A DNA stretch of 64,000 nt, from NCBI RefSeq assembly GCF_036964665.1, contig NZ_JBAMDA010000001.1:2456001-2520000 (forward strand), in the 5' to 3' direction. The position numbers and the translations under genes are program-made. Source of the DNA: Nitrobacter sp. NHB1. GTDB taxonomy: Bacteria > Pseudomonadota > Alphaproteobacteria > Rhizobiales > Xanthobacteraceae. How positions within the stretch are numbered: position 1 is the stretch's first letter; each line of letters starts with the position of its first letter. The notes beneath the pieces are model-generated. The model was given only the letters and a program-made list of their open reading frames with translations, ran no database searches and was not told where the DNA came from. This document shows, piece after piece, positions 1-64,000 of the stretch.

Positions 1-545
1 CGGCGGCGTTCGGCACTGATGCGCTGGCGTTGCGCAAGGCGGCCCACGGCGCACTCGACAAGGTCTCCACCGGCATCGAGCGGCTGCACTTCAACGTCTG
101 TCTCGCCAACATCCGCGAGTTCGCCAACACGCTGGCGGAGACTCTCGCCCGCGCCGGCACCCGCAAGTCCGATCTTGTTGAGCCCGACCTTGCGCCGGAT
201 TTGGCCTGGAGCCTGCGCGAGGCGGCCACCATTCTGGTCCAGTTGTTCAGCCCGATGATGCCGCATCTCTCCGAGGAATGCTGGCAGGCGCTTGGGCACA
301 CCGGCCTGGTCTCGGAGGCCCGTTGGCCACAAATCGAGCGCGATTTGCTGGTTGAAAACACCGTCAAGCTGCCGGTGCAGGTCAACGGCAAAAAGCGGGG
401 CGAGGTGACGGTGGCGAGCGGCGCCGGGAATCCGGAAATTGAGGCTGCCGTTTTGGCGCTTGATGCAGTAAAACAGTCCCTGGGCGGCAAGCCGGCCCGA
501 AAGATTATTATCGTCCCGCAGAGGATCGTGAATGTGGTGGGGTAG
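1..545 (+). CDS. leuS: Leucyl-tRNA synthetase, C-terminal part (5' end outside window)
   Basis: Partial gene; the reading frame is open from base 3 and ends at the TAG at 543-545. The visible 180 or so residues are the anticodon-binding helical domain followed by the small C-terminal domain of class Ia leucyl-tRNA synthetase: the stretch [17 protein letters not shown] and the closing [15 protein letters not shown] are typical of LeuS. The enzyme charges tRNA-Leu in the cytoplasm. The catalytic HIGH and KMSKS motifs lie upstream of the window and cannot be checked. lptE begins inside its last codons, as in related Rhizobiales where leuS-lptE-holA form one transcription unit. Confidence 0.95.
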
Positions 546-1116
546 GGTGTCGGCTCGACCGGCTCGATCATGGGTCAATCCGCGCATCGCGGCCCGGCTG
601 GGCGTCGTTGCCGTGCTGGCGGCGCTGACGGCCGGCTGCTTCCATCCGATGTATGCCGAGCACGCGGACGGCAGCCCTGCCCTTCGCGACAAGCTGATGG
701 GCGTCGAACTTCTGCCGATCGACAAGCCCAACGCGTCCCGCGATGCCCGGATCGGGGTCGCCATCCGCAACGCGCTCGCGTTCAAGCTTTACGGCGGCGC
801 CACCGGCGCACCGCCGACGCACCAGCTCAAGATCCGCTTCACCACCAGCCGCTCGTCGCTGATGCTCGATCCTCGCACCGCCCTGCCCTCCAACGAGAGC
901 TACGGCATCGACGCGAGCTACCAGTTGATCGAGGTCGCAACCGGCAAGACCGTCCTGAGCGCGAGCACCTTTGCCCGCACCTCCTACGACATTCCCGGCC
1001 AGCTCCAGCGTTTCGCGCGTGCCCGCGCGTTCCGTGATGCGGAGGACCGCGCCGCGCAGGAAATCGCCGACAACATCAACACGCGGCTGGCGTCGTTCTT
1101 CTACGCCGGCACCTGA
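532..1116 (+). CDS. lptE: LPS-assembly lipoprotein LptE
   Basis: Predicted outer-membrane lipoprotein of 194 residues that plugs the LptD translocon during delivery of lipopolysaccharide to the cell surface. The N-terminus has a basic stretch, a hydrophobic segment (about residues 22-35) and a lipobox ending in LTAGC, so the cysteine near residue 36 should be lipidated. The remainder ([37 protein letters not shown]) matches the alphaproteobacterial LptE pattern. The ATG at 532 overlaps leuS by 14 bases, and holA follows after a repeat-containing gap, giving the usual leuS-lptE-holA order. Recognition rests on lipobox plus context, because the family is poorly conserved. Confidence 0.85.
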
Positions 1117-1154
1117 TCCAATTACAGTTTTTCGATGGGCAGCATTTGCTGTTT

Positions 1155-1259
1155 CGTCATTGCGAGCGAAGCGAAGCAATCCAGGGGCCGCATAGAAGGA
1201 CTGGATTGCTTCGTCGCTATCGTTCCTCGAAGACGAGGAACTGAGCTCCTCGCAATGAC
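1155..1259. repeat. REP-like palindromic pair (type A), lptE-holA gap
   Basis: Two inverted half-elements. The first, 1155-1185, begins CGTCATTGCGAGCGAAGCG and ends CAATCCAGG. The second, 1201-1259, begins CTGGATTGCTTCGTCGC and ends CTCGCAATGAC, with an internal small hairpin (CCTCGAAGACGAGG). The halves can pair into one long hairpin. The same family recurs at six more loci in the window. It lies in the 166-bp gap between two co-directional genes and has no T-run, so it is not a classical terminator. Confidence 0.85.
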
Positions 1260-1282
1260 CGAATGATAAGTACAGGCTGAAC

Positions 1283-2311
1283 ATGGTCGCGCTGCGCGGA
1301 AAAGACGTCGACAGCTTTCTCGCCCGGCCCGATCCCGGACGCCCGATCATCCTGCTCTACGGCCCCGACGCCGGTCTGGTGCGCGAGCGCGCCGACGCCC
1401 TGATGGCCTCGGCCGTCGACGATCCCGACGATCCGTTTTCGCTGGTGCGGCTCGACGGCGACGATCTCGCCACTGAGCCGTCGCGTCTTGTCGATGAAGC
1501 CATGACGGTGCCGCTGTTCGGCGGCCGCCGCGCCATCCGCGTCAAGGCCGGATCGCGCAGTTTTGCCGGCGGCGTCGATGCGCTTGTGGACTCCGCGATC
1601 CAGGATTGCCGGATCGTGATCGAGGCCGGCGAGCTACGGCCCGAAGCGCCGCTGCGCAAGGCCTGCGAGCGCGCGAAGAACGCGGTGGCGATCGCCTGCT
1701 ATCCCGACACCGAGCGCGATCTCGCACGCCTGATCGACGAGGAATTGCGCCTCTCGAACCTGAAGATCGCACCCGACGCCCGCGCCATGCTGATGTCGCT
1801 GCTCGGCGGCGACCGTCAGGCCTCGCGCAACGAGCTGCGCAAGATCGCGCTCTATGCCCATGGCCAGCGCGAGATCACGCTCACTGACGTGATGGCTGTC
1901 GTCTCCGATGCATCCGATTTCAAGCTCGATCCCATCGTCGATGCTGCGTTCACCGGACAGCCGGCCGCGGTCGAAACCGAATTCGCCAAGGCCATGGTCG
2001 CCGGCACCTATCCGGGCCTCGTCATTCTGGCCGCGCAACGTCAGGTCGCCTCCCTGCACAAGGCGGCGCTGGCGATGGCGGGCGGCGCGTCGGCCTCATC
2101 GGCAGCCGAGAGCGGATTTCCGCGGCTGCATTTTTCGCGCAAGACGGCGGTGGAAACGGCGTTGCGCAACTTCAGCACCGCGCGGCTGGTCCAGGTGATG
2201 GATCAGCTTGCGGTCGCAGCGCTGGAGGCGCGCAAGCAGGCGGTGCTGGCGCCGGTGATCGCGCAGCGCGCGCTGATGTCGATCGCGGTGAATGCGCGGA
2301 GAAGGGGATAG
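1283..2311 (+). CDS. holA: DNA polymerase III subunit delta
   Basis: Delta subunit of the clamp loader, 342 residues, the usual length. It opens the beta sliding clamp ring during replication. The N-terminal region has the family signature PIILLYGPDAGLVRERADAL (residues about 20-39), a RecA-like fold without an active Walker motif, followed by SRLVDEAMTVPLFGGRRAIRV and the central GDRQASRNELRKIALY segment typical of HolA. The ATG at 1283 is the first in frame. The gene ends at the TAG at 2309-2311, and a REP-like element starts 4 bases later. Being placed after leuS and lptE is normal for this group. Confidence 0.95.
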   Translation: MVALRGKDVDSFLARPDPGRPIILLYGPDAGLVRERADALMASAVDDPDDPFSLVRLDGDDLATEPSRLVDEAMTVPLFGGRRAIRVKAGSRSFAGGVDALVDSAIQDCRIVIEAGELRPEAPLRKACERAKNAVAIACYPDTERDLARLIDEELRLSNLKIAPDARAMLMSLLGGDRQASRNELRKIALYAHGQREITLTDVMAVVSDASDFKLDPIVDAAFTGQPAAVETEFAKAMVAGTYPGLVILAAQRQVASLHKAALAMAGGASASSAAESGFPRLHFSRKTAVETALRNFSTARLVQVMDQLAVAALEARKQAVLAPVIAQRALMSIAVNARRRG

Positions 2312-2313
2312 CT

Positions 2314-2397
2314 TCGTCATTGCGAGCGAAGCGAAGCAATCCAGGGACACAAGAAAAAGCTAGATTGCTTCGTCGCATGCGCTCCTCGCAATGATGG
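2314..2397. repeat. REP-like palindromic pair (type A), left bracket of GIY-YIG gene
   Basis: First half 2314-2345 (TCGTCATTGCGAGCGAAGCG through CCAGG), second half 2360-2397 (CTAGATTGCTTCGTCGC through CGCAATGATGG). The first half is a perfect 32-bp inverted match to 2710-2741 on the far side of the GIY-YIG nuclease gene. The second half carries mismatches to the family consensus (CTAG for CTGG, ATGATGG for ATGACG). Confidence 0.9.
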
Positions 2398-2414
2398 TTC
2401 AGCCTCATCCTGCT

Positions 2415-2702
2415 TTAGAAAAGCGTTTCGAAGAGATCGTTCCACTTGGGATTGAGACCTTCAATCAACGCAAGCTTCTTCACACGGCTACCGGCCTTTA
2501 TCTGCTTCTCGCGTGTAATTGCGTCGGTCATGATCTCATGCGTCTCGTACCAAACGAGAATTTTGCACCCGTATTTCTTTGAAAAGCCCGCAACCAAACT
2601 TTCTCGATGTTCGAAAATGCGACGCTGCAAATTCGCCGTGACGCCGGTGTAAAGCGTGCCATTGCGCTTGCTCGCTACAATATAAACGCACGGCTGTTTC
2701 AT
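2415..2702 (-). CDS. Small GIY-YIG family endonuclease, bracketed by inverted repeats
   Basis: Single-domain GIY-YIG nuclease (UvrC N-terminal / YhbQ-like), 95 residues from the ATG at 2702. The core reads VYIVAS then LYTGV, the two tyrosine-bearing strands of the GIY-YIG motif. Next comes TANLQRRIFEHR with the conserved arginine, and REKQIKAG with the metal-binding glutamate (E65), so all catalytic positions appear intact. Such proteins nick or cleave DNA, but the target is unknown. The frame is also open upstream to 2735 through the neighbouring repeat (encoding RAKRSNPG), so the start is uncertain. The gene lies alone, convergent to holA, within a perfect 32-bp inverted repeat. It could be a mobile passenger rather than a DNA-repair gene. 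Confidence 0.85.
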   Translation of the reverse strand: MKQPCVYIVASKRNGTLYTGVTANLQRRIFEHRESLVAGFSKKYGCKILVWYETHEIMTDAITREKQIKAGSRVKKLALIEGLNPKWNDLFETLF

Positions 2703-2709
2703 ACTGCAG

Positions 2710-2741
2710 CCTGGATTGCTTCGCTTCGCTCGCAATGACGA
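2710..2741. repeat. Single REP-like half-element (type A), right bracket of GIY-YIG gene
   Basis: Starts CCTGGATTGCTTCGCTTCGC and ends GCAATGACGA. It is the exact reverse complement of 2314-2345. Unlike most other loci it is a lone half, not a pair, so the GIY-YIG gene occupies the position between two matching halves. It ends 9 bases before the parB stop region. Confidence 0.9.
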
Positions 2742-2750
2742 GCAGGGAGG

Positions 2751-3635
2751 CTAAGACCCCTTCGAATCCAGCCGTTTCAAAATCTCGTCGAGCTGATCGA
2801 GGTCGCGATAGCGGATCTGGACGAGGCCGCCGGGATTTTTGTGATCGACTGTCACGGCGAGGCCGAGCGCATCGCTGACGCGTTTTTCCAGCGCGAGCGT
2901 ATCGGGGTCCTTCTGCACCCTGTCGGCGCGCGCCTTCTGCGGCTTGCGCTCCGGTACGCCCTCCTCATGCGCCAGCGCTTCGGCCTGCCGCACGTTGAGG
3001 CCTTCGGCGACGATTCGCCGCGCCGCCGTGGACGGATCGGGCACGCCGATCAGCGCGCGCGCATGGCCCGCCGACAGCTCGCCGGAGGCGATCAGCGCCT
3101 GCACATCGTCAGGCAGTTTCGTCAGCCGCATCATGTTGGCGACATGGCTGCGGCTCTTGCCGACGATTTTTGCGATATCGTCCTGAGTGCGTTTGAATTC
3201 ACTGGCGAGCGCGTGATAGCCCTGCGCCTCTTCCATCGCGTTGAGATTTTCGCGCTGCACGTTCTCGATGATGGCGATCTCGAGCGCGACATTATCGGTG
3301 ACATCCACCGGGACAATCGGAACCTCGTGCAGCCCCGCCGACTGCGCCGCGCGCCAGCGGCGCTCGCCGGCGATGATCTCAAAGCGATCCTGCGCACCCT
3401 TCACCGGGCGCACCACGATCGGCTGGATCACGCCGTGCTGTTTGATGGAGTCGGATAATTCGCCGAGTTCGGCCTCAGCAAATGCGCGGCGCGGATTGCG
3501 TGGATTGGGTTTTAAAAATTCGATCGGCACCTTGCGCTGCGCGCGCGGGCGTTCGGCGTGTGCGGCCTCGCCGCCGACGTCACCGATCAGACTTGCAAGA
3601 CCGCGGCCCAGTCGCGAACGCGCTTCGTCGGCCAT
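2751..3635 (-). CDS. parB: Chromosome-partitioning protein ParB
   Basis: ParB/Spo0J DNA-binding CTPase, 294 residues from the ATG at 3635, which has a good ribosome site (AGGGAG); an upstream in-frame start at 3665 lacks one. It loads on parS and spreads as a clamp to guide origin segregation with ParA. Visible parts are the N-terminal ParA-stimulating stretch RSRLGRGLASLIGD, the ParB nuclease-like fold with the CTP motif GERRWRAA (about residues 90-97), and the helix-turn-helix TQDDIAKIVGKSRSHVANMMRL. A C-terminal dimerisation tail ends LDEILKRLDSKGS. parA lies upstream on the same strand, 212 bp away, separated by a REP-like element rather than abutting. Three parS-like sites lie 1.7-4 kb upstream. 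Confidence 0.97.
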   Translation of the reverse strand: MADEARSRLGRGLASLIGDVGGEAAHAERPRAQRKVPIEFLKPNPRNPRRAFAEAELGELSDSIKQHGVIQPIVVRPVKGAQDRFEIIAGERRWRAAQSAGLHEVPIVPVDVTDNVALEIAIIENVQRENLNAMEEAQGYHALASEFKRTQDDIAKIVGKSRSHVANMMRLTKLPDDVQALIASGELSAGHARALIGVPDPSTAARRIVAEGLNVRQAEALAHEEGVPERKPQKARADRVQKDPDTLALEKRVSDALGLAVTVDHKNPGGLVQIRYRDLDQLDEILKRLDSKGS

Positions 3636-3688
3636 CGCCAGCTCCCTTGGATTCACGCGCAGCACTCCACACCTGCTTGTCCAGGCGT

Positions 3689-3793
3689 CGTCATTGCGAG
3701 GAGCTCAGTTCCTCGCCTTCGAGGAACGATAGCGACGAAGCAATCCAGTTCTCGTGCGGCTTTCTGGATTGCTTCGCTGCGCTCGCAATGACG
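3689..3793. repeat. REP-like palindromic pair (type A) between parA and parB
   Basis: First half 3689-3748 (CGTCATTGCGAGGAGCTCAG through CAATCCAG) is the long variant, the inverse of the long half at 1201-1259. The second half is 3764-3793 (CTGGATTGCTTCGCTGCGC through CAATGACG). It fills most of the parA-parB gap, where these genes usually lie close together, so the element probably inserted inside the par operon. Confidence 0.85.
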
Positions 3794-3847
3794 TCCTGCA
3801 TGTTTCGTTTTGTTCATCCACCTCCGTGACCGGAGGTAGTGGTTCCT

Positions 3848-4720
3848 TCAATGCGTCGTGCGCAGCTCGCGCTCGCGCTGGATCACCTCGGTCGCGAGCT
3901 TCAGATAGGCTTCGCTGCCGCTGCATTTGAGATCGTAGACCAGCACCGGCTTGCCGTAGGACGGCGCTTCCGAAATGCGCACGTTGCGCGGGATCATGGT
4001 GTCGTAGACTTTCGAGCCCATGAACTGGCGCACGTCGGCAACCACCTGGTTCGACAGGTTGTTGCGCGAGTCGAACATGGTCAGCACGATGCCGTGGATC
4101 GACAGATTCGGATTGAGCGTGGAGCGCACCTGCTCGACCGTCTGCAACAGTTGCGACAGGCCCTCAAGCGCGAAGAACTCGCATTGCAGCGGCACCAGGA
4201 TCGCATCCGACGCCGCCATGGCGTTGACCGTGAGAAGGTTGAGCGACGGCGGACAGTCAATGAGCACATAGGTGTAATCGCTGTTGTCGGCCGCGTTGCC
4301 GTTGAGCGCGGCGATCGCATCGCGCAGGCGGAAGGCGCGATCCTTGGTGGTGCCGAGCTCGAGTTCCAGACCGGAGAGGTCCATGGTCGATGCCGCGATG
4401 TGCAGACGCGGCACCGCGGTCGGCACCACGGCATCACGCAGCGGCGCTTCGCCGATCAGCACGTCGTAGGTGGAGACGTTGCGATCGCGGCGGTCGATGC
4501 CGAGGCCGGTCGAGGCGTTGCCTTGCGGATCGAGATCGACGATCAGCACGCGCTCGCCGATTGCGGCGAGCGCGGTGCCGAGATTGATCGCCGTCGTGGT
4601 CTTGCCGACGCCGCCCTTCTGGTTGGCAAGCGAAATGATCCGGGGATGGCCGGCAGTGGACCCGGAATCCTTGCCATCATCTTGATAAATCTCATCAATT
4701 ATCGTCATGCGCGACGCCAT
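3848..4720 (-). CDS. parA: Chromosome-partitioning ATPase ParA
   Basis: ParA/Soj/MinD-family ATPase, 290 residues from the ATG at 4720; an alternative ATG at 4708 would give an ATGA overlap with the rsmG stop. It binds nucleoid DNA as an ATP dimer and pulls ParB-parS complexes. The deviant Walker A motif is KGGVGKTT (residues 35-42), followed by VLIVDLDPQGNASTGLG and the Walker B-like YVLIDCPPSLNLLTVNAM. The C-terminus (MIPRNVRISEAPSYGKPV) is characteristic of chromosomal ParA. It lies directly downstream of rsmG and upstream of parB, the conserved rsmG-parA-parB order near bacterial origins. Confidence 0.97.
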   Translation of the reverse strand: MASRMTIIDEIYQDDGKDSGSTAGHPRIISLANQKGGVGKTTTAINLGTALAAIGERVLIVDLDPQGNASTGLGIDRRDRNVSTYDVLIGEAPLRDAVVPTAVPRLHIAASTMDLSGLELELGTTKDRAFRLRDAIAALNGNAADNSDYTYVLIDCPPSLNLLTVNAMAASDAILVPLQCEFFALEGLSQLLQTVEQVRSTLNPNLSIHGIVLTMFDSRNNLSNQVVADVRQFMGSKVYDTMIPRNVRISEAPSYGKPVLVYDLKCSGSEAYLKLATEVIQRERELRTTH

Positions 4721-5403
4721 GCCTGCTTGGTCGGAGGACGGTCGCGCCGCTCGATGCGATCGAGTTCGACGATCCAGCCTTGTCCGCCGGTGCGGCTGGA
4801 ATGAAGACGAGGCTCAATATTCCAATATTTAGTAGCTTCCGTCAATTCTGCTTCTACATCTTGACCCTTGAGCAACAATGCCTTGGCGCCCTGCTTCACC
4901 ACAGGTTCGGCGAAGCCGAGCAGCATTTGTAGAGGCGCAAGCGCCCGGGCGGTGACACAATCGATCCGGCCCTCCAACCTGTCCACATAATCCCCGATAT
5001 CCGTCGGGTGAATGACTCCCGGCGCCTTGGTGATCCGGATCGCCTCGCGAAGAAATGCCGCCTTCTTGGCGTTGCGCTCGACCAGATCGATTCGGGCGCC
5101 CTCGACGTCGGCCAGCGCGCAGGCCAGCACCACGCCGGGAAAACCGCCGCCGCTGCCGAAGTCGGCCCAGCGTTTCGCCTGCGGCGCCAGCGCCAGAAGC
5201 TGAAGCGAATCCGCAATATGGCGGGTCCAGAGCTGCGGCAGAGTCGACGGCGCAACGAGATTGGTTTTTGTCTGCCATTGGACCAGCAGATCGACGTAAG
5301 CATCAAGCCGCGCCTCCGTTTCATGTGAAACAGGCGTCAGCGCCAGCGCGGCCGCCTTGTCGGAGGCCGAAAGATGTGATTGAGCCTGTCGATGTCCCGG
5401 CAT
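4705..5403 (-). CDS. rsmG: 16S rRNA (guanine-527-N7)-methyltransferase
   Basis: RsmG (GidB) uses S-adenosylmethionine to methylate G527 of 16S rRNA. With the ATG at 5403 it is 232 residues, close to the family length; an in-frame ATG at 5472 would add 23 residues, and neither has a strong ribosome site. The SAM-binding segment is KRWADFGSGGGFPGVVLA, and VTARALAPLQMLLGFAEP follows as in the family. The protein includes QLWTRHIADSLQLL. Its codons for VSHET at 5317-5332 contain a parS-like palindrome. The gene sits between mnmG and parA, and its stop overlaps the parA start region. Confidence 0.95.
   Translation of the reverse strand: MPGHRQAQSHLSASDKAAALALTPVSHETEARLDAYVDLLVQWQTKTNLVAPSTLPQLWTRHIADSLQLLALAPQAKRWADFGSGGGFPGVVLACALADVEGARIDLVERNAKKAAFLREAIRITKAPGVIHPTDIGDYVDRLEGRIDCVTARALAPLQMLLGFAEPVVKQGAKALLLKGQDVEAELTEATKYWNIEPRLHSSRTGGQGWIVELDRIERRDRPPTKQAWRRA
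5317..5332. promoter_or_regulatory. parS-like ParB-binding site (two mismatches)
   Basis: CGTTTCATGTGAAACA, 14 of 16 matches to the Bacillus-type consensus TGTTTCACGTGAAACA. It lies inside the rsmG coding region, so the codons are constrained to serve both roles. It is 285 bp from the perfect site at 5617. The lower symmetry suggests weaker ParB loading. Confidence 0.7.
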
Positions 5404-5529
5404 GGTGTCATCGTCAGCATACGGGACCGTGCGATTCCCGGCCACATCTGTTTTGCAATCGCCTGCCCGCATTCTGCGGTCGGTCGGTCATTGGCCGACA
5501 AGCCCGGCCGGGGCCTGGCGCTTATGGTT

Positions 5530-5600
5530 GTCATGCCCGGACGTGGTCCGGGGCATCCATCTTGACGAAGGATGAACGGGGCAGGTCCGGATGGTCATGC
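5530..5600. repeat. Intergenic palindromic repeat (TGCCCGG type)
   Basis: The gap between rsmG and mnmG contains TGCCCGGACGTGGTCCGGGG, an imperfect hairpin starting at 5533, followed by CATCCATCTTGACGAAGGAT. The same kind of dispersed palindrome (CCCGGRNNNGGTCCGGG with flanking GGATG) occurs upstream of pheS. No coding signal is visible. Confidence 0.5.
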
Positions 5601-5616
5601 TCAACGCCCGTAGCGT

Positions 5617-5632
5617 TGTTTCACGTGAAACA
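5617..5632. promoter_or_regulatory. Perfect parS site
   Basis: TGTTTCACGTGAAACA, a perfect 16-bp palindrome identical to the widely conserved ParB-binding consensus. It lies between rsmG and mnmG, about 2 kb from parB and 9 kb from the candidate origin. It is probably the main ParB nucleation site in this window. Confidence 0.95.
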
Positions 5633-5657
5633 GGCGTCCCGCGATTTGAGGCTTCGG

Positions 5658-7523
<1,866 letters not shown>

Positions 7524-7610
7524 GGGCTTTTGTTGCGATATCCGGCCCGACTTCTATCGCAGACCCGCCCGTTCCGGAAGGTCGGAATTTATGGTGAGAA
7601 GAAGCACGGG

Positions 7611-7626
7611 GGTTTCACGTGAAACA
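7611..7626. promoter_or_regulatory. parS-like site (one mismatch)
   Basis: GGTTTCACGTGAAACA, 15 of 16 matches to the parS consensus, differing only at the first base. It is in the 176-bp gap between mnmG and the end of mnmE. With the sites at 5317 and 5617 it forms a cluster spread over 2.3 kb, as in other alphaproteobacteria that carry several parS copies near the origin. Confidence 0.9.
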
Positions 7627-7699
7627 TCTGCCGAGACGTATCTCGGTAGCGCGTTCTCGCGACGCTGCCTCGCCGGTTTAACAAATGAATCGTTACACA

Positions 7700-9076
7700 T
7701 TACTTACCAATGCAGAAATCGCGAAAGAGTGAATCTAGAATATCATCAATATCGACGCGCCCGAGCAGCCGCCCGATCAATCGGACCGCAGTTCTGATCT
7801 CCTCCGCCACCAGCTCGTCGCCCTGCCCGACCAGGTCTTCCGCCTTCGCAAGCGATGCTGCGGCATCCCGCAATATGTTGCGGTGCCGTAAACGGGTGAT
7901 GACGGCGGCTTCGCCCGAACCGAACCAGGTGTCCGAAAACGCAGTCAGTGCCGCCACCAGTTCATCGACGCCATCGCCGCGCGACGCCGAAATCCGGAAA
8001 CGCCGCGTCGAGACACCCTGCCCCAGGTCCGCCTCTAGCTGCCTCGGGTTCGCCCCATCGTTTTCAGGGCCCGAAAGATCGACCTTGTTGCGCACCAGCC
8101 AGAGCGGCGCTCCGCCTTCGCCGATCGTTTGCGATGGACCGACATCGTCCGTGTCGTCATCCGCAAGCCACAGCACCAGATCCGCGGACGCTGCCCGGTC
8201 GCGCGCGCGCCGCACACCCTCCTGCTCGACCGGATCGTCGGTCTCGCGAATGCCAGCGGTATCGATCAACGTCACCGGATAACCATCGAGATCGAGATGC
8301 ACTTCGATGACATCGCGCGTGGTTCCGGCATGCGGCGACACGATCGCCGCCTCGCGACGGGCGAGACGATTGAGCAACGTCGACTTGCCGGCGTTGGGCG
8401 GGCCTGTGATCGCGACCGTCAGGCCGTCGCGCAGCCGTTCACTTTGTGCCGATGCCGCAAGGGTTTCTTCGATCTCGCGCCGAAGCCGCGCGATCTTCGC
8501 CATCGCGGGCTTCAACAGGTCATCCGGCACGTCGCCTTCATCGGCAAAATCGATTCCGGCCTCGATCAGGGCCGACGCCTCGATCAACTCCCTGCGCCAC
8601 TCCCTCGCGCGGTCGCCGAGCAGTCCCTGCAATTGCCGCAGCGCTTGCCGGCGCTGCCGGTCGGTATCGGCATGGATGAGATCGTCGAGCCCTTCGGCCT
8701 CGGTGAGATCGATCTTGCCGTTCTCGAACGCACGCCGGGTAAACTCTCCCGGCTCGGCAGGTCTCACATTGTCAATCGACAACAGCGCCGCGGACAAGGC
8801 ATTCAGCACCGCGCGGCCGCCGTGAACGTGAAACTCCGCGACATCTTCGCCGGTCGCGCTCACAGGCCCAGCGAACCACAAAACAACTGTATCATCAATG
8901 GCTTCTCCCCGCCGATCGCGCAGCAAGACCCGCTTCGCCGAGCGCGCCACGGGAATTGCGCCTGCGATTTTTTGAAGTGCGGTGCCAGCCTCCGTGCCCG
9001 AGACTCGCACGACGGCGATCGCCGACGGCGGCCGGCCCGATGACAGGGCGAAGATCGTTTGCTCTCGCGGATGCAT
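7700..9076 (-). CDS. mnmE: tRNA modification GTPase MnmE
   Basis: MnmE (TrmE), 458 residues, full length. The N-terminal folate-binding domain begins with the family pattern [22 protein letters not shown] helical domain follows, with a Ras-like G domain inserted: GPPNAGKS at residues 225-232, [23 protein letters not shown] and NKVD. It ends in FRDFCIGK, the invariant C-terminal cysteine motif. It acts with MnmG on tRNA U34. The ATG at 9076 is 113 bp from the divergent DUF255 gene, so the two probably share a promoter region. Confidence 0.97.
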
Positions 9077-9189
9077 TGCTTATTGTCTTGTCCAGCTTCG
9101 GCGACAGACGGAAAATTCAGAACGACAGCGGCAAACCTTTACACCGCAAGCTTTCCGTTATCGCATATTCGAAAGAAGGACGCCTCGAT

Positions 9190-11241
9190 ATGAATCACGC
9201 CGCTACAGGTTCGGGCCGTCCCGTGAATCGCTTGGCTGCGGAAACGAGCCCCTATCTGCTGCAGCACCAGCATAATCCGGTCGACTGGTGGCCGTGGGGA
9301 CCCGAGGCGCTCGCCGAGGCGCAGCGGACCAACCGTCCGATCGTGCTGTCGATCGGCTACGCTGCCTGTCACTGGTGCCATGTCATGGCGCATGAGAGTT
9401 TCGAGGACGACGAGGTCGCCGCGGTGATGAACGAACTGTTCGTCTGTATCAAGGTCGACCGCGAGGAGCGGCCGGATATCGATCAGATCTACATGAACGC
9501 ACTGCATCTTCTCGGCGAGCAGGGCGGCTGGCCGATGACGATGTTCCTGTCACCCGATGGATCGCCGTTCTGGGGCGGTACATATTTTCCGAAACTACCT
9601 GACTTCGGCCGCCCGGCATTTACCGATGTGCTGCAATCAGTGGCGCGGGTTTTTCACGACAAACCCGAGAGAGTCACGCTGAACCGCGATGCGGTGATCG
9701 CGCGGCTCTCCGAACGCACCAAGGCGGAAAGCCCGGCGAATCTCGGCATCGCCGAACTCAACAATGCGGCCGCCTCTATTGCGCGTTCAACCGATCCGGT
9801 GAACGGCGGCCTGCACGGCGCGCCGAAGTTTCCGCAATGCTCCGTGCTGGAATTTCTCTGGCGCGCCGGAGCGCGCACCGGCGACGAACGTTTGTTCGCA
9901 GCCACCACGCTGACCCTGACGCGGATGAGTCAGGGCGGCATCTACGATCACCTCGGCGGCGGCTACGCGCGCTATTCGGTCGACGACAGATGGCTGGTGC
10001 CGCATTTCGAGAAGATGCTTTACGACAACGCGCAGATTCTCGATTTGCTTGCGCTCGACTACGCACGCAGCAAAAACCCGCTGTACCGCGAACGCGCGAT
10101 CGAGACCGTCGATTGGCTGCGCCGGGAAATGCTGACGGGCGAGGGCGGCTTTGCCTCCTCACTCGACGCCGACTCCGAAGGCAAGGAGGGCAAGTTCTAT
10201 GTCTGGTCGCTGAGCGAACTCGAAGAGGTGCTCGGCGCTGCCGACGCCGCCGATTTTGCCGCGCGATACGACATCACCGAAAACGGCAATTTTGAAGGCC
10301 GCAACATTCTCAATCGGTTGAAGAGCGCCGGCCTCGGCAGCGACGACGGCGCCCACATGCGGACGCTGCGCGCGAAACTTCTGGCGCGCCGCGCAGGTCG
10401 CGTCCGTCCGGGACTCGACGACAAGGTTCTCGCAGACTGGAACGGCTTGATGATCGCGGCACTCGTTCACGGAGCCTGCGCCTTCGATTTGCCGGACTGG
10501 CTGGAAACCGCCCGCACGGCCTTCGCGTTCATTCGGAAGACAATGACGCGCGGCGACCGGCTCGGCCATTCCTGGCGCGAGGGCAGGCTGCTGGTGCCGG
10601 CGCTGGCTTGCGACTATGCCGCGATGGTCCGCGCCGCGCTCGCGTTGTATGAGGCGATCGGCGACAACGCGTATCTCGAGCAGGCGCTGCGCTGGCAGGC
10701 TGCCCTCGACACACATTATGCCGACGTCGAGCATGGCGGCTATTATCTCACGGCCGACGACGCGGAGGGGCTGATCGTGCGGCCGCACTCGACGATCGAC
10801 GATGCCATTCCGAACTATAACGGACTGATTGCGCAAAACCTGGTGCGCCTCGCGACACTGACCGGCGATCCGAAGTGGCGCGACCGGATCGACGCCCTGT
10901 TCGGCGCCCTTTTGTCCCGCGCGGCCGAGAACGGCTTTGGCCATCTGGCGCTGCTGAGTGCGCTCGATCTCCGTCTGACCGGCGCGGAAATCGTCGTGGT
11001 CGGCGAGGGTGCACAAGCCGACGCGCTGCTCAACGCCGCACGCGCACTGCCGCACGCCACGAGCATCGTGTTGCACGTGCCGAACGCCGATACGCTGCCG
11101 GCCGAACATCCCGCGCGCGCCAAGGCCGATTCCGTGCAAGGCGCGGCGGCATTCGTGTGCCGCAATCAAAGTTGCTCACTGCCCGTCGCTGAACCAGCAA
11201 ACCTGATTGCATTGGTAGCGAATCAAATCACAGGTTCTTAG
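9190..11241 (+). CDS. DUF255 thioredoxin-fold / six-hairpin protein (YyaL, SPATA20-like)
   Basis: 683 residues from the ATG at 9190, which is preceded by GAAGGA; the frame is open further upstream into mnmE, but that part is not expected to be coding. The N-terminus is the DUF255 thioredoxin-like domain ([20 protein letters not shown], then [16 protein letters not shown] with a CxxC-type CHWC pair). It is followed by a long all-helical (alpha/alpha)6 region of the type found in N-acylglucosamine 2-epimerases. The molecular function of this widespread family is not established; a redox or carbohydrate role is only inferred from folds. Monocistronic by layout. Confidence 0.9.
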
Positions 11242-11328
11242 TTTAGGGAGTCTTAAGCAACAGCGGGCCCGGTATAGGTCCTCATGACTGGTAAGCCGCC
11301 CTTAATGCGATCCGGTTAGCGTTTGCCC

Positions 11329-12300
11329 ATGTCATCGGACTCCTTGGACCTTACGGCATTCAGACCAGCAAACCGGATTATCTGGTTGATCATCCTGGCC
11401 ATGATCGGCGCGCTCGCCGTAAGCTATTGGGCCGCCGGCTTGTCACTTGATCTCCAAAGCGGTTGGAAGATCCTGATCGTCATCCCGGTGTGTCTCTCGG
11501 TGGCGTGGTACTACCGCTACCGCCGGGTTGACCCTTGGATAGCAACGGGCGCGGAATCGGCTGCTCAATTTACCCTGATCCTGTTGCTTGGCACACTCTT
11601 AAGTTATGCCGCCGCCGCTCCAGCGTTTCCATATCGCGACGCCGAACTTTATGCCGCGGACAGGATACTTCATTTCGACTGGCGATCTTACCTCGCGTTC
11701 TTTAACGCGCATCCTGCGTTGGGCTATATTGGCAACATCGTCTACTTCTCGATGAAGCTACAGATTCCAATTGTCCTGATTGTTTTGCTGGCGACATCGA
11801 GAATTGCGAAACTGCAGCAGTTCATCATCGCGACCGCGGCATCGCTCATCATCACGCTTGCCATCTTCACCTTCGTGCCGGCGGTGGCCTACTATGCCTA
11901 TCTCGGAATTCAGCCGTCGGATTTCGCTAATCTTCACCCTTCGACTCCTTATGCTCACATTCGGCATCTTGAGGGAATCCGCAATGGACTCGTGCATGTT
12001 GTCCGCTTCAATGACCTCGAAGGCCTGATCACCTTCCCAAGCTTTCACACCGTCTCGGCGCTGCTCTACATCTGGGCTCAGTGGCCGATTCGGTGCCTGC
12101 GTTGGCCCGCCGTCGCTCTCAATCTCCTGATGGTCGCATCGACGCCCATCGACGGCGCACACTATGCCATCGACATCATCGGCGGAATCGGTGTCGCCAT
12201 CATTGCGATTGGCCTAACCAATCGCATGACACGTGGAATTGAAGAAAAGTCAGATGTGCTATCGAAACACGATAGCTTGCCTTCCTCCAGGCCGGCATAA
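11329..12300 (+). CDS. PAP2-superfamily membrane phosphatase
   Basis: Integral membrane protein of 323 residues with about six hydrophobic segments. The PAP2/Ipt1-like active site is visible in the second half: the GLITFPSFHTVSALLY box (serine-phosphate and histidine region) and PIDGAHYAIDIIGG with the catalytic histidine and aspartate. These enzymes dephosphorylate or transfer phosphate groups of lipids such as phosphatidic acid, undecaprenyl pyrophosphate or inositol lipids; the substrate is unknown here. The ATG at 11329 is preferred over an upstream TTG at 11323, and no clear ribosome site is seen. Its stop overlaps the T-run side of the rho terminator on the other strand. Confidence 0.85.
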   Translation: MSSDSLDLTAFRPANRIIWLIILAMIGALAVSYWAAGLSLDLQSGWKILIVIPVCLSVAWYYRYRRVDPWIATGAESAAQFTLILLLGTLLSYAAAAPAFPYRDAELYAADRILHFDWRSYLAFFNAHPALGYIGNIVYFSMKLQIPIVLIVLLATSRIAKLQQFIIATAASLIITLAIFTFVPAVAYYAYLGIQPSDFANLHPSTPYAHIRHLEGIRNGLVHVVRFNDLEGLITFPSFHTVSALLYIWAQWPIRCLRWPAVALNLLMVASTPIDGAHYAIDIIGGIGVAIIAIGLTNRMTRGIEEKSDVLSKHDSLPSSRPA

Positions 12301-12327
12301 AAAAACGCCCGGCACACAGGCCGGGCG
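12299..12327 (-). terminator. Intrinsic terminator after rho
   Basis: On the minus strand an 8-bp GC stem (CGCCCGGC pairing with GCCGGGCG, 12306-12313 and 12320-12327) with a 6-base loop is followed by seven T residues. It lies 36 bp beyond the rho stop. On the plus strand the same hairpin follows the convergent PAP2 gene but without a T-run. Confidence 0.85.
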
Positions 12328-12362
12328 TCGATGATTGAAGTCGGAGTAAAGCCGCTTGCGCT

Positions 12363-13628
12363 TTAGGTATTCATCGACTCGAAGAATTCCGCGTTATTCT
12401 TGGTGTTGCGCAATTTGTCGAGCAGGAAGTCGATCGCATCCATGGTGCCCATCGGGTTGAGGATACGCCGCAACACGTACATTTTCTTGAGCAGTTGCGG
12501 ATCGGTGATGAGTTCTTCCTTGCGCGTGCCCGAGCGCGAGATATCGATCGCCGGGAAGGTACGCTTGTCGGAGACTTTGCGGTCGAGGATAAGCTCGGAA
12601 TTGCCGGTGCCCTTGAACTCCTCGAAGATCACTTCGTCCATGCGGCTGCCGGTATCGACCAGCGCGGTGGCGATGATGGTCAGCGAGCCGCCTTCCTCGA
12701 TGTTGCGCGCCGCGCCGAAGAATCGCTTCGGCCGCTGCAAGGCGTTGGCATCGACGCCGCCGGTCAGCACCTTGCCGGAGGACGGCACCACGGTATTGTA
12801 GGCGCGGCCCAGACGCGTAATCGAATCCAGCAGAATGACGACGTCGCGACCGTGCTCGACCAGGCGCTTGGCCTTCTCAATGACCATCTCGGCGACCTGG
12901 ACATGGCGCACGGCCGGCTCGTCGAAAGTTGAGGACACGACTTCGCCCTTCACCGAGCGCTGCATGTCGGTGACTTCCTCCGGGCGTTCGTCGATCAGAA
13001 GCACGATCAGATAGCACTCGGGATGATTGGCGGTGATGGAGTGCGCGATATTCTGCATCAGCACGGTCTTGCCGGTGCGCGGCGGCGCCACGATCAGCGC
13101 ACGCTGACCCTTGCCGATCGGAGCAACGATATCGATGACCCGCGCCGACAGATCCTTGCGTGTCGAGTCTTCCAGTTCGAGCCGGAACCGCTGATCGGGG
13201 AACAGCGGCGTCAGGTTGTCGAAATTGACCTTGTGCTTTGACTTCTCGGGGTCCTCGAAATTGAGTGTGTTGACCTTCAACAACGCGAAGTAACGCTCGC
13301 CCTCCTTGGGGCTGCGAATGTGACCTTCAATGGTGTCTCCGGTTCGCAGGCCGAAGCGGCGAATCTGCGATGGCGAGACGTAGATATCGTCGGGGCCCGG
13401 CAGATAGTTGGCGTCCGGCGAGCGCAGGAATCCGAATCCGTCGGAGAGAACCTCGACGACGCCTTCGCCGATGATATCGATTTCCTGAATGGCCAGCTGT
13501 TTGAGAATGGCGAACATCAGCTCCTGCTTGCGCATGGTGCTGGCATTTTCGACCCCAAGCTCTTCCGCAAACGAGACGAGTTCAGCTGGCGTCTTGGCCT
13601 TGAGGTCTTGAAGTTTCATTTCCCGCAT
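12363..13628 (-). CDS. rho: Transcription termination factor Rho
   Basis: Hexameric RNA helicase that ends transcription, 421 residues. The N-terminal helix-rich domain begins [20 protein letters not shown]. The cold-shock-like RNA-binding domain follows ([20 protein letters not shown]), then the RecA-type motor with APPRTGKT (Walker A, residues 181-188), [14 protein letters not shown] (Walker B) and the Q-loop/R-loop region [25 protein letters not shown]. It has no insert domain. The ATG at 13628 gives the family N-terminus. hemJ lies upstream on the same strand, the hemJ-rho pair known beside alphaproteobacterial origins. Confidence 0.98.
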
Positions 13629-13964
13629 TTGGGATGGTCCTGTGGAATGCTTGAGGGGGATTGCCAGGTGGTTTCATGACGACGCGGACGGCTGAAGGGG
13701 AAGTCCGCAGGTCCTGACCGTAAAAAAACCTCGAGCGAGGAAGGCGCCGAAAGGCTTCAAACCTGACGTGGCGGCCGGCTCAATAAGGAAACCGGAATGC
13801 GACCACATCCGCCTGCTTGGGGTGGGATGTCTGTAATATAGAAAATCGGCTGCCTTCGCGCAAGGAGGAGCGAACCTGTCTCCTTGTCGACCGCCGCCGT
13901 CCTCAAATGGCTCGCCGATGGCCGGAACAGATACCTGTCATCAAGGCACCCGGCCTGCGCGACC
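13629..13964. other. Gene-free 336-bp rho leader / hemJ-rho gap
   Basis: No convincing open reading frame. Within the first 110 bp upstream of rho, a GCGGAC...GTCCGC pairing is possible (about 13684-13708). On the minus strand a small CCTC/GAGG hairpin is followed by seven T residues (13722-13740), which would look like a weak attenuator in the rho leader. Rho is known to regulate its own leader in other bacteria, but whether this is so here is inference. Confidence 0.4.
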
Positions 13965-14384
13965 TTAAGGCTTGACGATGACCAGAATAACAATACCGAC
14001 CATTAAGGCAGTCACTACCTCATTGATAATACGATAGAATCTCTGACTCATCACATTGCGGTCCGCCGCGAAATCCCGCACGCGGCGGGCGAAGTAGCCG
14101 TGAATGGCGGACATCACGATCACGAGCGCCAGCTTCCCTTGAAACCAGCCCACCGAATACCAATGGTGCGCCCACATCATATAAAGCCCGAGCCCCCAGG
14201 CTACCATCATCGCGGGATTGATGATCGCCTTGAAGAGCCGCCGTTCCATCACCTTGAACGTCTCGGATTGCTTCGAGCCGATCTCTGCATCGCAGTGATA
14301 AACGAACAGCCTTGGCAGATAGAGCATCCCCGCCATCCAGGAAATGACGGCAATCACATGAAACGCCTTGATCCACTCGTACAT
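13965..14384 (-). CDS. hemJ: Protoporphyrinogen oxidase HemJ
   Basis: 139-residue membrane protein of the HemJ (UPF0093) family, which oxidises protoporphyrinogen IX to protoporphyrin IX in bacteria lacking HemG/HemY. Four hydrophobic helices are visible. The conserved histidine is in KAFHVIAVISWMAGMLYLPRLFVYH (first helix and loop), and the conserved lysine is in the WFQGKLALV segment. It sits upstream of rho, as in other alphaproteobacteria. However, hemE and hemH, which usually accompany it at this locus, are not present in the window. Confidence 0.93.
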   Translation of the reverse strand: MYEWIKAFHVIAVISWMAGMLYLPRLFVYHCDAEIGSKQSETFKVMERRLFKAIINPAMMVAWGLGLYMMWAHHWYSVGWFQGKLALVIVMSAIHGYFARRVRDFAADRNVMSQRFYRIINEVVTALMVGIVILVIVKP

Positions 14385-14846
14385 CGGCCATCTCGCTCAG
14401 GGTGTCCCAACCATTATCCGATCCGCTGGAACGTCCGACCCGCGTCAGCGTTGCAACAGTGATGGATAGAGACCCGATCATGGCGATATCCGCAAGCGAC
14501 TCTTTTCTAAAAGTAAATTTTTAGATTCTAGGGTTAGAGTCTAAGTGACGGTGAATTGCGCCGGCGCAATGCTGTCCTCGCTTTTTCAAAAGCTTGCTCA
14601 CATTGCCCGAGGATCCATGGCATTCAGCGATAAATCCAAAGACCATCGCGGCCTCAAATACTTACCCCTCCTTCGCACATGATTATCAAGAGACAAGTCC
14701 ACACGACCTCATTATCATCGGTGGCGTGTGGTGGAGTTTTCCAACCGCGAGGCCTGTGAAGAAAAATCCCGGTTATCCCGAGGCTTTCGCCGGATCAGCG
14801 GTATTGCGGCTCAAACTCCACAGCGATACACAGGGTATACAGGGTC
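14385..14846. other. Candidate chromosomal replication origin (oriC)
   Basis: Gene-free 462-bp region between hemJ (minus) and ppsR (plus). It contains AT-rich stretches (for example around 14503-14540, TTTTCTAAAAGTAAATTTTT) in an otherwise GC-rich chromosome. It also has several degenerate DnaA-box-like words with two or more mismatches to TTATCCACA (TTATCAAGA near 14683, TTATCCCGA near 14772). The placement matches the hemE/RP001-type origin locus described for Caulobacter and Rickettsia, and the parS cluster is about 7-9 kb away, as in Caulobacter. No perfect DnaA box was found, so this is a positional inference. The region must also contain the promoters of the two divergent genes. Confidence 0.55.
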
Positions 14847-15689
14847 ATGGCGCCCATCACCGGCAGCAATTTTCATCTTCATCTGGTGTCCGATTCGACC
14901 GGCGAAACGCTGATCACGGTGTCGCGCGCGGTGGCCGCCCAATATGCCAATGTCACGCCTGTCGAACACGTCTACCCGCTGGTCCGTAGCCAGAAGCAAC
15001 TCGACCGCGTTCTCGCGGAAATCGAGGAAGCGCCGGGAATCGTTTTGTTCACGCTCCTGGAAAAGGATCTGGTGGCGCGCCTCGAGGCCAAGTGCCAGGA
15101 GATCAACAGTCCCAGCCTCTCGATTATCGGCCCCGTGATGCAGTTGTTTCAGGCCTATCTCGGCGCCGCCACGATCGGCCGCGTCGGCGCGCAGCACACG
15201 CTGAACGCGGACTATTTCAGGCGCATCGACGCCTTGAACTACACCATGATGCATGATGACGGACAGCACGTCGAAGGCCTGGAGGAGGCGGATGTCGTTC
15301 TGGTCGGCGTATCGCGCACGTCGAAAACGCCAACGTCGATCTACCTTGCCAACCGCGGCATCCGTACCGCTAACGTGCCGCTGGTGCCCGGCATTGCGAT
15401 TCCGCATCAACTCGAATCGTTGAGGACGCCCCTGGTCGTCAGCCTTCATGCCGCGCCCGAGCGTCTCATTCAGGTCCGGCAGAACCGGCTGTTGAGCATT
15501 GGGACGAGGGCGGGCAACGACACCTATATCGATCGTCAATCGGTTGCCGATGAGGTGACCTATGCCCGCCGCCTGAGCGCGAAGCACGACTGGGTCCAAC
15601 TGGACGTCACGCGTCGGTCGATCGAGGAGACCGCCGCGGCGATCATGAAGCTGTTTGCCGACCGGCAACGGCAGCGGCAGCCCGAGTAA
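14847..15689 (+). CDS. ppsR: Pyruvate, phosphate dikinase / PEP synthase regulatory protein
   Basis: Bifunctional kinase/pyrophosphorylase of the DUF299 family, 280 residues. It uses ADP to phosphorylate, and Pi to dephosphorylate, a threonine of pyruvate phosphate dikinase or PEP synthase. The N-terminal signature [19 protein letters not shown] and the P-loop-like [11 protein letters not shown] (residues 154-164) identify the family. The start is the ATG at 14847. It is the first gene of a ppsR-maf-coaE-dnaQ run reading away from the candidate origin; maf begins 9 bp after its stop. Confidence 0.93.
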
Positions 15690-15698
15690 GCACCGGCG

Positions 15699-16307
15699 AT
15701 GGCGGTCTGGCGCGAACCAAAACCCTTGATCCTGGCATCGCAAAGCCGGGTGCGTCAGGCCTTGCTTGCCAATGCCGGCCTGTCGTTCGAGACAATTCCG
15801 GCCGCGATCGACGAGCGAGCCGTTGAGCGGAGTTGTGGCCTGACGACTGGCGCCGAGATCGCCGTTCGCCTGGCTTGCGAAAAAGCTCGTGACGTTTCGT
15901 TGCGCTCGCCCGGCCGCTACGTCCTCGGGGCGGATCAGACGCTCGAATGCAATGGTTGCCTGTTCAACAAACCGGCCGGACGCGCGGGGGCGGCGGCACA
16001 TCTGCGTGCGCTGTCCGGCCGGACTCACACCTTGCATGCCGGTGTCGCTGTCGTGCGCGACGGCAGGCTGCTCTTTGAAGACGTATCGGTTGCCCGCATG
16101 ACGATGCGGGAGCTGAGCGAGGGCACGATCGAAGCCTATCTGAACGCGGTTGGCGATGCGGCCATGGCCAGCGTCGGCGCCTATCAGCTCGAGAACCTGG
16201 GCATCCATCTGTTCAGCCGGATCGAAGGCGATCATTTCACCATTCTGGGCTTGCCGCTGCTTCCGCTGCTTGCTTTTCTGCGCGATCAGGGGCTGCTGTT
16301 ATTGTGA
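15699..16307 (+). CDS. Maf-like nucleotide pyrophosphatase
   Basis: 202 residues of the Maf/YhdE/YceF family, nucleoside triphosphate pyrophosphatases that remove dTTP, UTP or modified pyrimidine nucleotides from the pool. The opening [19 protein letters not shown] is the Maf signature, ADQTLECNG carries the conserved aspartate, and [17 protein letters not shown] is near the end. The ITYE-type residues that separate substrate subgroups are not clear enough to assign one. Closely packed between ppsR and coaE, so probably co-transcribed. Confidence 0.9.
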
Positions 16308-16323
16308 CGTCGGAAGTTCGGAC

Positions 16324-16923
16324 ATGCTGGTGCTTGGGCTGACCGGATCGATCGGAATGGGAAAATCGACCACCGCGAAGCTTTTTTCGGAAGCCGGGGT
16401 GCCGGTTTACGATGCGGATGCGACCGTTCACGAAATCTATGAAGGAGAAGCGGCTCCGGCTATCGAGGCGGCGTTTCCCGGAACCACCCTCAACGGCAAA
16501 GTCGACCGCGAGAAATTGTCGGCAAAGGTCGTGCATGACGCCGCGGCCATGAAGCGGCTCGAACAGATCGTGCATCCGATGTTGCGCGCCTACCGTCAGG
16601 CGTTTCTCGACCGGGCCGAGCGATCGGGTGCTGAGGTGGCGGTTGTGGACGTGCCGCTGCTGTTTGAAACCGGCGGCGAAAAGTGTGTCGACGCGGTCGT
16701 CGTCGTTTCCACGACACCGGAAGTTCAACGCGAGCGCATTCTGGCCCGCGGCAACATGACGGGCGAAAAGCTGGATGCGATCCTGGCCCGGCAGTTGCCG
16801 GACGCTGAAAAGCGCAAGCGGGCGGATTTCGTAGTGGATACCTCGCACGGTCTTGATCACGTGCGCGAGCGAATCAGGGAAATCCTGGCCGGGGCTGCTA
16901 AAATGCCGCGGCGACGGCTCTGA
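16324..16923 (+). CDS. coaE: Dephospho-CoA kinase
   Basis: Last step of coenzyme A synthesis: phosphorylates the 3'-hydroxyl of dephospho-CoA with ATP. The 199-residue protein starts at the ATG at 16324, giving [16 protein letters not shown] with the P-loop GSIGMGKS (residues 8-15). It then has [14 protein letters not shown] and the lid [11 protein letters not shown]. The same frame is open upstream inside maf, but only from 16324 does it match the family. It follows maf by 16 bp and precedes dnaQ by 22 bp. Confidence 0.95.
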
Positions 16924-16945
16924 TTCTCAAGTTCAGCGGTAATCC

Positions 16946-17665
16946 ATGCGCGAAATCGTCCTCGATACCGAAACGACCGGACTGGACCCGCTGCGCGGCG
17001 ATCGTGTGGTTGAGATCGGGTGTGTCGAAATTTTCAATCGCATGCCGACAGGGCAGACATTTCACCGCTACATCAATCCGGAACGCGACATGCCGCAGGA
17101 GGCGTTCGCGGTGCATGGCCTGTCGAGTGAGTTCCTTGCCGAGAAACCGCTATTTACCCATGTCGTGGATGAATTCCTGGAATTTATTGGCGACGCGCCG
17201 CTGGTCATCCATAATGCATCGTTCGATATCAGCTTTATCAATGCTGAGCTTGATCGCCTCAAAATGCGGACGATCGGACGCGACCGGTTGGTGGATACGC
17301 TGCTGCTGGCGCGGCGGAAGCACCCGGGCGTGTCGAACCGGCTCGACGATCTCTGCTCGCGCTATGCCATCGACAACTCCCGCCGCACCAAACACGGCGC
17401 GTTGCTCGACGCCGAACTGCTTGCCGAGGTCTATATCGATCTGATCGGTGCGCGGCAGTCGCAATTGATCCTGGCGGAAACCGCGTCCCGTCGAACCGGC
17501 GGGACGCTGGATATGCCAAGACGGCAACGAACTGTGCCTCTTGCGCCGCGCGTTACCGATGCCGACCGCATTGCGCATCGGGACTTTGTCGCCACGCTCG
17601 GCGAGAAGGCGATCTGGAAGGAATTCGCCGGGACCGAGGCTTTGAAGCAGGCCGTTTCAGATTAG
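16946..17665 (+). CDS. dnaQ: DNA polymerase III subunit epsilon
   Basis: Proofreading 3'-5' exonuclease of the replicase, 239 residues. DEDDh motifs are seen in order: Exo I VLDTETTGLDP (residues about 5-15), Exo II VIHNASFDISFINAEL, and Exo III with the histidine in RRTKHGALLDAELLAEVYIDL. The C-terminal part contains the polymerase-contact tail. It follows coaE closely and is the last gene of the run; a repeat element lies between it and convergent secB. Confidence 0.96.
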   Translation: MREIVLDTETTGLDPLRGDRVVEIGCVEIFNRMPTGQTFHRYINPERDMPQEAFAVHGLSSEFLAEKPLFTHVVDEFLEFIGDAPLVIHNASFDISFINAELDRLKMRTIGRDRLVDTLLLARRKHPGVSNRLDDLCSRYAIDNSRRTKHGALLDAELLAEVYIDLIGARQSQLILAETASRRTGGTLDMPRRQRTVPLAPRVTDADRIAHRDFVATLGEKAIWKEFAGTEALKQAVSD

Positions 17666-17674
17666 TAGAGCGTT

Positions 17675-17792
17675 TTCGCGCGAAGCATGTCCTCGGGCTT
17701 GACCCGAGGATGGATACCGGTTCGCGTGAAGAACACGCGTCAGATCAAAATCATGGAGCCCCGCTTCTGATTCCATCAGAAGCGAAAAGGTT
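17675..17792. repeat. Dispersed palindromic repeat between dnaQ and secB
   Basis: Contains two hairpins, CCTCGGGCTTGACCCGAGG and CTTCTGATTCCATCAGAAG, around CCGGTTCGCGTGAAGAACACG. The segment resembles dispersed repeats I associate with rhizobial genomes. A partial relative (AGCATTTCCCGGTGAAGTGG) is visible just after smr at about 21546. It lies between convergent genes and may act as a bidirectional transcription barrier, but it has no T-run. Confidence 0.55.
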
Positions 17793-18272
17793 CTAGCTCG
17801 GCTTTTGTTGCACCGCAGCCTGCCGTTCCATATTTTGCCGAAACATGCTCACGAAGTCGACCGGGTCCAGCATCAGTGGCGGAAATCCGCCGTCGCGAAC
17901 CGCCGTCGCAATAATCTCGCGAGCGAACGGGAACAGAAGCCGCGGACACTCGATCATGACCAGCGGGGGCAGGTTTTCCTGCGGGACGTTAACGATGCGG
18001 AACAGGCCCGCATAGGCCAGCTCGAAGCGAAACATCAGCTTACCGTCATGTTCGGCCTTGCCCTCGACCGTGAGCGTCACTTCGAATTCGTCCTGCGCCA
18101 CATTGTTGGCGCCAACATTGATCTGAACGCTGATCGCCGGCGGCTTCTGCTGAGGGGCGAGCGAAGAGGGCGCATTGGGATTCTCGAAAGAGAGGTCCTT
18201 GGTGTACTGAGCCAGCACATTCAGCTGGGGTGAAGGGGCTCCCTCGGGAGGTGTGCCGTTGCCGTTGGTCAT
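17793..18272 (-). CDS. secB: Protein-export chaperone SecB
   Basis: SecB tetramer keeps preproteins unfolded and hands them to SecA. 159 residues from the ATG at 18272, preceded by AGGAGA; the frame is open further upstream but without a better start. Family features are [38 protein letters not shown], and [34 protein letters not shown] near the end. As is common in this group, it faces dnaQ and is divergent from a Tim44-like gene. Confidence 0.96.
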
Positions 18273-18737
18273 GGATGTCTCTCCTGGAACGTTCAAGCGA
18301 GGCCTGTGATGATGCGCCTGCTCGAGGGGGCAAAGTGCCGCGTCGGGGCGAGTGGCTATCATAAGCCTGCCGCTGTCCACAAGGACGGCGACTGCGGCCG
18401 GGCTGCCTTCGGTCCCTCGACCGGCGCCGCGTTCTCGCGTAGCCTCGGACCTTCGGAAACCGCCGCCGTTTACGTGGCCCGATGGCTCAAACTGTTGAGG
18501 GGAGCGCGTTTTCTCCCTTGCAATCTGAATTTCCCCTTTGATCGGAAACGCGCTATTATTTATTGAAGTTGGCAGTTAAGGAGAGGACCGCTCCCTGACC
18601 CGGTTCGTTGTGCCAGGCGCCCTTGGCTAGATCGGGTTTCGTACCTACATCAATAGGGCCGTCTGACGCGAACCTGTGGCCCCGCTGGACGTTTGTTCGC
18701 CGGACGAGATCCAGACCGATCAGAAAGTGAAGACGAC
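18273..18737. other. Gene-free 465-bp secB/Tim44 divergent region
   Basis: No open frame with recognisable protein sequence on either strand. It has an AT-rich patch near 18545-18575 and must hold the promoters for secB and the Tim44-like gene. Some related Rhizobiales carry an fxsA gene near this position; I looked for it and see no FxsA-like frame. Confidence 0.4.
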
Positions 18738-19442
18738 GTGGATATTTACACCATCATTTTCCTGGCGCTGGCGGTCTTTATCTTCCTGCGTCTGCGCAGT
18801 GTCCTGGGACAGCGCACGGGAAATGAGCGTCCGCCTTACGACCGTGCTACGCGAGAGGTCCTGCATGGTACGCAGGACAACAACGTTGTCCCGATGGCAG
18901 GTCCCGTGATCGACCAGGCGTCGTCGGCGCCCACGGGCGATGCAGCGTCCACCCCCGACCGCTGGAAAAATCTGGCCGAGCCCGGTACGCCCCTCGCCCT
19001 CGGGCTCGATGCCATTGCGGCTCAGGATTCGTCCTTCGATCCGAAGCATTTCCTCAACGGCGCGCGTAGCGCCTATGAGATGATTGTTCTGGCATTCGCC
19101 AACGGCGATCGCCGGACCTTGAAGGATCTTCTGTCGTCGGATGTCTATGAAAGCTTTGATGCCGCTATCAAGGATCGGGAGAAACTTGAGCAGAAAACGG
19201 AAACGCGATTTGTCTCAATCGACAAAGTCGAACTGATCGGTGCGGAATTGCGGGATAGTGCGGAGCAGCTGACGGTTCGTTTCACTTCGCAGATGATTTC
19301 GATGACCCGCGACAAGACCGGAGCGGTCGTCGACGGAAACCCCGAGAAGATTTCCGATATCACCGATGTTTGGACCTTTGCCCGCGATATCCCTTCGCGC
19401 GATCCGAACTGGAAACTGGTTGGCACCGGAAGCACCGACTGA
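18738..19442 (+). CDS. Tim44/TimA-like membrane-anchored protein
   Basis: 234 residues from a GTG at 18738, which puts the single membrane segment (DIYTIIFLALAVFIFLRL) at the very N-terminus, as in the alphaproteobacterial Tim44 homologues. A low-complexity linker follows, then the Tim44-like domain from about residue 100 (FDPKHFLNGARSAYEMIVLAF, DLLSSDVYESFDAAIKDRE, FTSQMISMTRDKTG). In Caulobacter the homologue TimA is linked to the Tim23-like system; the exact role in most bacteria is unsettled. mltA follows with its probable TTG start 11 bp downstream, so the two are likely co-transcribed. Confidence 0.85.
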   Translation: MDIYTIIFLALAVFIFLRLRSVLGQRTGNERPPYDRATREVLHGTQDNNVVPMAGPVIDQASSAPTGDAASTPDRWKNLAEPGTPLALGLDAIAAQDSSFDPKHFLNGARSAYEMIVLAFANGDRRTLKDLLSSDVYESFDAAIKDREKLEQKTETRFVSIDKVELIGAELRDSAEQLTVRFTSQMISMTRDKTGAVVDGNPEKISDITDVWTFARDIPSRDPNWKLVGTGSTD

Positions 19443-19452
19443 CCTTTATCGA

Positions 19453-20952
19453 TTGAAAAGGTGCGCCGTCGGATTTTGCATCGCCGCGGCGCTTGTACCT
19501 GTCGCGGTCGAAGCTCATGACACCCGTCATCGTCCGGCCTGGCCGATCGAGATCGCGGGCGGCCAATATATGCCGGTCTCATGGGCCGAGATCGCCGGCT
19601 GGAACGACGACAATCATCTCGATGCATTCAAGGCTTTTCGTGCGAGCTGCCGTGCGGTCACCGCACGGCGGATTTCGGCTGTCAGCCAAAAGGCACTCGG
19701 CACGTCATTGCGGGCGCCGTGTCACGCCGCGAAGAATGCGGCTATCTCGGGCGATGCCAAAGCCCGCGCCTTCTTTGAGACCCGTTTCCGGGCGGTGCGC
19801 ATTTCACGTCTCGGCGAAACCGACGGTTTTGTCACGGGCTATTACGAGCCGATCATCGAGGGATCGCGCATCAGGACGGATGCTTACACCGTGCCGGTTT
19901 ATCGGCGTCCCTCGAATCTTTTCGTCCGGGGGTTTACGCAGAGCGCGCCGAGCTTGCCAAACAGCGGACCGGTGTATCGCAAGATCGGCCGCCGGAAGCT
20001 GGTTCCTTACTACGACCGCGCTGAAATCGAGGATGGCGCGATCGCAGGCCGTGGCCTCGAAATCTGCTGGCTGAAGAGTCAGACCGATCTGCTTTTCACG
20101 CAAATCCAGGGCTCCGCGCGGGTTCAGCTCGAGGACGGCTCGACCATACGCATCAACTACGATTCCTATAACGGATATCCGTATACCGCGGTCGGTCGTA
20201 TCCTGATCGAGCGCAACATCATCCCAAAGGATCAGATGTCGATGCAGCGCATCAGGCAGTGGATGAATGAAAATCCGGATGGCGCCACCGAGCTGCGCCG
20301 CCAAAACCGGTCATATATCTTCTTCCGCGAGGTAAAGCTCTCGGACAACGACGAGGCGGTCGGCGCACAGGGCGTGCCGCTGGCGCCGGGCCGGTCGATC
20401 GCGGTCGATAAATCGCTGCATGTCTATGGCACGCCGTTCTTCATCGAAGGCGAGCTGCCGATCGAATCCGAGCAAGCGAAAACGCCGTTCCATCGACTGA
20501 TGATCGCGCAGGATACCGGCTCGGCGATTCTTGGTCCGGCCCGGGCGGACCTCTACTTCGGCGCAGGTCCGGAAGCGGGGCGCGTGTCGGGCCGCCTGCG
20601 GCATAATATGCACTTCGTGATGCTTGTTCCGAACAGCCTCGATCCGGTCGCTCGCGGCAGAACCATGCCGCTTCCGGAAACCCGGCCGTCGGCAAGGATC
20701 GCAGAGCTGTTTCCGCCGAAGGCTCAGAAGCCGGCCGACCGCAAGGCCGGCCCGCAACCGTCAGCACCGTCCACCCTCGCCCCGGCGGGCGAGCCGGCCG
20801 GGGCTGCGCCCGTGTCCGCGGCGAAAGCTGCCTCGTCAGAAGCCACTCCGCTGCCGGCGGCGCGGCCCGAGGTCGGGTCCAGTCGCCATCAAGCGCGACG
20901 TCACTACCATCGCCGCCACTATCGTCATGAGCGACATCGCAACCCACGATGA
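19453..20952 (+). CDS. mltA: Membrane-bound lytic murein transglycosylase A
   Basis: MltA-type transglycosylase, cleaving peptidoglycan glycan strands to 1,6-anhydro products. I place the start at the TTG at 19453 because it yields a clean export signal (KRCAVGFCIAAALVPVAVEA); no ATG fits, and the open frame begins earlier inside the Tim44-like gene. The MltA domain includes FVTGYYEPIIEGSR and FTQIQGSARVQLEDG, and the 3D domain has the catalytic aspartate in QDTGSAILGPARADLYFG. There is no lipobox cysteine, so it may be soluble periplasmic. A proline/alanine-rich tail of about 80 residues follows. smr overlaps its stop by ATGA. Confidence 0.9.
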   Translation: MKRCAVGFCIAAALVPVAVEAHDTRHRPAWPIEIAGGQYMPVSWAEIAGWNDDNHLDAFKAFRASCRAVTARRISAVSQKALGTSLRAPCHAAKNAAISGDAKARAFFETRFRAVRISRLGETDGFVTGYYEPIIEGSRIRTDAYTVPVYRRPSNLFVRGFTQSAPSLPNSGPVYRKIGRRKLVPYYDRAEIEDGAIAGRGLEICWLKSQTDLLFTQIQGSARVQLEDGSTIRINYDSYNGYPYTAVGRILIERNIIPKDQMSMQRIRQWMNENPDGATELRRQNRSYIFFREVKLSDNDEAVGAQGVPLAPGRSIAVDKSLHVYGTPFFIEGELPIESEQAKTPFHRLMIAQDTGSAILGPARADLYFGAGPEAGRVSGRLRHNMHFVMLVPNSLDPVARGRTMPLPETRPSARIAELFPPKAQKPADRKAGPQPSAPSTLAPAGEPAGAAPVSAAKAASSEATPLPAARPEVGSSRHQARRHYHRRHYRHERHRNPR

Positions 20953-21560
20953 AACGGTTGCCCCCTCGAATATCGGATCCGCCAGCGCCGTTGCGTCGTC
21001 GCCGTGCGTTGACCGGCGAAGAGCGCGAATTGTGGGAAAGCGTCGCGAAACAAGCAAAGCCGCTACGGAAAACCACCCGGCCAGGGAGTTCGCTCGAAGG
21101 GGCTTTGTCCGGCGCGCCCGACGCGGCCCGCAAAGTGGCAGCGGCAGCGAAAGCTGTTGCAGTCGCTCCAGCGGACCTCAAACCTTCAAGACCGGTGCCG
21201 CCGCCATTGACGCTGCTCAGCCGGCGCGAACGCGCGCGATTGTCACGGGGCAAACAGGACATCGAGGCGCGGATCGATCTGCACGGGATGACGCAGGCCC
21301 GCGCCCATCGTGCGCTGCACAACTTCCTGCTGCGCGCCAGCGCCGACGGCCTGCGGTTTGTCCTCGTCATCACCGGCAAGGGACGGACGGCGAGTCTCGA
21401 TTCCAGCCGCGGCATCCTGCGCCAGCAGGTGCCGGAATGGCTCGGGCTTCCCGAGTTTCGCACGCTCGTGGTGGGTTTCGAACAGGCCCATATCGGCCAC
21501 GGCGGCGAAGGCGCGCTTTATGTGCGAATGCGGCGCCGCCGTCAGAGCATTTCCCGGTGA
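20949..21560 (+). CDS. Smr-domain protein
   Basis: 203 residues with a basic N-terminal linker and a C-terminal Smr (MutS2-type) domain: ARIDLHGMTQARAHRALHNFL holds the conserved DLHG, and LVITGKGRTASLDSSRG the TGKG turn. Smr domains are nucleic-acid nicking or RNA-cleaving folds; stand-alone bacterial members have been linked to ribosome-collision rescue in other species, which I cannot infer here. The start at 20949 overlaps the mltA stop by 4 bases, an mltA-smr coupling seen widely in Rhizobiales. Confidence 0.9.
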   Translation: MKRLPPRISDPPAPLRRRRALTGEERELWESVAKQAKPLRKTTRPGSSLEGALSGAPDAARKVAAAAKAVAVAPADLKPSRPVPPPLTLLSRRERARLSRGKQDIEARIDLHGMTQARAHRALHNFLLRASADGLRFVLVITGKGRTASLDSSRGILRQQVPEWLGLPEFRTLVVGFEQAHIGHGGEGALYVRMRRRRQSISR

Positions 21561-21701
21561 AGTGGACCCGGTTCACCGTTCTGCAAAGACGTCGCCTCAG
21601 CGGGGTGCCCGTGCAGCGCGATCGGATTCTGCGCCGATTCCCGAAACAATAATGTCGAGGGCCGAGGTTCCGCGCTTGCGGGGACAACGATTTTGCGAAG
21701 C

Positions 21702-22922
21702 CTACAGCACCTCGCCCTTCAGGAGCCGCGGCACCTCGCCGGTCAGTCCGGCCGCTTGCCGGATGAATGCATTCTTCAGCGGCGGCATCCGGTCGACCAG
21801 GCCGAGCCCGATGTCGCGCACGCCGCGCAGCAGCGTCGACTCGTTCGAGAACAGCACGTTGAGTGTGTTGGTGGCGAAGCCCATCGCCACGGTGTCGAAG
21901 CGCCGCCAGCGCTGATAACGCTCGAGCACGTCGGCCTGCCCCGGATCGATGCCGAGCCTGATGGCATCGACCACGGTTTCCGCGAGCGCCGCGACATCCT
22001 TTAGTCCGAGGTTGAGGCCCTGGCCCGCGATCGGGTGAATCACATGCGCGGCGTCGCCGACCAGCGCCAGTCGCTCCGCTATGAACGAGCGCGCGACGAA
22101 ATAATGAAGCGGAAACGCGCGCGGCTTGTCGAGCGCCTTGATCTCGCCGAGGTGCAGGCCGAAGCGCTGCTCCAGCGCGGCATGAAAGTCCTCTTCCGCG
22201 AGCGCGACGATGCGCGTGGCATCCGCCCGCTTCTCGGTCCACACCAGCGACGAGCGGCGGCCGGTCAGCGGCAGGATCGCGAACGGCCCGGCGGGGAGAA
22301 AATGTTCTTCGGCGCGGCCTTTATGATCGCGCTCATGACCGACGGTGACGACGATGCCAGACTGGTCGTACTCCCAGCCATGGGTGGCGATCCCGGCGCG
22401 CTCGCGCAGCTTTGAACGCGCACCGTCGGCAGCCACCAGCAGGCTCGCATCGATCGTCGAGCTGTCGGCGAGCGAGACGGTGACGCCGCCGGGCCGCAGG
22501 TCGCTTCCCGTCACCGCCGTGGCGCGCAAATCGACGCCTTCGGCGCGCGCGCGTGATGCCAGCGCCTCGATCAAATAACCGTTCTCGATCATGTGGGCGA
22601 ACGGCTCGCCGGGCTCGACGTCGCCGGCAAATGTCAGGAAGACCGGGCGGGTGGCGTCCTCGAGCTTGGAATCCGTGATCACCATGTCGAGGATCGGCTG
22701 TGCGGTCCCGGCCACCTCGTCCCAGACCCCGAGCGCCTCGAACAGGCGGCGGCACGCCGCAACGATTGCCGTGGCGCGCGGATCGCGGCTCGGCCGGTTC
22801 GCCAGTGCGGGATCGGCGACCACGATCGGAACCTCGGCGCCCAGCCCCTGCCGCAGCGCCAGCGCCAGCGCCAGGCCGGCGAACGCGCCGCCGCAGATGA
22901 CAATGCTCTGTTGTGTCGTCAT
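21702..22922 (-). CDS. UbiH/UbiF-family FAD-dependent hydroxylase
   Basis: 406-residue aromatic-ring monooxygenase of the UbiH/COQ6 type, probably hydroxylating a ubiquinone precursor using FAD and NAD(P)H. The N-terminal nucleotide-binding motif is IVICGGAFAGLALALAL (residues 7-23). The second FAD motif is LALVGDAAHVIHPIAGQGLNLGLKDVAAL. Which ring position it acts on cannot be told from sequence, and alphaproteobacteria also use multi-position enzymes such as UbiL and UbiM. Monocistronic, with a REP-like pair about 80 bp upstream of the start. Confidence 0.88.
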   Translation of the reverse strand: MTTQQSIVICGGAFAGLALALALRQGLGAEVPIVVADPALANRPSRDPRATAIVAACRRLFEALGVWDEVAGTAQPILDMVITDSKLEDATRPVFLTFAGDVEPGEPFAHMIENGYLIEALASRARAEGVDLRATAVTGSDLRPGGVTVSLADSSTIDASLLVAADGARSKLRERAGIATHGWEYDQSGIVVTVGHERDHKGRAEEHFLPAGPFAILPLTGRRSSLVWTEKRADATRIVALAEEDFHAALEQRFGLHLGEIKALDKPRAFPLHYFVARSFIAERLALVGDAAHVIHPIAGQGLNLGLKDVAALAETVVDAIRLGIDPGQADVLERYQRWRRFDTVAMGFATNTLNVLFSNESTLLRGVRDIGLGLVDRMPPLKNAFIRQAAGLTGEVPRLLKGEVL

Positions 22923-23001
22923 GGTACGCCTTACTTTCCTGCGCCGGCAGTATAGCCGGCCGAAACAGGTTCACCAAACGGGAGAAACTAGCGAGTCCTG
23001 C

Positions 23002-23082
23002 CGTCATTGCGAGGAGCGAAGCGACGAAGCAATCCAGTCCTACGCCATAAAACCGGATTGCTTCGCTCCGCTCGCAATGACG
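23002..23082. repeat. REP-like palindromic pair (type A) between ubiH-like and tesB
   Basis: First half 23002-23037 (CGTCATTGCGAGGAGCGAAG through CAATCCAG), second half 23053-23082 (CCGGATTGCTTCGCTCCGC through AATGACGG). It is between divergently transcribed genes, so here the element lies in promoter territory, unlike the other copies. Confidence 0.85.
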
Positions 23083-23123
23083 GATAGATTGATGTCCGCG
23101 TATGGCTTAACTACGAGATTTCC

Positions 23124-23984
23124 ATGTCCAAAAGCCTGATCGACCTGATCTCCATCCTCGATCTGCAGCCGATTGAGGAAAACCTGTTCCGCGGCAACAG
23201 CCCGAAGACGAGCTGGCAGCGGGTATTCGGCGGGCAGGTGATCGGGCAGGCGATGGTGGCGGCCTGCCGCACTGTCGAAGGCCGCCTGCCGCACTCGCTG
23301 CATTGCTATTTCATCCTGCCGGGCGATCCTGCCATCCCGATCATCTATGAGGTGGAGCGGTTGCGCGACGGCAAGAGCTATTCGACGCGGCGCGTCACCG
23401 CGATCCAGCACGGTCACGCCATCTTCTCGACCATGGTGTCGTTCCACGCGGACGAGGAGGGCGCGTTCGACCATCAGGAACGGATGCCCGAGGTGCCGCC
23501 GCCGGAGAAGCTGTCGCCGGAGGAATTCGCCAAGCAGCCGATGTTCAGGGAGATGCCGGACTTCATCCGCCGCTATTACGAATCCGACCGGCCGATCGAA
23601 CTGCGCCCCGTCGAACTCAACCGCTACTTCGGTGAGAGGATCGACGACGGCCGCATCCATGTCTGGATTCGCACCGCGGCGAAACTGCCCGACGATCCGG
23701 CGCTGCACATGTGCGCGCTGGCCTATGCGTCGGATTTCGCGCTGCTCGATGCGGTGATGGCGCGCTACGGCCGCACCCTGTTCGACAAGCGCATGATGGC
23801 GGCCTCGCTCGATCACGCCATGTGGTTTCACCGCCCCTTCCGCGCCGACGAATGGCTGCTCTACGCGCAGGATTCGCCGAGCGCCCGGAACGGCCGCGCC
23901 CTCGCCCGCGGGCTGATCTTTCGGCGGGACGGCACGCTGGTCGCTTCCGTGGCGCAGGAAGGTGCGGTGCGCGAACGCCGCTGA
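23124..23984 (+). CDS. tesB: Acyl-CoA thioesterase II
   Basis: Double-hotdog thioesterase of 286 residues that hydrolyses medium/long-chain acyl-CoA to free fatty acid and CoA. It includes WQRVFGGQVIGQAMVAACRTV, HSLHCYFILPGDPAIPIIYEV, the active-site aspartate region ASLDHAMWFHRPFRADEWLLY, and the closing RNGRALARGLIFRRDGTLVAS. Length and motifs match TesB. It starts at the ATG at 23124, shortly after a REP-like pair, and is probably transcribed alone. Confidence 0.93.
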   Translation: MSKSLIDLISILDLQPIEENLFRGNSPKTSWQRVFGGQVIGQAMVAACRTVEGRLPHSLHCYFILPGDPAIPIIYEVERLRDGKSYSTRRVTAIQHGHAIFSTMVSFHADEEGAFDHQERMPEVPPPEKLSPEEFAKQPMFREMPDFIRRYYESDRPIELRPVELNRYFGERIDDGRIHVWIRTAAKLPDDPALHMCALAYASDFALLDAVMARYGRTLFDKRMMAASLDHAMWFHRPFRADEWLLYAQDSPSARNGRALARGLIFRRDGTLVASVAQEGAVRERR

Positions 23985-24138
23985 GGTTCGTGCTGGCAAA
24001 GGACGCGAAAACCGGCTGGCACGGAGGCGACCATGCTTCCCCGCACTTTTTCTGCAAGTTTCCTGTGCCATCCTCTCGGAAAGATGCCAGATTTGGCCGG
24101 GAACGGATCCGGTCAAAACCGGGTTGCCAAGGGGATGA

Positions 24139-25113
<975 letters not shown>

Positions 25114-25150
25114 TTTCGCGGTCATCCATCCTCAATCGGGAGCAAAGCAC

Positions 25151-26491
25151 ATGAGGTTCGAACGCCCGGCCCGCGCAGGACTGGCCGTCGCGGCGATACT
25201 CGCAGCAGTCGGCCTTGCGGGATTCGCCGACACGGCACTGGCCCAGACCACTGCTGCTGCCGCGGCATCGCCGCCGAAAATCGATTCGGGCGACACCGCA
25301 TGGATGCTGACCGCCACCGCGCTCGTGCTGATGATGACGATCCCCGGCCTCGCACTGTTTTACGGCGGCATGGTGCGCAAGAAGAACGTGCTCGCCACGG
25401 TGATGCAGAGCTTCGCCATCACCTGCCTTGTTACCGTGCTCTGGATGGTGATCGGCTATAGCTGGGCGTTCACCGAAGGCACCAACTTTCTCGGCGGCGT
25501 CTCGCGCATGCTGCTGATGGGCATGGGCACCGACTCCGTCGCCGCCGCCGCGCCGACGATCCCGGAATCGGTGTTCATGTGCTTCCAGATGACGTTCGCG
25601 ATCATCACGCCGGCGCTGATCTGCGGCGCGATCGCGGATCGCATGAAGTTCTCGGCGATGATGTGGTTCATGGGCCTGTGGTCGCTGTTGGTCTATGCGC
25701 CGATCGCACACTGGGTATGGGGCGGCGGATTTCTCGGCGGTCTCGGCGTGCTCGACTTCGCCGGCGGCACCGTGGTTCATATCAACGCCGGCGTCGCGGG
25801 GCTGGTCTGCGCGCTGGTGCTCGGCAAGCGCAAGGGCTACGGCAGCGAGAACATGGCGCCGCATAACCTGGTGCTGACCGTGATCGGCGCGTCGCTGTTG
25901 TGGGTCGGCTGGTTCGGCTTCAACGCCGGTTCAGCGGTGACGGCCGGCGGACAGGCCGGCATGGCGATGGCGGTGACGCAGATCGCGACCGCCGCCGCGG
26001 CGCTGGCCTGGATGGCCGTCGAGTGGGGTCTGCGCGGCCAGCCGAGCGTGCTCGGCATCTGCTCCGGCGCGGTCGCCGGTCTCGTCGCCATCACCCCGGC
26101 CTCGGGCTTCGTCGACCCAACCGGGGCGCTGGTGATCGGCGCGGTCGCCGGCATCGGCTGCTACTGGGGCGCCACCGGCCTCAAGCACATGATGGGCTAT
26201 GACGACAGCCTCGACGCCTTCGGCGTCCACGGCATCGGCGGCATCATCGGCGCGCTGCTCACCGGCGTGTTCGCCCGCACCGCCATCAACAAGGCCGGCT
26301 CAGGCCTGATCGACGGCAACGTCCATCAGGTGATCGTCCAGATCTACGGCATCCTCGCAACCGTCGTTTATGACGCCATCGTCACCCTGATTATCCTGCT
26401 GGCCATCAAGGCGGTGATCGGCCTGCGCGTCAGCGGCGAGAACGAACGCGAAGGTCTCGACATCACCCAGCACGGCGAGGTCGTGCAATGA
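25151..26491 (+). CDS. amtB: Ammonium transporter
   Basis: 446 residues starting at the ATG at 25151 with a GGGAG ribosome site. It has a cleavable signal sequence (ending near ADTALAQ) and then about eleven membrane helices, as expected for AmtB. The pore histidine pair is visible in VHINAGVAGLVCALVLGKRKG and VHGIGGIIGALLTGVFA. The first helix carries TIPGLALFYGGMVRKKNVL. It conducts ammonium/ammonia across the inner membrane and is blocked by GlnK; the second PII gene lies directly upstream and is probably co-transcribed. Confidence 0.96.
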   Translation: MRFERPARAGLAVAAILAAVGLAGFADTALAQTTAAAAASPPKIDSGDTAWMLTATALVLMMTIPGLALFYGGMVRKKNVLATVMQSFAITCLVTVLWMVIGYSWAFTEGTNFLGGVSRMLLMGMGTDSVAAAAPTIPESVFMCFQMTFAIITPALICGAIADRMKFSAMMWFMGLWSLLVYAPIAHWVWGGGFLGGLGVLDFAGGTVVHINAGVAGLVCALVLGKRKGYGSENMAPHNLVLTVIGASLLWVGWFGFNAGSAVTAGGQAGMAMAVTQIATAAAALAWMAVEWGLRGQPSVLGICSGAVAGLVAITPASGFVDPTGALVIGAVAGIGCYWGATGLKHMMGYDDSLDAFGVHGIGGIIGALLTGVFARTAINKAGSGLIDGNVHQVIVQIYGILATVVYDAIVTLIILLAIKAVIGLRVSGENEREGLDITQHGEVVQ

Positions 26492-26582
26492 CGCGACAAC
26501 ACGGGCCCGCGGCGCTTCGCGGCGCGCGCGCAGCCACCGGCGCGGCACGCGCTCCGTTGGCCTGGTCGAACCGACGTCACCC

Positions 26583-26780
26583 TTACTCGATCTTCCTGGC
26601 CTCTTCCGGCAGCATGATCGGAATGCCCTCGCGGATCGGGTAGGCGAGTTTGGCCGAGCGCGAAATCAGTTCCTGCCGCGCGCCGTCGAATTCCAGCGGT
26701 CCCTTGGTCACCGGGCAGACCAGAATCTCCAGAAGCTTTGGATCGACGGTATCTTCGGGGCGATCGGAGGGGGCGGTCAT
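26583..26780 (-). CDS. Trm112-family small protein
   Basis: 65 residues with the Trm112/YcaR signature: [19 protein letters not shown] and [21 protein letters not shown]. Such proteins form a small zinc-ribbon-like fold; here only one of the expected cysteines remains (CPVTKG), so zinc binding is doubtful, as in other short bacterial members. In eukaryotes Trm112 activates methyltransferases; the bacterial role is not established. It lies downstream of the LON-domain gene on the same strand. Confidence 0.88.
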
Positions 26781-26825
26781 GCGCGGTCTCTTCGAAAGAT
26801 TATGGTCGGGGTGCTCGCAGGCAGG

Positions 26826-27500
26826 CTACTGCAGCCCGGGGTCGCCGCTGGTGCGCTTTTTCGCGAGGTCCATTTCGGTGACGGCGATCAGAATTTCCGC
26901 GCGCGTTTTCAGATCGGGCGCTTCCAGCATCGCCTGCTTTTCCGGCGAGCCGTAGGGCGACATCATCGCCAGCGCGTTGACCAGCGCCTCGTTCGGCGCG
27001 GTCTCGATGCCCTCCCAATCCACCTTCAGGTCGTTGACCTTGAGAAAATCGGTTAGCACTTCGAGCAGCCGCTCGCGGTCGACGGCGTCCTCGCCCTTGC
27101 GCGCGGTCAGATCATCGGCATACGCGAAGAAATCCACCTTGCACTGGCGATAGGGCGTCAACACCGTCAGCTCTTCCGCGACCCGGAAACGCGAGACGCC
27201 GGTGAGTTCGAGAATGTAGCGGCCGTCGCCGGATTCGGCGAACTGGGTGATGCGCCCGACGCAGCCGACGCCGAACAGCTTCGGCCGGTCCTCGCTTGCG
27301 GAATTGGTGATGTCGGGCTGGATCATGCCGATCAGGCGATGGCCGTCGCGGAACGCGTCGTCGACCATCGCCAGATAACGCATTTCGAAGATATTGAGCG
27401 GCATCTGCCCGCGCGGCAGCAGCAGCGCGCCGGGCAGCGGAAAGACCGGTATCACTTCGGGAAGGTCACCGGGACCGCGATAGTCGGCATTGATGGGCAT
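26826..27500 (-). CDS. LON substrate-binding domain protein
   Basis: 224 residues consisting of a stand-alone Lon N-terminal (LON) domain: VIPVFPLPGALLLPRGQMPLNIFEMRYLAMVDDA at the start and GRYILELTGVSRFRVAEEL in the middle. There is no ATPase or protease part, so it is not Lon protease itself. Function unknown; the domain binds protein substrates in Lon. It is on the same strand as the CnoX-like gene upstream (58 bp gap) and the Trm112-like gene downstream (46 bp gap), a trio commonly kept together in Rhizobiales. Confidence 0.9.
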   Translation of the reverse strand: MPINADYRGPGDLPEVIPVFPLPGALLLPRGQMPLNIFEMRYLAMVDDAFRDGHRLIGMIQPDITNSASEDRPKLFGVGCVGRITQFAESGDGRYILELTGVSRFRVAEELTVLTPYRQCKVDFFAYADDLTARKGEDAVDRERLLEVLTDFLKVNDLKVDWEGIETAPNEALVNALAMMSPYGSPEKQAMLEAPDLKTRAEILIAVTEMDLAKKRTSGDPGLQ

Positions 27501-27557
27501 GGGCGGATCCGGTGCTTTCGAGAAATCCCTGCGGATGCGAATGTGAGAATCAAACCA

Positions 27558-28484
27558 CTAGGAAAACAGGATCGTCGACAGGCGTTTGCGTCCCTCGACG
27601 GTGGCTTCGTCGGCGGCGCCCCACGCTTCGAAGAATTGCACGAGCTGCTTGCGGGCGGCGTCGTCGTTCCATTTGCGGTCGCGCTTGACGATGTCGAGCA
27701 GGTGATCGGTGGCATCGCTACGTTTGCCGCCGGCGTTCAGCGCGGTCGCGAGGTCGAATCGCGCCTGATGATCGAGCGGATTTTCTGTCACTTTCCGTTC
27801 GAGTTCGGCGACAGGGCCAAGCGAACTCGCCTGTTCGGCGAGGTCGATCATGGCCTGCACGGTGGTCACGGCGGCGTCGCCGCGCTTCGATTCCGGCACC
27901 AGCGCCAGCGTCTGCTTGGCCTTGTCGAGTGCGCCCGTGGTTGCATAGCAGCGCGCAAGTCCCGCGATTGCCGGAAGATTGGCAGCGTCGAAACCGACAA
28001 CCTCGGCGTAGATCGAGGCCGCCGTGGTCGGATCGCCTGCGGCGAGCGCGGCCTCCGCCTCTTGCAGGATTTCCTCGACATTCGGACCGCCGGGCGCCGC
28101 CGCGCCCTGAGTCAGCTTGCCGATAAAGGCATTGATCTGGCTCTCGGGCGCCGCGCCCATGAAGTAGTCGACCGGTCGGCCGCCGGCAAAAGCAAAAACC
28201 GCCGGTATCGACTGATTGCCGATCTGTGCCGCAAGCTGCTGGAAAATGGCGGGATGCTGGTCGATGTTCATCTTGACCAGCTTGACCTTGCCGCCGGCGG
28301 CGAGCACGGCCTTTTCCAGGATCGGGGTGAGCTGGCGGCACGGTGCACATGACGGCGCCCAGAAATCGACCAACACCGGTTGGTGCGTCGATTCCTCGAC
28401 GACGTCATTCATGAAGGTCTGGGTCGTCGTCTCCCTGATCAGATCCGACGCCTGCGGCCCGCTGGCTTGCTCGACTATGGTCAC
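27558..28484 (-). CDS. Thioredoxin/TPR co-chaperone, CnoX (YbbN)-like
   Basis: 308 residues: an N-terminal thioredoxin domain (residues about 25-130) with SCAPCRQL in place of the usual WCGPC, then helical TPR-type repeats to the C-terminus (EEILQEAEAALAAGDPTTAA, LARCYATTGALDKAKQTLALV). This is the CnoX/YbbN layout; E. coli CnoX protects clients under oxidative stress and delivers them to GroEL and DnaK. Redox activity depends on the CxxC, which is present as CAPC here. The ATG at 28484 follows an AGGCGAGG site. Confidence 0.9.
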   Translation of the reverse strand: MTIVEQASGPQASDLIRETTTQTFMNDVVEESTHQPVLVDFWAPSCAPCRQLTPILEKAVLAAGGKVKLVKMNIDQHPAIFQQLAAQIGNQSIPAVFAFAGGRPVDYFMGAAPESQINAFIGKLTQGAAAPGGPNVEEILQEAEAALAAGDPTTAASIYAEVVGFDAANLPAIAGLARCYATTGALDKAKQTLALVPESKRGDAAVTTVQAMIDLAEQASSLGPVAELERKVTENPLDHQARFDLATALNAGGKRSDATDHLLDIVKRDRKWNDDAARKQLVQFFEAWGAADEATVEGRKRLSTILFS

Positions 28485-28724
28485 ATGATCCTCGCCTGAT
28501 GTCCCCGGAATGGGCCGGTCCTACTGCGGCCCGAACTCTTAATTGGTCCCTGCGTGGAAATTTTGCAATCGGTGGAACGCCCACCGGACCGTCCGGCGCA
28601 ACGGGTATCCCGGCCAGGGCCGGACTCAGGGAACAATCGGCGATATCTGGCTGTTGCATTCGCAGGCTGCATTTGGCATAGCTCTGCGCTCCGGCGGCCG
28701 GTAATCGGTCGCCGGCTATCGGAT

Positions 28725-28799
<75 letters not shown>

Positions 28800-29082
28800 G
28801 ATTTTTCATGGCACAACAATAGCGTATGCGAGGCGCCCTCGCTTGCGGCGGGAGTGGCCACGCGGCGCGGTCCGCCGCACGATAAGTCCTGTCGAGATTT
28901 TGCGGCCCCGGATGCCGTGCCTGAAGCGACCTGGCGCGAGAAAACTGAGGCCAGCTTTTAGTAAATCTACGAGACGCATTAACCTCGCTTTAACCGAACC
29001 CCTTCATGGTCAGTAAACCAAGCTTTCGCCCGCGAGTCGGAAGCTTTGATGTTCTTTGGACCTGGTTCTTGGGAGGGGAAGA

Positions 29083-30810
29083 ATGTTTTTCTTCAAAAAA
29101 TGGTCAATCGCAAAAGAAAATGCTGCGAAAACCGCAGCAATCAGCAAATCTCAGGCCGTAATCGAGTTCGGTCTTGACGGAACGGTCATCACCGCCAACG
29201 AGAATTTTCTCAACATCCTCGGTTACAGGCTGGCGGACGTTCAAGGCAAGCACCACAGCATGTTCGTGGAGGCCGACGAACGATCCAGCGCCGCATACCG
29301 CGACTTCTGGTCCAGGCTGAATCAGGGCGAGTCGCAATCGGCCGAGTACAAACGTATCGACAAGGACGGCGAGGAGGTCTGGGTTCAGGCTTCCTATCTT
29401 CCCGTGCTGGATGCGAGGGGGAAACCGACAAAAGTTATCGAGATCGCGTCCGATATCACCGCGAAAAAGATCGAGGCTCTGGACCATGCGGGTCAGGTTT
29501 CCGCTATGGACCGCACGCAGGCGGTGGTCGAATTCAACCTCGACGGCACGATTATTACCGCAAACAAAATCTTCCTCAACGCGTTGGGCTACGCCCTTGG
29601 CGAAGTGCAGGGGAAGCATGACCGCATGTTCGTGGAGCCCACGGAGCGAGCAGGTGCTGCCTATCGCGAATTCTGGGCCAGGCTGAATCAGGGACAGGCG
29701 CAGTCGGCTGAATGCAAGCGCATTGGTAAAGCCGGAAACGAGGTCTGGATTCAGGCGACCTACAACCCGATCGCAGACGAGAACGGCAAGCCCTTCAAGG
29801 TCGTCACGTTCGCGACTGACATAACCAGCCAGAAATTGAAGATGGCCAACCTGGAAAGCCAGATCACAGCCATCGGAAAGTCGCAGGCGGTCGTCGAATT
29901 CGGCATGGACGGAAAGGTCATTACTGCCAACGATAATTCCCTGAAAACGTTTGGTTACTCCCTCGCCAAGGAGATCCAGGGCAAGCACCACAGCATGTTC
30001 GTGGAGGCGGGCGAGCGAGGCAGCACCGCATACCGCGATTTCTGGGCCAAGCTCAATCGGGGCGAGTCGCAATCGGCCGAGTACAAGCGTATCGGCAAGG
30101 ACGGCAGGGAGATCTGGGTTCAGGCTTCCTATAATCCGATCCTGGACGCGAAGGGAAAACCGACGAAAGTTATCCAGCTCGCGACCGATATCACCGCCAG
30201 GAAGATCGAGGCTCTCGACAATGCAGGTCAGCTTGCCGCCATCGACCGCGCGCAGGCAGTGGCCGCATTCAACCTGGACGGCACGATCATTACCGCCAAC
30301 GACAAGTTCCTCAAGGAGATGGGCTACACCCTCGGCGAAGTGCGGGGCAAGCACGTTGGCATGTTCGTGGAGCCATCGGAGCGGGCAGGCGTTGCTGATC
30401 GCGATTTCTGGGCGCGCTTGAATCGCGGCGAGGCTCAATCGGCCGAATACAAGCGTATCGGCAAGGACGGCCGGGAAGTCTGGATCCAAGCCTCGTACAC
30501 CCCGATACTCGACCTCAAGGGCAAGCCGATCAAGGTTGTCGAATATGCCACGGTGATCGAATCGGTCGCGGCCGGTAGCGAAGAGGCGAGTCTTTCCATC
30601 CAGGAGACACCCGTGTCGTTGGCCAATCAGGCTGCTGATGACATAACCTCAGAGTCCGTCGGGCCGAGCTTGAGCATGAGGCGGCTGGAGGCGAACCGCA
30701 AGACCGCGAGCGCTGGTCCGTCTCTATTCTCCAATCTCCTGACGAATCTTCGGGACGGATTGAGCAACGCGATGGTGTCCTCGGCGAGGGCTGTGACCAA
30801 CTTTTTGTGA
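29083..30810 (+). CDS. Four tandem PAS-domain protein without output domain
   Basis: 575 residues from the ATG at 29083 (GGGAGGGG upstream). Four PAS domains of about 122 residues each occupy residues 15-500; each contains a variant of DGTVITAN, GKHHSMFVE, FWSRLNQGESQSAEYKRI and VWVQASY. Domains 1 and 3 resemble each other (SKSQAV, ERSSAAYRDFW), as do 2 and 4 (DRTQAV, ERAGAAYREFW), so a two-domain unit was duplicated. In many bacteria this PAS type precedes a methyl-accepting signalling domain. Here the chain instead ends in about 80 residues (SLSMRRLEANRKTASAGPSL and then an amphipathic SNLLTNLRDGLSNAMVSSAR) with no kinase, receptor or cyclase part. Function unknown; possibly a sensor scaffold. 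Starts cytoplasmic, no signal peptide. Confidence 0.85.
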   Translation: MFFFKKWSIAKENAAKTAAISKSQAVIEFGLDGTVITANENFLNILGYRLADVQGKHHSMFVEADERSSAAYRDFWSRLNQGESQSAEYKRIDKDGEEVWVQASYLPVLDARGKPTKVIEIASDITAKKIEALDHAGQVSAMDRTQAVVEFNLDGTIITANKIFLNALGYALGEVQGKHDRMFVEPTERAGAAYREFWARLNQGQAQSAECKRIGKAGNEVWIQATYNPIADENGKPFKVVTFATDITSQKLKMANLESQITAIGKSQAVVEFGMDGKVITANDNSLKTFGYSLAKEIQGKHHSMFVEAGERGSTAYRDFWAKLNRGESQSAEYKRIGKDGREIWVQASYNPILDAKGKPTKVIQLATDITARKIEALDNAGQLAAIDRAQAVAAFNLDGTIITANDKFLKEMGYTLGEVRGKHVGMFVEPSERAGVADRDFWARLNRGEAQSAEYKRIGKDGREVWIQASYTPILDLKGKPIKVVEYATVIESVAAGSEEASLSIQETPVSLANQAADDITSESVGPSLSMRRLEANRKTASAGPSLFSNLLTNLRDGLSNAMVSSARAVTNFL

Positions 30811-31065
30811 CGGCCGTCAGGCGGTGGCGGGAATGGAGGTCGGCCGGCTGGCGATGACCTCGATCCCGTCGCTGAATGTCACAACCGAGAACGAGTTTGG
30901 CGACTGGTCGTCTCTATCGAGCAGCCGCCAACTTTTCCCGCCTCGATCGGGCAAGCTGAATTTTGCCGCGATCGAGTGCGCTGAGAAACGACGTCCGTCG
31001 CGTGCGTCGTTGGTTTTGAATAAAAGGCGGATCAACGTCGGGCGACATCGTTTCCGGGGGCGGGC
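30811..31065. other. Gap before DUF2235 gene
   Basis: 255 bp without an assignable gene. Frames are open on both strands; the minus-strand frame reads protein-like near its end (SFSVVTFSDGIEVIASRPTS at about 30830-30890), so a decayed gene remnant is possible, but nothing identifies it. Confidence 0.3.
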
Positions 31066-33306
31066 ATGGGCCGGAAAATCGTTCTGCTGTCCGACGGCAC
31101 CGGAAACTCCGCCGCAAAAGTCTGGCGCACCAATGTCTGGCGCACGTTCGAAGCGATCGATCTTTCGGGGTCGGATCAGGTGGCGTTCTACGACGACGGG
31201 GTTGGCACCTCGTCGTTCAAGCCGCTCGCCATTCTCGGCGGCGCTTTCGGCTTCGGGCTGAAGCGCAACGTCATCGATATCTACAAGTTCGCCTGCCGCA
31301 ACTGGCGCGACGACAGCGACGAGTTGTTCGGCTTCGGCTTCAGCCGCGGCGGCTTCACCATCCGCGTGGTGATGGGACTGATCCTCAATCAGGGTCTTGT
31401 CGCCGCCGACAATGAGGCCGAGCTGTCGCGAAAGGCCAAGGCCGCCTATCGCCAGTATCGGCGCGAGCGTTTCCATACGTTCTGGCACATCGAGGACATC
31501 TTCCGCGGCCTCCGCGACCTGTTTCTGCGGAAAGGCTACGACAAGCGCGACAATCGCCAGGTGGACCATATCCGCTTCATCGGCGTGTGGGACACCGTCG
31601 CCGCCTACGGCCTGCCGCTCGACGAGATGACGCGCGGCGTCAGCAAATGGATCTGGCCGCTGGAACTACCCAACCACACGCTCGACCGCACGCGCGTCAG
31701 GCGCGCCTGTCAGGCGCTGTCGCTCGACGAGCCGCGCACCACTTTCCATCCCGAATTGTGGGATGAGCGCGGCGCGCCGCCGCTCGCCCCGCGCGACGAC
31801 GGCAACCGCCATCTCGCGGACGAGCAGATCAGCCAGGTGTGGTTCGCCGGCGTGCATTCCAATGTCGGCGGCGGCTATCCGGACGATGCGCTGGCCTTCA
31901 TCCCGCTGGTCTGGATGCTGAGGCAGGCGGAGGCCTGCGGTCTGCGCCTCAAGTCGGATCGGGCGACGCCGCCGGCCGATCCCGATCCGCTCAAGAACGC
32001 CATCTCGATGTGCGACAAGGACGGCCGGCTCTACGATCCGCGCAAGGGGCTCGGCAGTTACTATCGCTACGGCCCGCGCAAACTGGCCGAACTTTGCAAC
32101 TTTCGCTTCTCCAGGAACGACGAAGTCGTCGTCACGCGGCCGAAGGTGCATGTCAGCGCGTTCAAGCGCATCGCCAGCCGCTCGCAAGACTATGCGCCGG
32201 TCGGGCTGCCGAAGATTTATGACGTCGCGACCGACGACGGGCTGGTGTTGACGCCGGATCAATACGGCTTCGAAAGCAGCGCCAAGGCGCTCGCTCGCTC
32301 CGAGACGCAGGAGTACGTCTGGAACACGATCTGGAAACGGCGGCTGGTCTATTTCGCCACCGTCGGCGCCACCGCGTGGCTGTTGCTTTATCCGCTGGCG
32401 CGCTCGCTGCCGGCGGCGGACGAATACACCAGCCCGATCCGCTGGGTGTCGGACATCATCCGCGTTGTCGGCGGGTTTCTTCCGGGTTTCGCGCAAACCT
32501 GGATCAACGCCTATGCGCGCAGCCCGGGCCAGTTTCTCGCGCTGCTCGCACTCGCGGGTGGTTTGACGTTCTGGGGGACGCGGCTCGCGACCCGCATCTC
32601 GGATTCGATGAATGCGATCTGGCAACGCTTGCCGACGGCGCCGACAGGCCTGCCGACCAACTGGATCTACCGGCTGCGCGCGAGCGGGCCCTATATCTGG
32701 TTTCACCGGCAGTTGAAGCGCCGCTGGGCGCCGACGTTCTTCGCAGGCTTGTTCGTTTATCTCGGCGTCACCCTCGGTAGCCATCTTATCTACAACGTGC
32801 AGGACGTCGCCGGCTTCACATGCGATGAAAGCCCGAAGATGCATGGGCTCGCGCGCGGCGAGCAGGCGACGTTCGATTTCAAAACGTCGCAGCCCTGCGC
32901 CGGCACCGGCATCGCGGTGGACGGTTTCGGCGCGCGCTATCTGGTCAAGGTCGAGACCACGCAGCCGTTCCGCGACGGAGATATCCCCTCGCCGCTAGGC
33001 GGATTCTACACCACCGACGCGCCGCGCTGGTCGCAACGCTTATGGCTGATGCTCGGCGTGCCGTTGCGCCGCGAACTGACGCGGCCGTGGTTCCGCCTGG
33101 TGCTGCGCTACGGCACGACCGGCGGCGAGGAGGTCTTTCTCGATCCCGATCCGGAGGACGGCAAGGTCGAGACGGTGATCCGGCCGACGCGCAGCGGCGA
33201 ACTTTTCATCTTCGTCAACGATGCGGTGCTGGGCATTCCCGGACTCTATGATGCGTTTTATCGCAACAATGAAGGCTCCGCCAAACTGGTCGTGACGCGC
33301 AAGTGA
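31066..33306 (+). CDS. DUF2235 alpha/beta-hydrolase with membrane segments
   Basis: 746 residues. The N-terminal part (residues 1-400) is a DUF2235 domain: it opens KIVLLSDGTGNSAAKVWRTN and has the nucleophile elbow GFGFSRGGF (G-F-S-R-G, S93) and the acid/base region GVHSNVGGGYPDD. This is the catalytic fold of type VI Tle1-like phospholipases, but no secretion genes are nearby. Three hydrophobic segments follow (about residues 425-445, 477-500, 555-575). A C-terminal extracytoplasmic beta domain then has two cysteines and ends NDAVLGIPGLYDAFYRNNEG, a pattern reminiscent of the PA-IL lectin end. Substrate unknown; I infer a membrane-tethered lipase or esterase. Confidence 0.85.
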   Translation: MGRKIVLLSDGTGNSAAKVWRTNVWRTFEAIDLSGSDQVAFYDDGVGTSSFKPLAILGGAFGFGLKRNVIDIYKFACRNWRDDSDELFGFGFSRGGFTIRVVMGLILNQGLVAADNEAELSRKAKAAYRQYRRERFHTFWHIEDIFRGLRDLFLRKGYDKRDNRQVDHIRFIGVWDTVAAYGLPLDEMTRGVSKWIWPLELPNHTLDRTRVRRACQALSLDEPRTTFHPELWDERGAPPLAPRDDGNRHLADEQISQVWFAGVHSNVGGGYPDDALAFIPLVWMLRQAEACGLRLKSDRATPPADPDPLKNAISMCDKDGRLYDPRKGLGSYYRYGPRKLAELCNFRFSRNDEVVVTRPKVHVSAFKRIASRSQDYAPVGLPKIYDVATDDGLVLTPDQYGFESSAKALARSETQEYVWNTIWKRRLVYFATVGATAWLLLYPLARSLPAADEYTSPIRWVSDIIRVVGGFLPGFAQTWINAYARSPGQFLALLALAGGLTFWGTRLATRISDSMNAIWQRLPTAPTGLPTNWIYRLRASGPYIWFHRQLKRRWAPTFFAGLFVYLGVTLGSHLIYNVQDVAGFTCDESPKMHGLARGEQATFDFKTSQPCAGTGIAVDGFGARYLVKVETTQPFRDGDIPSPLGGFYTTDAPRWSQRLWLMLGVPLRRELTRPWFRLVLRYGTTGGEEVFLDPDPEDGKVETVIRPTRSGELFIFVNDAVLGIPGLYDAFYRNNEGSAKLVVTRK

Positions 33307-33367
33307 AATGGTTAGTTTCCGGGGCCCGGAACGACTGCAAGTCCGGGGATGCGCTTCGGCGGTTGGT

Positions 33368-34141
33368 CTAAAACTCCGCCACCGCCGCCAGGATGCGCGC
33401 GATGTCCTGCGGACGCGACAGCCGATGATCGCCGTCCCGGATCATGGTCAGCACCACGTCGTCGCTCGGCAACCGCTCGGTCAGCGCGAAGGCGTGCCGC
33501 CACGGTACGTCCAGGTCCTGCGCGCCCTGCAGGATGCGCACCGGGCAGCCGGTCGAGATGCTGCCGCCGAGCAGCAGGTGATTGCGGCCGTCCTCGATCA
33601 GGTTGCGGGTGATCGGGTAGGGGTCGCCGTAGTCCGAGGGCCGCAGCCACATGCCCTCGGTCTCGATGGCGCGCCTGATCTCCGGCGAGAAGTTTTTCCA
33701 CATCAGCTCCTCGGTGAAGTCGGGCGCCGGTGCGATCAGAACGAGACCCGCCAGCGGCGCCCGCGGGGCTTCGCGTCTGGCGAGCGCACGCGCCAGCAAC
33801 AGCGCGATCCAGCCGCCCATCGACGAGCCGATCACGACCTGTGGGCCCTCGCAAAAGGCATCGAACACCGCGAGGCTTTCCTCGAGCCAGCGGCCGATGG
33901 TGCCGTCGATGAATTGGCCGCCGCTTATCCCGTGGCCGGAGTAATCCAACCGCACGCAGGCGCGGCCGCGTTCGGCCGCCCACGCATCGAGCGCGAGCGC
34001 CTTGGTGCCCGCCATGTCGGACCTGAAACCGCCGAGCCAGAACAGGCCGGGGAAGCTGCCGGCCCGCGCACGCACGGCGATCCGGCGCATCGCGTTCCCG
34101 CTGCCGACCTCGATGAATTGCGCTGCCGTTCCGTTCGTCAT
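33368..34141 (-). CDS. Alpha/beta-hydrolase (ABHD10-like)
   Basis: 257 residues from the ATG at 34141. The alpha/beta-hydrolase core shows FWLGGFRSDMAGTKA (oxyanion region), CVRLDYSGHGISGG, the nucleophile elbow VVIGSSMGGWIALLLA, an acid residue in ILQGAQDLDVPW, and the catalytic histidine in IRDGDHRLSRPQDI. The layout fits the ABHD10/palmitoyl-protein thioesterase-like group, but the substrate is not known. Convergent to DUF2235 and divergent from infC. Confidence 0.88.
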   Translation of the reverse strand: MTNGTAAQFIEVGSGNAMRRIAVRARAGSFPGLFWLGGFRSDMAGTKALALDAWAAERGRACVRLDYSGHGISGGQFIDGTIGRWLEESLAVFDAFCEGPQVVIGSSMGGWIALLLARALARREAPRAPLAGLVLIAPAPDFTEELMWKNFSPEIRRAIETEGMWLRPSDYGDPYPITRNLIEDGRNHLLLGGSISTGCPVRILQGAQDLDVPWRHAFALTERLPSDDVVLTMIRDGDHRLSRPQDIARILAAVAEF

Positions 34142-34365
34142 GCCGCCCGTCCCGTTTTGCGTTGTATCTCGCGGCCAGCCGCTAGCCGTCAATGAATGTT
34201 GGCGAAAGCACGGAACAAGTAGCGGATTCTGGGGTTTGAGTTGATCGGCGTGACCAAATTACCTCGCATCTGACCGTTTTGCCCGCGCGGTGCATTCCGC
34301 CGCTTGCCCACAGGCGCTTATTCCTTCTAAATAGGCGCTTCTTTCACAACATTGGAGATCCACCC

Positions 34366-34905
34366 ATTCGCCGTCCCAATAGAGCGCCAATGCCCGTCGC
34401 GAAAGACGGGCCGCGCACCAACGATGAAATCCGCAATGCCCAGGTTCAACTGATCGACCAGGAAGGCATCAACCAAGGGACCGTGGAAACGATCTCTGCG
34501 ATCAAGATGGCCATGGATGCCGGTATGGATCTGGTCGAGATCGCTCCGAACAGCAGCCCTCCCGTCTGCAAGATCATGGACTACGGGAAATACAAGTTTC
34601 AGGCCCAGAAGAAAGCCGCGGAAGCCCGCAAACGCCAGAAGATCGTCGAGATCAAGGAGATCAAGCTCCGTCCGATGATCGACGATCACGATTACAACGT
34701 GAAGATGAAGGCGATGCAGCGGTTCTTCGAGGAGGGTGACAAGGTCAAGATCACCCTGCGCTATCGCGGCCGCGAGATGGCTCACCAGGAGATCGGCACC
34801 AAGCTGCTCGACAAGGTGAAGACCGACGTTGCCGCCTACGCCAAGGTCGAGCAGGACGCCAGGTTCGAGGGCCGCCAGGTTGTCATGGTGCTGGCCCCGC
34901 GCTGA
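34366..34905 (+). CDS. infC: Translation initiation factor IF-3 with AUU start
   Basis: IF-3 prevents premature 30S-50S joining and checks the initiator tRNA. I place the start at the ATT at 34366: it has GGAG 8 bases upstream, yields the family N-terminus ([20 protein letters not shown]) and the usual 179 residues; the longer open frame upstream begins with an unlike sequence. AUU starts on infC are the classic self-limiting control in other bacteria. Body: [53 protein letters not shown]. rpmI and rplT follow, separated by repeats and an intrinsic terminator. Confidence 0.95.
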
Positions 34906-34971
34906 GCGTGGCGGCCTTCCAGTCATAGTGTGTCATTGCAGGACGTGATCCGGCAATCCGTCTCAAAAATT

Positions 34972-35126
34972 GATGGATGCGCGGGTCAAGCCCGCGCATG
35001 ACGGAATGTTCGTCGTCCCCGCGAAGGCGGGGACCCATAACCCCGGCGATCGATGGCGGCAAAGATACGCCGCCCCGATTCCATCGCGAGTCCGCCCCGT
35101 ATGGGTCCCTGCTTTCGCAGGGACGA
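34972..35126. repeat. Cluster of palindromic repeats between infC and rpmI
   Basis: Three hairpins are visible: GCGCGGGTCAAGCCCGCGC at 34979, GTCCCCGCGAAGGCGGGGAC at 35015-35034, and GTCCCTGCTTTCGCAGGGAC at 35105-35124. The last two are inverted relatives (GTCGTCCCCGCG...ACCCAT against ATGGGTCCCTGC...GACGAC) 70 bp apart. Similar palindromes are, from memory, dispersed in Bradyrhizobium-like genomes. No open frame of significance. Confidence 0.65.
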
Positions 35127-35326
35127 CTCGCGGAAGCGGTTTGCGAGATCGCTCCGCGCCCGGGATACGCCCGTTCGCCGTTGCTAATCCGGCCATCCTC
35201 TGCCATAAGCCCATTTTCGCCGCCCGGCTGATTTAGGGCTGCCGTGGCGACGACCGTGCCGGCGACTTTCATATCAGAAAGTAGTCGAGCATTTTCAACG
35301 CTCTAGCGAGCATTTCGCCGCAAAAA

Positions 35327-35349
35327 GCGCCCCTCGGGGCGCATTTTTT
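35327..35349 (+). terminator. Intrinsic terminator / attenuator in rpmI leader
   Basis: GCGCCC-CTCG-GGGCGC stem-loop followed by A and six T residues (35344-35349), ending 20 bp before the rpmI start. As it lies in front of a ribosomal protein gene on the same strand, it either ends infC transcription or acts as an attenuator for rpmI-rplT. Confidence 0.7.
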
Positions 35350-35369
35350 CGTGGCAACAGGAGAGCCAA

Positions 35370-35570
35370 ATGCCCAAGCTGAAGACCAAATCGGGCGCTA
35401 AAAAGCGCTTCAAGGTGACCGGGACCGGCAAGGTGGTGTCCGCCCACGCCGGTAAGCGACATGGCATGATCAAGCGGACCAAGAAGCAGATTCGTCAGCT
35501 TCGCGGAACCCGCATCCTGTTCAAGACCGACGGCGATAACATCAAGAAGTACTTCTTGCCGAACGCCTGA
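35370..35570 (+). CDS. rpmI: 50S ribosomal protein L35
   Basis: 66 residues, full length, basic: [20 protein letters not shown] opens it and [17 protein letters not shown] follows, all typical of L35. The ribosome site AGGAG lies 8 bases upstream of the ATG. It is transcribed with rplT, which begins 77 bp downstream. Confidence 0.97.
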
Positions 35571-35646
35571 CGGCCGAACGCCATCATTGCCACCCAGCCG
35601 CGCCCGCGCGGCTCAAAATTCCCCAGTCATTTGAAGGAGATCGGTC

Positions 35647-36006
35647 ATGGCTCGCGTCAAGCGCGGTGTGACGGCTCATGCCAAGCACAAAAAAGTCTAC
35701 AAGATCACCAAGGGCTTTTCCGGTCGCCGGAAGAACACCATTCGCGCCGCCAAGGCGGCCGCCGACAAGGCCGGCCAGTACGCCTTCCGCGACCGCAAGC
35801 GCAAGAAGCGCACCTTCCGCGCGCTGTGGATCCAGCGTCTCAACGCCGCGGTGCGGCCGTTCGGCATGACCTACAGCGTGTTCATCAACGGGCTGTCGAA
35901 GTCGGGCATCACCGTCGACCGCAAGGTGCTGTCGGACCTCGCCATCAACGAGCCCGCCGCGTTCCAGGCGATCGCCGAGAAGGCCAAGGCCGCGCTCGCG
36001 GCCTGA
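35647..36006 (+). CDS. rplT: 50S ribosomal protein L20
   Basis: 119 residues with the L20 signature [20 protein letters not shown] and [20 protein letters not shown]. It binds 23S rRNA early in assembly and in several bacteria represses its own operon. AAGGAGATCGGTC precedes the ATG. rpmI is upstream and pheS follows after a repeat. Confidence 0.97.
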
Positions 36007-36072
36007 TCGTTTATTACCCTCTCCTGGAGGGAGGGTCGGCGCCGCATGACGCCGCGTTGGCTTCAACAGTGG

Positions 36073-36146
36073 CGTCATCGCCGGGCTTGACCCGGCGATC
36101 CATCGCTCTTCACAAGATGGATGCCCGGATCAGGTCCGGGCATGAC
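36073..36146. repeat. Palindromic repeat pair upstream of pheS
   Basis: Two hairpins, ATCGCCGGGCTTGACCCGGC beginning at 36077 and ATGCCCGGATCAGGTCCGGG beginning at 36121, in an inverted arrangement (GTCAT...GATCCAT and ATGGAT...CATGAC). The upstream part of the open pheS frame passes through this element, so the pheS start must be downstream of it. Confidence 0.65.
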
Positions 36147-36168
36147 GCTGTGCAAGTGGTGGTCGCCC

Positions 36169-37266
36169 ATGTCCGATTCCGAAAAGTCCAATCTCGATTC
36201 TCTCCAATCCCAAATCCTCGCCGACATCGCGAGCGCCGCCGACGAGGCCGTGCTGGAGACGGTGCGCGTCGCTTCGCTCGGCAAGAAGGGCTCGATCTCG
36301 GCGCTGCTCTCAACGCTTGGCAAGATGTCGCCCGACGAGCGCAAGACGCAAGGCGCGGCGATCAACCTCGCCAAGGACGCGGTGACGCAGGCACTGATCG
36401 CGCGCCGCGAGGTGCTGAAAGCTGTCGCGCTCGATGCGCGCCTCGCCTCGGAAACCATCGACGTCACGCTGCCCTTGCGCGAGACCCCTGCGGAAGCCGG
36501 CCGCATCCATCCGCTGAGCCAAGTATGGGATGAGGTCACCACGATCTTCGCCGACATGGGATTTGCGGTCGCCGAAGGCCCCGATATCGAGACCGACGAC
36601 TACAATTTCACCCGGCTGAATTTTCCGGAAGGCCATCCGGCGCGCGAAATGCACGACACCTTCTACTTCAACCCGAAGGACGATGGTTCGCGCCTGTTGT
36701 TGAGAACGCACACCTCGCCGGTGCAGGTGCGCACCATGCTGAGTCAAAAGCCGCCGATTCGCGTCATCTGCCCCGGCCGCACCTATCGCAGCGACAGCGA
36801 CCAGACCCACACGCCGATGTTCCATCAGGTCGAGGGGCTGGTGATCGACAAGTCGTCGCATCTCGGCCACCTCAAATGGATCCTGCACGAGTTCTGCAAG
36901 GCGTTCTTCGAGGTCGACAATGTCAACATGCGCTTCCGCCCGTCGTTCTTTCCGTTCACCGAGCCGTCGTTGGAAGTCGATATCCAGTGCCGCCGCGACA
37001 GAGGCGAGATTCGCTTCGGCGAAGGCGAGGACTGGCTGGAGATTCTCGGCTGCGGCATGGTGCATCCGAACGTGCTGAAACTGTGCGGTCTCGATCCCGA
37101 GGTCTACCAAGGCTTTGCCTGGGGCATGGGCATCGACCGCATCGCCATGCTGAAATACGGCATCGCCGACCTGCGGCAGTTGTTCGAAGGCGACGTGCGC
37201 TGGCTCAATCACTACGGCTTCAAGCCGCTCGAGGTGCCGACGCTGGCGGGGGGATTGAGTTTGTGA
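36169..37266 (+). CDS. pheS: Phenylalanyl-tRNA synthetase alpha subunit
   Basis: Catalytic alpha subunit, 365 residues from the ATG at 36169; the ATG at 36121 lies inside a repeat. N-terminal coiled-coil region, then class II motifs: motif 1 [22 protein letters not shown], motif 2 [15 protein letters not shown] with [21 protein letters not shown], and motif 3 [18 protein letters not shown]. It forms the alpha2-beta2 enzyme with PheT, whose gene is separated from it by a repeat-bracketed DUF559 gene rather than adjoining directly. Confidence 0.97.
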
Positions 37267-37302
37267 TTGCTGTTTGCACCTGCGGTAGGTCGCGCTTGCT
37301 TT

Positions 37303-37344
37303 CTGTTCCCTCCCCCCTTGTGGGGGAGGGTCAGGGAGGGGGGT
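37303..37344. repeat. Left arm of 42-bp inverted repeat around DUF559
   Basis: Starts CTGTTCCCTCCCCCCTTGTG and ends GTCAGGGAGGGGGGT. It is the exact reverse complement of 37724-37765 (42 of 42 bases by eye). It begins 37 bp after the pheS stop and ends 8 bp before the DUF559 start codon. Confidence 0.95.
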
Positions 37345-37352
37345 GAGCGCGA

Positions 37353-37838
37353 ATGCCTCACGCGTCAGTCAACAAGCAGCAGCGCAGTCGCGCAAAACAA
37401 TTGCGTCAGACGATGACGCCTGCCGAGACCTTGTTGTGGCGTTACATCAAGGCACATCGAATCGAAGGATTAGGCTTTCGTAGACAAGTCGTGTTCCAAA
37501 GCTACATTGCCGATTTCGCTTGTCTGGCAGCAAAGCTAGTCGTCGAACTCGACGGTGAATCTCATAATTTTGCGGATCAGCAAGAGGCTGACCGGATTCG
37601 CGACGCATTCTTTGCATCCGAAGGCTTTCAAGTTCTGCGTTTCACCAACGGTGAGGTGATGTCGAGTCTGGAAGGCGTAGTCGAGGTAATTCGGCAAACG
37701 GCAGCCTCCCGCATGGGCGGCTTACCCCCCTCCCTGACCCTCCCCCACAAGGGGGGAGGGAACAGCAAGGCGTCCGTCTCCGAAAATATCCAACCTTCCG
37801 AAATCGCCGCTTCATTAGTTCGAGGTTCACAGCCATGA
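37353..37838 (+). CDS. DUF559 (Vsr-like) endonuclease inserted between pheS and pheT
   Basis: 161 residues. The DUF559 domain (residues 10-117) has a PD-(D/E)XK nuclease core as in very-short-patch repair enzymes: [36 protein letters not shown] (D54), [10 protein letters not shown] (E65, D67), and the closing [17 protein letters not shown]. All likely catalytic residues are present. The normal domain ends near VIRQTAAS; the last 40 or so residues are read through the right arm of the inverted repeat and the old pheT leader, ending in an ATGA overlap with pheT. Function unknown for the family; it looks like an insert carried by the repeats. Confidence 0.88.
37724..37765. repeat. Right arm of 42-bp inverted repeat around DUF559
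   Basis: Starts ACCCCCCTCCCTGACCCTCC and ends GGGAACAG; perfect inverse of 37303-37344. It is within the 3' part of the DUF559 reading frame (residues about 124-138) and lies 70 bp before the pheT start. Confidence 0.95.
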
Positions 37839-40288
37839 AATTCACCCTCTCCTGGCTGAAAGACCATCTCGATACCGACGAGCCGCTCGAAAAGCTCGCC
37901 GACAAGCTCACCATGATCGGGCTCGAGGTCGAGCACATCGACGACAAGGCGAAGGCGCTTGCGCCGTTCACCGTCGCGCGCGTGATCTCCGCTGTGCAGC
38001 ATCCCAACGCGGATCGTCTCAGGGTGTGCATGGTCGATACCGGCGAGACCAACGACAAGGGCGAGCCGGCGCCGATTCAAGTGGTGTGTGGTGCGCCGAA
38101 CGCGCGCGACGGCCTCGTCAGCGTGTTCGCGCCGCCGGGCACCCGCATTCCAGGCAAGGACATAACGCTCGGCGTTGGCACCATCCGGGGCGTCGAGAGC
38201 CGCGGCATGTTGTGCTCGGCTGCCGAGCTTGAGATCTCCGACGATCACGACGGTATCCTTGAGCTGCCAGCCGATGCGCCCATCGGCACTGCTTATGCGG
38301 AATGGGCCGGGCTCGGCGATCCCGTGATCGAGATCAACCTGACGCCGAACCGGCAGGACTGCACCGGCGTGCACGGCATCGCGCGCGACCTGTCCGCCGC
38401 CGACATGGGCCGCTTCAAGGACCCGAGCATCAAGCCGGTCAAGGGCGAATTCCCCTGTCCGGTAAAGGTCACGGTGGAGGACGCCGCGCTGTGCCCCGGC
38501 TTCGCGCTGCGGCTCGTGCGCGGCGTGAAAAACGGCCCGTCGCCGGAATGGCTGCAAAAGCGCCTGACCTCGATCGGCCTGCGCCCGATCAACGCGCTGG
38601 TCGACATCACCAACTTTATGACCTACGACCGCGCCCGCCCGCTGCACGTGTTCGACGCGAACAAGGTGCACGGGAATCTCACGGTGCGGCGCGCCCGCAA
38701 CAGTGAGGCGCTGCTGGCGCTCGACGGCCGCACCTACGCGCTCGACCCGAGCATGTGCGTCATCGCCGACGATAAGGGTGTCGAATCGCTCGCCGGCATC
38801 ATGGGCGGCGAGGAGTCCGGTTGCGACGAGACCACCACCGAGGTGCTGATCGAATCGGCGCTGTGGAGTGAGATCAATATCGCGCAGACCGGCCGCAGGC
38901 TCGGCATCAATTCCGACGCGCGCTACCGCTTCGAGCGCGGCGTCGATCCCGCCTTCATGGTGCCCGGGCTTGAGATGGCGACGCGGCTCGTGATGGAACT
39001 GTGCGGCGGCACGCCGTCGGAGACCGTCGTGGTCGGGCAGGCGCTGCCCGATGATCGGGTGGTCGATTTCCCGCTCAGCGAAATCAAGCGTCTCGCGGCG
39101 GTCGACGTGCCGCTGGCGGAAGTTCGCCGCATCCTTGGTCATCTCGGCTTCATGGTGGCCGGCAATGGCTCCGTGGTGAAGGTCGCGATTCCCACCTGGC
39201 GCACCGACGTTCAGGGCAAGGCCGACATCGTCGAGGAGATCGTGCGCATCGTCGGCGTCGACAAGGTGCCGATGACGCCGTTCGATCGCGGCGACGCGCC
39301 GCGTAAACCTGTCCTGACCCCGATCCAGTCGCGCACCCGCCGCGCGCGGCGCGCGCTGGCGGTACGCGGCATAGTCGAGGCCGTGACGTGGTCGTTCATC
39401 GCAAAACCGCAGGCCGAACTGTTCGGCGGCGGAGCTAAGGAACTGGCGCTCGCCAATCCGATCGCGTCGGATCTCTCCGACATGCGGCCGAGCCTGTTGC
39501 CGGGTCTCGTCGCCATCGCGCAGGCCAATGCCGACCGCGGCTTCCCGGACGTGGCGCTGTTCGAGGTCGGACAGATATTCAAGGGCGACGGTCCGCAGGA
39601 TCAATTCATGGCCGCCGCAGGGGTTCGCCGCGGCGTTGCCTCGTCGGCAGGCATCGGGCGGCACTGGTCGGGCTCGGCCATGGCGGATGCGCTCGACGCC
39701 AATACCTTCGATGTAAAGGCCGATGCGTTCGCTGTGCTGGCCGCGGCCGGCGCGCCCGCGCAGGCGTTGCAGGTCGCAGCCAGCAGCGAATCGAAGAACT
39801 TTCCGGCATGGCTGCATCCCGGACGCTCGGCTGCGATCCAGATCGGACCGCAGAACGTGCTAGGCTATTTCGGCGAACTGCATCCCCGCGTGCTCGAAGC
39901 GCTGAAGGCCGACGGCCCGCTGCTCGCATTCGAGGTGATCCTCGACCGCATCCCGGAAGGCAAGCAGAAGCCGACGCGCGCCAGGCCGGTGCTGGAACTG
40001 CCGGCGTTCCAGCCGGTGTCGCGCGACTTCGCCTTCATCGTCGATCGCGGTGTGAAAGCGGCCGATATCGTGCGCGCGGCGCAAAACGTGGACAGAAAGC
40101 TGGTCTCCGGCGTCGCCGTGTTCGATGTCTACGAAGGCAAGGGCATCGACGCGAACAAGAAATCTGTCGCTATCGCGGTGACGCTGCAGCCGCGAGACAA
40201 GACGCTCACCGATCAGGAGATCGAAGCGGTGGCGGCGAAGGTCGTCGCCGAGGTCGCGAAGAGAACCGGCGGGAGCTTACGCGGATAG
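37835..40288 (+). CDS. pheT: Phenylalanyl-tRNA synthetase beta subunit
   Basis: 817 residues, full length. In order: N-terminal and tRNA-binding OB fold ([50 protein letters not shown]), the B3/4 editing domain ([41 protein letters not shown]), B5 ([20 protein letters not shown]), the catalytic-like core, and the C-terminal FDX-ACB domain ([45 protein letters not shown]). The start ATG overlaps the DUF559 stop as ATGA. It partners PheS. Confidence 0.97.
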
Positions 40289-40399
40289 CGGTCTCTAACA
40301 TAGGCGATCGCGCTAAGCTCGCTGCACCGTGTCCGGAGCACGCACCACTGCGGTCGTGCTAGCGTCTGATCCAACTTCGTTGAGGTTGGATCGGCTTCC

Positions 40400-40516
40400 C
40401 GTCATTGCGAGCTCGCGACAAAATTGGTTCTTGCCAATTTTGCGCTGAGCGAAGCAATCCAGGAGCTATTCCGAAAAGACTGGATTGCTTCGTCGCTTGC
40501 GCTCCTCGCAATGACG
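40400..40516. repeat. REP-like palindromic pair (type A), variant, pheT/Dph6-like gap
   Basis: First half 40400-40472 starts CGTCATTGCGAGCTCGCGAC, carries an extra central hairpin (AAAATTGG...CCAATTTT), and ends GCGAAGCAATCCAGG. Second half 40480-40516 is the standard CTGGATTGCTTCGTCGC through CAATGACG. It lies between convergent genes. Confidence 0.85.
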
Positions 40517-40540
40517 ATCTCAAACCTCTTTCATCCCGCT

Positions 40541-41212
40541 CTATTCCGCCAGCAACAGATCGCAGTACGCAAACCCGTCGCGCTCGACGACATCGCCGGA
40601 CGCGACCTCGATCCGATGCGAAAACACGGGTGCGGCTGTGACGCAGGTGTGGAACTCGCCGTTTTCGCCGCACGGATCGATTCCGGCCGGAAGGTCGGCC
40701 AGCAATGTCAGATCGAAGCTGCGGCCGGCAAACGAGAGGTCGAGCTTGGCCCGGTCGATCGAGACGAGCCGCGTCTGCAGTCCGCTTGCGATCATCTCGC
40801 GCGCAAGCGCCGCGGTCGGCCGGCCCCACAGCGGAAAAACCGGCGCGATGCCGGTGCCGGCGAGCTTCTGCTCGCGATAGGCGCGCACATCGGTGAGAAA
40901 CAGATCGCCGAAGATGACGTGCGTGATGCCGGCCTGCTTTGCGTCCGTTATCGCGGCTCCCATTCGTGCTTCATACACCTCGTTGGAGCAGGGATAGGGA
41001 ATCGGCACCACGCGCGGCGGCAGCCCTGCGGCCGCGAGTTGCGCGTGCAAGACCTCCTCGCGCACGCCGTGGATCGAGACGCGGCCGAAGCTCTCGTTTA
41101 CCGTGGTCAGCGCGCCGACGACATCGAACGCGCCCGCGCGGCGGACCTCATGCAGCGCAAAGGCGCTGTCCTTGCCTGACGACCATGAAATCAGAGCCCT
41201 CGGTCGTGTCAT
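40541..41212 (-). CDS. Dph6-like ATP-pyrophosphatase (adenine nucleotide alpha hydrolase)
   Basis: 223-residue N-type ATP-PPase of the diphthine-ammonia ligase (Dph6) family: the PP-loop is ISWSSGKDSAFALHEV (residues 8-23), followed by THVIFGDLFLTDVRAYREQ and GENGEFHTCVTAAP near the end. Bacteria do not make diphthamide, so the substrate of bacterial members is unknown; an amidation or ligation with ATP is likely. Its start overlaps the stop of the upstream amine oxidase by ATGA, so the two are translated together. Confidence 0.88.
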   Translation of the reverse strand: MTRPRALISWSSGKDSAFALHEVRRAGAFDVVGALTTVNESFGRVSIHGVREEVLHAQLAAAGLPPRVVPIPYPCSNEVYEARMGAAITDAKQAGITHVIFGDLFLTDVRAYREQKLAGTGIAPVFPLWGRPTAALAREMIASGLQTRLVSIDRAKLDLSFAGRSFDLTLLADLPAGIDPCGENGEFHTCVTAAPVFSHRIEVASGDVVERDGFAYCDLLLAE

Positions 41213-42645
41213 CTGGGCAGCGGAAAGCCGTAGGCGTCCTGCGACCGCCGCGACGGGGCCCGTCTGTGGTGTCGCGACCGCTTATGCTTTGACGCCGAGG
41301 GTTGTGCCGGCTCCTTGATCGCGCTGATCTTCCGCAGCGCGGCATCGGCCGCGCGCTCGCCACTCTCCCATGCGCCGCCGGCGGTGCCCCACAGCGTCTC
41401 GTGCGCGGCCTCGCCGGCAAAGAATAGACTGCCCAGCGGCTCCATCAGAATTGTCCGCGACGGCTGCCCGCCTACCTCCGCCGCCGACATCGCGCCGAGC
41501 ACATGGGGCGCGGCGTTCCAGCGGGTTGCGGCGGACCGTTTCACCGCAGCCGCCGCATCGCTGCCGAACAGTTTCGTCAGCCATTCCGTGGCGAACGCGA
41601 CCATCGCGGCCTCGCCCTGCGCCGAGAGATCGCGGCCGAAGCTGCCCGCGACATCGATCGTGCACAGCGACGATCCATTGGCGTTCGCCGCGAGCAGCGC
41701 GGTGTTTCCGTCGCTGCTCTGCTCGATCATGGTCTCGTTGCGCCCGAGACCGAGCGGATTATCGGGCAGCCACAGCGCGACGCGGTCGTAGCTGCCGAGC
41801 GACAGCCTTGCCGCGGCATCGAGCTGGCGCTTCGGCAGCTCGGGCGTGAAGCGGATGTTGCCGGAGGCCAGCACGCTGGTGGACACGGTGACGATGACGG
41901 CACGCGTACTGATGCGTCCTGCGGGCGTCTCGACTCCGATGTCGCGGCCGGCCCACGACACCCGGTTTGCGGGCGTCGACAAGCTCACTGGCAGGTTTTG
42001 GCCGAGCGCCGCGAGCAACGTGCCGAGGCCCTGCTTGCAGCCAATCGCGGCGTTGCGCTCGGCGGCGCGCGCCCGGTCCATCGCCGAGAGGTCTTTCAGA
42101 TCCTTTCCGGTGGCGCCGGCGCCGAGCACGAAGTCGATCGTCCCGGTCCAGACACCGAGATCGCCGGGCAGGACCGAGGCGCAGGCGACGTCGGTCCTGC
42201 CGCGCGCGGCCTCGCCGATGGCGCGTTTCGCGCGCACCAGCGCTGCAAGGAACTGCTCGGTTTCGCCGGCGCGCGCGTTACGCCGTCCGATGCGGATTTT
42301 CTGGCCGGGCGGTGCCGCAAACACACCGGTCCCCGCGCTTCGCGCCAGCCTGATCATCGGGTTGGTGTCGGGGTCGTAGAGCCAGCGCGCGCCGCGATCG
42401 AACGGCGTGCCGAATGTCTTGATATCGGTATGACAGCGTCCGCCGGTCCGGTCCGTCGCTTCGATCACGATTACTTTGCGGTTCGCAGCCCGGATCCGCC
42501 GCGCCGCCGCTATGCCCGCGGCCCCCGCGCCGATCACGACGACGTCAGCCTCGCGCGGCAGCGGCGCGGTACGCGCGCGGCCGAGCCCCATTCCTGCCGC
42601 GAAGGCGGCGGACGCCGACAGGAAATCGCGGCGCGTCATTCTCAT
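41209..42645 (-). CDS. Tat-exported flavin amine oxidase
   Basis: 478 residues from the ATG at 42645 (an ATG at 42639 also fits). A twin-arginine signal TRRDFLSASAAFAAGMGLG opens it, so it should be folded and exported to the periplasm. The flavin motif is VVVIGAGAAGIAAARRIRAA, followed by EATDRTGGRCHTDI. The C-terminal FAD contact is GSLFFAGEAAHETLWGTAGGAWESGERAA, as in amine oxidases and polyamine oxidases. The substrate cannot be told. Coupled by ATGA overlap to a cytoplasmic Dph6-like enzyme. Confidence 0.9.
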   Translation of the reverse strand: MRMTRRDFLSASAAFAAGMGLGRARTAPLPREADVVVIGAGAAGIAAARRIRAANRKVIVIEATDRTGGRCHTDIKTFGTPFDRGARWLYDPDTNPMIRLARSAGTGVFAAPPGQKIRIGRRNARAGETEQFLAALVRAKRAIGEAARGRTDVACASVLPGDLGVWTGTIDFVLGAGATGKDLKDLSAMDRARAAERNAAIGCKQGLGTLLAALGQNLPVSLSTPANRVSWAGRDIGVETPAGRISTRAVIVTVSTSVLASGNIRFTPELPKRQLDAAARLSLGSYDRVALWLPDNPLGLGRNETMIEQSSDGNTALLAANANGSSLCTIDVAGSFGRDLSAQGEAAMVAFATEWLTKLFGSDAAAAVKRSAATRWNAAPHVLGAMSAAEVGGQPSRTILMEPLGSLFFAGEAAHETLWGTAGGAWESGERAADAALRKISAIKEPAQPSASKHKRSRHHRRAPSRRSQDAYGFPLPR

Positions 42646-42990
42646 GGCATGGTTTCCGACGCTTGAAAATATAAGGAACCCCTCGTGTGGCGGTTCGAAA
42701 GTTCTCTTCGTCCTTGCGGCACGTCCGGCAAGAGAGCTTTTGTACCTAACCCACACGAGAATCGTAGATTTTCAGTGTCCTTCGAATCCGAAGTTCGAAA
42801 AACAGCACGGCAAGACCGACGAGCCCTGGATTCGAAACACGGCGAACTTGCCGCATTGATGCGCCTGCGGCAACCGTCATGGTGAATCGATCGTAATTTC
42901 GCAATTGTCAGCATGAACCAAATTGCAATGGCTTTTGACCATGGTAAGGAGGGAAAAACCGGTCAGGACGAACGGCGGAGAGAGACTGCC
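42646..42990. other. Divergent gap between amine oxidase and YiiX-like gene
   Basis: 345 bp with no recognised gene; open frames on both strands read as low-quality sequence. It must contain the two divergent promoters. AT-rich near 42660-42675 and 42880-42935. Confidence 0.35.
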
Positions 42991-43938
42991 ATGGGCCTCG
43001 TGCTCGATACGGTCGGAAAATGGATTGCGGCATATCTCCAGAAGGAGGTGCTGGGGTATGAGCCGTTCACGCCGAGCGATCCGGAGCATCTGCGCGATCT
43101 CATTCAGGAGGGCGATGTTCTCCTGATCGAAGGCAACAGCCGCATCTCCGGCATCATCAAGTATCTGACGCAATCGACATGGTCGCACGCCGCGCTCTAT
43201 GTCGGCCCGGTCGACGGCGCCGTCGAGCCCGACGGCGAGCCGCATGTGCTGATCGAGGCCGATATCGGCGAGGGCGTCACCTCCGCGCCGCTGTCGAAAT
43301 ATTTTCCGTATCACACCCGGCTGTGCCGCCCGGTCGGGCTGTCTCACGAGGACCGCGTCACGGTGTGCCGCTATGCCATCAACCGGATCGGCTTCGGCTA
43401 CGACACCAAGAACATCGTCGACCTGATGCGCTACCTGATTCCGCTGCCTGTGCCGCAGCGCTGGCGGCGGCGGATGATCGCGTTCGGCTCGGGCGATCCG
43501 ACCAAGATCATCTGCTCGGCGCTGATCGCGCAGGCGTTCGAGGCGGTGCGTTATCCGATCCTGCCGAAGATCACCCGCGCCGGCAGCCGCAAAGCGCGGC
43601 GCGAGATTCTGCACATCCGCGATTCCTCGCTCTACATGCCGCGAGACTTCGACATCTCGCCCTATTTTCAGATCGTCAAGCCCACGATCGAGGAGGGTTT
43701 CGATTACCTCTCACTCCATTGGGCCGACAGGCAGAAGCCGCTCGCGGAGGGAGCGGGCGTGTTCGGTCCGTTTCAAGCCGACGGCCTATCGCCGGTGTCG
43801 GTTCCTGCGCCGCATGATGCGCCGGTGCCGGCTCAGGTCGAAGGGGTGAGCGCGATCGAGCGCGCCACCGTCGCGGAGTACCATCCGCGCGTCGAACGGG
43901 CGCCGCTACGGCCGCAGTCCGCGCGAGGCAATCCATGA
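42991..43938 (+). CDS. YiiX/YebB-like NlpC/P60 papain-fold protein
   Basis: 315 residues from the ATG at 42991, preceded by GGAGAG. The YiiX-like permuted NlpC/P60 fold is indicated by LIQEGDVLLIEGNSRISGIIKYLTQSTWSHAALYVG, with the catalytic histidine in WSHAALYVG, a second segment HVLIEADIGEGVT, and KIICSALIAQAF, which provides the cysteine. Family members are predicted amidases or lipid-acting hydrolases of the envelope, but no signal peptide is seen. The stop overlaps the redoxin start (ATGA), so they form one operon. Confidence 0.85.
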   Translation: MGLVLDTVGKWIAAYLQKEVLGYEPFTPSDPEHLRDLIQEGDVLLIEGNSRISGIIKYLTQSTWSHAALYVGPVDGAVEPDGEPHVLIEADIGEGVTSAPLSKYFPYHTRLCRPVGLSHEDRVTVCRYAINRIGFGYDTKNIVDLMRYLIPLPVPQRWRRRMIAFGSGDPTKIICSALIAQAFEAVRYPILPKITRAGSRKARREILHIRDSSLYMPRDFDISPYFQIVKPTIEEGFDYLSLHWADRQKPLAEGAGVFGPFQADGLSPVSVPAPHDAPVPAQVEGVSAIERATVAEYHPRVERAPLRPQSARGNP

Positions 43939-44429
43939 CCGGTGCCGACGTCCCCGCTCCCGAACTTGCCGTGTCGCGATGGTTCAATACCGGCGAATCG
44001 CTGACGCTGGCCGCGCTGCGCGGTCGCCCGGTGCTGCTCCATGCCTTCCAGATGTTGTGTCCCGGCTGCGTCGCGCATGGAACGCCGCAGACGCAGCGCG
44101 CCTTTGAGCTGTTCAAGGCGACCGACCTTCAGGTGATCGGCCTGCACACGGTGTTCGAACATCACGCCGCTATGACGCCGGTTTCGCTCGAAGCCTTCAT
44201 TCACGAATACGGGCTGACGTTTCCGATCGGTGTCGACGCCGCCGGCGACGGCACCCTGCTGCCGGTCACCATGAGCCGCTACGCCATGCAGGGCACGCCG
44301 ACCAGCATCCTGATCGGCCGCGACGGCCGCATCGTTCATCACGGTTTCGGCCAGCAGAGCGACATGGCGCTTGGCGCCATGATCGCGGCCGAACTCGCGG
44401 GCGCGCAGACCTACGCCGCCAAGGCGTGA
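43935..44429 (+). CDS. Redoxin / thioredoxin-like protein
   Basis: 164 residues of the AhpC/TSA-redoxin fold: PVLLHAFQMLCPGCVAHGTPQTQRAF contains a CPGC pair at the thioredoxin active-site position, and YAMQGTPTSILIGRDGRIVHHGFGQ provides the cis-proline loop and the end strand. Probably a cytoplasmic thiol peroxidase or disulfide reductase; partner unknown. Translationally coupled to the upstream YiiX-like gene. Confidence 0.87.
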   Translation: MTGADVPAPELAVSRWFNTGESLTLAALRGRPVLLHAFQMLCPGCVAHGTPQTQRAFELFKATDLQVIGLHTVFEHHAAMTPVSLEAFIHEYGLTFPIGVDAAGDGTLLPVTMSRYAMQGTPTSILIGRDGRIVHHGFGQQSDMALGAMIAAELAGAQTYAAKA

Positions 44430-44516
44430 CCGTCAGTCCGGCTGAGGCATCCGCGCCCTTGCCGGCGCGCGCCGCTGCGTTTATCTGAGCGCAGGGTTCA
44501 CCGGAAACTGACCGTC

Positions 44517-45257
44517 ATGATCGGCGCCGCCGTCAAGGCCCTCACGCAGATTCTGTCGCCGCCGATGCGCGCCATCCTGTGGCGCGTCATCGGGCTCGCG
44601 CTGGTGCTGATCGCCGTGTCCGCCGTCGGGCTGCAGCGGCTTTTGAGCTGGCTTGCCGGCTCCGGCGAGCACTGGGCCGAGACCGCGCTCGGGCCGAGCT
44701 TCCACACGCCGCTCAACATCCTGGCCTGGATCGTTTCGATCGCCGCTGGCTTCGGCATCGTGTTCGGCGCGGTGTTTCTGATGCCGACGATCAGTTCGCT
44801 GGTCGCGGGCGTGTTCGTCGACGACGTCGGCGAGATCGTCGAGCGCGAGCATTATCCGGCTGAGCATTCAGGCGCGGCGCTGCCGTTCGGCCTCGCCATG
44901 ACCGAGGGCATCAAGACCGCGCTGCTGACGCTGCTCGTCTACCTGATCGCGCTGCCGTTCGTGTTCGTGGCCGGTGCCGGCTTCATCGCCTTCTTCATCG
45001 CCACCGCGTGGCTGCTCGGCCGGGAATATTTCGAACTCGCGGCGATGCGGTTCCGCTCGCCGGCGGAGGCCAAGGCGATGCGCCGCGACAACGCCTCGAC
45101 GGTGTTCCTGGCCGGCCTCATCATCGCGGCCTTTGTGGCGATTCCGATCGTCAACCTGGCAACACCGCTGTTCGGCATGGCTTTCATGGTCCACATGCAC
45201 AAGCGGTTGTCGGGGCCGCGGCCCGAACTGATCGCGCCGGATCGTCGCAGCCGGTAG
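44517..45257 (+). CDS. EI24/CysZ-like integral membrane protein
   Basis: 246 residues with about five hydrophobic segments (residues 20-45, 65-95, 130-165, 195-225). The motif FVDDVGEIVEREHYPAE and the FFIATAWLLGREYFELAAMRFRS stretch are characteristic of the EI24/CysZ family, which in enterobacteria supports sulfate uptake. In alphaproteobacteria the substrate has not been shown. Begins at the ATG at 44517, 87 bp after the redoxin gene, on the same strand. Confidence 0.85.
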   Translation: MIGAAVKALTQILSPPMRAILWRVIGLALVLIAVSAVGLQRLLSWLAGSGEHWAETALGPSFHTPLNILAWIVSIAAGFGIVFGAVFLMPTISSLVAGVFVDDVGEIVEREHYPAEHSGAALPFGLAMTEGIKTALLTLLVYLIALPFVFVAGAGFIAFFIATAWLLGREYFELAAMRFRSPAEAKAMRRDNASTVFLAGLIIAAFVAIPIVNLATPLFGMAFMVHMHKRLSGPRPELIAPDRRSR

Positions 45258-45329
45258 CGTTTCCGGCCCTTGCGGCGACGGCCCAGGATCGGCCTTGCTT
45301 TCTTCATATTGCGCCGCAATTGGTGTAGC

Positions 45330-45409
45330 TTGAGCCCAAGTCTTTGGTGAGTCTTTGATGAGCCCAAGTCTTGGTAAGCCCACGTCTTGGTTGGCTGTGG
45401 GCCAACCAA
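45330..45409. repeat. Short degenerate direct repeats and hairpin upstream of sppA
   Basis: TGAGCCCAAGTCTTTGG at 45330 recurs as TGAGCCCAAGTCTTGG at 45359 and, degenerated, as GCCCACGTCTTGG at 45378. The last copy runs into a hairpin TTGGTTGG-(7 bases)-CCAACCAA (45387-45409). It lies 45 bp before the sppA start and may form a leader structure; no T-run follows. Confidence 0.6.
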
Positions 45410-45453
45410 CGCCACGGTGCGAGCCCTGATCGCAGTCCTTGAGGAGAATTTCG

Positions 45454-46431
45454 ATGTCGATTGAGTCCGATGTGATCGTCGATCGCCGCAGGTTGCGCCG
45501 CAAGCTCACCTTCTGGCGCGTGGCGTCGGCAGTGATCGTGATCGCCGCGGTCGTCGCCGTCGGCGTCTATGCCACACCGTGGGGCCGCAAGCTGACCGGC
45601 GCGAGTGCGATCCAGCGCGTCAACATCGAAGGCCTGATCCGCAACGATCAGAATCGCGTCGAGGCGCTGGAGCGGTTGGGCAAGTCGAACGCGCCCGCGG
45701 TCATCGTCCACATCAATTCGCCGGGCGGCACCACCGCCGGATCCGAACAGCTCTACGATGCCCTGGTGCGGCTGAAGGCGAAGAAGCCGATGGTGGTGGT
45801 GGTGGATGGGCTCTGCGCGTCGGGCGGATATATCGCCGCGCTATCCTCCGACCACATCGTCGCGCAGCAGACGGCGCTGGTCGGCTCGATCGGTGTGCTG
45901 TTTCAGTATCCGAATTTCACCGACCTTCTGAAAACGGTCGGGGTCAAGGTCGAGGAAGTGAAGTCGTCGCCGCTGAAGGCGGCCCCGAACGGCTTTGAGC
46001 CGACCAGTCCGGAGGCGCGGGCCGCGCTCGACGCGCTGGTGAAGGATTCCTATGCCTGGTTCCGCGGTCTGGTGCAGAAGCGGCGCGGCATGGACAACGG
46101 GCAACTCGAAAAGGTCGCCGACGGCCGTGTCTTCACCGGCCGGCAGGCGGTCGACCTCAAGTTGATCGATCAGCTTGGCGACGAAAAGGCCGCGATCGCG
46201 TGGCTTGTGGCCGAGAAGAAAGTCGCGCCCGACCTTCCGGTGCGCGATTTCAAGCTGTCGCCGCGCTTCGGCGACATGACGTTTCTGCGCACCGCCGCCT
46301 CCGTGGCCTTCGATGCGCTGGGATTGAGTAGCGTCGCGCGGCAGGTCGAGCAGACCGGCATCGCGCGGGCGGCAGATCGGCTGGGTCTCGACGGGATGCT
46401 GGCGTTATGGCAGCCTGCGTCGTCGAATTGA
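45454..46431 (+). CDS. sppA: Signal peptide peptidase SppA, short form
   Basis: Serine/lysine protease of family S49, 325 residues from the ATG at 45454 (GAGGAG site upstream). One N-terminal membrane anchor at about residues 20-45, so the catalytic domain faces the periplasm. Motifs: VIVHINSPGGTTAGSEQLYDAL, the nucleophile region VDGLCASGGYIAALSSDHIVAQQTALVGSIGV, and the likely catalytic lysine in EVKSSPLKAAPNGFEP. It degrades cleaved signal peptides and membrane fragments. ihfB follows, as is common in this order. Confidence 0.93.
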   Translation: MSIESDVIVDRRRLRRKLTFWRVASAVIVIAAVVAVGVYATPWGRKLTGASAIQRVNIEGLIRNDQNRVEALERLGKSNAPAVIVHINSPGGTTAGSEQLYDALVRLKAKKPMVVVVDGLCASGGYIAALSSDHIVAQQTALVGSIGVLFQYPNFTDLLKTVGVKVEEVKSSPLKAAPNGFEPTSPEARAALDALVKDSYAWFRGLVQKRRGMDNGQLEKVADGRVFTGRQAVDLKLIDQLGDEKAAIAWLVAEKKVAPDLPVRDFKLSPRFGDMTFLRTAASVAFDALGLSSVARQVEQTGIARAADRLGLDGMLALWQPASSN

Positions 46432-46598
46432 GGCTCGAATCGGGCGCGTGCCGGAGTTTTTTGCGCTGCGAAAACCTTCGATGCTGCGGCGCAGGCCGCG
46501 CGCCGGATTCTCACAACTGTCCGAATCGCATTTAGCGGCTTGACAGTCCTGGCCATTTTCACGGAAATGGACTCTCCCACGCACGGGTCCCAGTCTTG

Positions 46599-46904
46599 AT
46601 GATCAAATCCGAACTCGTTCAGCGCATCGCCGAACACAACCCGCACCTCTATCAGCGGGATGTGGAGAACATCGTGAACGCGATTCTCGACGAGATTGTT
46701 ACCGCGCTTGCGCGGGGTGATCGCGTCGAACTGCGTGGTTTCGGTGCGTTCTCTGTCAAGCATCGTCCTGCGCGCGCGGGCCGCAATCCGCGCACGGGAG
46801 AACACGTTCCGGTCGATCAGAAGAGCGTACCGTTTTTCAAGACCGGCAAGGAAATGCGCGAGCGGCTCAATCGCGAGAACGCGACGAGCGAAGCGAGCGC
46901 ATAG
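46599..46904 (+). CDS. ihfB: Integration host factor beta subunit
   Basis: DNA-bending protein of 101 residues from the ATG at 46599. It opens [20 protein letters not shown], has [26 protein letters not shown] with the GFG turn and the DNA-clasping arm, and ends [11 protein letters not shown]. It pairs with IHF-alpha and affects replication, transcription and recombination. Set between sppA and lapA, the conserved order in many Proteobacteria. Confidence 0.96.
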
Positions 46905-46988
46905 GAATATTCACGGGAGTGGCCCATGAATTGGCAAGCGAACCTGCCAGCATGAGCGCTGCTTGCCGCTGCCGTCGCGAGAGAGATC

Positions 46989-47342
46989 ATGCGTAAATTC
47001 CTGACCGGCCTGATCCTGATTCCGCTTGGTGTCCTTTTCATCGTGTTTGCGTTCGCAAACCGTCATCTGGTGACGGTGACGTTCGATCCCTTCGATGCGA
47101 GCGATTCACTGGCCGGCGTCACACTGCCGCTGTTCATCCTCATCATTGCGGTTGCGATTGTCGGCGTGGTGGCGGGGAGCGTCGCGACCTGGTTCCGGCA
47201 GCGCCGCTGGCGTCAAGTCGCGCACCAGTACGAGGCCGATGCGCGGGAGGCGCGTGTGGAACTCGCCGATTTGCGAGCCCGTTGGGAGTCGCGCGATACG
47301 CCGCGGCTGCCGCTGTCGGACCTGACGCGCCGGGCCGGATAG
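46989..47342 (+). CDS. lapA: LapA-family membrane protein
   Basis: 117 residues. Two hydrophobic segments (about 5-25 and 42-65) followed by a charged coiled stretch (RRWRQVAHQYEADAREARVELADLRA), the layout of LapA/YciS. In E. coli, LapA and LapB help regulate LPS synthesis; here no lapB (yciM) is adjacent. Alphaproteobacterial LapA is divergent, so the name is by family only. Confidence 0.8.
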   Translation: MRKFLTGLILIPLGVLFIVFAFANRHLVTVTFDPFDASDSLAGVTLPLFILIIAVAIVGVVAGSVATWFRQRRWRQVAHQYEADAREARVELADLRARWESRDTPRLPLSDLTRRAG

Positions 47343-47418
47343 CGATCCTGGAGCGGGACGAGAAAAAAAGCGTGCAGCGGTTTTCCGCCCGCATCCCGCT
47401 TCTCAAAATACTGGAACC

Positions 47419-47466
47419 GATCACGTTCATGATTTTGGATCGATTCGATCCAAAATCATCGTGATC
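47419..47466. repeat. Long near-perfect hairpin between lapA and trpF
   Basis: A 14-bp stem (ATGATTTTGGATCG pairing with CGATCCAAAATCAT) around a 3-base loop, 47429-47459. It is extended by GATCACG (47419) and CGTGATC (47460) across a small bulge. No T-run. Probably another dispersed palindrome rather than a terminator. Confidence 0.7.
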
Positions 47467-47639
47467 GAGTATCCAGCCGCAACGGGAAGAGAACGTCCGA
47501 ACGGCCCCACGCGCAGGCGAGACAACCCGCGCGCGACGTTGTAGAACCCGCCCATCGCGCCTGATGCCCGGACCGGCCGGTTTCCGCCGGTTTGTCCGGC
47601 TTTGCGCCGGATCGTTCGAGACCTTGTTCCTGCGAGATC

Positions 47640-48317
47640 ATGTCCCTGATCGTCAAGATATGCGGCCTGTCCACCCCTGCGACGCTCGACGTGGCGCTGC
47701 AGGCCGGTGCCGATATGGTGGGCTTCGTATTCTTTCCGCCGTCGCCGCGGCATCTCGATCTTTCGCGCGCGCGACATCTCGGCGCGCAGGTGCGAGGCCG
47801 TGCGGGCAAGGTCGCGCTGACCGTCGATGCCGACGACGCGACGCTGCGCGGCATCGTCGAGGCCTTGCGGCCGGACCTGCTGCAATTGCACGGCAAGGAA
47901 ACCGTGGCCCGCATCCGCGAGATCAAGCGGACGTTCGGGCTCCCCGTCATGAAGGCGATCGGTGTTGAGGTCGCCGCCGACCTTGCGGCGCTGCCCGGCT
48001 ATGCCGCCGCAGCCGACCGCCTGCTGTTCGATGCGCGTCCGCCGAAGGACGCCACGCGGCCCGGCGGACTCGGCGTGCCCTTCGACTGGCGCCTTCTGGA
48101 AAACCTGGCTCCCGGAATTCCGTTCGTGCTGTCGGGCGGCCTCACCGCAGGTAATATTCAGGAAGCGGTGCAGATCACGCGCGCCGGCGGCGTCGATGTC
48201 TCCTCGGGCGTAGAAAGCGCACCGGGAGTCAAGGACGCCGGAATGATCCGGGATTTCATTCAGGCGGCACGAGCGGCGGAAATCAACCTGCGCGAAGCGA
48301 CCTCGCATGTGGGGTAG
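47640..48317 (+). CDS. trpF: Phosphoribosylanthranilate isomerase
   Basis: Tryptophan pathway step 3 (PRA to CdRP), 225 residues from the ATG at 47640. TIM-barrel signature: IVKICGLSTPATLDVALQAGADMVGFVFFPPSPRHL at the start, LLQLHGKETVARI in the middle, and SGGLTAGNIQEAVQITRAGGVDVSSGVESAPGVKD at the end. trpB and trpA follow on the same strand, giving a trpFBA-accD-folC group. A repeat lies between trpF and trpB. Confidence 0.96.
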   Translation: MSLIVKICGLSTPATLDVALQAGADMVGFVFFPPSPRHLDLSRARHLGAQVRGRAGKVALTVDADDATLRGIVEALRPDLLQLHGKETVARIREIKRTFGLPVMKAIGVEVAADLAALPGYAAAADRLLFDARPPKDATRPGGLGVPFDWRLLENLAPGIPFVLSGGLTAGNIQEAVQITRAGGVDVSSGVESAPGVKDAGMIRDFIQAARAAEINLREATSHVG

Positions 48318-48338
48318 TCTCGTAGAACGACAGCAGCC

Positions 48339-48456
48339 GTCATGCCCGGCCATAGCAGTCGCAGGCTGCGCAAGCTTGTCGGTGTGCCTGGCATCGTCTG
48401 TCGTGATTCACAGCAAGCAAGACGTGGATGGCCGGAACAAATCCGGCCACGACGAA
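48339..48456. repeat. Palindromic repeat between trpF and trpB
   Basis: GTCATGCCCGGCCATAGCAG at the left and GATGGCCGGAACAAATCCGG, ending CCACGACG, at the right form an inverted pair about 70 bp apart, with smaller palindromes inside (GCAGGCTGCGCAAGC). The open trpB frame passes through it, but the trpB start lies after it. Confidence 0.55.
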
Positions 48457-48464
48457 GGGTGACA

Positions 48465-49705
<1,241 letters not shown>

Positions 49706-49709
<4 letters not shown>

Positions 49710-50542
49710 CCACCCGTATCGACACACGCTTCGCTGAGTTGCGGAAACAGGGCCGCTCGGCCTTCGTCACCTTTCTGATGGCCGGCGACCCGGACCCTGC
49801 AACCTCGCTCGCCATCATCAAGGCGCTGCCGAAGGCCGGCGCCGACATCATTGAAATCGGAATGCCGTTCACCGATCCGATGGCGGACGGTCCGGCGGTC
49901 CAGGCCGCCGGCCGGCGCGCGCTCAATGCGGGCATGACCGTGACCGGGACGCTGCAGATGATCCACGACTTCCGCAAAGGCGAGGGTTCGACGCCGGTCG
50001 TGCTGATGGGCTACTACAACCCGATCTACATCTATGGCGTCGAGAAATTTCTCACCGATGCGAAGGCCGCCGGCGTCGATGGCCTCATCGTCGTCGATCT
50101 GCCACCGGAGGAAGATTCGGAGCTGTGCATCCCGGCGATGAAGGCCGGGCTGAACTTCATTCGGCTGGCGACACCCACCACCGACGACAAGCGGCTGCCG
50201 GCGGTGCTCGCGAATACGTCCGGCTTCGTTTACTACGTTTCCATCACCGGAATCACCGGCAGCGCGGCGGCGGATTCGACAGCCGTCGGCGCGGCCGTCG
50301 CGCGCATCAAGCGTCATACCACTTTGCCGGTTTGCGTCGGCTTCGGCATCCGCACCCCGGATGCCGCGCGCGGCATCGCCGAGCGCTCCGACGGCGCGGT
50401 GGTCGGCTCGGCGCTGGTCGATGCGCTCAGCGGCAGCCTCGACGCCGAGGGCAAGGCAACGGCCAAAACGGTTAACGCGGTCGCCGATCTCGCGGCGGCG
50501 CTGGCCGCGGGCGTACGGTCCGCCAGGCAGGCCGCGGAATAG
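49706..50542 (+). CDS. trpA: Tryptophan synthase alpha subunit
   Basis: 278-residue TIM barrel that cleaves indole-3-glycerol phosphate; starts at the GTG at 49706, overlapping trpB by 4 bases. The catalytic glutamate is in [23 protein letters not shown], the aspartate in [14 protein letters not shown], and the phosphate loop is [22 protein letters not shown] with [10 protein letters not shown]. It works in complex with TrpB. accD follows 187 bp downstream. Confidence 0.97.
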
Positions 50543-50728
50543 CCGGTTTGATCCTCCGCCCCTTGCGGGAGAGGGGCCCGAACCGCATCTATGCAGCATC
50601 CCGAATTCGAAGTTCGCCCCGGGGTTGAGGCTGATTCTGTAAGGGGTCGCCTCCTCGCCATAATCGCGATAGAAACCTTTCACCCGGTTCGGACCGTCGC
50701 TCGATGGTGCGACGTTACGGAGCAAAGC

Positions 50729-51673
50729 ATGAACTGGTTGACCAACGTCGTCCGACCCAAAATCCGCAACATCCTCAAGCGGGAGACGCCGGAGAATCTC
50801 TGGATCAAGTGTCCGGATACCGGACAGCTTGTGTTCTACAAGGACGTCGAGAGCAACCAGTTCGTCATCCCCGGCTCGAACTACCACATGCGCATGAGCG
50901 CGGACGCGCGGCTGCGGTCGATCTTCGATAACGAGACCTGGTACGACGTCGCGTTGCCCGAGGTGACCGCCGATCCGCTGAAATTCCGCGACGAGCGCAA
51001 GTATGTCGACCGCATCAAGGATGCGCGCACCAAGACCGGGCTCAATGATTCCGTGAAGGTCGGTTTTGGCAAGCTGGAAGGCGCTGGCGTCGTGGTCGCG
51101 GTGCAGGATTTCGATTTCATGGGCGGCTCGCTCGGCATGGCGGCTGGCGAGGCCATCGTGCGCGGGCTCGAACTCGCGGTCGAGAAGCAATGCCCGTTCA
51201 TCGTGTTCGCGGCGTCCGGCGGTGCGCGGATGCAGGAAGGCGTTCTGTCGCTTATGCAACTGCCGCGCACCACGGTCGCGGTGCAGATGCTGCGCGAGGC
51301 CAGCCAGCCCTACATCGTGGTGCTGACCAATCCGACCACCGGCGGCGTCACGGCATCCTATGCGATGCTCGGCGACGTCCAGATCGCTGAACCCGGCGCG
51401 CTGATCGGCTTCGCCGGAGCGCGCGTCATCGAGCAGACCATCCGCGAAAAACTGCCGGACGGTTTTCAGCGCGCCGAATATCTTAAGGACCATGGCATGG
51501 TCGACATGGTGGTGCATCGTCACGATTTGCGGCCGACGCTGGCGCGGCTGTGCCGGCTCTTGACCAAGGCGCCGAAGATCGATGCGGTGCCGGAACCGTC
51601 GCCCGCCGCGGAGGAGCCGGCTGAGCCGATGCCCGCCCCGGAAGCGGCTGCGCCATCTGCGCCTCCCGCGTGA
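50729..51673 (+). CDS. accD: Acetyl-CoA carboxylase carboxyltransferase beta subunit
   Basis: 314 residues from the ATG at 50729 (GGAG upstream). The carboxyltransferase core is seen in [44 protein letters not shown] and [38 protein letters not shown]. Of the usual four-cysteine zinc ribbon at the N-terminus (residues 23-45), only [14 protein letters not shown] is visible, so the ribbon is incomplete, as in some other alphaproteobacteria. It produces malonyl-CoA with AccA. The stop overlaps folC by GTGA. Confidence 0.95.
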
Positions 51674-52998
51674 GCGCTGCTCCGCCCCAACAAACGCCGC
51701 TTGGCGAGGTCGTCGCGCGGATCTCGAAGCTGCATCCGAAAAAGATCGATCTCACGCTCGATCGGATGTGGCGCATCCTCGAACGGCTCGATCATCCCGA
51801 ACGCAGGCTGCCGCCGGTCATTCATGTCGCCGGCACCAACGGCAAGGGTTCGACGGTCGCCTACCTGCGCGCGATCCTTGAGGCCGCCGGCTTGCGCGTA
51901 CACGTCTTTACCTCGCCCTATCTGGTGCGGCTCAACGAATGCGTGCGGCTGGCCGGAACGCTGGTCGGCGACGACGACTTGCGCGACGCGCTGCTTGAAT
52001 GCGAGCGCGCCAACGGCGGCGAGCCCCTCACCCAGTTCGAGATCAAGACCGCTGCGGCCTTTCTGCTGTTCGCGAAAATTCCCGCCGATGCGCTGCTGCT
52101 GGAGGTCGGCCTCGGCGGTCGGCTCGACAGCACCAATGTGGTCGGGACGCCGCTGGCGAGCGTCATCACGCCGGTCGGCATCGACCACACCGAATTTCTC
52201 GGCGATACGCTGGTGCAGATTGCCGGCGAGAAAGCCGGCATCATCAAGCGCGGCGTGCCCGTGATCTGCGCGGAGCAAATGCCGGAGGCGCAAGCCGTGA
52301 TCGAGCAGCGGGCGAAGCAGATGCGCAGCCCTCTGCACGCGGCCGGCCAGGACTGGCACGTCAGTGTGGAGCACGGGCGGCTGGTCTATCAGGATGAGCG
52401 CGGGCTGCTCGATCTCGCCGCGCCGCGGCTGTTCGGCCGGCATCAGTTCGACAACGCCGGTCTCGCGATTGCGACGCTGCGGGCGCAGGACCGTTTCAGC
52501 ATCGATACCGCAGCGTTCGAGCGCGGGGTCACCGGCGCCGAATGGCCGGCGCGGATGCAGCGGCTGACATCCGGCAGTCTGGTGGATCAGGCGCCACGCG
52601 ACGCCGAGCTTTGGCTCGACGGCGGGCACAATGTCGATGGCGGCCGCGTGGCGGCAGCGGCGCTCGGCGATCTCGAGGAGCGGGTATCGCGGCCGCTGGT
52701 GGTGATCGCAGGCATGATGGGCAACAAGGACGCGAAGGGCTTTCTTGCCAACTTCGCCGGGTTGACGCGCCACGTCATCGCGGTGCCGATTCCGGATATG
52801 GAGAACGCGATGCCGCCGGACGTGCTGGCGGATGCGGTGCGCGCGCTCGACATGCGCGCCGACACCGCGGCAGACGTCAAGGCCGCCCTGCAATCGCTGG
52901 CACGGCTCGCCTATGAAATCCCGCCGCGCATCCTGATCGCGGGATCGCTGTATCTCGCCGGGCGCGTGCTGGCGGAGAACGGCACGCCGCCGATCTGA
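51670..52998 (+). CDS. folC: Folylpolyglutamate / dihydrofolate synthase
   Basis: Mur-ligase-fold enzyme of 442 residues starting at the GTG at 51670. The P-loop is [50 protein letters not shown] and [11 protein letters not shown] follow, with [13 protein letters not shown] and the closing [19 protein letters not shown]. It adds glutamate to folates (and dihydropteroate). Coupled to accD; the accD-folC pair is conserved in Proteobacteria. Confidence 0.96.
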
Positions 52999-53030
52999 CG
53001 TTTGTTGAATTCAGGTTGGATCGAACCCAC

Positions 53031-53111
53031 CGTCATTGCGAGCGAAGCGAAGCAATCCAGGACAACAGTAATAGCTGGATTGCTTCGTCGCTTGCGCTCC
53101 TCGCAATGACG
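53031..53111. repeat. REP-like palindromic pair (type A) between folC and trxA
   Basis: First half 53031-53061 (CGTCATTGCGAGCGAAGCG through CCAGG), identical to 1155-1185; second half 53075-53111 (CTGGATTGCTTCGTCGC through CAATGACG). It lies between convergent genes. Just downstream, CCCTCTCCCACAAGGGAG (about 53124) resembles a worn copy of the repeat that brackets DUF559. Confidence 0.88.
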
Positions 53112-53159
53112 CCGATAAAACACCCTCTCCCACAAGGGAGAAAGAAAGCAGGCGCGAAC

Positions 53160-53188
53160 AAAAACGGCCGGCGATGAGCCGGCCGTTT
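53160..53188 (-). terminator. Intrinsic terminator after trxA
   Basis: On the minus strand an ACGGCCGGC / GCCGGCCGT stem (53164-53172 and 53178-53186) with a 5-base loop is followed by five T residues, 25 bp beyond the trxA stop. The flanking A-T pairs make the stem nearly symmetric, so it could also serve folC from the other side. Confidence 0.85.
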
Positions 53189-53212
53189 GCAGCAAATTCC
53201 AACGTGTAAAAA

Positions 53213-53533
53213 TCAGACCGTGGCGGTGATCCACTGCTCCAGTTTCTGCTTCGGCGCGGCGCCGACCTGACGCGAGGCCAGCTCGCCGCCCTTGAAGATC
53301 ATCAGGGTGGGAATCGACATCACGCCGTATTTCGAGGCCGTCCGCGGGCTCTCGTCGACGTTCAGCTTCACGATCTTGACCTTGTCGCCCATCGCGCCGG
53401 AAATCTCGTCCAGCACCGGACCGATCATGCGGCAGGGGCCGCACCACTCGGCCCAGAAATCGACCACGACCGGGCCAGTCGCCTTGAGCACTTCCGCTTC
53501 GAAATTGGCGTCCGAAACCTTGCCAACAGCCAT
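53213..53533 (-). CDS. trxA: Thioredoxin
   Basis: 106-residue classical thioredoxin starting at the ATG at 53533 (GAGG upstream). The active site is DFWAEWCGPCRMI (CGPC). KLNVDESPRTASKYGVMSIPTLMIFKGGE carries the cis-proline, and the C-terminus is KQKLEQWITATV. General cytoplasmic disulfide reductase. It follows addA on the same strand and has its own terminator, as in many Rhizobiales. Confidence 0.97.
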   Translation of the reverse strand: MAVGKVSDANFEAEVLKATGPVVVDFWAEWCGPCRMIGPVLDEISGAMGDKVKIVKLNVDESPRTASKYGVMSIPTLMIFKGGELASRQVGAAPKQKLEQWITATV

Positions 53534-53631
53534 GGAATACCTCGTTGCCTCGATGAGATCGCGCACTGCAAAAGAATGCGCCTGAAACTATGTGCCAAGT
53601 TAAGAAGGCGACCTTGCCGGGTCAAGGTTTC

Positions 53632-56600
53632 TCACACCGAGATGATCGCTTCCAGCCCGGCATCGAGCACCGGGGACGAAATCTCCATCATTTCAGGCGT
53701 CTCGGTCCAGAGCAGCGCCGCCTTGACCGGCAAGTCCGGGTACAGCCTGGCCAGCACCGCGCGATAGAGCGCGAGCTGGCGGACATAGGCCGATGGTGCA
53801 TCGGCGGGGTTTCGGGGCGGGGCATGGTTGGTCTTGTAGTCGACGATCAGAACCGCTTCCGGCGTTACCACGAGCCGGTCGATCTGGCCGGACACCAGCA
53901 CGGGATGCCCCCGCCGCGTCGTCAGCCGTCCGGCAATCGCCACCTCGGCCCGGCTGCCGCTCGCGAACACTTGTGCGAATCGGGCATCGTCGGTCAGCGC
54001 CAGCACCTGCGCCGCCAAGGCCTCGCGCTCGACCTCGCTCCAGTCGCTCGCATTGCGCCCGAGATAGGCCAGCGCGGTGTCGCGGCGGCGATCGACCGGC
54101 ACATCAGGCAGGGATTGCAGCAGGCGGTGCACCAGCTTGCCGCGCAACAGCGCGCGGTTGCGCTGGTCCGGGGGTTCGCCGGGGCGGATACGATGATGCG
54201 CGTTATCGTCCGCATCCGACGGCCGCAGCGATTGTCTGGCGGGCGCTACCGGCGCGGCCATGGTGCGCAGCCATGGCGGCAACGTGATTGGTGCGGCGGC
54301 GGCCTGCGTTGCGGAGCCGGCGGCGAGTGGTTCGATTTCCCCTGGCCGCGTGAAACGTTTGACCGTACCGGCGGCGGTCTCGATCTCTTGCATCGCGAGG
54401 CCGGAGTTGCCGAGACCTTTGGCGATCAGGTCGTACCATGCGTGCTTGCGCACGTCCTTGCGGTTGCCGGGTTTGCAGCCGCCGACGATCAGGCGGTCCG
54501 CCGCCCGCGTCATCGCCACGTAAAGCAGGCGGCGATATTCGTGTTCGGTTTCCGCGATCATGGCCGCGCGGGCATTCACCACGTCAGGCGGATCCTCGGC
54601 CTTCCTGCCGGCCCAGACCGTGACGCCTGCCGCATGAGCGGGCGCGTTGCCGCGCGCCATACGGATCAGGCTGAGGCGCTCGGTATCGGCCGGCGACGTC
54701 ACGGTATCGGCGAGAAACACCACGGAGGCCTCGAGTCCCTTGGCGCCGTGCACGGTCATCACGCGCACCTCGTCGCGCGAAATCTCCATGTCGCGCTTCA
54801 CGTCGGTGTCGGCCGCGCGCAGCCACGCCATGAACCCCTGCAGCGCCGCCGGCGCCTTGCGCTCATAGGTCAGCGCCAGTTCGAGGAATTCGTCGAGCGC
54901 GTCGTTTGCTTCATGGCCAAGCCGGCGCAGGATTCGCAGCCGCCCGCCATCTCCACCCAGGAGCCATGCAAAGAACGCGAACGGCGATTCGTGCGTGGCG
55001 CGGCGTTCGCAGGCCATCAGGCGCTCCAGCGCGTCGCGGAATTTGTCGTCGGCCGCGGCGTGGCCGGCGAGCGCATCGCGCAGCGAGCCCTTGCGATTGT
55101 GCGCAATGGCAAACAGGTCGTCGTCGTCAAGGCCGAACAGCGGACTCTTCAGCGCCACCGCCAGCGCAAGATCGTCCCGCGGCAGCAGCAACACATCCGC
55201 AAGGTTCATCAGATCGATGATCGCGATGTGCTCGGTCAGCTTGAGGCGGTCGGCGCCGGCGACCGGAATGCCGGATTGCTTCAGCGCTTGGATGATGGCG
55301 TCGAAGGCGTTGCCGCGCCGCCGCACCAGCACCAGAATGTCGCCATGGCGGAGCGGGCGGCGGTCGCCCAGATGCCCCGTCATGGTGCCCTGCGCGATCA
55401 GCGCCTTGATCTCGCTTTGGATGCGCCGGGCTAGCTTGACCTCGGGGCTGGTTGCGGACACCGCATCGAACGGCGCGCGCCAGCCCTCGATCTCCTGCCG
55501 CGCATCGCGCTCCTCCAGACTCCAGAGATCGACGATGCCCGGCGCTGCGTCCGCCAGCGATTCATGCACCGGATGAGCGCCGACCGCATGAATGCTCGTA
55601 TAGATCGCGGCATCGCGGAATACGTAGTCGACGGACTCCAGGATCGTCTTCCCGGAGCGGAACGAGTAGATGAAATCCTCCTTGCGAAACGGAAGTTTGG
55701 CGTCCCTGAATTTCCTCTCCAGCTTGCTCCGCCGCTCGTCGAATTCGCGCGGGGCCGCGCCCTGGAACGAGAAGATCGACTGCTTCTCGTCACCGACCGC
55801 GAACACCGTCCGCCTGACACCCTCGCGCGCCCCTTCCCCGGTGGTGAAATCCGCGATGATGCGCTCGACGATGTCCCATTGCTTGGGGCTGGTGTCCTGC
55901 GCCTCGTCGATCAGCACGTGATCGACGCCGCGGTCGAGCTTGTAGTGCACCCAGCCGGGCGAGGTCTGGTCCAGCATCTCCAGCGCCTTGTCGATCAGAT
56001 CGTCATAATCAAGAAGGCCGCGCTCCCGCTTCTCGCGCCGATAGTTGGCGGCGACCGCGGTCGCGATGACCAGCAGGGATTGCGTGCGGTCGCGGATGGC
56101 GAGCGCGCGGCGGCGTTCGAGCAGCGCGATCACACGCTGGCTTTCCCGGTCGAGCATCGCGGCGATGGCGGGCCTGACATCGCCGATCTTCTTTGTAACG
56201 AAGGATTTGCGTGGGCTGCGATCGCCGGTCAGGAAGACGTCGAGATAGCGATCGGCTTGCGCCGCCTCGCCGATCATGGCATGCGCCTCGCGCAAGCGTC
56301 TGGCCTGCTCGATATCGGATTTGTTGCCTGTTTCCAGAATCGCGGCGAGTGCATTCCATTCAGATCGCGGCAAATGCGGTCCGTCGACGATCTCGCGCTC
56401 GACATCCTCGATGCGCTCGGCAGGATCGACGCCGACCGCATCCGCCACATCCCTGATCGCCTGCTCGATGCTGCGACCCTCGGTCCAGGCCATGAAGTGA
56501 TCGCGACTGAGGCAGGCCTGGTTGACCACGTCGCGCAGCGTCATGTCGGCCGCCGCACCCATGGCGTATTGCAGCGCGCGGCCGGCGGGGCTGTCCGGAT

Positions 56601-57123
56601 TTTGCGAGGCCTGAAGCATGACACCGAGGCTCGCGCGTTCCATCATCTCGGTCTGGTCGCGCTCGTCGAGCACGGTGAAACGCGCCGGCACCCGCGCCTC
56701 GAACGGAAACTGCTGCAATAGCCGCGTGCAGAGCGCGTGGATGGTCTGCACCTTGAGGCCGCCCGGCGTTTCCAGCGCCGCCGCGAATAGTTTTCGCGCC
56801 TGCTGCCGCGACCCGGCATCGGGCTGCGCGATGCCGGTGTCGCGCAGCGCCGCATTCAGAGCGTCGTCGTCGAGCGTGACCCAGTGCCCGAGCGTGGAGA
56901 ACACCCGCTCCGACATGTTGGCGGCGGCCGCCTTGGTGAAGGTGATGCAGAGGATGCGCGCCGGATCAACGTCATTAAGCAAAAGGCGGATCACGCGCTG
57001 CACCAGCACATGGGTCTTGCCCGATCCGGCGTTGGCGGAGACGAACACCGACGTCGCCGGATCGGACGCTCGCTGCTGGCGCGCGCTGGCGTCGGGATGA
57101 ACGGGGCGGGGCGCCTTCACCAT
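53632..57123 (-). CDS. addA: Double-strand break repair helicase AddA
   Basis: 1163 residues. UvrD-type helicase with a C-terminal RecB-family nuclease, forming AddAB, the recombinational counterpart of RecBCD. Walker A is SANAGSGKTHVL (residues 29-40); later motifs are ILCITFTKAAAANMSERV, HVLIDEAQDTSPKQWDI and VRVMTVHGAKGLEASVVFLAD. The nuclease end is seen in LVSGQIDRLVVTPEAVLIVDYKTNHAPP. It starts at the ATG at 57123, overlapping the addB stop by 7 bases, so the two are coupled. Confidence 0.95.
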   Translation of the reverse strand: MVKAPRPVHPDASARQQRASDPATSVFVSANAGSGKTHVLVQRVIRLLLNDVDPARILCITFTKAAAANMSERVFSTLGHWVTLDDDALNAALRDTGIAQPDAGSRQQARKLFAAALETPGGLKVQTIHALCTRLLQQFPFEARVPARFTVLDERDQTEMMERASLGVMLQASQNPDSPAGRALQYAMGAAADMTLRDVVNQACLSRDHFMAWTEGRSIEQAIRDVADAVGVDPAERIEDVEREIVDGPHLPRSEWNALAAILETGNKSDIEQARRLREAHAMIGEAAQADRYLDVFLTGDRSPRKSFVTKKIGDVRPAIAAMLDRESQRVIALLERRRALAIRDRTQSLLVIATAVAANYRREKRERGLLDYDDLIDKALEMLDQTSPGWVHYKLDRGVDHVLIDEAQDTSPKQWDIVERIIADFTTGEGAREGVRRTVFAVGDEKQSIFSFQGAAPREFDERRSKLERKFRDAKLPFRKEDFIYSFRSGKTILESVDYVFRDAAIYTSIHAVGAHPVHESLADAAPGIVDLWSLEERDARQEIEGWRAPFDAVSATSPEVKLARRIQSEIKALIAQGTMTGHLGDRRPLRHGDILVLVRRRGNAFDAIIQALKQSGIPVAGADRLKLTEHIAIIDLMNLADVLLLPRDDLALAVALKSPLFGLDDDDLFAIAHNRKGSLRDALAGHAAADDKFRDALERLMACERRATHESPFAFFAWLLGGDGGRLRILRRLGHEANDALDEFLELALTYERKAPAALQGFMAWLRAADTDVKRDMEISRDEVRVMTVHGAKGLEASVVFLADTVTSPADTERLSLIRMARGNAPAHAAGVTVWAGRKAEDPPDVVNARAAMIAETEHEYRRLLYVAMTRAADRLIVGGCKPGNRKDVRKHAWYDLIAKGLGNSGLAMQEIETAAGTVKRFTRPGEIEPLAAGSATQAAAAPITLPPWLRTMAAPVAPARQSLRPSDADDNAHHRIRPGEPPDQRNRALLRGKLVHRLLQSLPDVPVDRRRDTALAYLGRNASDWSEVEREALAAQVLALTDDARFAQVFASGSRAEVAIAGRLTTRRGHPVLVSGQIDRLVVTPEAVLIVDYKTNHAPPRNPADAPSAYVRQLALYRAVLARLYPDLPVKAALLWTETPEMMEISSPVLDAGLEAIISV

Positions 57124-60100
57124 TCCTCTAACCCCAGCCCGCCCGCAGCCGACCATTCCTTGATCCGCGCGAGATCGTCATATGTGCCGTAGCGCGTTTT
57201 CCACATCGGCAGGTCCAGCGACGGATAGCCCTGCGCCTCATTGTCGAAAGCGCGGATCAGGGCGTTGAGTTCTTCAAGGGCGCGATCGGCGGCTTGATCC
57301 GGCGATTGCATGTCGGTCTTGCTGTTGTCGAGATCGACCGGCTTCGGTTCGCCGGCTGGGCTGTTGCCGCTGAGCCGGACATACACCAGTTCGCTCACCG
57401 ACGTGCCGGCCGGGATGCCCTCGAAGCCGCCTTCGCGCAGGATCGCGGATTCCAGCGTGAGCTGCGGCGACAGGCCGAGCCGCACCTGCTTGCTGCTCGG
57501 CGGGCTGCCGGTCTTGTAGTCGAGGATGGCGAAGCGGCCGTCGCCGAGATGCTCGATGCGGTCGGCGCGCGCCGACAGGATGAAACTGCGCTCGCCGTCG
57601 ATCGGAATCGAAATCTCGCCGCGGATCTCGGCGTCGATTCTCACGAGTTGCGCCCGGCGCGACTGCTCCCATTCCGCGAACCACGCCGCGATGCGCTGGA
57701 AGCGCGGCCACCACAGCGCCCGCGCTTCGGGACGCTGCATCAGCGGCGCGAAACGGCTCTCGCCGATGGCGTGCAGCACGTTCGCCGGATCGTCCGGCAA
57801 TTTCGCCGGATAGAGTTTTGTGAAATCGCCGAGCGAATTGTGGATCGCAGAACCGCGATCGGCCGCCGACAGCGGCATATCGACGGCCTCTAACGGCAAG
57901 AGCTTCAAAATGTGTTTGGCATAGATGCTATAGGGATCGCGCAGCCAGTCCTCGATCGCGGTCACCGACAAGCGCGTCGGCCGCGCGGCGCGCGGCGGCT
58001 TTGGCGCGGGCTGGGCGACGGGGGTGACCTCGTCCGGCCGGTCGAGCGCCTCGGCGTATTGAACGTATCGCGTGCCGGCTTGCTGCGCGGCTGCCCAGCG
58101 CTCGCTGCCTGCGACCGCTTCGAGCCGGTGCAGGAAGCGCGAGGCCACCGCCGGCGCGCCGCCTGACTTGGCGGCATGACTGAGGATGACATCCTCGGCG
58201 CCGAGCATTTGCGCGAAGTCGTGCGCGGAAAGTCCGATGCGCCGCTCGGGAAGATCGAGCCCGAGTTCGTGCCGCATCGGACGGCTGAGCCAGGGATCGC
58301 TGGGCGGCGCGGGCGGCCAGACGCCCTCGATGAGCCCGCCGAGAATGACGCGGTCGCTTTGGGTGAGGCGCGCCTCGAGCGGACCGTAGATCCGCAAGCT
58401 TGCCGCCGCGGCTTGCGGCCGGCGCACGATGCAGTCTCCGAACGCGGTTTCGAACACCTCGGGATAATCGGCGATCTTGACCGTCAGGCCGCTGCGCGCA
58501 CCGGTCTTGCTGAGGTCGTCGAACGCTGCGGCGAGCGCAAGGCCGTGCTGGCCGTCGAAGGCCGCGGCGACACCTTGATCGTCGTGCGACAGCGCCTCGA
58601 TCGCGTCGCGATGCTGCGTGGCGAAAGCGTTAAAGTCCGCCGAAACAGATGCGCCGTCACCTTCGAGCGGCGCGAGCGCCGCCTGCAAGGCCGCGATCAA
58701 CTCGCTGATATCATCGAGGTGATATGATTTCAGCGCGGCGCGAGGCTCGGAGCGATGCAGCGACGAATTGTCCTTATGATTGAGCTTGTCGAGTTCGCCG
58801 CAAAACCGTGCGAACTCGTCCGCCAATCCCCTGCTGCCCGGCGGCGGCCGGGTGCCGCGCAGGATCGCAAGCTCCAGCGTCGCGACCGCGCGCGACCATC
58901 CGCCGGCCACCCGACCGAGCCGGCACAGCGGATGCTTGAGCAGCGCCAGCAGGGTCGGCGGCTCCAGACCGTTGCAGGCCGCACCCGCGACCAGCCGCGC
59001 AAAAATTCCGGCTGGCGTATCCATCAGCGCGTCGCCGCCGGAATCGTCGAACGCGAGATTCCAGCGGCCGAGCGCGGCCATCACCCGCCGTGCCAGCGCG
59101 CGGTCGGGCGTCACCAGCGCCGCTGTCTTGTTCAGTTCGCGCGCCTCGCGCATGGCGGCGGCAATCGCGAGCGCTTCGACTTCCGGATTGGCGGCGGCGA
59201 TCACCGCGAGGTTCTGCATACCGGTTGCGATTTTCTCCGCGACCTCGGGTTCGGCAAGCCGCGTATGCCACTGCGCCGTCGCGTCCGAGGGCCGCATCGC
59301 CTCGGACGCCAGCATCTCACGCCCGTATGGCGCAGGCGTGCCGAGCGTCTCCACGTCGCGGCGCGCGATTCTGAGGCGTTTGAGCAGTCCATGCAGCGCG
59401 AACTGCGGATGGCCGGCGGCGGGCGGCGCGGTGAATGCGCCGCTGCGGTCCTTGACGCCTCCGATCAGTTGCCACGCATCTTCGTCGAGGTCGGTGTCGA
59501 GCCCCGGCAGCACGACCGCGCCTTGCGGCAGGTTAGCGATGACATGCAGCAGTTTTGCGGTCGACGGCATCGAACCGGTGGAGCCGGCCGCGATCACCGG
59601 CCCCGCACCCTGCGCGGCGAGACGCGCGGCTTCGGCCTCGATCAGGCGGTTGCGCCGTACGGCCGGTTCGATCCGGCCGTTTTCCTCAAGATGAGCCGGC
59701 CAATGGTCCCGCGCGATTTTCAGGAAACCGAGCGTGAGCTGCCAGTATTTGTCGAGCGCGTCAGGCACCAGCCCGTCGAGCGCGCGCCAGTCCACACCGC
59801 GCGTCGCCATGTCGTCCATCAGTCGCGCGAGGTCGTCGGCAAGCGCCAGCGTCGAGGCCGGGCCGCCGAGAACCAGTGGGACCTGCGCCGGATCGCTGGG
59901 CTTCAGTTGCTTCGCCCATGTTTCGATGAGTTGCGCAAGCGCCAGGCGGCGGGAGAGCCCGTCGAGCGCCGGAGGCAGTTGCAGCGCTTCTACCGAAGGG
60001 GAGGTGGCTTGCGAAAAGGCCAGTTCATCCTCGTCGATGTCGCCGAGCGCGACGATGCGCGGCAGGATCACGGCATCGACATCCAGCACATCGAGGAAAA

Positions 60101-60269
60101 TGTCGCGCGCCATGCGGTCGGCGCGACGGGTCGGCAGATAGAGCGTGACCTCTGCGAGCCGTTCGGGCTGCGCGCGCGGACGAAACCCCTCGATCAGCAC
60201 GCCGTCGACCAGCGCGGTGATGACGGTGCGCAGAAACGGCACTGACGCGGGGACGTTGCGGACGTGCAT
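57117..60269 (-). CDS. addB: Double-strand break repair protein AddB
   Basis: AddB subunit, 1050 residues from the ATG at 60269 (ATGs at 60296 and 60347 are alternatives; 60269 gives the usual length). It has the degenerate helicase fold (LYLPTRRADRMARDIFLDVL, ILRGTRPPPGSRGLADEFARF) and a C-terminal nuclease (ILSARADRIEHLGDGRFAILDYKTGSPPSSKQV). With AddA it resects broken DNA ends for RecA loading. It lies 87 bp after the MurU-like gene on the same strand. Confidence 0.93.
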   Translation of the reverse strand: MHVRNVPASVPFLRTVITALVDGVLIEGFRPRAQPERLAEVTLYLPTRRADRMARDIFLDVLDVDAVILPRIVALGDIDEDELAFSQATSPSVEALQLPPALDGLSRRLALAQLIETWAKQLKPSDPAQVPLVLGGPASTLALADDLARLMDDMATRGVDWRALDGLVPDALDKYWQLTLGFLKIARDHWPAHLEENGRIEPAVRRNRLIEAEAARLAAQGAGPVIAAGSTGSMPSTAKLLHVIANLPQGAVVLPGLDTDLDEDAWQLIGGVKDRSGAFTAPPAAGHPQFALHGLLKRLRIARRDVETLGTPAPYGREMLASEAMRPSDATAQWHTRLAEPEVAEKIATGMQNLAVIAAANPEVEALAIAAAMREARELNKTAALVTPDRALARRVMAALGRWNLAFDDSGGDALMDTPAGIFARLVAGAACNGLEPPTLLALLKHPLCRLGRVAGGWSRAVATLELAILRGTRPPPGSRGLADEFARFCGELDKLNHKDNSSLHRSEPRAALKSYHLDDISELIAALQAALAPLEGDGASVSADFNAFATQHRDAIEALSHDDQGVAAAFDGQHGLALAAAFDDLSKTGARSGLTVKIADYPEVFETAFGDCIVRRPQAAAASLRIYGPLEARLTQSDRVILGGLIEGVWPPAPPSDPWLSRPMRHELGLDLPERRIGLSAHDFAQMLGAEDVILSHAAKSGGAPAVASRFLHRLEAVAGSERWAAAQQAGTRYVQYAEALDRPDEVTPVAQPAPKPPRAARPTRLSVTAIEDWLRDPYSIYAKHILKLLPLEAVDMPLSAADRGSAIHNSLGDFTKLYPAKLPDDPANVLHAIGESRFAPLMQRPEARALWWPRFQRIAAWFAEWEQSRRAQLVRIDAEIRGEISIPIDGERSFILSARADRIEHLGDGRFAILDYKTGSPPSSKQVRLGLSPQLTLESAILREGGFEGIPAGTSVSELVYVRLSGNSPAGEPKPVDLDNSKTDMQSPDQAADRALEELNALIRAFDNEAQGYPSLDLPMWKTRYGTYDDLARIKEWSAAGGLGLEEW

Positions 60270-60355
60270 GAAAGACCCTGATTCGGGATCAGGCATATCA
60301 TGACACGGGAAGGGATGGACAACGACCGGCTGCAAGTTCGGCTGCAAGGCGGATA

Positions 60356-61078
60356 TCAGGCGACGCTGGCGAGGACCGCATTCTCGGCGGCCTGGACGGC
60401 ATCCGGCGTTCCGACATGCATCCAGACGCCGTCGAGTCGCAGCCCGAACAGGCGCTCCTGCTCGTTGGCGCGATCGAACATTGTCGTCAGCGAAAACTCG
60501 CCGCTGGGTGCGCCGGCGAACAGCGCGGGTGACATGACGGCGGCGCCGGCATAGACGAACGGAACGACCTGATTCTCTTTCCGCTTGCGCAGCGCGCCGT
60601 CGGGGAGCATCGCGTAGTCGCCGCTGCCGCCATAGCCGATGCTGCTCGCCGTCGGCGCCATCAGCAGCAGGATGTCCATGCGCGCGGGATCGAACGCTTC
60701 AGCCATCCGCGTCAGATTGGGACGCGCGCCGTCGATCCACATCGTGTCGGCATTGAGATGGAAGAACGGCGCCGCGCCGAGCAGCGGCAGCGCCTTCACC
60801 ACGGCGCCGCCGGTGCCAAGCACCTCGTCGCGCTCGTCGGAAATGACGATCCGCGGACGGCTGCGGTGCGCCACGTGATCGATGATCTGATCCGGCAGAT
60901 AGCGCACGTTGACGACCGCTTCACCGATGCCCGCATCCGCCAGCTTGTCGAGTACGTGATCGAGCAGCGGCTTGCCGGCCACGGGCACCATGGGCTTCGG
61001 CATCCGCTCCGTCAGCGGCCGCATCCGCAGGCCGAGGCCCGCGGCGAGCACCATGGCTGTGGTCGGGGTGACGGGCAT
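60356..61078 (-). CDS. Nucleotidyltransferase, MurU-like
   Basis: 240 residues from the ATG at 61078. Sugar-nucleotide pyrophosphorylase fold: TTAMVLAAGLGLRMRPLTERMPKPMVPVAGKPLLDHVLD opens it, with the nucleotide loop AAGLGLRMRPLT and ISDERDEVLGTGGAVVKALPLLG. Its placement beside a TsaE-phosphotransferase fusion matches the amgK-murU pair of Pseudomonas and other bacteria, where MurU makes UDP-MurNAc (or the GlcNAc form) from the sugar-1-phosphate in peptidoglycan recycling. Substrate assigned by context only. Confidence 0.85.
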   Translation of the reverse strand: MPVTPTTAMVLAAGLGLRMRPLTERMPKPMVPVAGKPLLDHVLDKLADAGIGEAVVNVRYLPDQIIDHVAHRSRPRIVISDERDEVLGTGGAVVKALPLLGAAPFFHLNADTMWIDGARPNLTRMAEAFDPARMDILLLMAPTASSIGYGGSGDYAMLPDGALRKRKENQVVPFVYAGAAVMSPALFAGAPSGEFSLTTMFDRANEQERLFGLRLDGVWMHVGTPDAVQAAENAVLASVA

Positions 61079-61230
61079 CCTGGGCAAGGTCTCCGGCGCT
61101 CGCTGGTCGATTCAAGAGATCATATCACGGCGATTCGCGAATCGCATTGATCAGGCGATAGCCACCAAGCATGACGCCTTCGCGACGCGGGCGTGACACG
61201 GAGATGCGGCGCGAATCTCCACTGCGCGGA

Positions 61231-61551
61231 TCAGGCGTCCGCGGTAACGCCGTTGCGCCGGGCGGCCTTTTTCTTTTTGTCGTTCAGGTTCAGAAAATTG
61301 ACACCGATCTGGTCGCCATTGACCCAGGCCAGCTCGCAGCGGCGATAGGCGAGACCGGTCGATGACAGCAGCAGGAAGAATTCCTTCAGATGCAGGCCTT
61401 CGATGGAACCTTCGACGGTCAGCTTGGCGCCATGTTCCGACACATCCTCCATGGTGCAGTCGCGGCGCCAAGTGCCGTCGATGCCCATCATATGCGCGCT
61501 GTATCCGCGTTCGAAGGTGACGCGTTCGCCCTTGCGCCGTTCCGCACCCAT
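61231..61551 (-). CDS. PilZ-domain protein
   Basis: 106 residues with a PilZ-like domain: ERRKGERV gives the arginine-rich start (RRxxR-like), and the second motif is DVSEHGAKLTVEG, the DxSxxGxxL type that binds cyclic-di-GMP. The rest is KEFFLLLSSTGLAYRRCELAWVNGDQIGVNFL. A lone PilZ domain could act as a c-di-GMP-responsive adaptor, target unknown. It lies between the TsaE-kinase fusion and the MurU-like gene, all on the minus strand. Confidence 0.9.
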   Translation of the reverse strand: MGAERRKGERVTFERGYSAHMMGIDGTWRRDCTMEDVSEHGAKLTVEGSIEGLHLKEFFLLLSSTGLAYRRCELAWVNGDQIGVNFLNLNDKKKKAARRNGVTADA

Positions 61552-61645
61552 GGCTCGCTCCCGTCGTCGAGGAACCGCACCGCGGTGCGGCTTAGAGTCG
61601 CGGAGGTTAGGACACGACCGCTAACAAGCCGTAAAGCAAATGAGT

Positions 61646-63169
61646 TCAAGCCGCCGGAGGCGGAACGTGAGCTAGATACCAGGCTTGGGCAGCCGACAAT
61701 GCGGGGTGGGCCAGAGAGCGAGTGAGGTAGGTCCAGATCCGGGGCTGATGGCGTAGATAGTGCGGTTTGCCGTCGCGCCGGTTGAGCCGCGCGAACGTGC
61801 CCAGCAGCCGCGTGTTGCGCTGCGCCGACATGATGGCGTAAAGTTCGGCGAAGCCGGCGGGATCGAACGCCTGACCCGATCCCAGCCGCGCCTTCATGTA
61901 GCGGGCCAGCAAAGCGAGTTCGAGCGATTCCGGCACGTCCACCCGCGCATCCTGCAAAAGCGAGACCAGATCGTAGGCGGCGGGACCAAGCACGGTATCC
62001 TGAAAGTCGATGACGCCGACCTTTCCGGTGTCGCGCCGCTGCTCCAGCCAGATCAGGTTGGGCGAATGGAAATCGCGCAACACCCAGGTTCTGGGCGCAG
62101 CCATCGGCTTCGCCAGCAACGCGCGCCACATCGCCGTGAATTCCGCGCGCAGATCGCCGTCCGGCTCAAGGCCACGGTCGGTCAGATACCAGTCCAGCAT
62201 CAGGCCGACCTCAACCAGCATCGCTTCGGTATCGAACACCGGGATGGCGTAGGTCACATGCGGCGCGACGGGAAGGGTGTCGGGCAGCGTCCAGCAATGC
62301 AGCGCGGCCAGCATGTCGGTGGCGGCCTGATAGCGCTCGGCGCTCGGCGCCGGCGGCGTGCCTTCGACGAAGCCCGCGCTGCCGAAATCCTCGGTGACGA
62401 GGAATCCCGACTCCAGATCGGCATGATGGATCGCCGGCGCGGAAAAGCCGTGATCACGCAAGCCGCGCGCGATGGCGACGAAGGGTTTGACGTCTTCGGC
62501 GAGGTGGACCGCGGCGCTGTAGGACTTGCCGTTATAGATTGCAGGTCCGTCGGGCCGCCGCGGCGCGTTCATCAGGATGACGCTGCCGTCGCTGCGGATC
62601 AGACGGGCATAGGACCGTGTCGAGGCATCGCCCGCCATGTGCTGCCGTGTGGCGTCGAGATATCCGGCGTCGTCGAGAAACTGCCGCAGCGCTGCCAGCC
62701 GTGCAACCTGCGCCGCGGCGTTGCCATAACCTGTGATTTCGGCCGCGCGCGCCGCCGATCCGAGCGCCGGGCGGTGGCTGATGGCGATGTCGATCCGATC
62801 GGCGGGCAAGGTGCCGGCTGCGCGCTCCGGCCATTCGATCAAGACCACCGTGGCGTCGGGCAGCGGCGCAAGGCCGATCTCCTCGAGTTCGCCGGGGCCA
62901 TTGATGCGATAGAGGTCGGCATGGAGCAGCGGATAGCACGGCAGATCGTAATGCTGCGTCAGCGTGAACGTCGGGCTCGGCACCTCGACCGTGTCGTCGC
63001 CCGCCAGGTAGCGGATCATGGCGCGGGCGGCGGCGGTCTTGCCCGCGCCGAGATCGCCCGACAGCGTAATGACATCGCCGGGGCCGATCAGCAGCGCGAG
63101 GTCGGCCATGAGATGCGTGGTCGCGGTCTCGTTGGCGAGCGCGGTTGCAAATGTCGACGGCTCCGTCAT
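61646..63169 (-). CDS. Bifunctional TsaE ATPase / AmgK-type sugar kinase
   Basis: 507 residues in two domains. The first (about 1-155) is TsaE, the ATPase of tRNA threonylcarbamoyladenosine synthesis: P-loop LSGDLGAGKTAAARAMIRYL, VEVPSPTFTLTQHY and IEWPERAAGTLPADR. The second (about 175-507) is an aminoglycoside-phosphotransferase fold of the AmgK type: RQHMAGDASTRSYARLI, VLRDFHSPNLIWLE (Brenner-like D-x-H-x-x-N) and VGVIDFQDTVLGPAAYDLVSL. AmgK adds phosphate at the anomeric carbon of MurNAc/GlcNAc in peptidoglycan recycling. This fusion is known in alphaproteobacteria; the ATG at 63169 overlaps the divL stop by ATGA. Confidence 0.92.
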   Translation of the reverse strand: MTEPSTFATALANETATTHLMADLALLIGPGDVITLSGDLGAGKTAAARAMIRYLAGDDTVEVPSPTFTLTQHYDLPCYPLLHADLYRINGPGELEEIGLAPLPDATVVLIEWPERAAGTLPADRIDIAISHRPALGSAARAAEITGYGNAAAQVARLAALRQFLDDAGYLDATRQHMAGDASTRSYARLIRSDGSVILMNAPRRPDGPAIYNGKSYSAAVHLAEDVKPFVAIARGLRDHGFSAPAIHHADLESGFLVTEDFGSAGFVEGTPPAPSAERYQAATDMLAALHCWTLPDTLPVAPHVTYAIPVFDTEAMLVEVGLMLDWYLTDRGLEPDGDLRAEFTAMWRALLAKPMAAPRTWVLRDFHSPNLIWLEQRRDTGKVGVIDFQDTVLGPAAYDLVSLLQDARVDVPESLELALLARYMKARLGSGQAFDPAGFAELYAIMSAQRNTRLLGTFARLNRRDGKPHYLRHQPRIWTYLTRSLAHPALSAAQAWYLAHVPPPAA

Positions 63170-64000
63170 TCCGCGGCGTTGCGATGCGCGGTCTGGTCGA
63201 GCGGAAAATCGCAAACGACCCTGGTGCCGCGTCTGACGGTCGGATCGAAATGCACCCGCCCGCCATGGAGCTCCACAAAGGAGCGCACCAGCGACAGGCC
63301 GAGGCCCGCGCCGCGATGGCGCGAGCCGTTGGCGCGGCTCTCGAACCAGTCGAACACCTTGTCCTTGACCTCAGGCGGAATGCCGGGGCCTTCGTCCGTG
63401 ACGGCAAAGCTGACATTGTGCTCGGTACGCCGGGCGCTCACCGCGATCACGGCGTCCGGCGGCGAGAAGCCGGCAGCGTTGGCAAGCAGGTTATAGAGGA
63501 CCTGAACGATGCGGCGCTCGTCGCCGATGAAGTTGCCGATGGCCGGATCGACGTCGACCATCAAGACGATTCGCTCGCGGGTCAGGCGGTCCTGAATGCC
63601 TTCCGCCGCCGCCGCGATGGTCTTGCGGACATCGACCGGCCCGAGCTCGAGCGTCATGGCGCCGGCGTCGATGGTGGCGAGGTCGAGAATGTTGTTGGTC
63701 AGCGCGAGCAGCGCGTCGGTCGACGAGGTGATGTAGTCGATATACTGGGTCTGCTTTTCGGTGAGCGGCCCGGTGCCGGGATCGTTCATGAGGTGCGCGA
63801 AGCCGATGATGGTGGTCAGCGGCGAACGCAGCTCGTAGGAGACGTGATGGACGAAATCGACCTTCATCTGGTCGGCGGTCTCGAGCGCGTCGTTGCGCTC
63901 GCGCAGCGCGCGTTCCACGTTCTCGCTGTCGGTGATGTCGTGGAACGTCAGCATGGTGGCGCCGTCGGGTAGCGGCATGGTCATGCAGTCCAGCACGCTG
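63166..64000 (-). CDS. divL: DivL-like pseudo-histidine kinase with tyrosine in the H-box (5' end outside window)
   Basis: Partial; the N-terminus lies beyond base 64000. Visible: end of a PAS-like domain, then a dimerisation helix with HHVSYELRSPLTTIIGFAH. The usual histidine of VSHELR is a tyrosine, codon TAC at 63835-63837. In Caulobacter, DivL likewise carries tyrosine (Y550) and acts as a non-kinase regulator of CckA with DivK. The ATPase part is intact (ADEGPGI-type VTDEGPGIPPEVKDKVF, HRGAGLGLSLVRSFVELHGG). The stop overlaps the TsaE-kinase start by ATGA. Confidence 0.9.
   Translation of the reverse strand, partial: SVLDCMTMPLPDGATMLTFHDITDSENVERALRERNDALETADQMKVDFVHHVSYELRSPLTTIIGFAHLMNDPGTGPLTEKQTQYIDYITSSTDALLALTNNILDLATIDAGAMTLELGPVDVRKTIAAAAEGIQDRLTRERIVLMVDVDPAIGNFIGDERRIVQVLYNLLANAAGFSPPDAVIAVSARRTEHNVSFAVTDEGPGIPPEVKDKVFDWFESRANGSRHRGAGLGLSLVRSFVELHGGRVHFDPTVRRGTRVVCDFPLDQTAHRNAAE

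Follow-up and report, generated by a model that had tools for sequence, protein, structure and literature searches.

The replication origin of Caulobacter crescentus, Cori, lies beside ppsR. Its DnaA boxes are weak, non-consensus G- and W-boxes (PMC4285127), and in Hyphomonas neptunium a marker-frequency maximum was reported close to hemE, with parAB about 7 kb from hemE (PMC6650430). For the Bradyrhizobiaceae (Rhodopseudomonas, Nitrobacter, Bradyrhizobium) the Ori-Finder report placed oriC beside gidA, proposed TGTTTCACG as the DnaA box and gave the palindrome TGTTTCACGTGAAACA for each of the ten genomes available at the time (PMC2275245); the TGTTTCACG motif was taken over by the Oligotropha genome paper (PMC3091675). 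We analysed a 64,000-nucleotide stretch of the genome of the nitrite-oxidising bacterium Nitrobacter sp. NHB1, hereafter the window (C1:2456001-2520000). The genome has 3,794,501 bases in four contigs, of which C1, the chromosome contig, has 3,306,651 bp. The gap between hemJ and ppsR at 14385-14846 is very probably the chromosomal oriC. It would be the ortholog of the origin found between hemE and ppsR in other Alphaproteobacteria, having lost hemE as its left neighbour.

This locus shares with Cori its place beside ppsR (hemE lies upstream of ppsR in 19 of 20 loci from the class or order, about 1.6 kb away in L191, with L199 the exception), weak candidate boxes that depart from the consensus, parABS within about 10 kb and the presence of CcrM. 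It differs from Cori in that hemE is not adjacent, the boxes are of the TYCACA type, CtrA sites of the form TTAA-N7-TTAA occur in 0 of 80 aligned gaps, and two GANTC sites lie inside an AT-rich block. The gene neighbourhood and the parS sequence are in common with H. neptunium, whereas hemE is kept there and the origin there was tested by experiment, that of Nitrobacter being predicted from sequence. The Ori-Finder oriC lies in the same 10-kb neighbourhood and near the same skew switch; it differs in that its element is parS, from which our proposed origin is separated by 7-9 kb on the right in Nitrobacter and by about 4-6 kb in most relatives.

The gap is 462 bases long, with bounds at exactly 14385 and 14846, and its sequence occurs once in the genome. 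To its left run parB-parA-rsmG-mnmG-mnmE (all minus strand), DsbH-like and PAP2-like genes (plus) and rho-hemJ (minus); to its right follow ppsR-maf-coaE-dnaQ (plus) and then secB (minus). NCBIfam models agree with the first-pass annotation, which had placed the region between hemJ-rho and ppsR-maf-coaE-dnaQ. The PpsR protein is 95% identical to that of Nitrobacter sp. 62-13 and groups with the Nitrobacter rows of a PpsR tree. The features of the locus are:

2751-4720, minus strand: partition genes parB (2751-3665) and parA (3848-4720)
5317: parS-like site, two mismatches
5617-5632: parS, exact TGTTTCACGTGAAACA, beside mnmG/gidA; read by the Ori-Finder rule as paired DnaA boxes
7611-7626: parS, one mismatch, in the mnmG-mnmE gap
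12363-13628, minus strand: rho (NCBIfam model)
13965-14384, minus strand: hemJ (protoporphyrinogen oxidase), left neighbour, reading away from the gap (NCBIfam TIGR00701, Pfam PF03653)
14385-14846: proposed oriC, the hemJ-ppsR divergent intergenic region (skew minimum, single copy, conserved across 80 aligned gaps)
14847-15689, plus strand: ppsR (kinase/pyrophosphorylase), right neighbour, reading away from the gap (NCBIfam and Pfam)
15699-16307, plus strand: Maf-like protein (NCBIfam model)
16150-16923, plus strand: CoaE, dephospho-CoA kinase (NCBIfam model)
16946-17665, plus strand: DnaQ (NCBIfam model)

The DsbH-like (DUF255) and PAP2 genes between mnmE and rho (8956-12300) point towards the proposed origin. 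The PAP2 gene is present in 1 of the 80 named relatives' loci and therefore looks like a recent insertion.

The three parS-like sites compare with 0.09 expected by chance. Those at 5617 and 7611, the exact and the one-mismatch copy, are 6.8-9.2 kb from the gap, in agreement with the 7-9 kb given by the first-pass annotation. They are also the two copies of TGTTTCACGTGAAACA with at most one mismatch in the genome, at C1:2461617 and C1:2463611, beside mnmG and the par genes. PMC7022226 gives TGTTTCACGTGAAACA as the parS of H. neptunium and TGTTNCACGTGAAACA as the consensus for chromosomal parS sites in general, and the predicted H. neptunium parS sites were assayed for ParB binding in vitro (PMC6650430). 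Our analysis did not bear out TGTTTCACG as a DnaA box; as a palindrome it is parS. Since TGTTTCACGTGAAACA is parS and its copies adjoin mnmG and the par genes, what the published rule selected was most likely the centromere, a site several kb from the proposed origin.

We examined strand asymmetry in sampled stretches of the genome and in 440 contiguous kb around the window. Over the 440 kb, cumulative GC skew (G-C) reaches its minimum at C1:2471471 (window 15471), which is 625 bp beyond the right end of the gap, and the GT-AC minimum is at C1:2471747 (window 15747). Both minima are inside or just past ppsR, less than 1 kb from the gap, so the origin reading of the first-pass annotation, which had named a skew minimum elsewhere as evidence against it, survived this test. 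In the sampled stretches, GC skew was mostly positive from the window's right part, past the end of the contig and on to about 0.8-0.9 Mb, including L039 (880 kb), and negative from about 1.0-1.01 Mb back to the window. This arrangement of signs puts one switch inside the window or close to it and the second around 1 Mb. At 970-990 kb (L007) the skew was slightly negative, yet polar motifs were forward only. The terminus (about 0.97-1.01 Mb) is placed by skew and motif polarity only, because two E. coli-derived patterns gave no match to dif.

Because the skew of a single genome, that of our strain, does not distinguish between the gap and parS, we added eight more genomes, with 50 kb on either side of ppsR in each. 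Raw skew minima in the nine genomes were scattered between -3.0 and +26.3 kb relative to ppsR. In all nine, our own included, the minimum fell to the ppsR side of the parS cluster; the GT-AC minimum of one genome (G140) was at -10.5 kb. Summed over the nine genomes, the curve was flat between about -3 and +8 kb and lowest at -2.5 kb. A change-point test on fourfold-degenerate sites, with coding strand as covariate, was best at -2.5 kb from ppsR across the nine genomes, with 0 kb equal to one decimal. The loss in log units was 6.1 at -4 kb, 4.6 at -5 kb, 6.7 at -6 kb, 12.5 at -9 kb and 8.8 at +5 kb, values that are overstated because neighbouring sites are non-independent and gene calls came from a simple heuristic. 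Alone, the two Nitrobacter genomes gave a flat curve, best at -4.5 kb, and our own genome was uninformative, best at +27 kb.

A second line of evidence came from GGGNAGGG, which we take to be an FtsK-type polar motif. Over the 440 kb, its counts to the left and right of the gap were 2 and 18 in forward and 13 and 6 in reverse orientation (Fisher p 2e-4); split at parS instead, p was 2e-3. In the nine genomes there were 2 forward and 13 reverse copies from -10 to -0.3 kb and 6 forward and 1 reverse from -0.3 to +10 kb, with mixed counts beyond +10 kb. The composition switch therefore coincides with the gap or lies less than about 3 kb away, at a resolution of a few kb, and asymmetry by itself disfavours the parS/gidA location.

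These results bear on the reading that the origin lies beside mnmG/gidA at the TGTTTCACGTGAAACA palindromes (5.3-7.6 kb of the window), with TGTTTCACG as DnaA box. In its favour are the published rule and its reuse for Oligotropha, the presence of the palindromes less than 10 kb from the skew switch, and the flat Nitrobacter-only curve. However, the palindrome matches parS and adjoins parB and parA, the nine-genome change-point likelihood drops over -4 to -9 kb, motif polarity between parS and the gap is of the left-arm type, and mnmE, rho and hemJ would meet forks head-on. We consider a gidA-side origin very improbable, and strand asymmetry points to the hemJ-ppsR gap instead.

If the gap is the origin, the family rule as printed by Ori-Finder labels a centromere-like site as an origin, in a group (Bradyrhizobium, Rhodopseudomonas, Nitrobacter, Afipia) that is important in the nitrogen and carbon cycles. 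Surveys built on such predictions may carry the error: one used DoriC origins and, where given, species-specific DnaA boxes (PMC8287927), and another ran Ori-Finder on 179 alphaproteobacterial genomes (PMC8116508). A 2026 paper remarks in general terms on DoriC entries that disagree with the true origin in some cases (PMC13342612). In the mostly open-access literature that we searched, the accessible texts contained no statement that the family's predicted DnaA box is parS and none naming the hemJ-ppsR gap, which is not to claim that nobody has noticed.

For lengths of 30 bp and of 50 bp, the least stable stretch of the 64-kb window lies in the gap itself, starting at 14500 and 14498 respectively, which bears out the AT-rich patches described in the first-pass annotation; at the 80-bp scale two other places in the window (7676 and 13977) are less stable. 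We aligned 79 relatives' gaps, from 80 named loci, with that of the window, giving 80 gaps of 411-603 bp with a mean pairwise identity of 0.56. Conserved blocks across the 80 gaps were ATATCCGCAAGC, TTTTAGAATCTTAGGTTTGAGTCTAAGTggCgGTGgATT, CTTGTTCACA, TTATcaAGAGACAAaTCCACA, CCTGTGAAGAA, GGGTTATCCC and TCCACAggGATTCACAG. The elements of the gap are:

14486-14497, plus strand: conserved ATATCCGCAAGC block bounding the core on the hemJ side, in which ATATCCGCA is two mismatches from TTATCCACA (alignment)
14498-14547: AT-rich block, proposed duplex-unwinding element (least stable stretch, strongly conserved)
14524-14528: GATTC, CcrM (GANTC) site; GANTC at this column in 76 of 80
14537-14541: GAGTC, CcrM (GANTC) site; GANTC at this column in 74 of 80
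14550-14558, plus strand: GGTGAATTG, conserved GGTGgATTg adjoining the AT-rich block; possibly a weak DnaA box in a BUS-like module (conservation; putative role)
14594-14602, plus strand: TTGCTCACA, degenerate DnaA-like box (TTGTTCACA in relatives); TYCACA in 58 of 80, one base decayed here
14695-14703, plus strand: AAGTCCACA, degenerate DnaA-like box; TYCACA in 64 of 80
14755-14763, minus strand: TTCTTCACA, degenerate DnaA-like box, two mismatches from TTATCCACA; TYCACA in 64 of 80
14773-14781, plus strand: TTATCCCGA within conserved GGGTTATCCC, half DnaA box (alignment)
14814-14822, plus strand: AACTCCACA, degenerate DnaA-like box; TYCACA in 62 of 80
14824-14832, plus strand: CGATACACA, decayed counterpart of the GGATTCACA box of relatives; TYCACA in 63 of 80 rows, lost here

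No copy of TTATCCACA with at most one mismatch was found in the gap and four have at most two (shuffle mean 1.1; 9 of 500 shuffles reach as many), consistent with the earlier remark that DnaA-box matches here are only degenerate. TYCACA is the 3' part of the DnaA box. The 80 gaps together have 335 copies, where shuffled sequences gave a mean of 33, and at five places it is kept in 58-64 of the 80; three of these five sites are intact in the window and the other two have one-base changes. The genome encodes a DnaA that reads GGRDHTTVLHAVRKIE in its DNA-binding domain, presumably close to the E. coli helix. Because this recognition helix looks unaltered, weak boxes are a simpler reading than a changed DnaA specificity. 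CcrM is also encoded (a 376-aa ORF matching CcrM 6pbd, E 6e-153). The evidence for GANTC is its conserved columns, since the three sites in the window's gap are not above the 2.46 expected by chance. The basal unwinding system (BUS) is described as a DnaA-box, a spacer and DnaA-trios (PMC8287927). The AT-rich block directly beside the box-like GGTGAATTG (GGTGGATT) resembles this arrangement; it differs in that, judged by eye and unscored, the trinucleotide repeats are clearer in distant relatives than in Nitrobacter.

In the mechanism that we propose, DnaA would load on the dispersed weak TYCACA/TTATCC boxes (14594-14832) and on the box-like GGTGAATTG, and would then melt the AT-rich block at 14498-14547, where the two CcrM sites may tie methylation state to the cell cycle. 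Replisomes would depart both ways, co-directionally with hemJ-rho to the left and with ppsR-maf-coaE-dnaQ to the right, and ParB at parS, 7-9 kb to the left, would segregate the new origins. It is conceivable, if doubtful, that across the family CcrM directly gates origin unwinding, with full or hemi-methylation altering duplex stability or DnaA access, and that one round per cycle is licensed in this way from a gap that has neither CtrA boxes nor consensus DnaA boxes.

The first-pass annotation had noted that hemE and hemH are missing from the window, and we located both elsewhere on the contig: hemE at C1:292297-293307, 2.2 Mb left of the window, and hemH at C1:1879668-1880639. Its conclusion that the locus has been rearranged holds in deep time but not as something recent or special, as hemJ is directly left of ppsR without hemE in all 79 named relatives' loci that hold hemJ (in the 80th, L050, the contig ends before hemJ). 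In other genera of the family, hemE lies between hemJ and ppsR in 16 of 20 sampled loci (L161, L164, L168 and L169 are without it). For hemH the earlier remark needs amending: homologues between hemJ and hemE are confined to loci from outside the family, with 14 of the 20 class or order loci against 0 of the 20 from the family. At least five changes in hemE presence are required on a PpsR tree of 42 rows. The rearrangement is therefore an old event that has recurred, and this genome is no special case.

We built a profile from the 80 gaps and searched 875 kb of our own genome, including the hemE and dnaA loci, where the sole match was the hemJ-ppsR gap. In relatives the profile matched the hemE-ppsR gap of G095 (183 bits), G039 (96), G045 (82), G038 (44) and G071 (28), with L249, L178/L251, L179/L250, L160/L252 and L162/L253 as the loci concerned; in the other sampled loci matches were weak or absent. 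Nothing significant was found at relocated hemE loci (best 2.2 bits, E 0.65, L241). Since the profile finds the hemE-ppsR gap and nothing significant at relocated hemE, the origin sequence stayed with ppsR when hemE left. This suggests that hemE, which serves as an indicator gene for origins, has moved away from the origin more than once, the origin itself remaining beside ppsR.

The orthology also bears on whether the gap could be the divergent promoter region of hemJ and ppsR and nothing else, conserved for regulation, with the origin elsewhere nearby. Divergent genes need promoters, and promoter elements may explain part of the conservation; however, the conserved blocks remain where the left gene is hemE and not hemJ, and the skew switch falls where TYCACA sites are repeated and the DNA is the least stable of the 64 kb, which makes this reading very improbable. 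The oriC reading, already put forward in the first-pass annotation, is supported by the skew and the polar motifs, by the duplex stability and conservation of the gap, and by its orthology to the gap between hemE and ppsR in relatives. In many other bacteria dnaA flanks the origin. An origin that sits at dnaA here (C1:2576 kb), or that moved with hemE (C1:292 kb), the gene that flanks the Caulobacter origin (PMC6650430), has next to no probability, as dnaA is 105 kb right of the skew minimum, hemE is well inside the positive-skew arm and the profile has no match at either locus within the 875 kb searched. Origins at hemE, at dnaA and at parS were each rejected as improbable for the reasons given above.

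Several minor observations were made in passing. Ten 258-aa frames in our genome (five on C1, one on C3, four on C4) have weak DnaA-domain matches with equal scores, and are probably copies of a multi-copy insertion element with an IstB-type ATPase. Within the window, 31066-33306 encodes a 746-aa protein with a T6SS Tle1-like phospholipase catalytic domain. hemE is normally essential. In two genomes of genus g23 (G023 and G063; L168, L169), both given as 100% complete, protein and Pfam searches found no hemE, and hemJ is missing from between rho and ppsR, whereas four other genomes of the genus keep hemE; G023 and G063 have possibly lost haem synthesis. In G066, hemE is in two overlapping pieces (C1:2620591-2621699), reflecting a frameshift or an assembly error.
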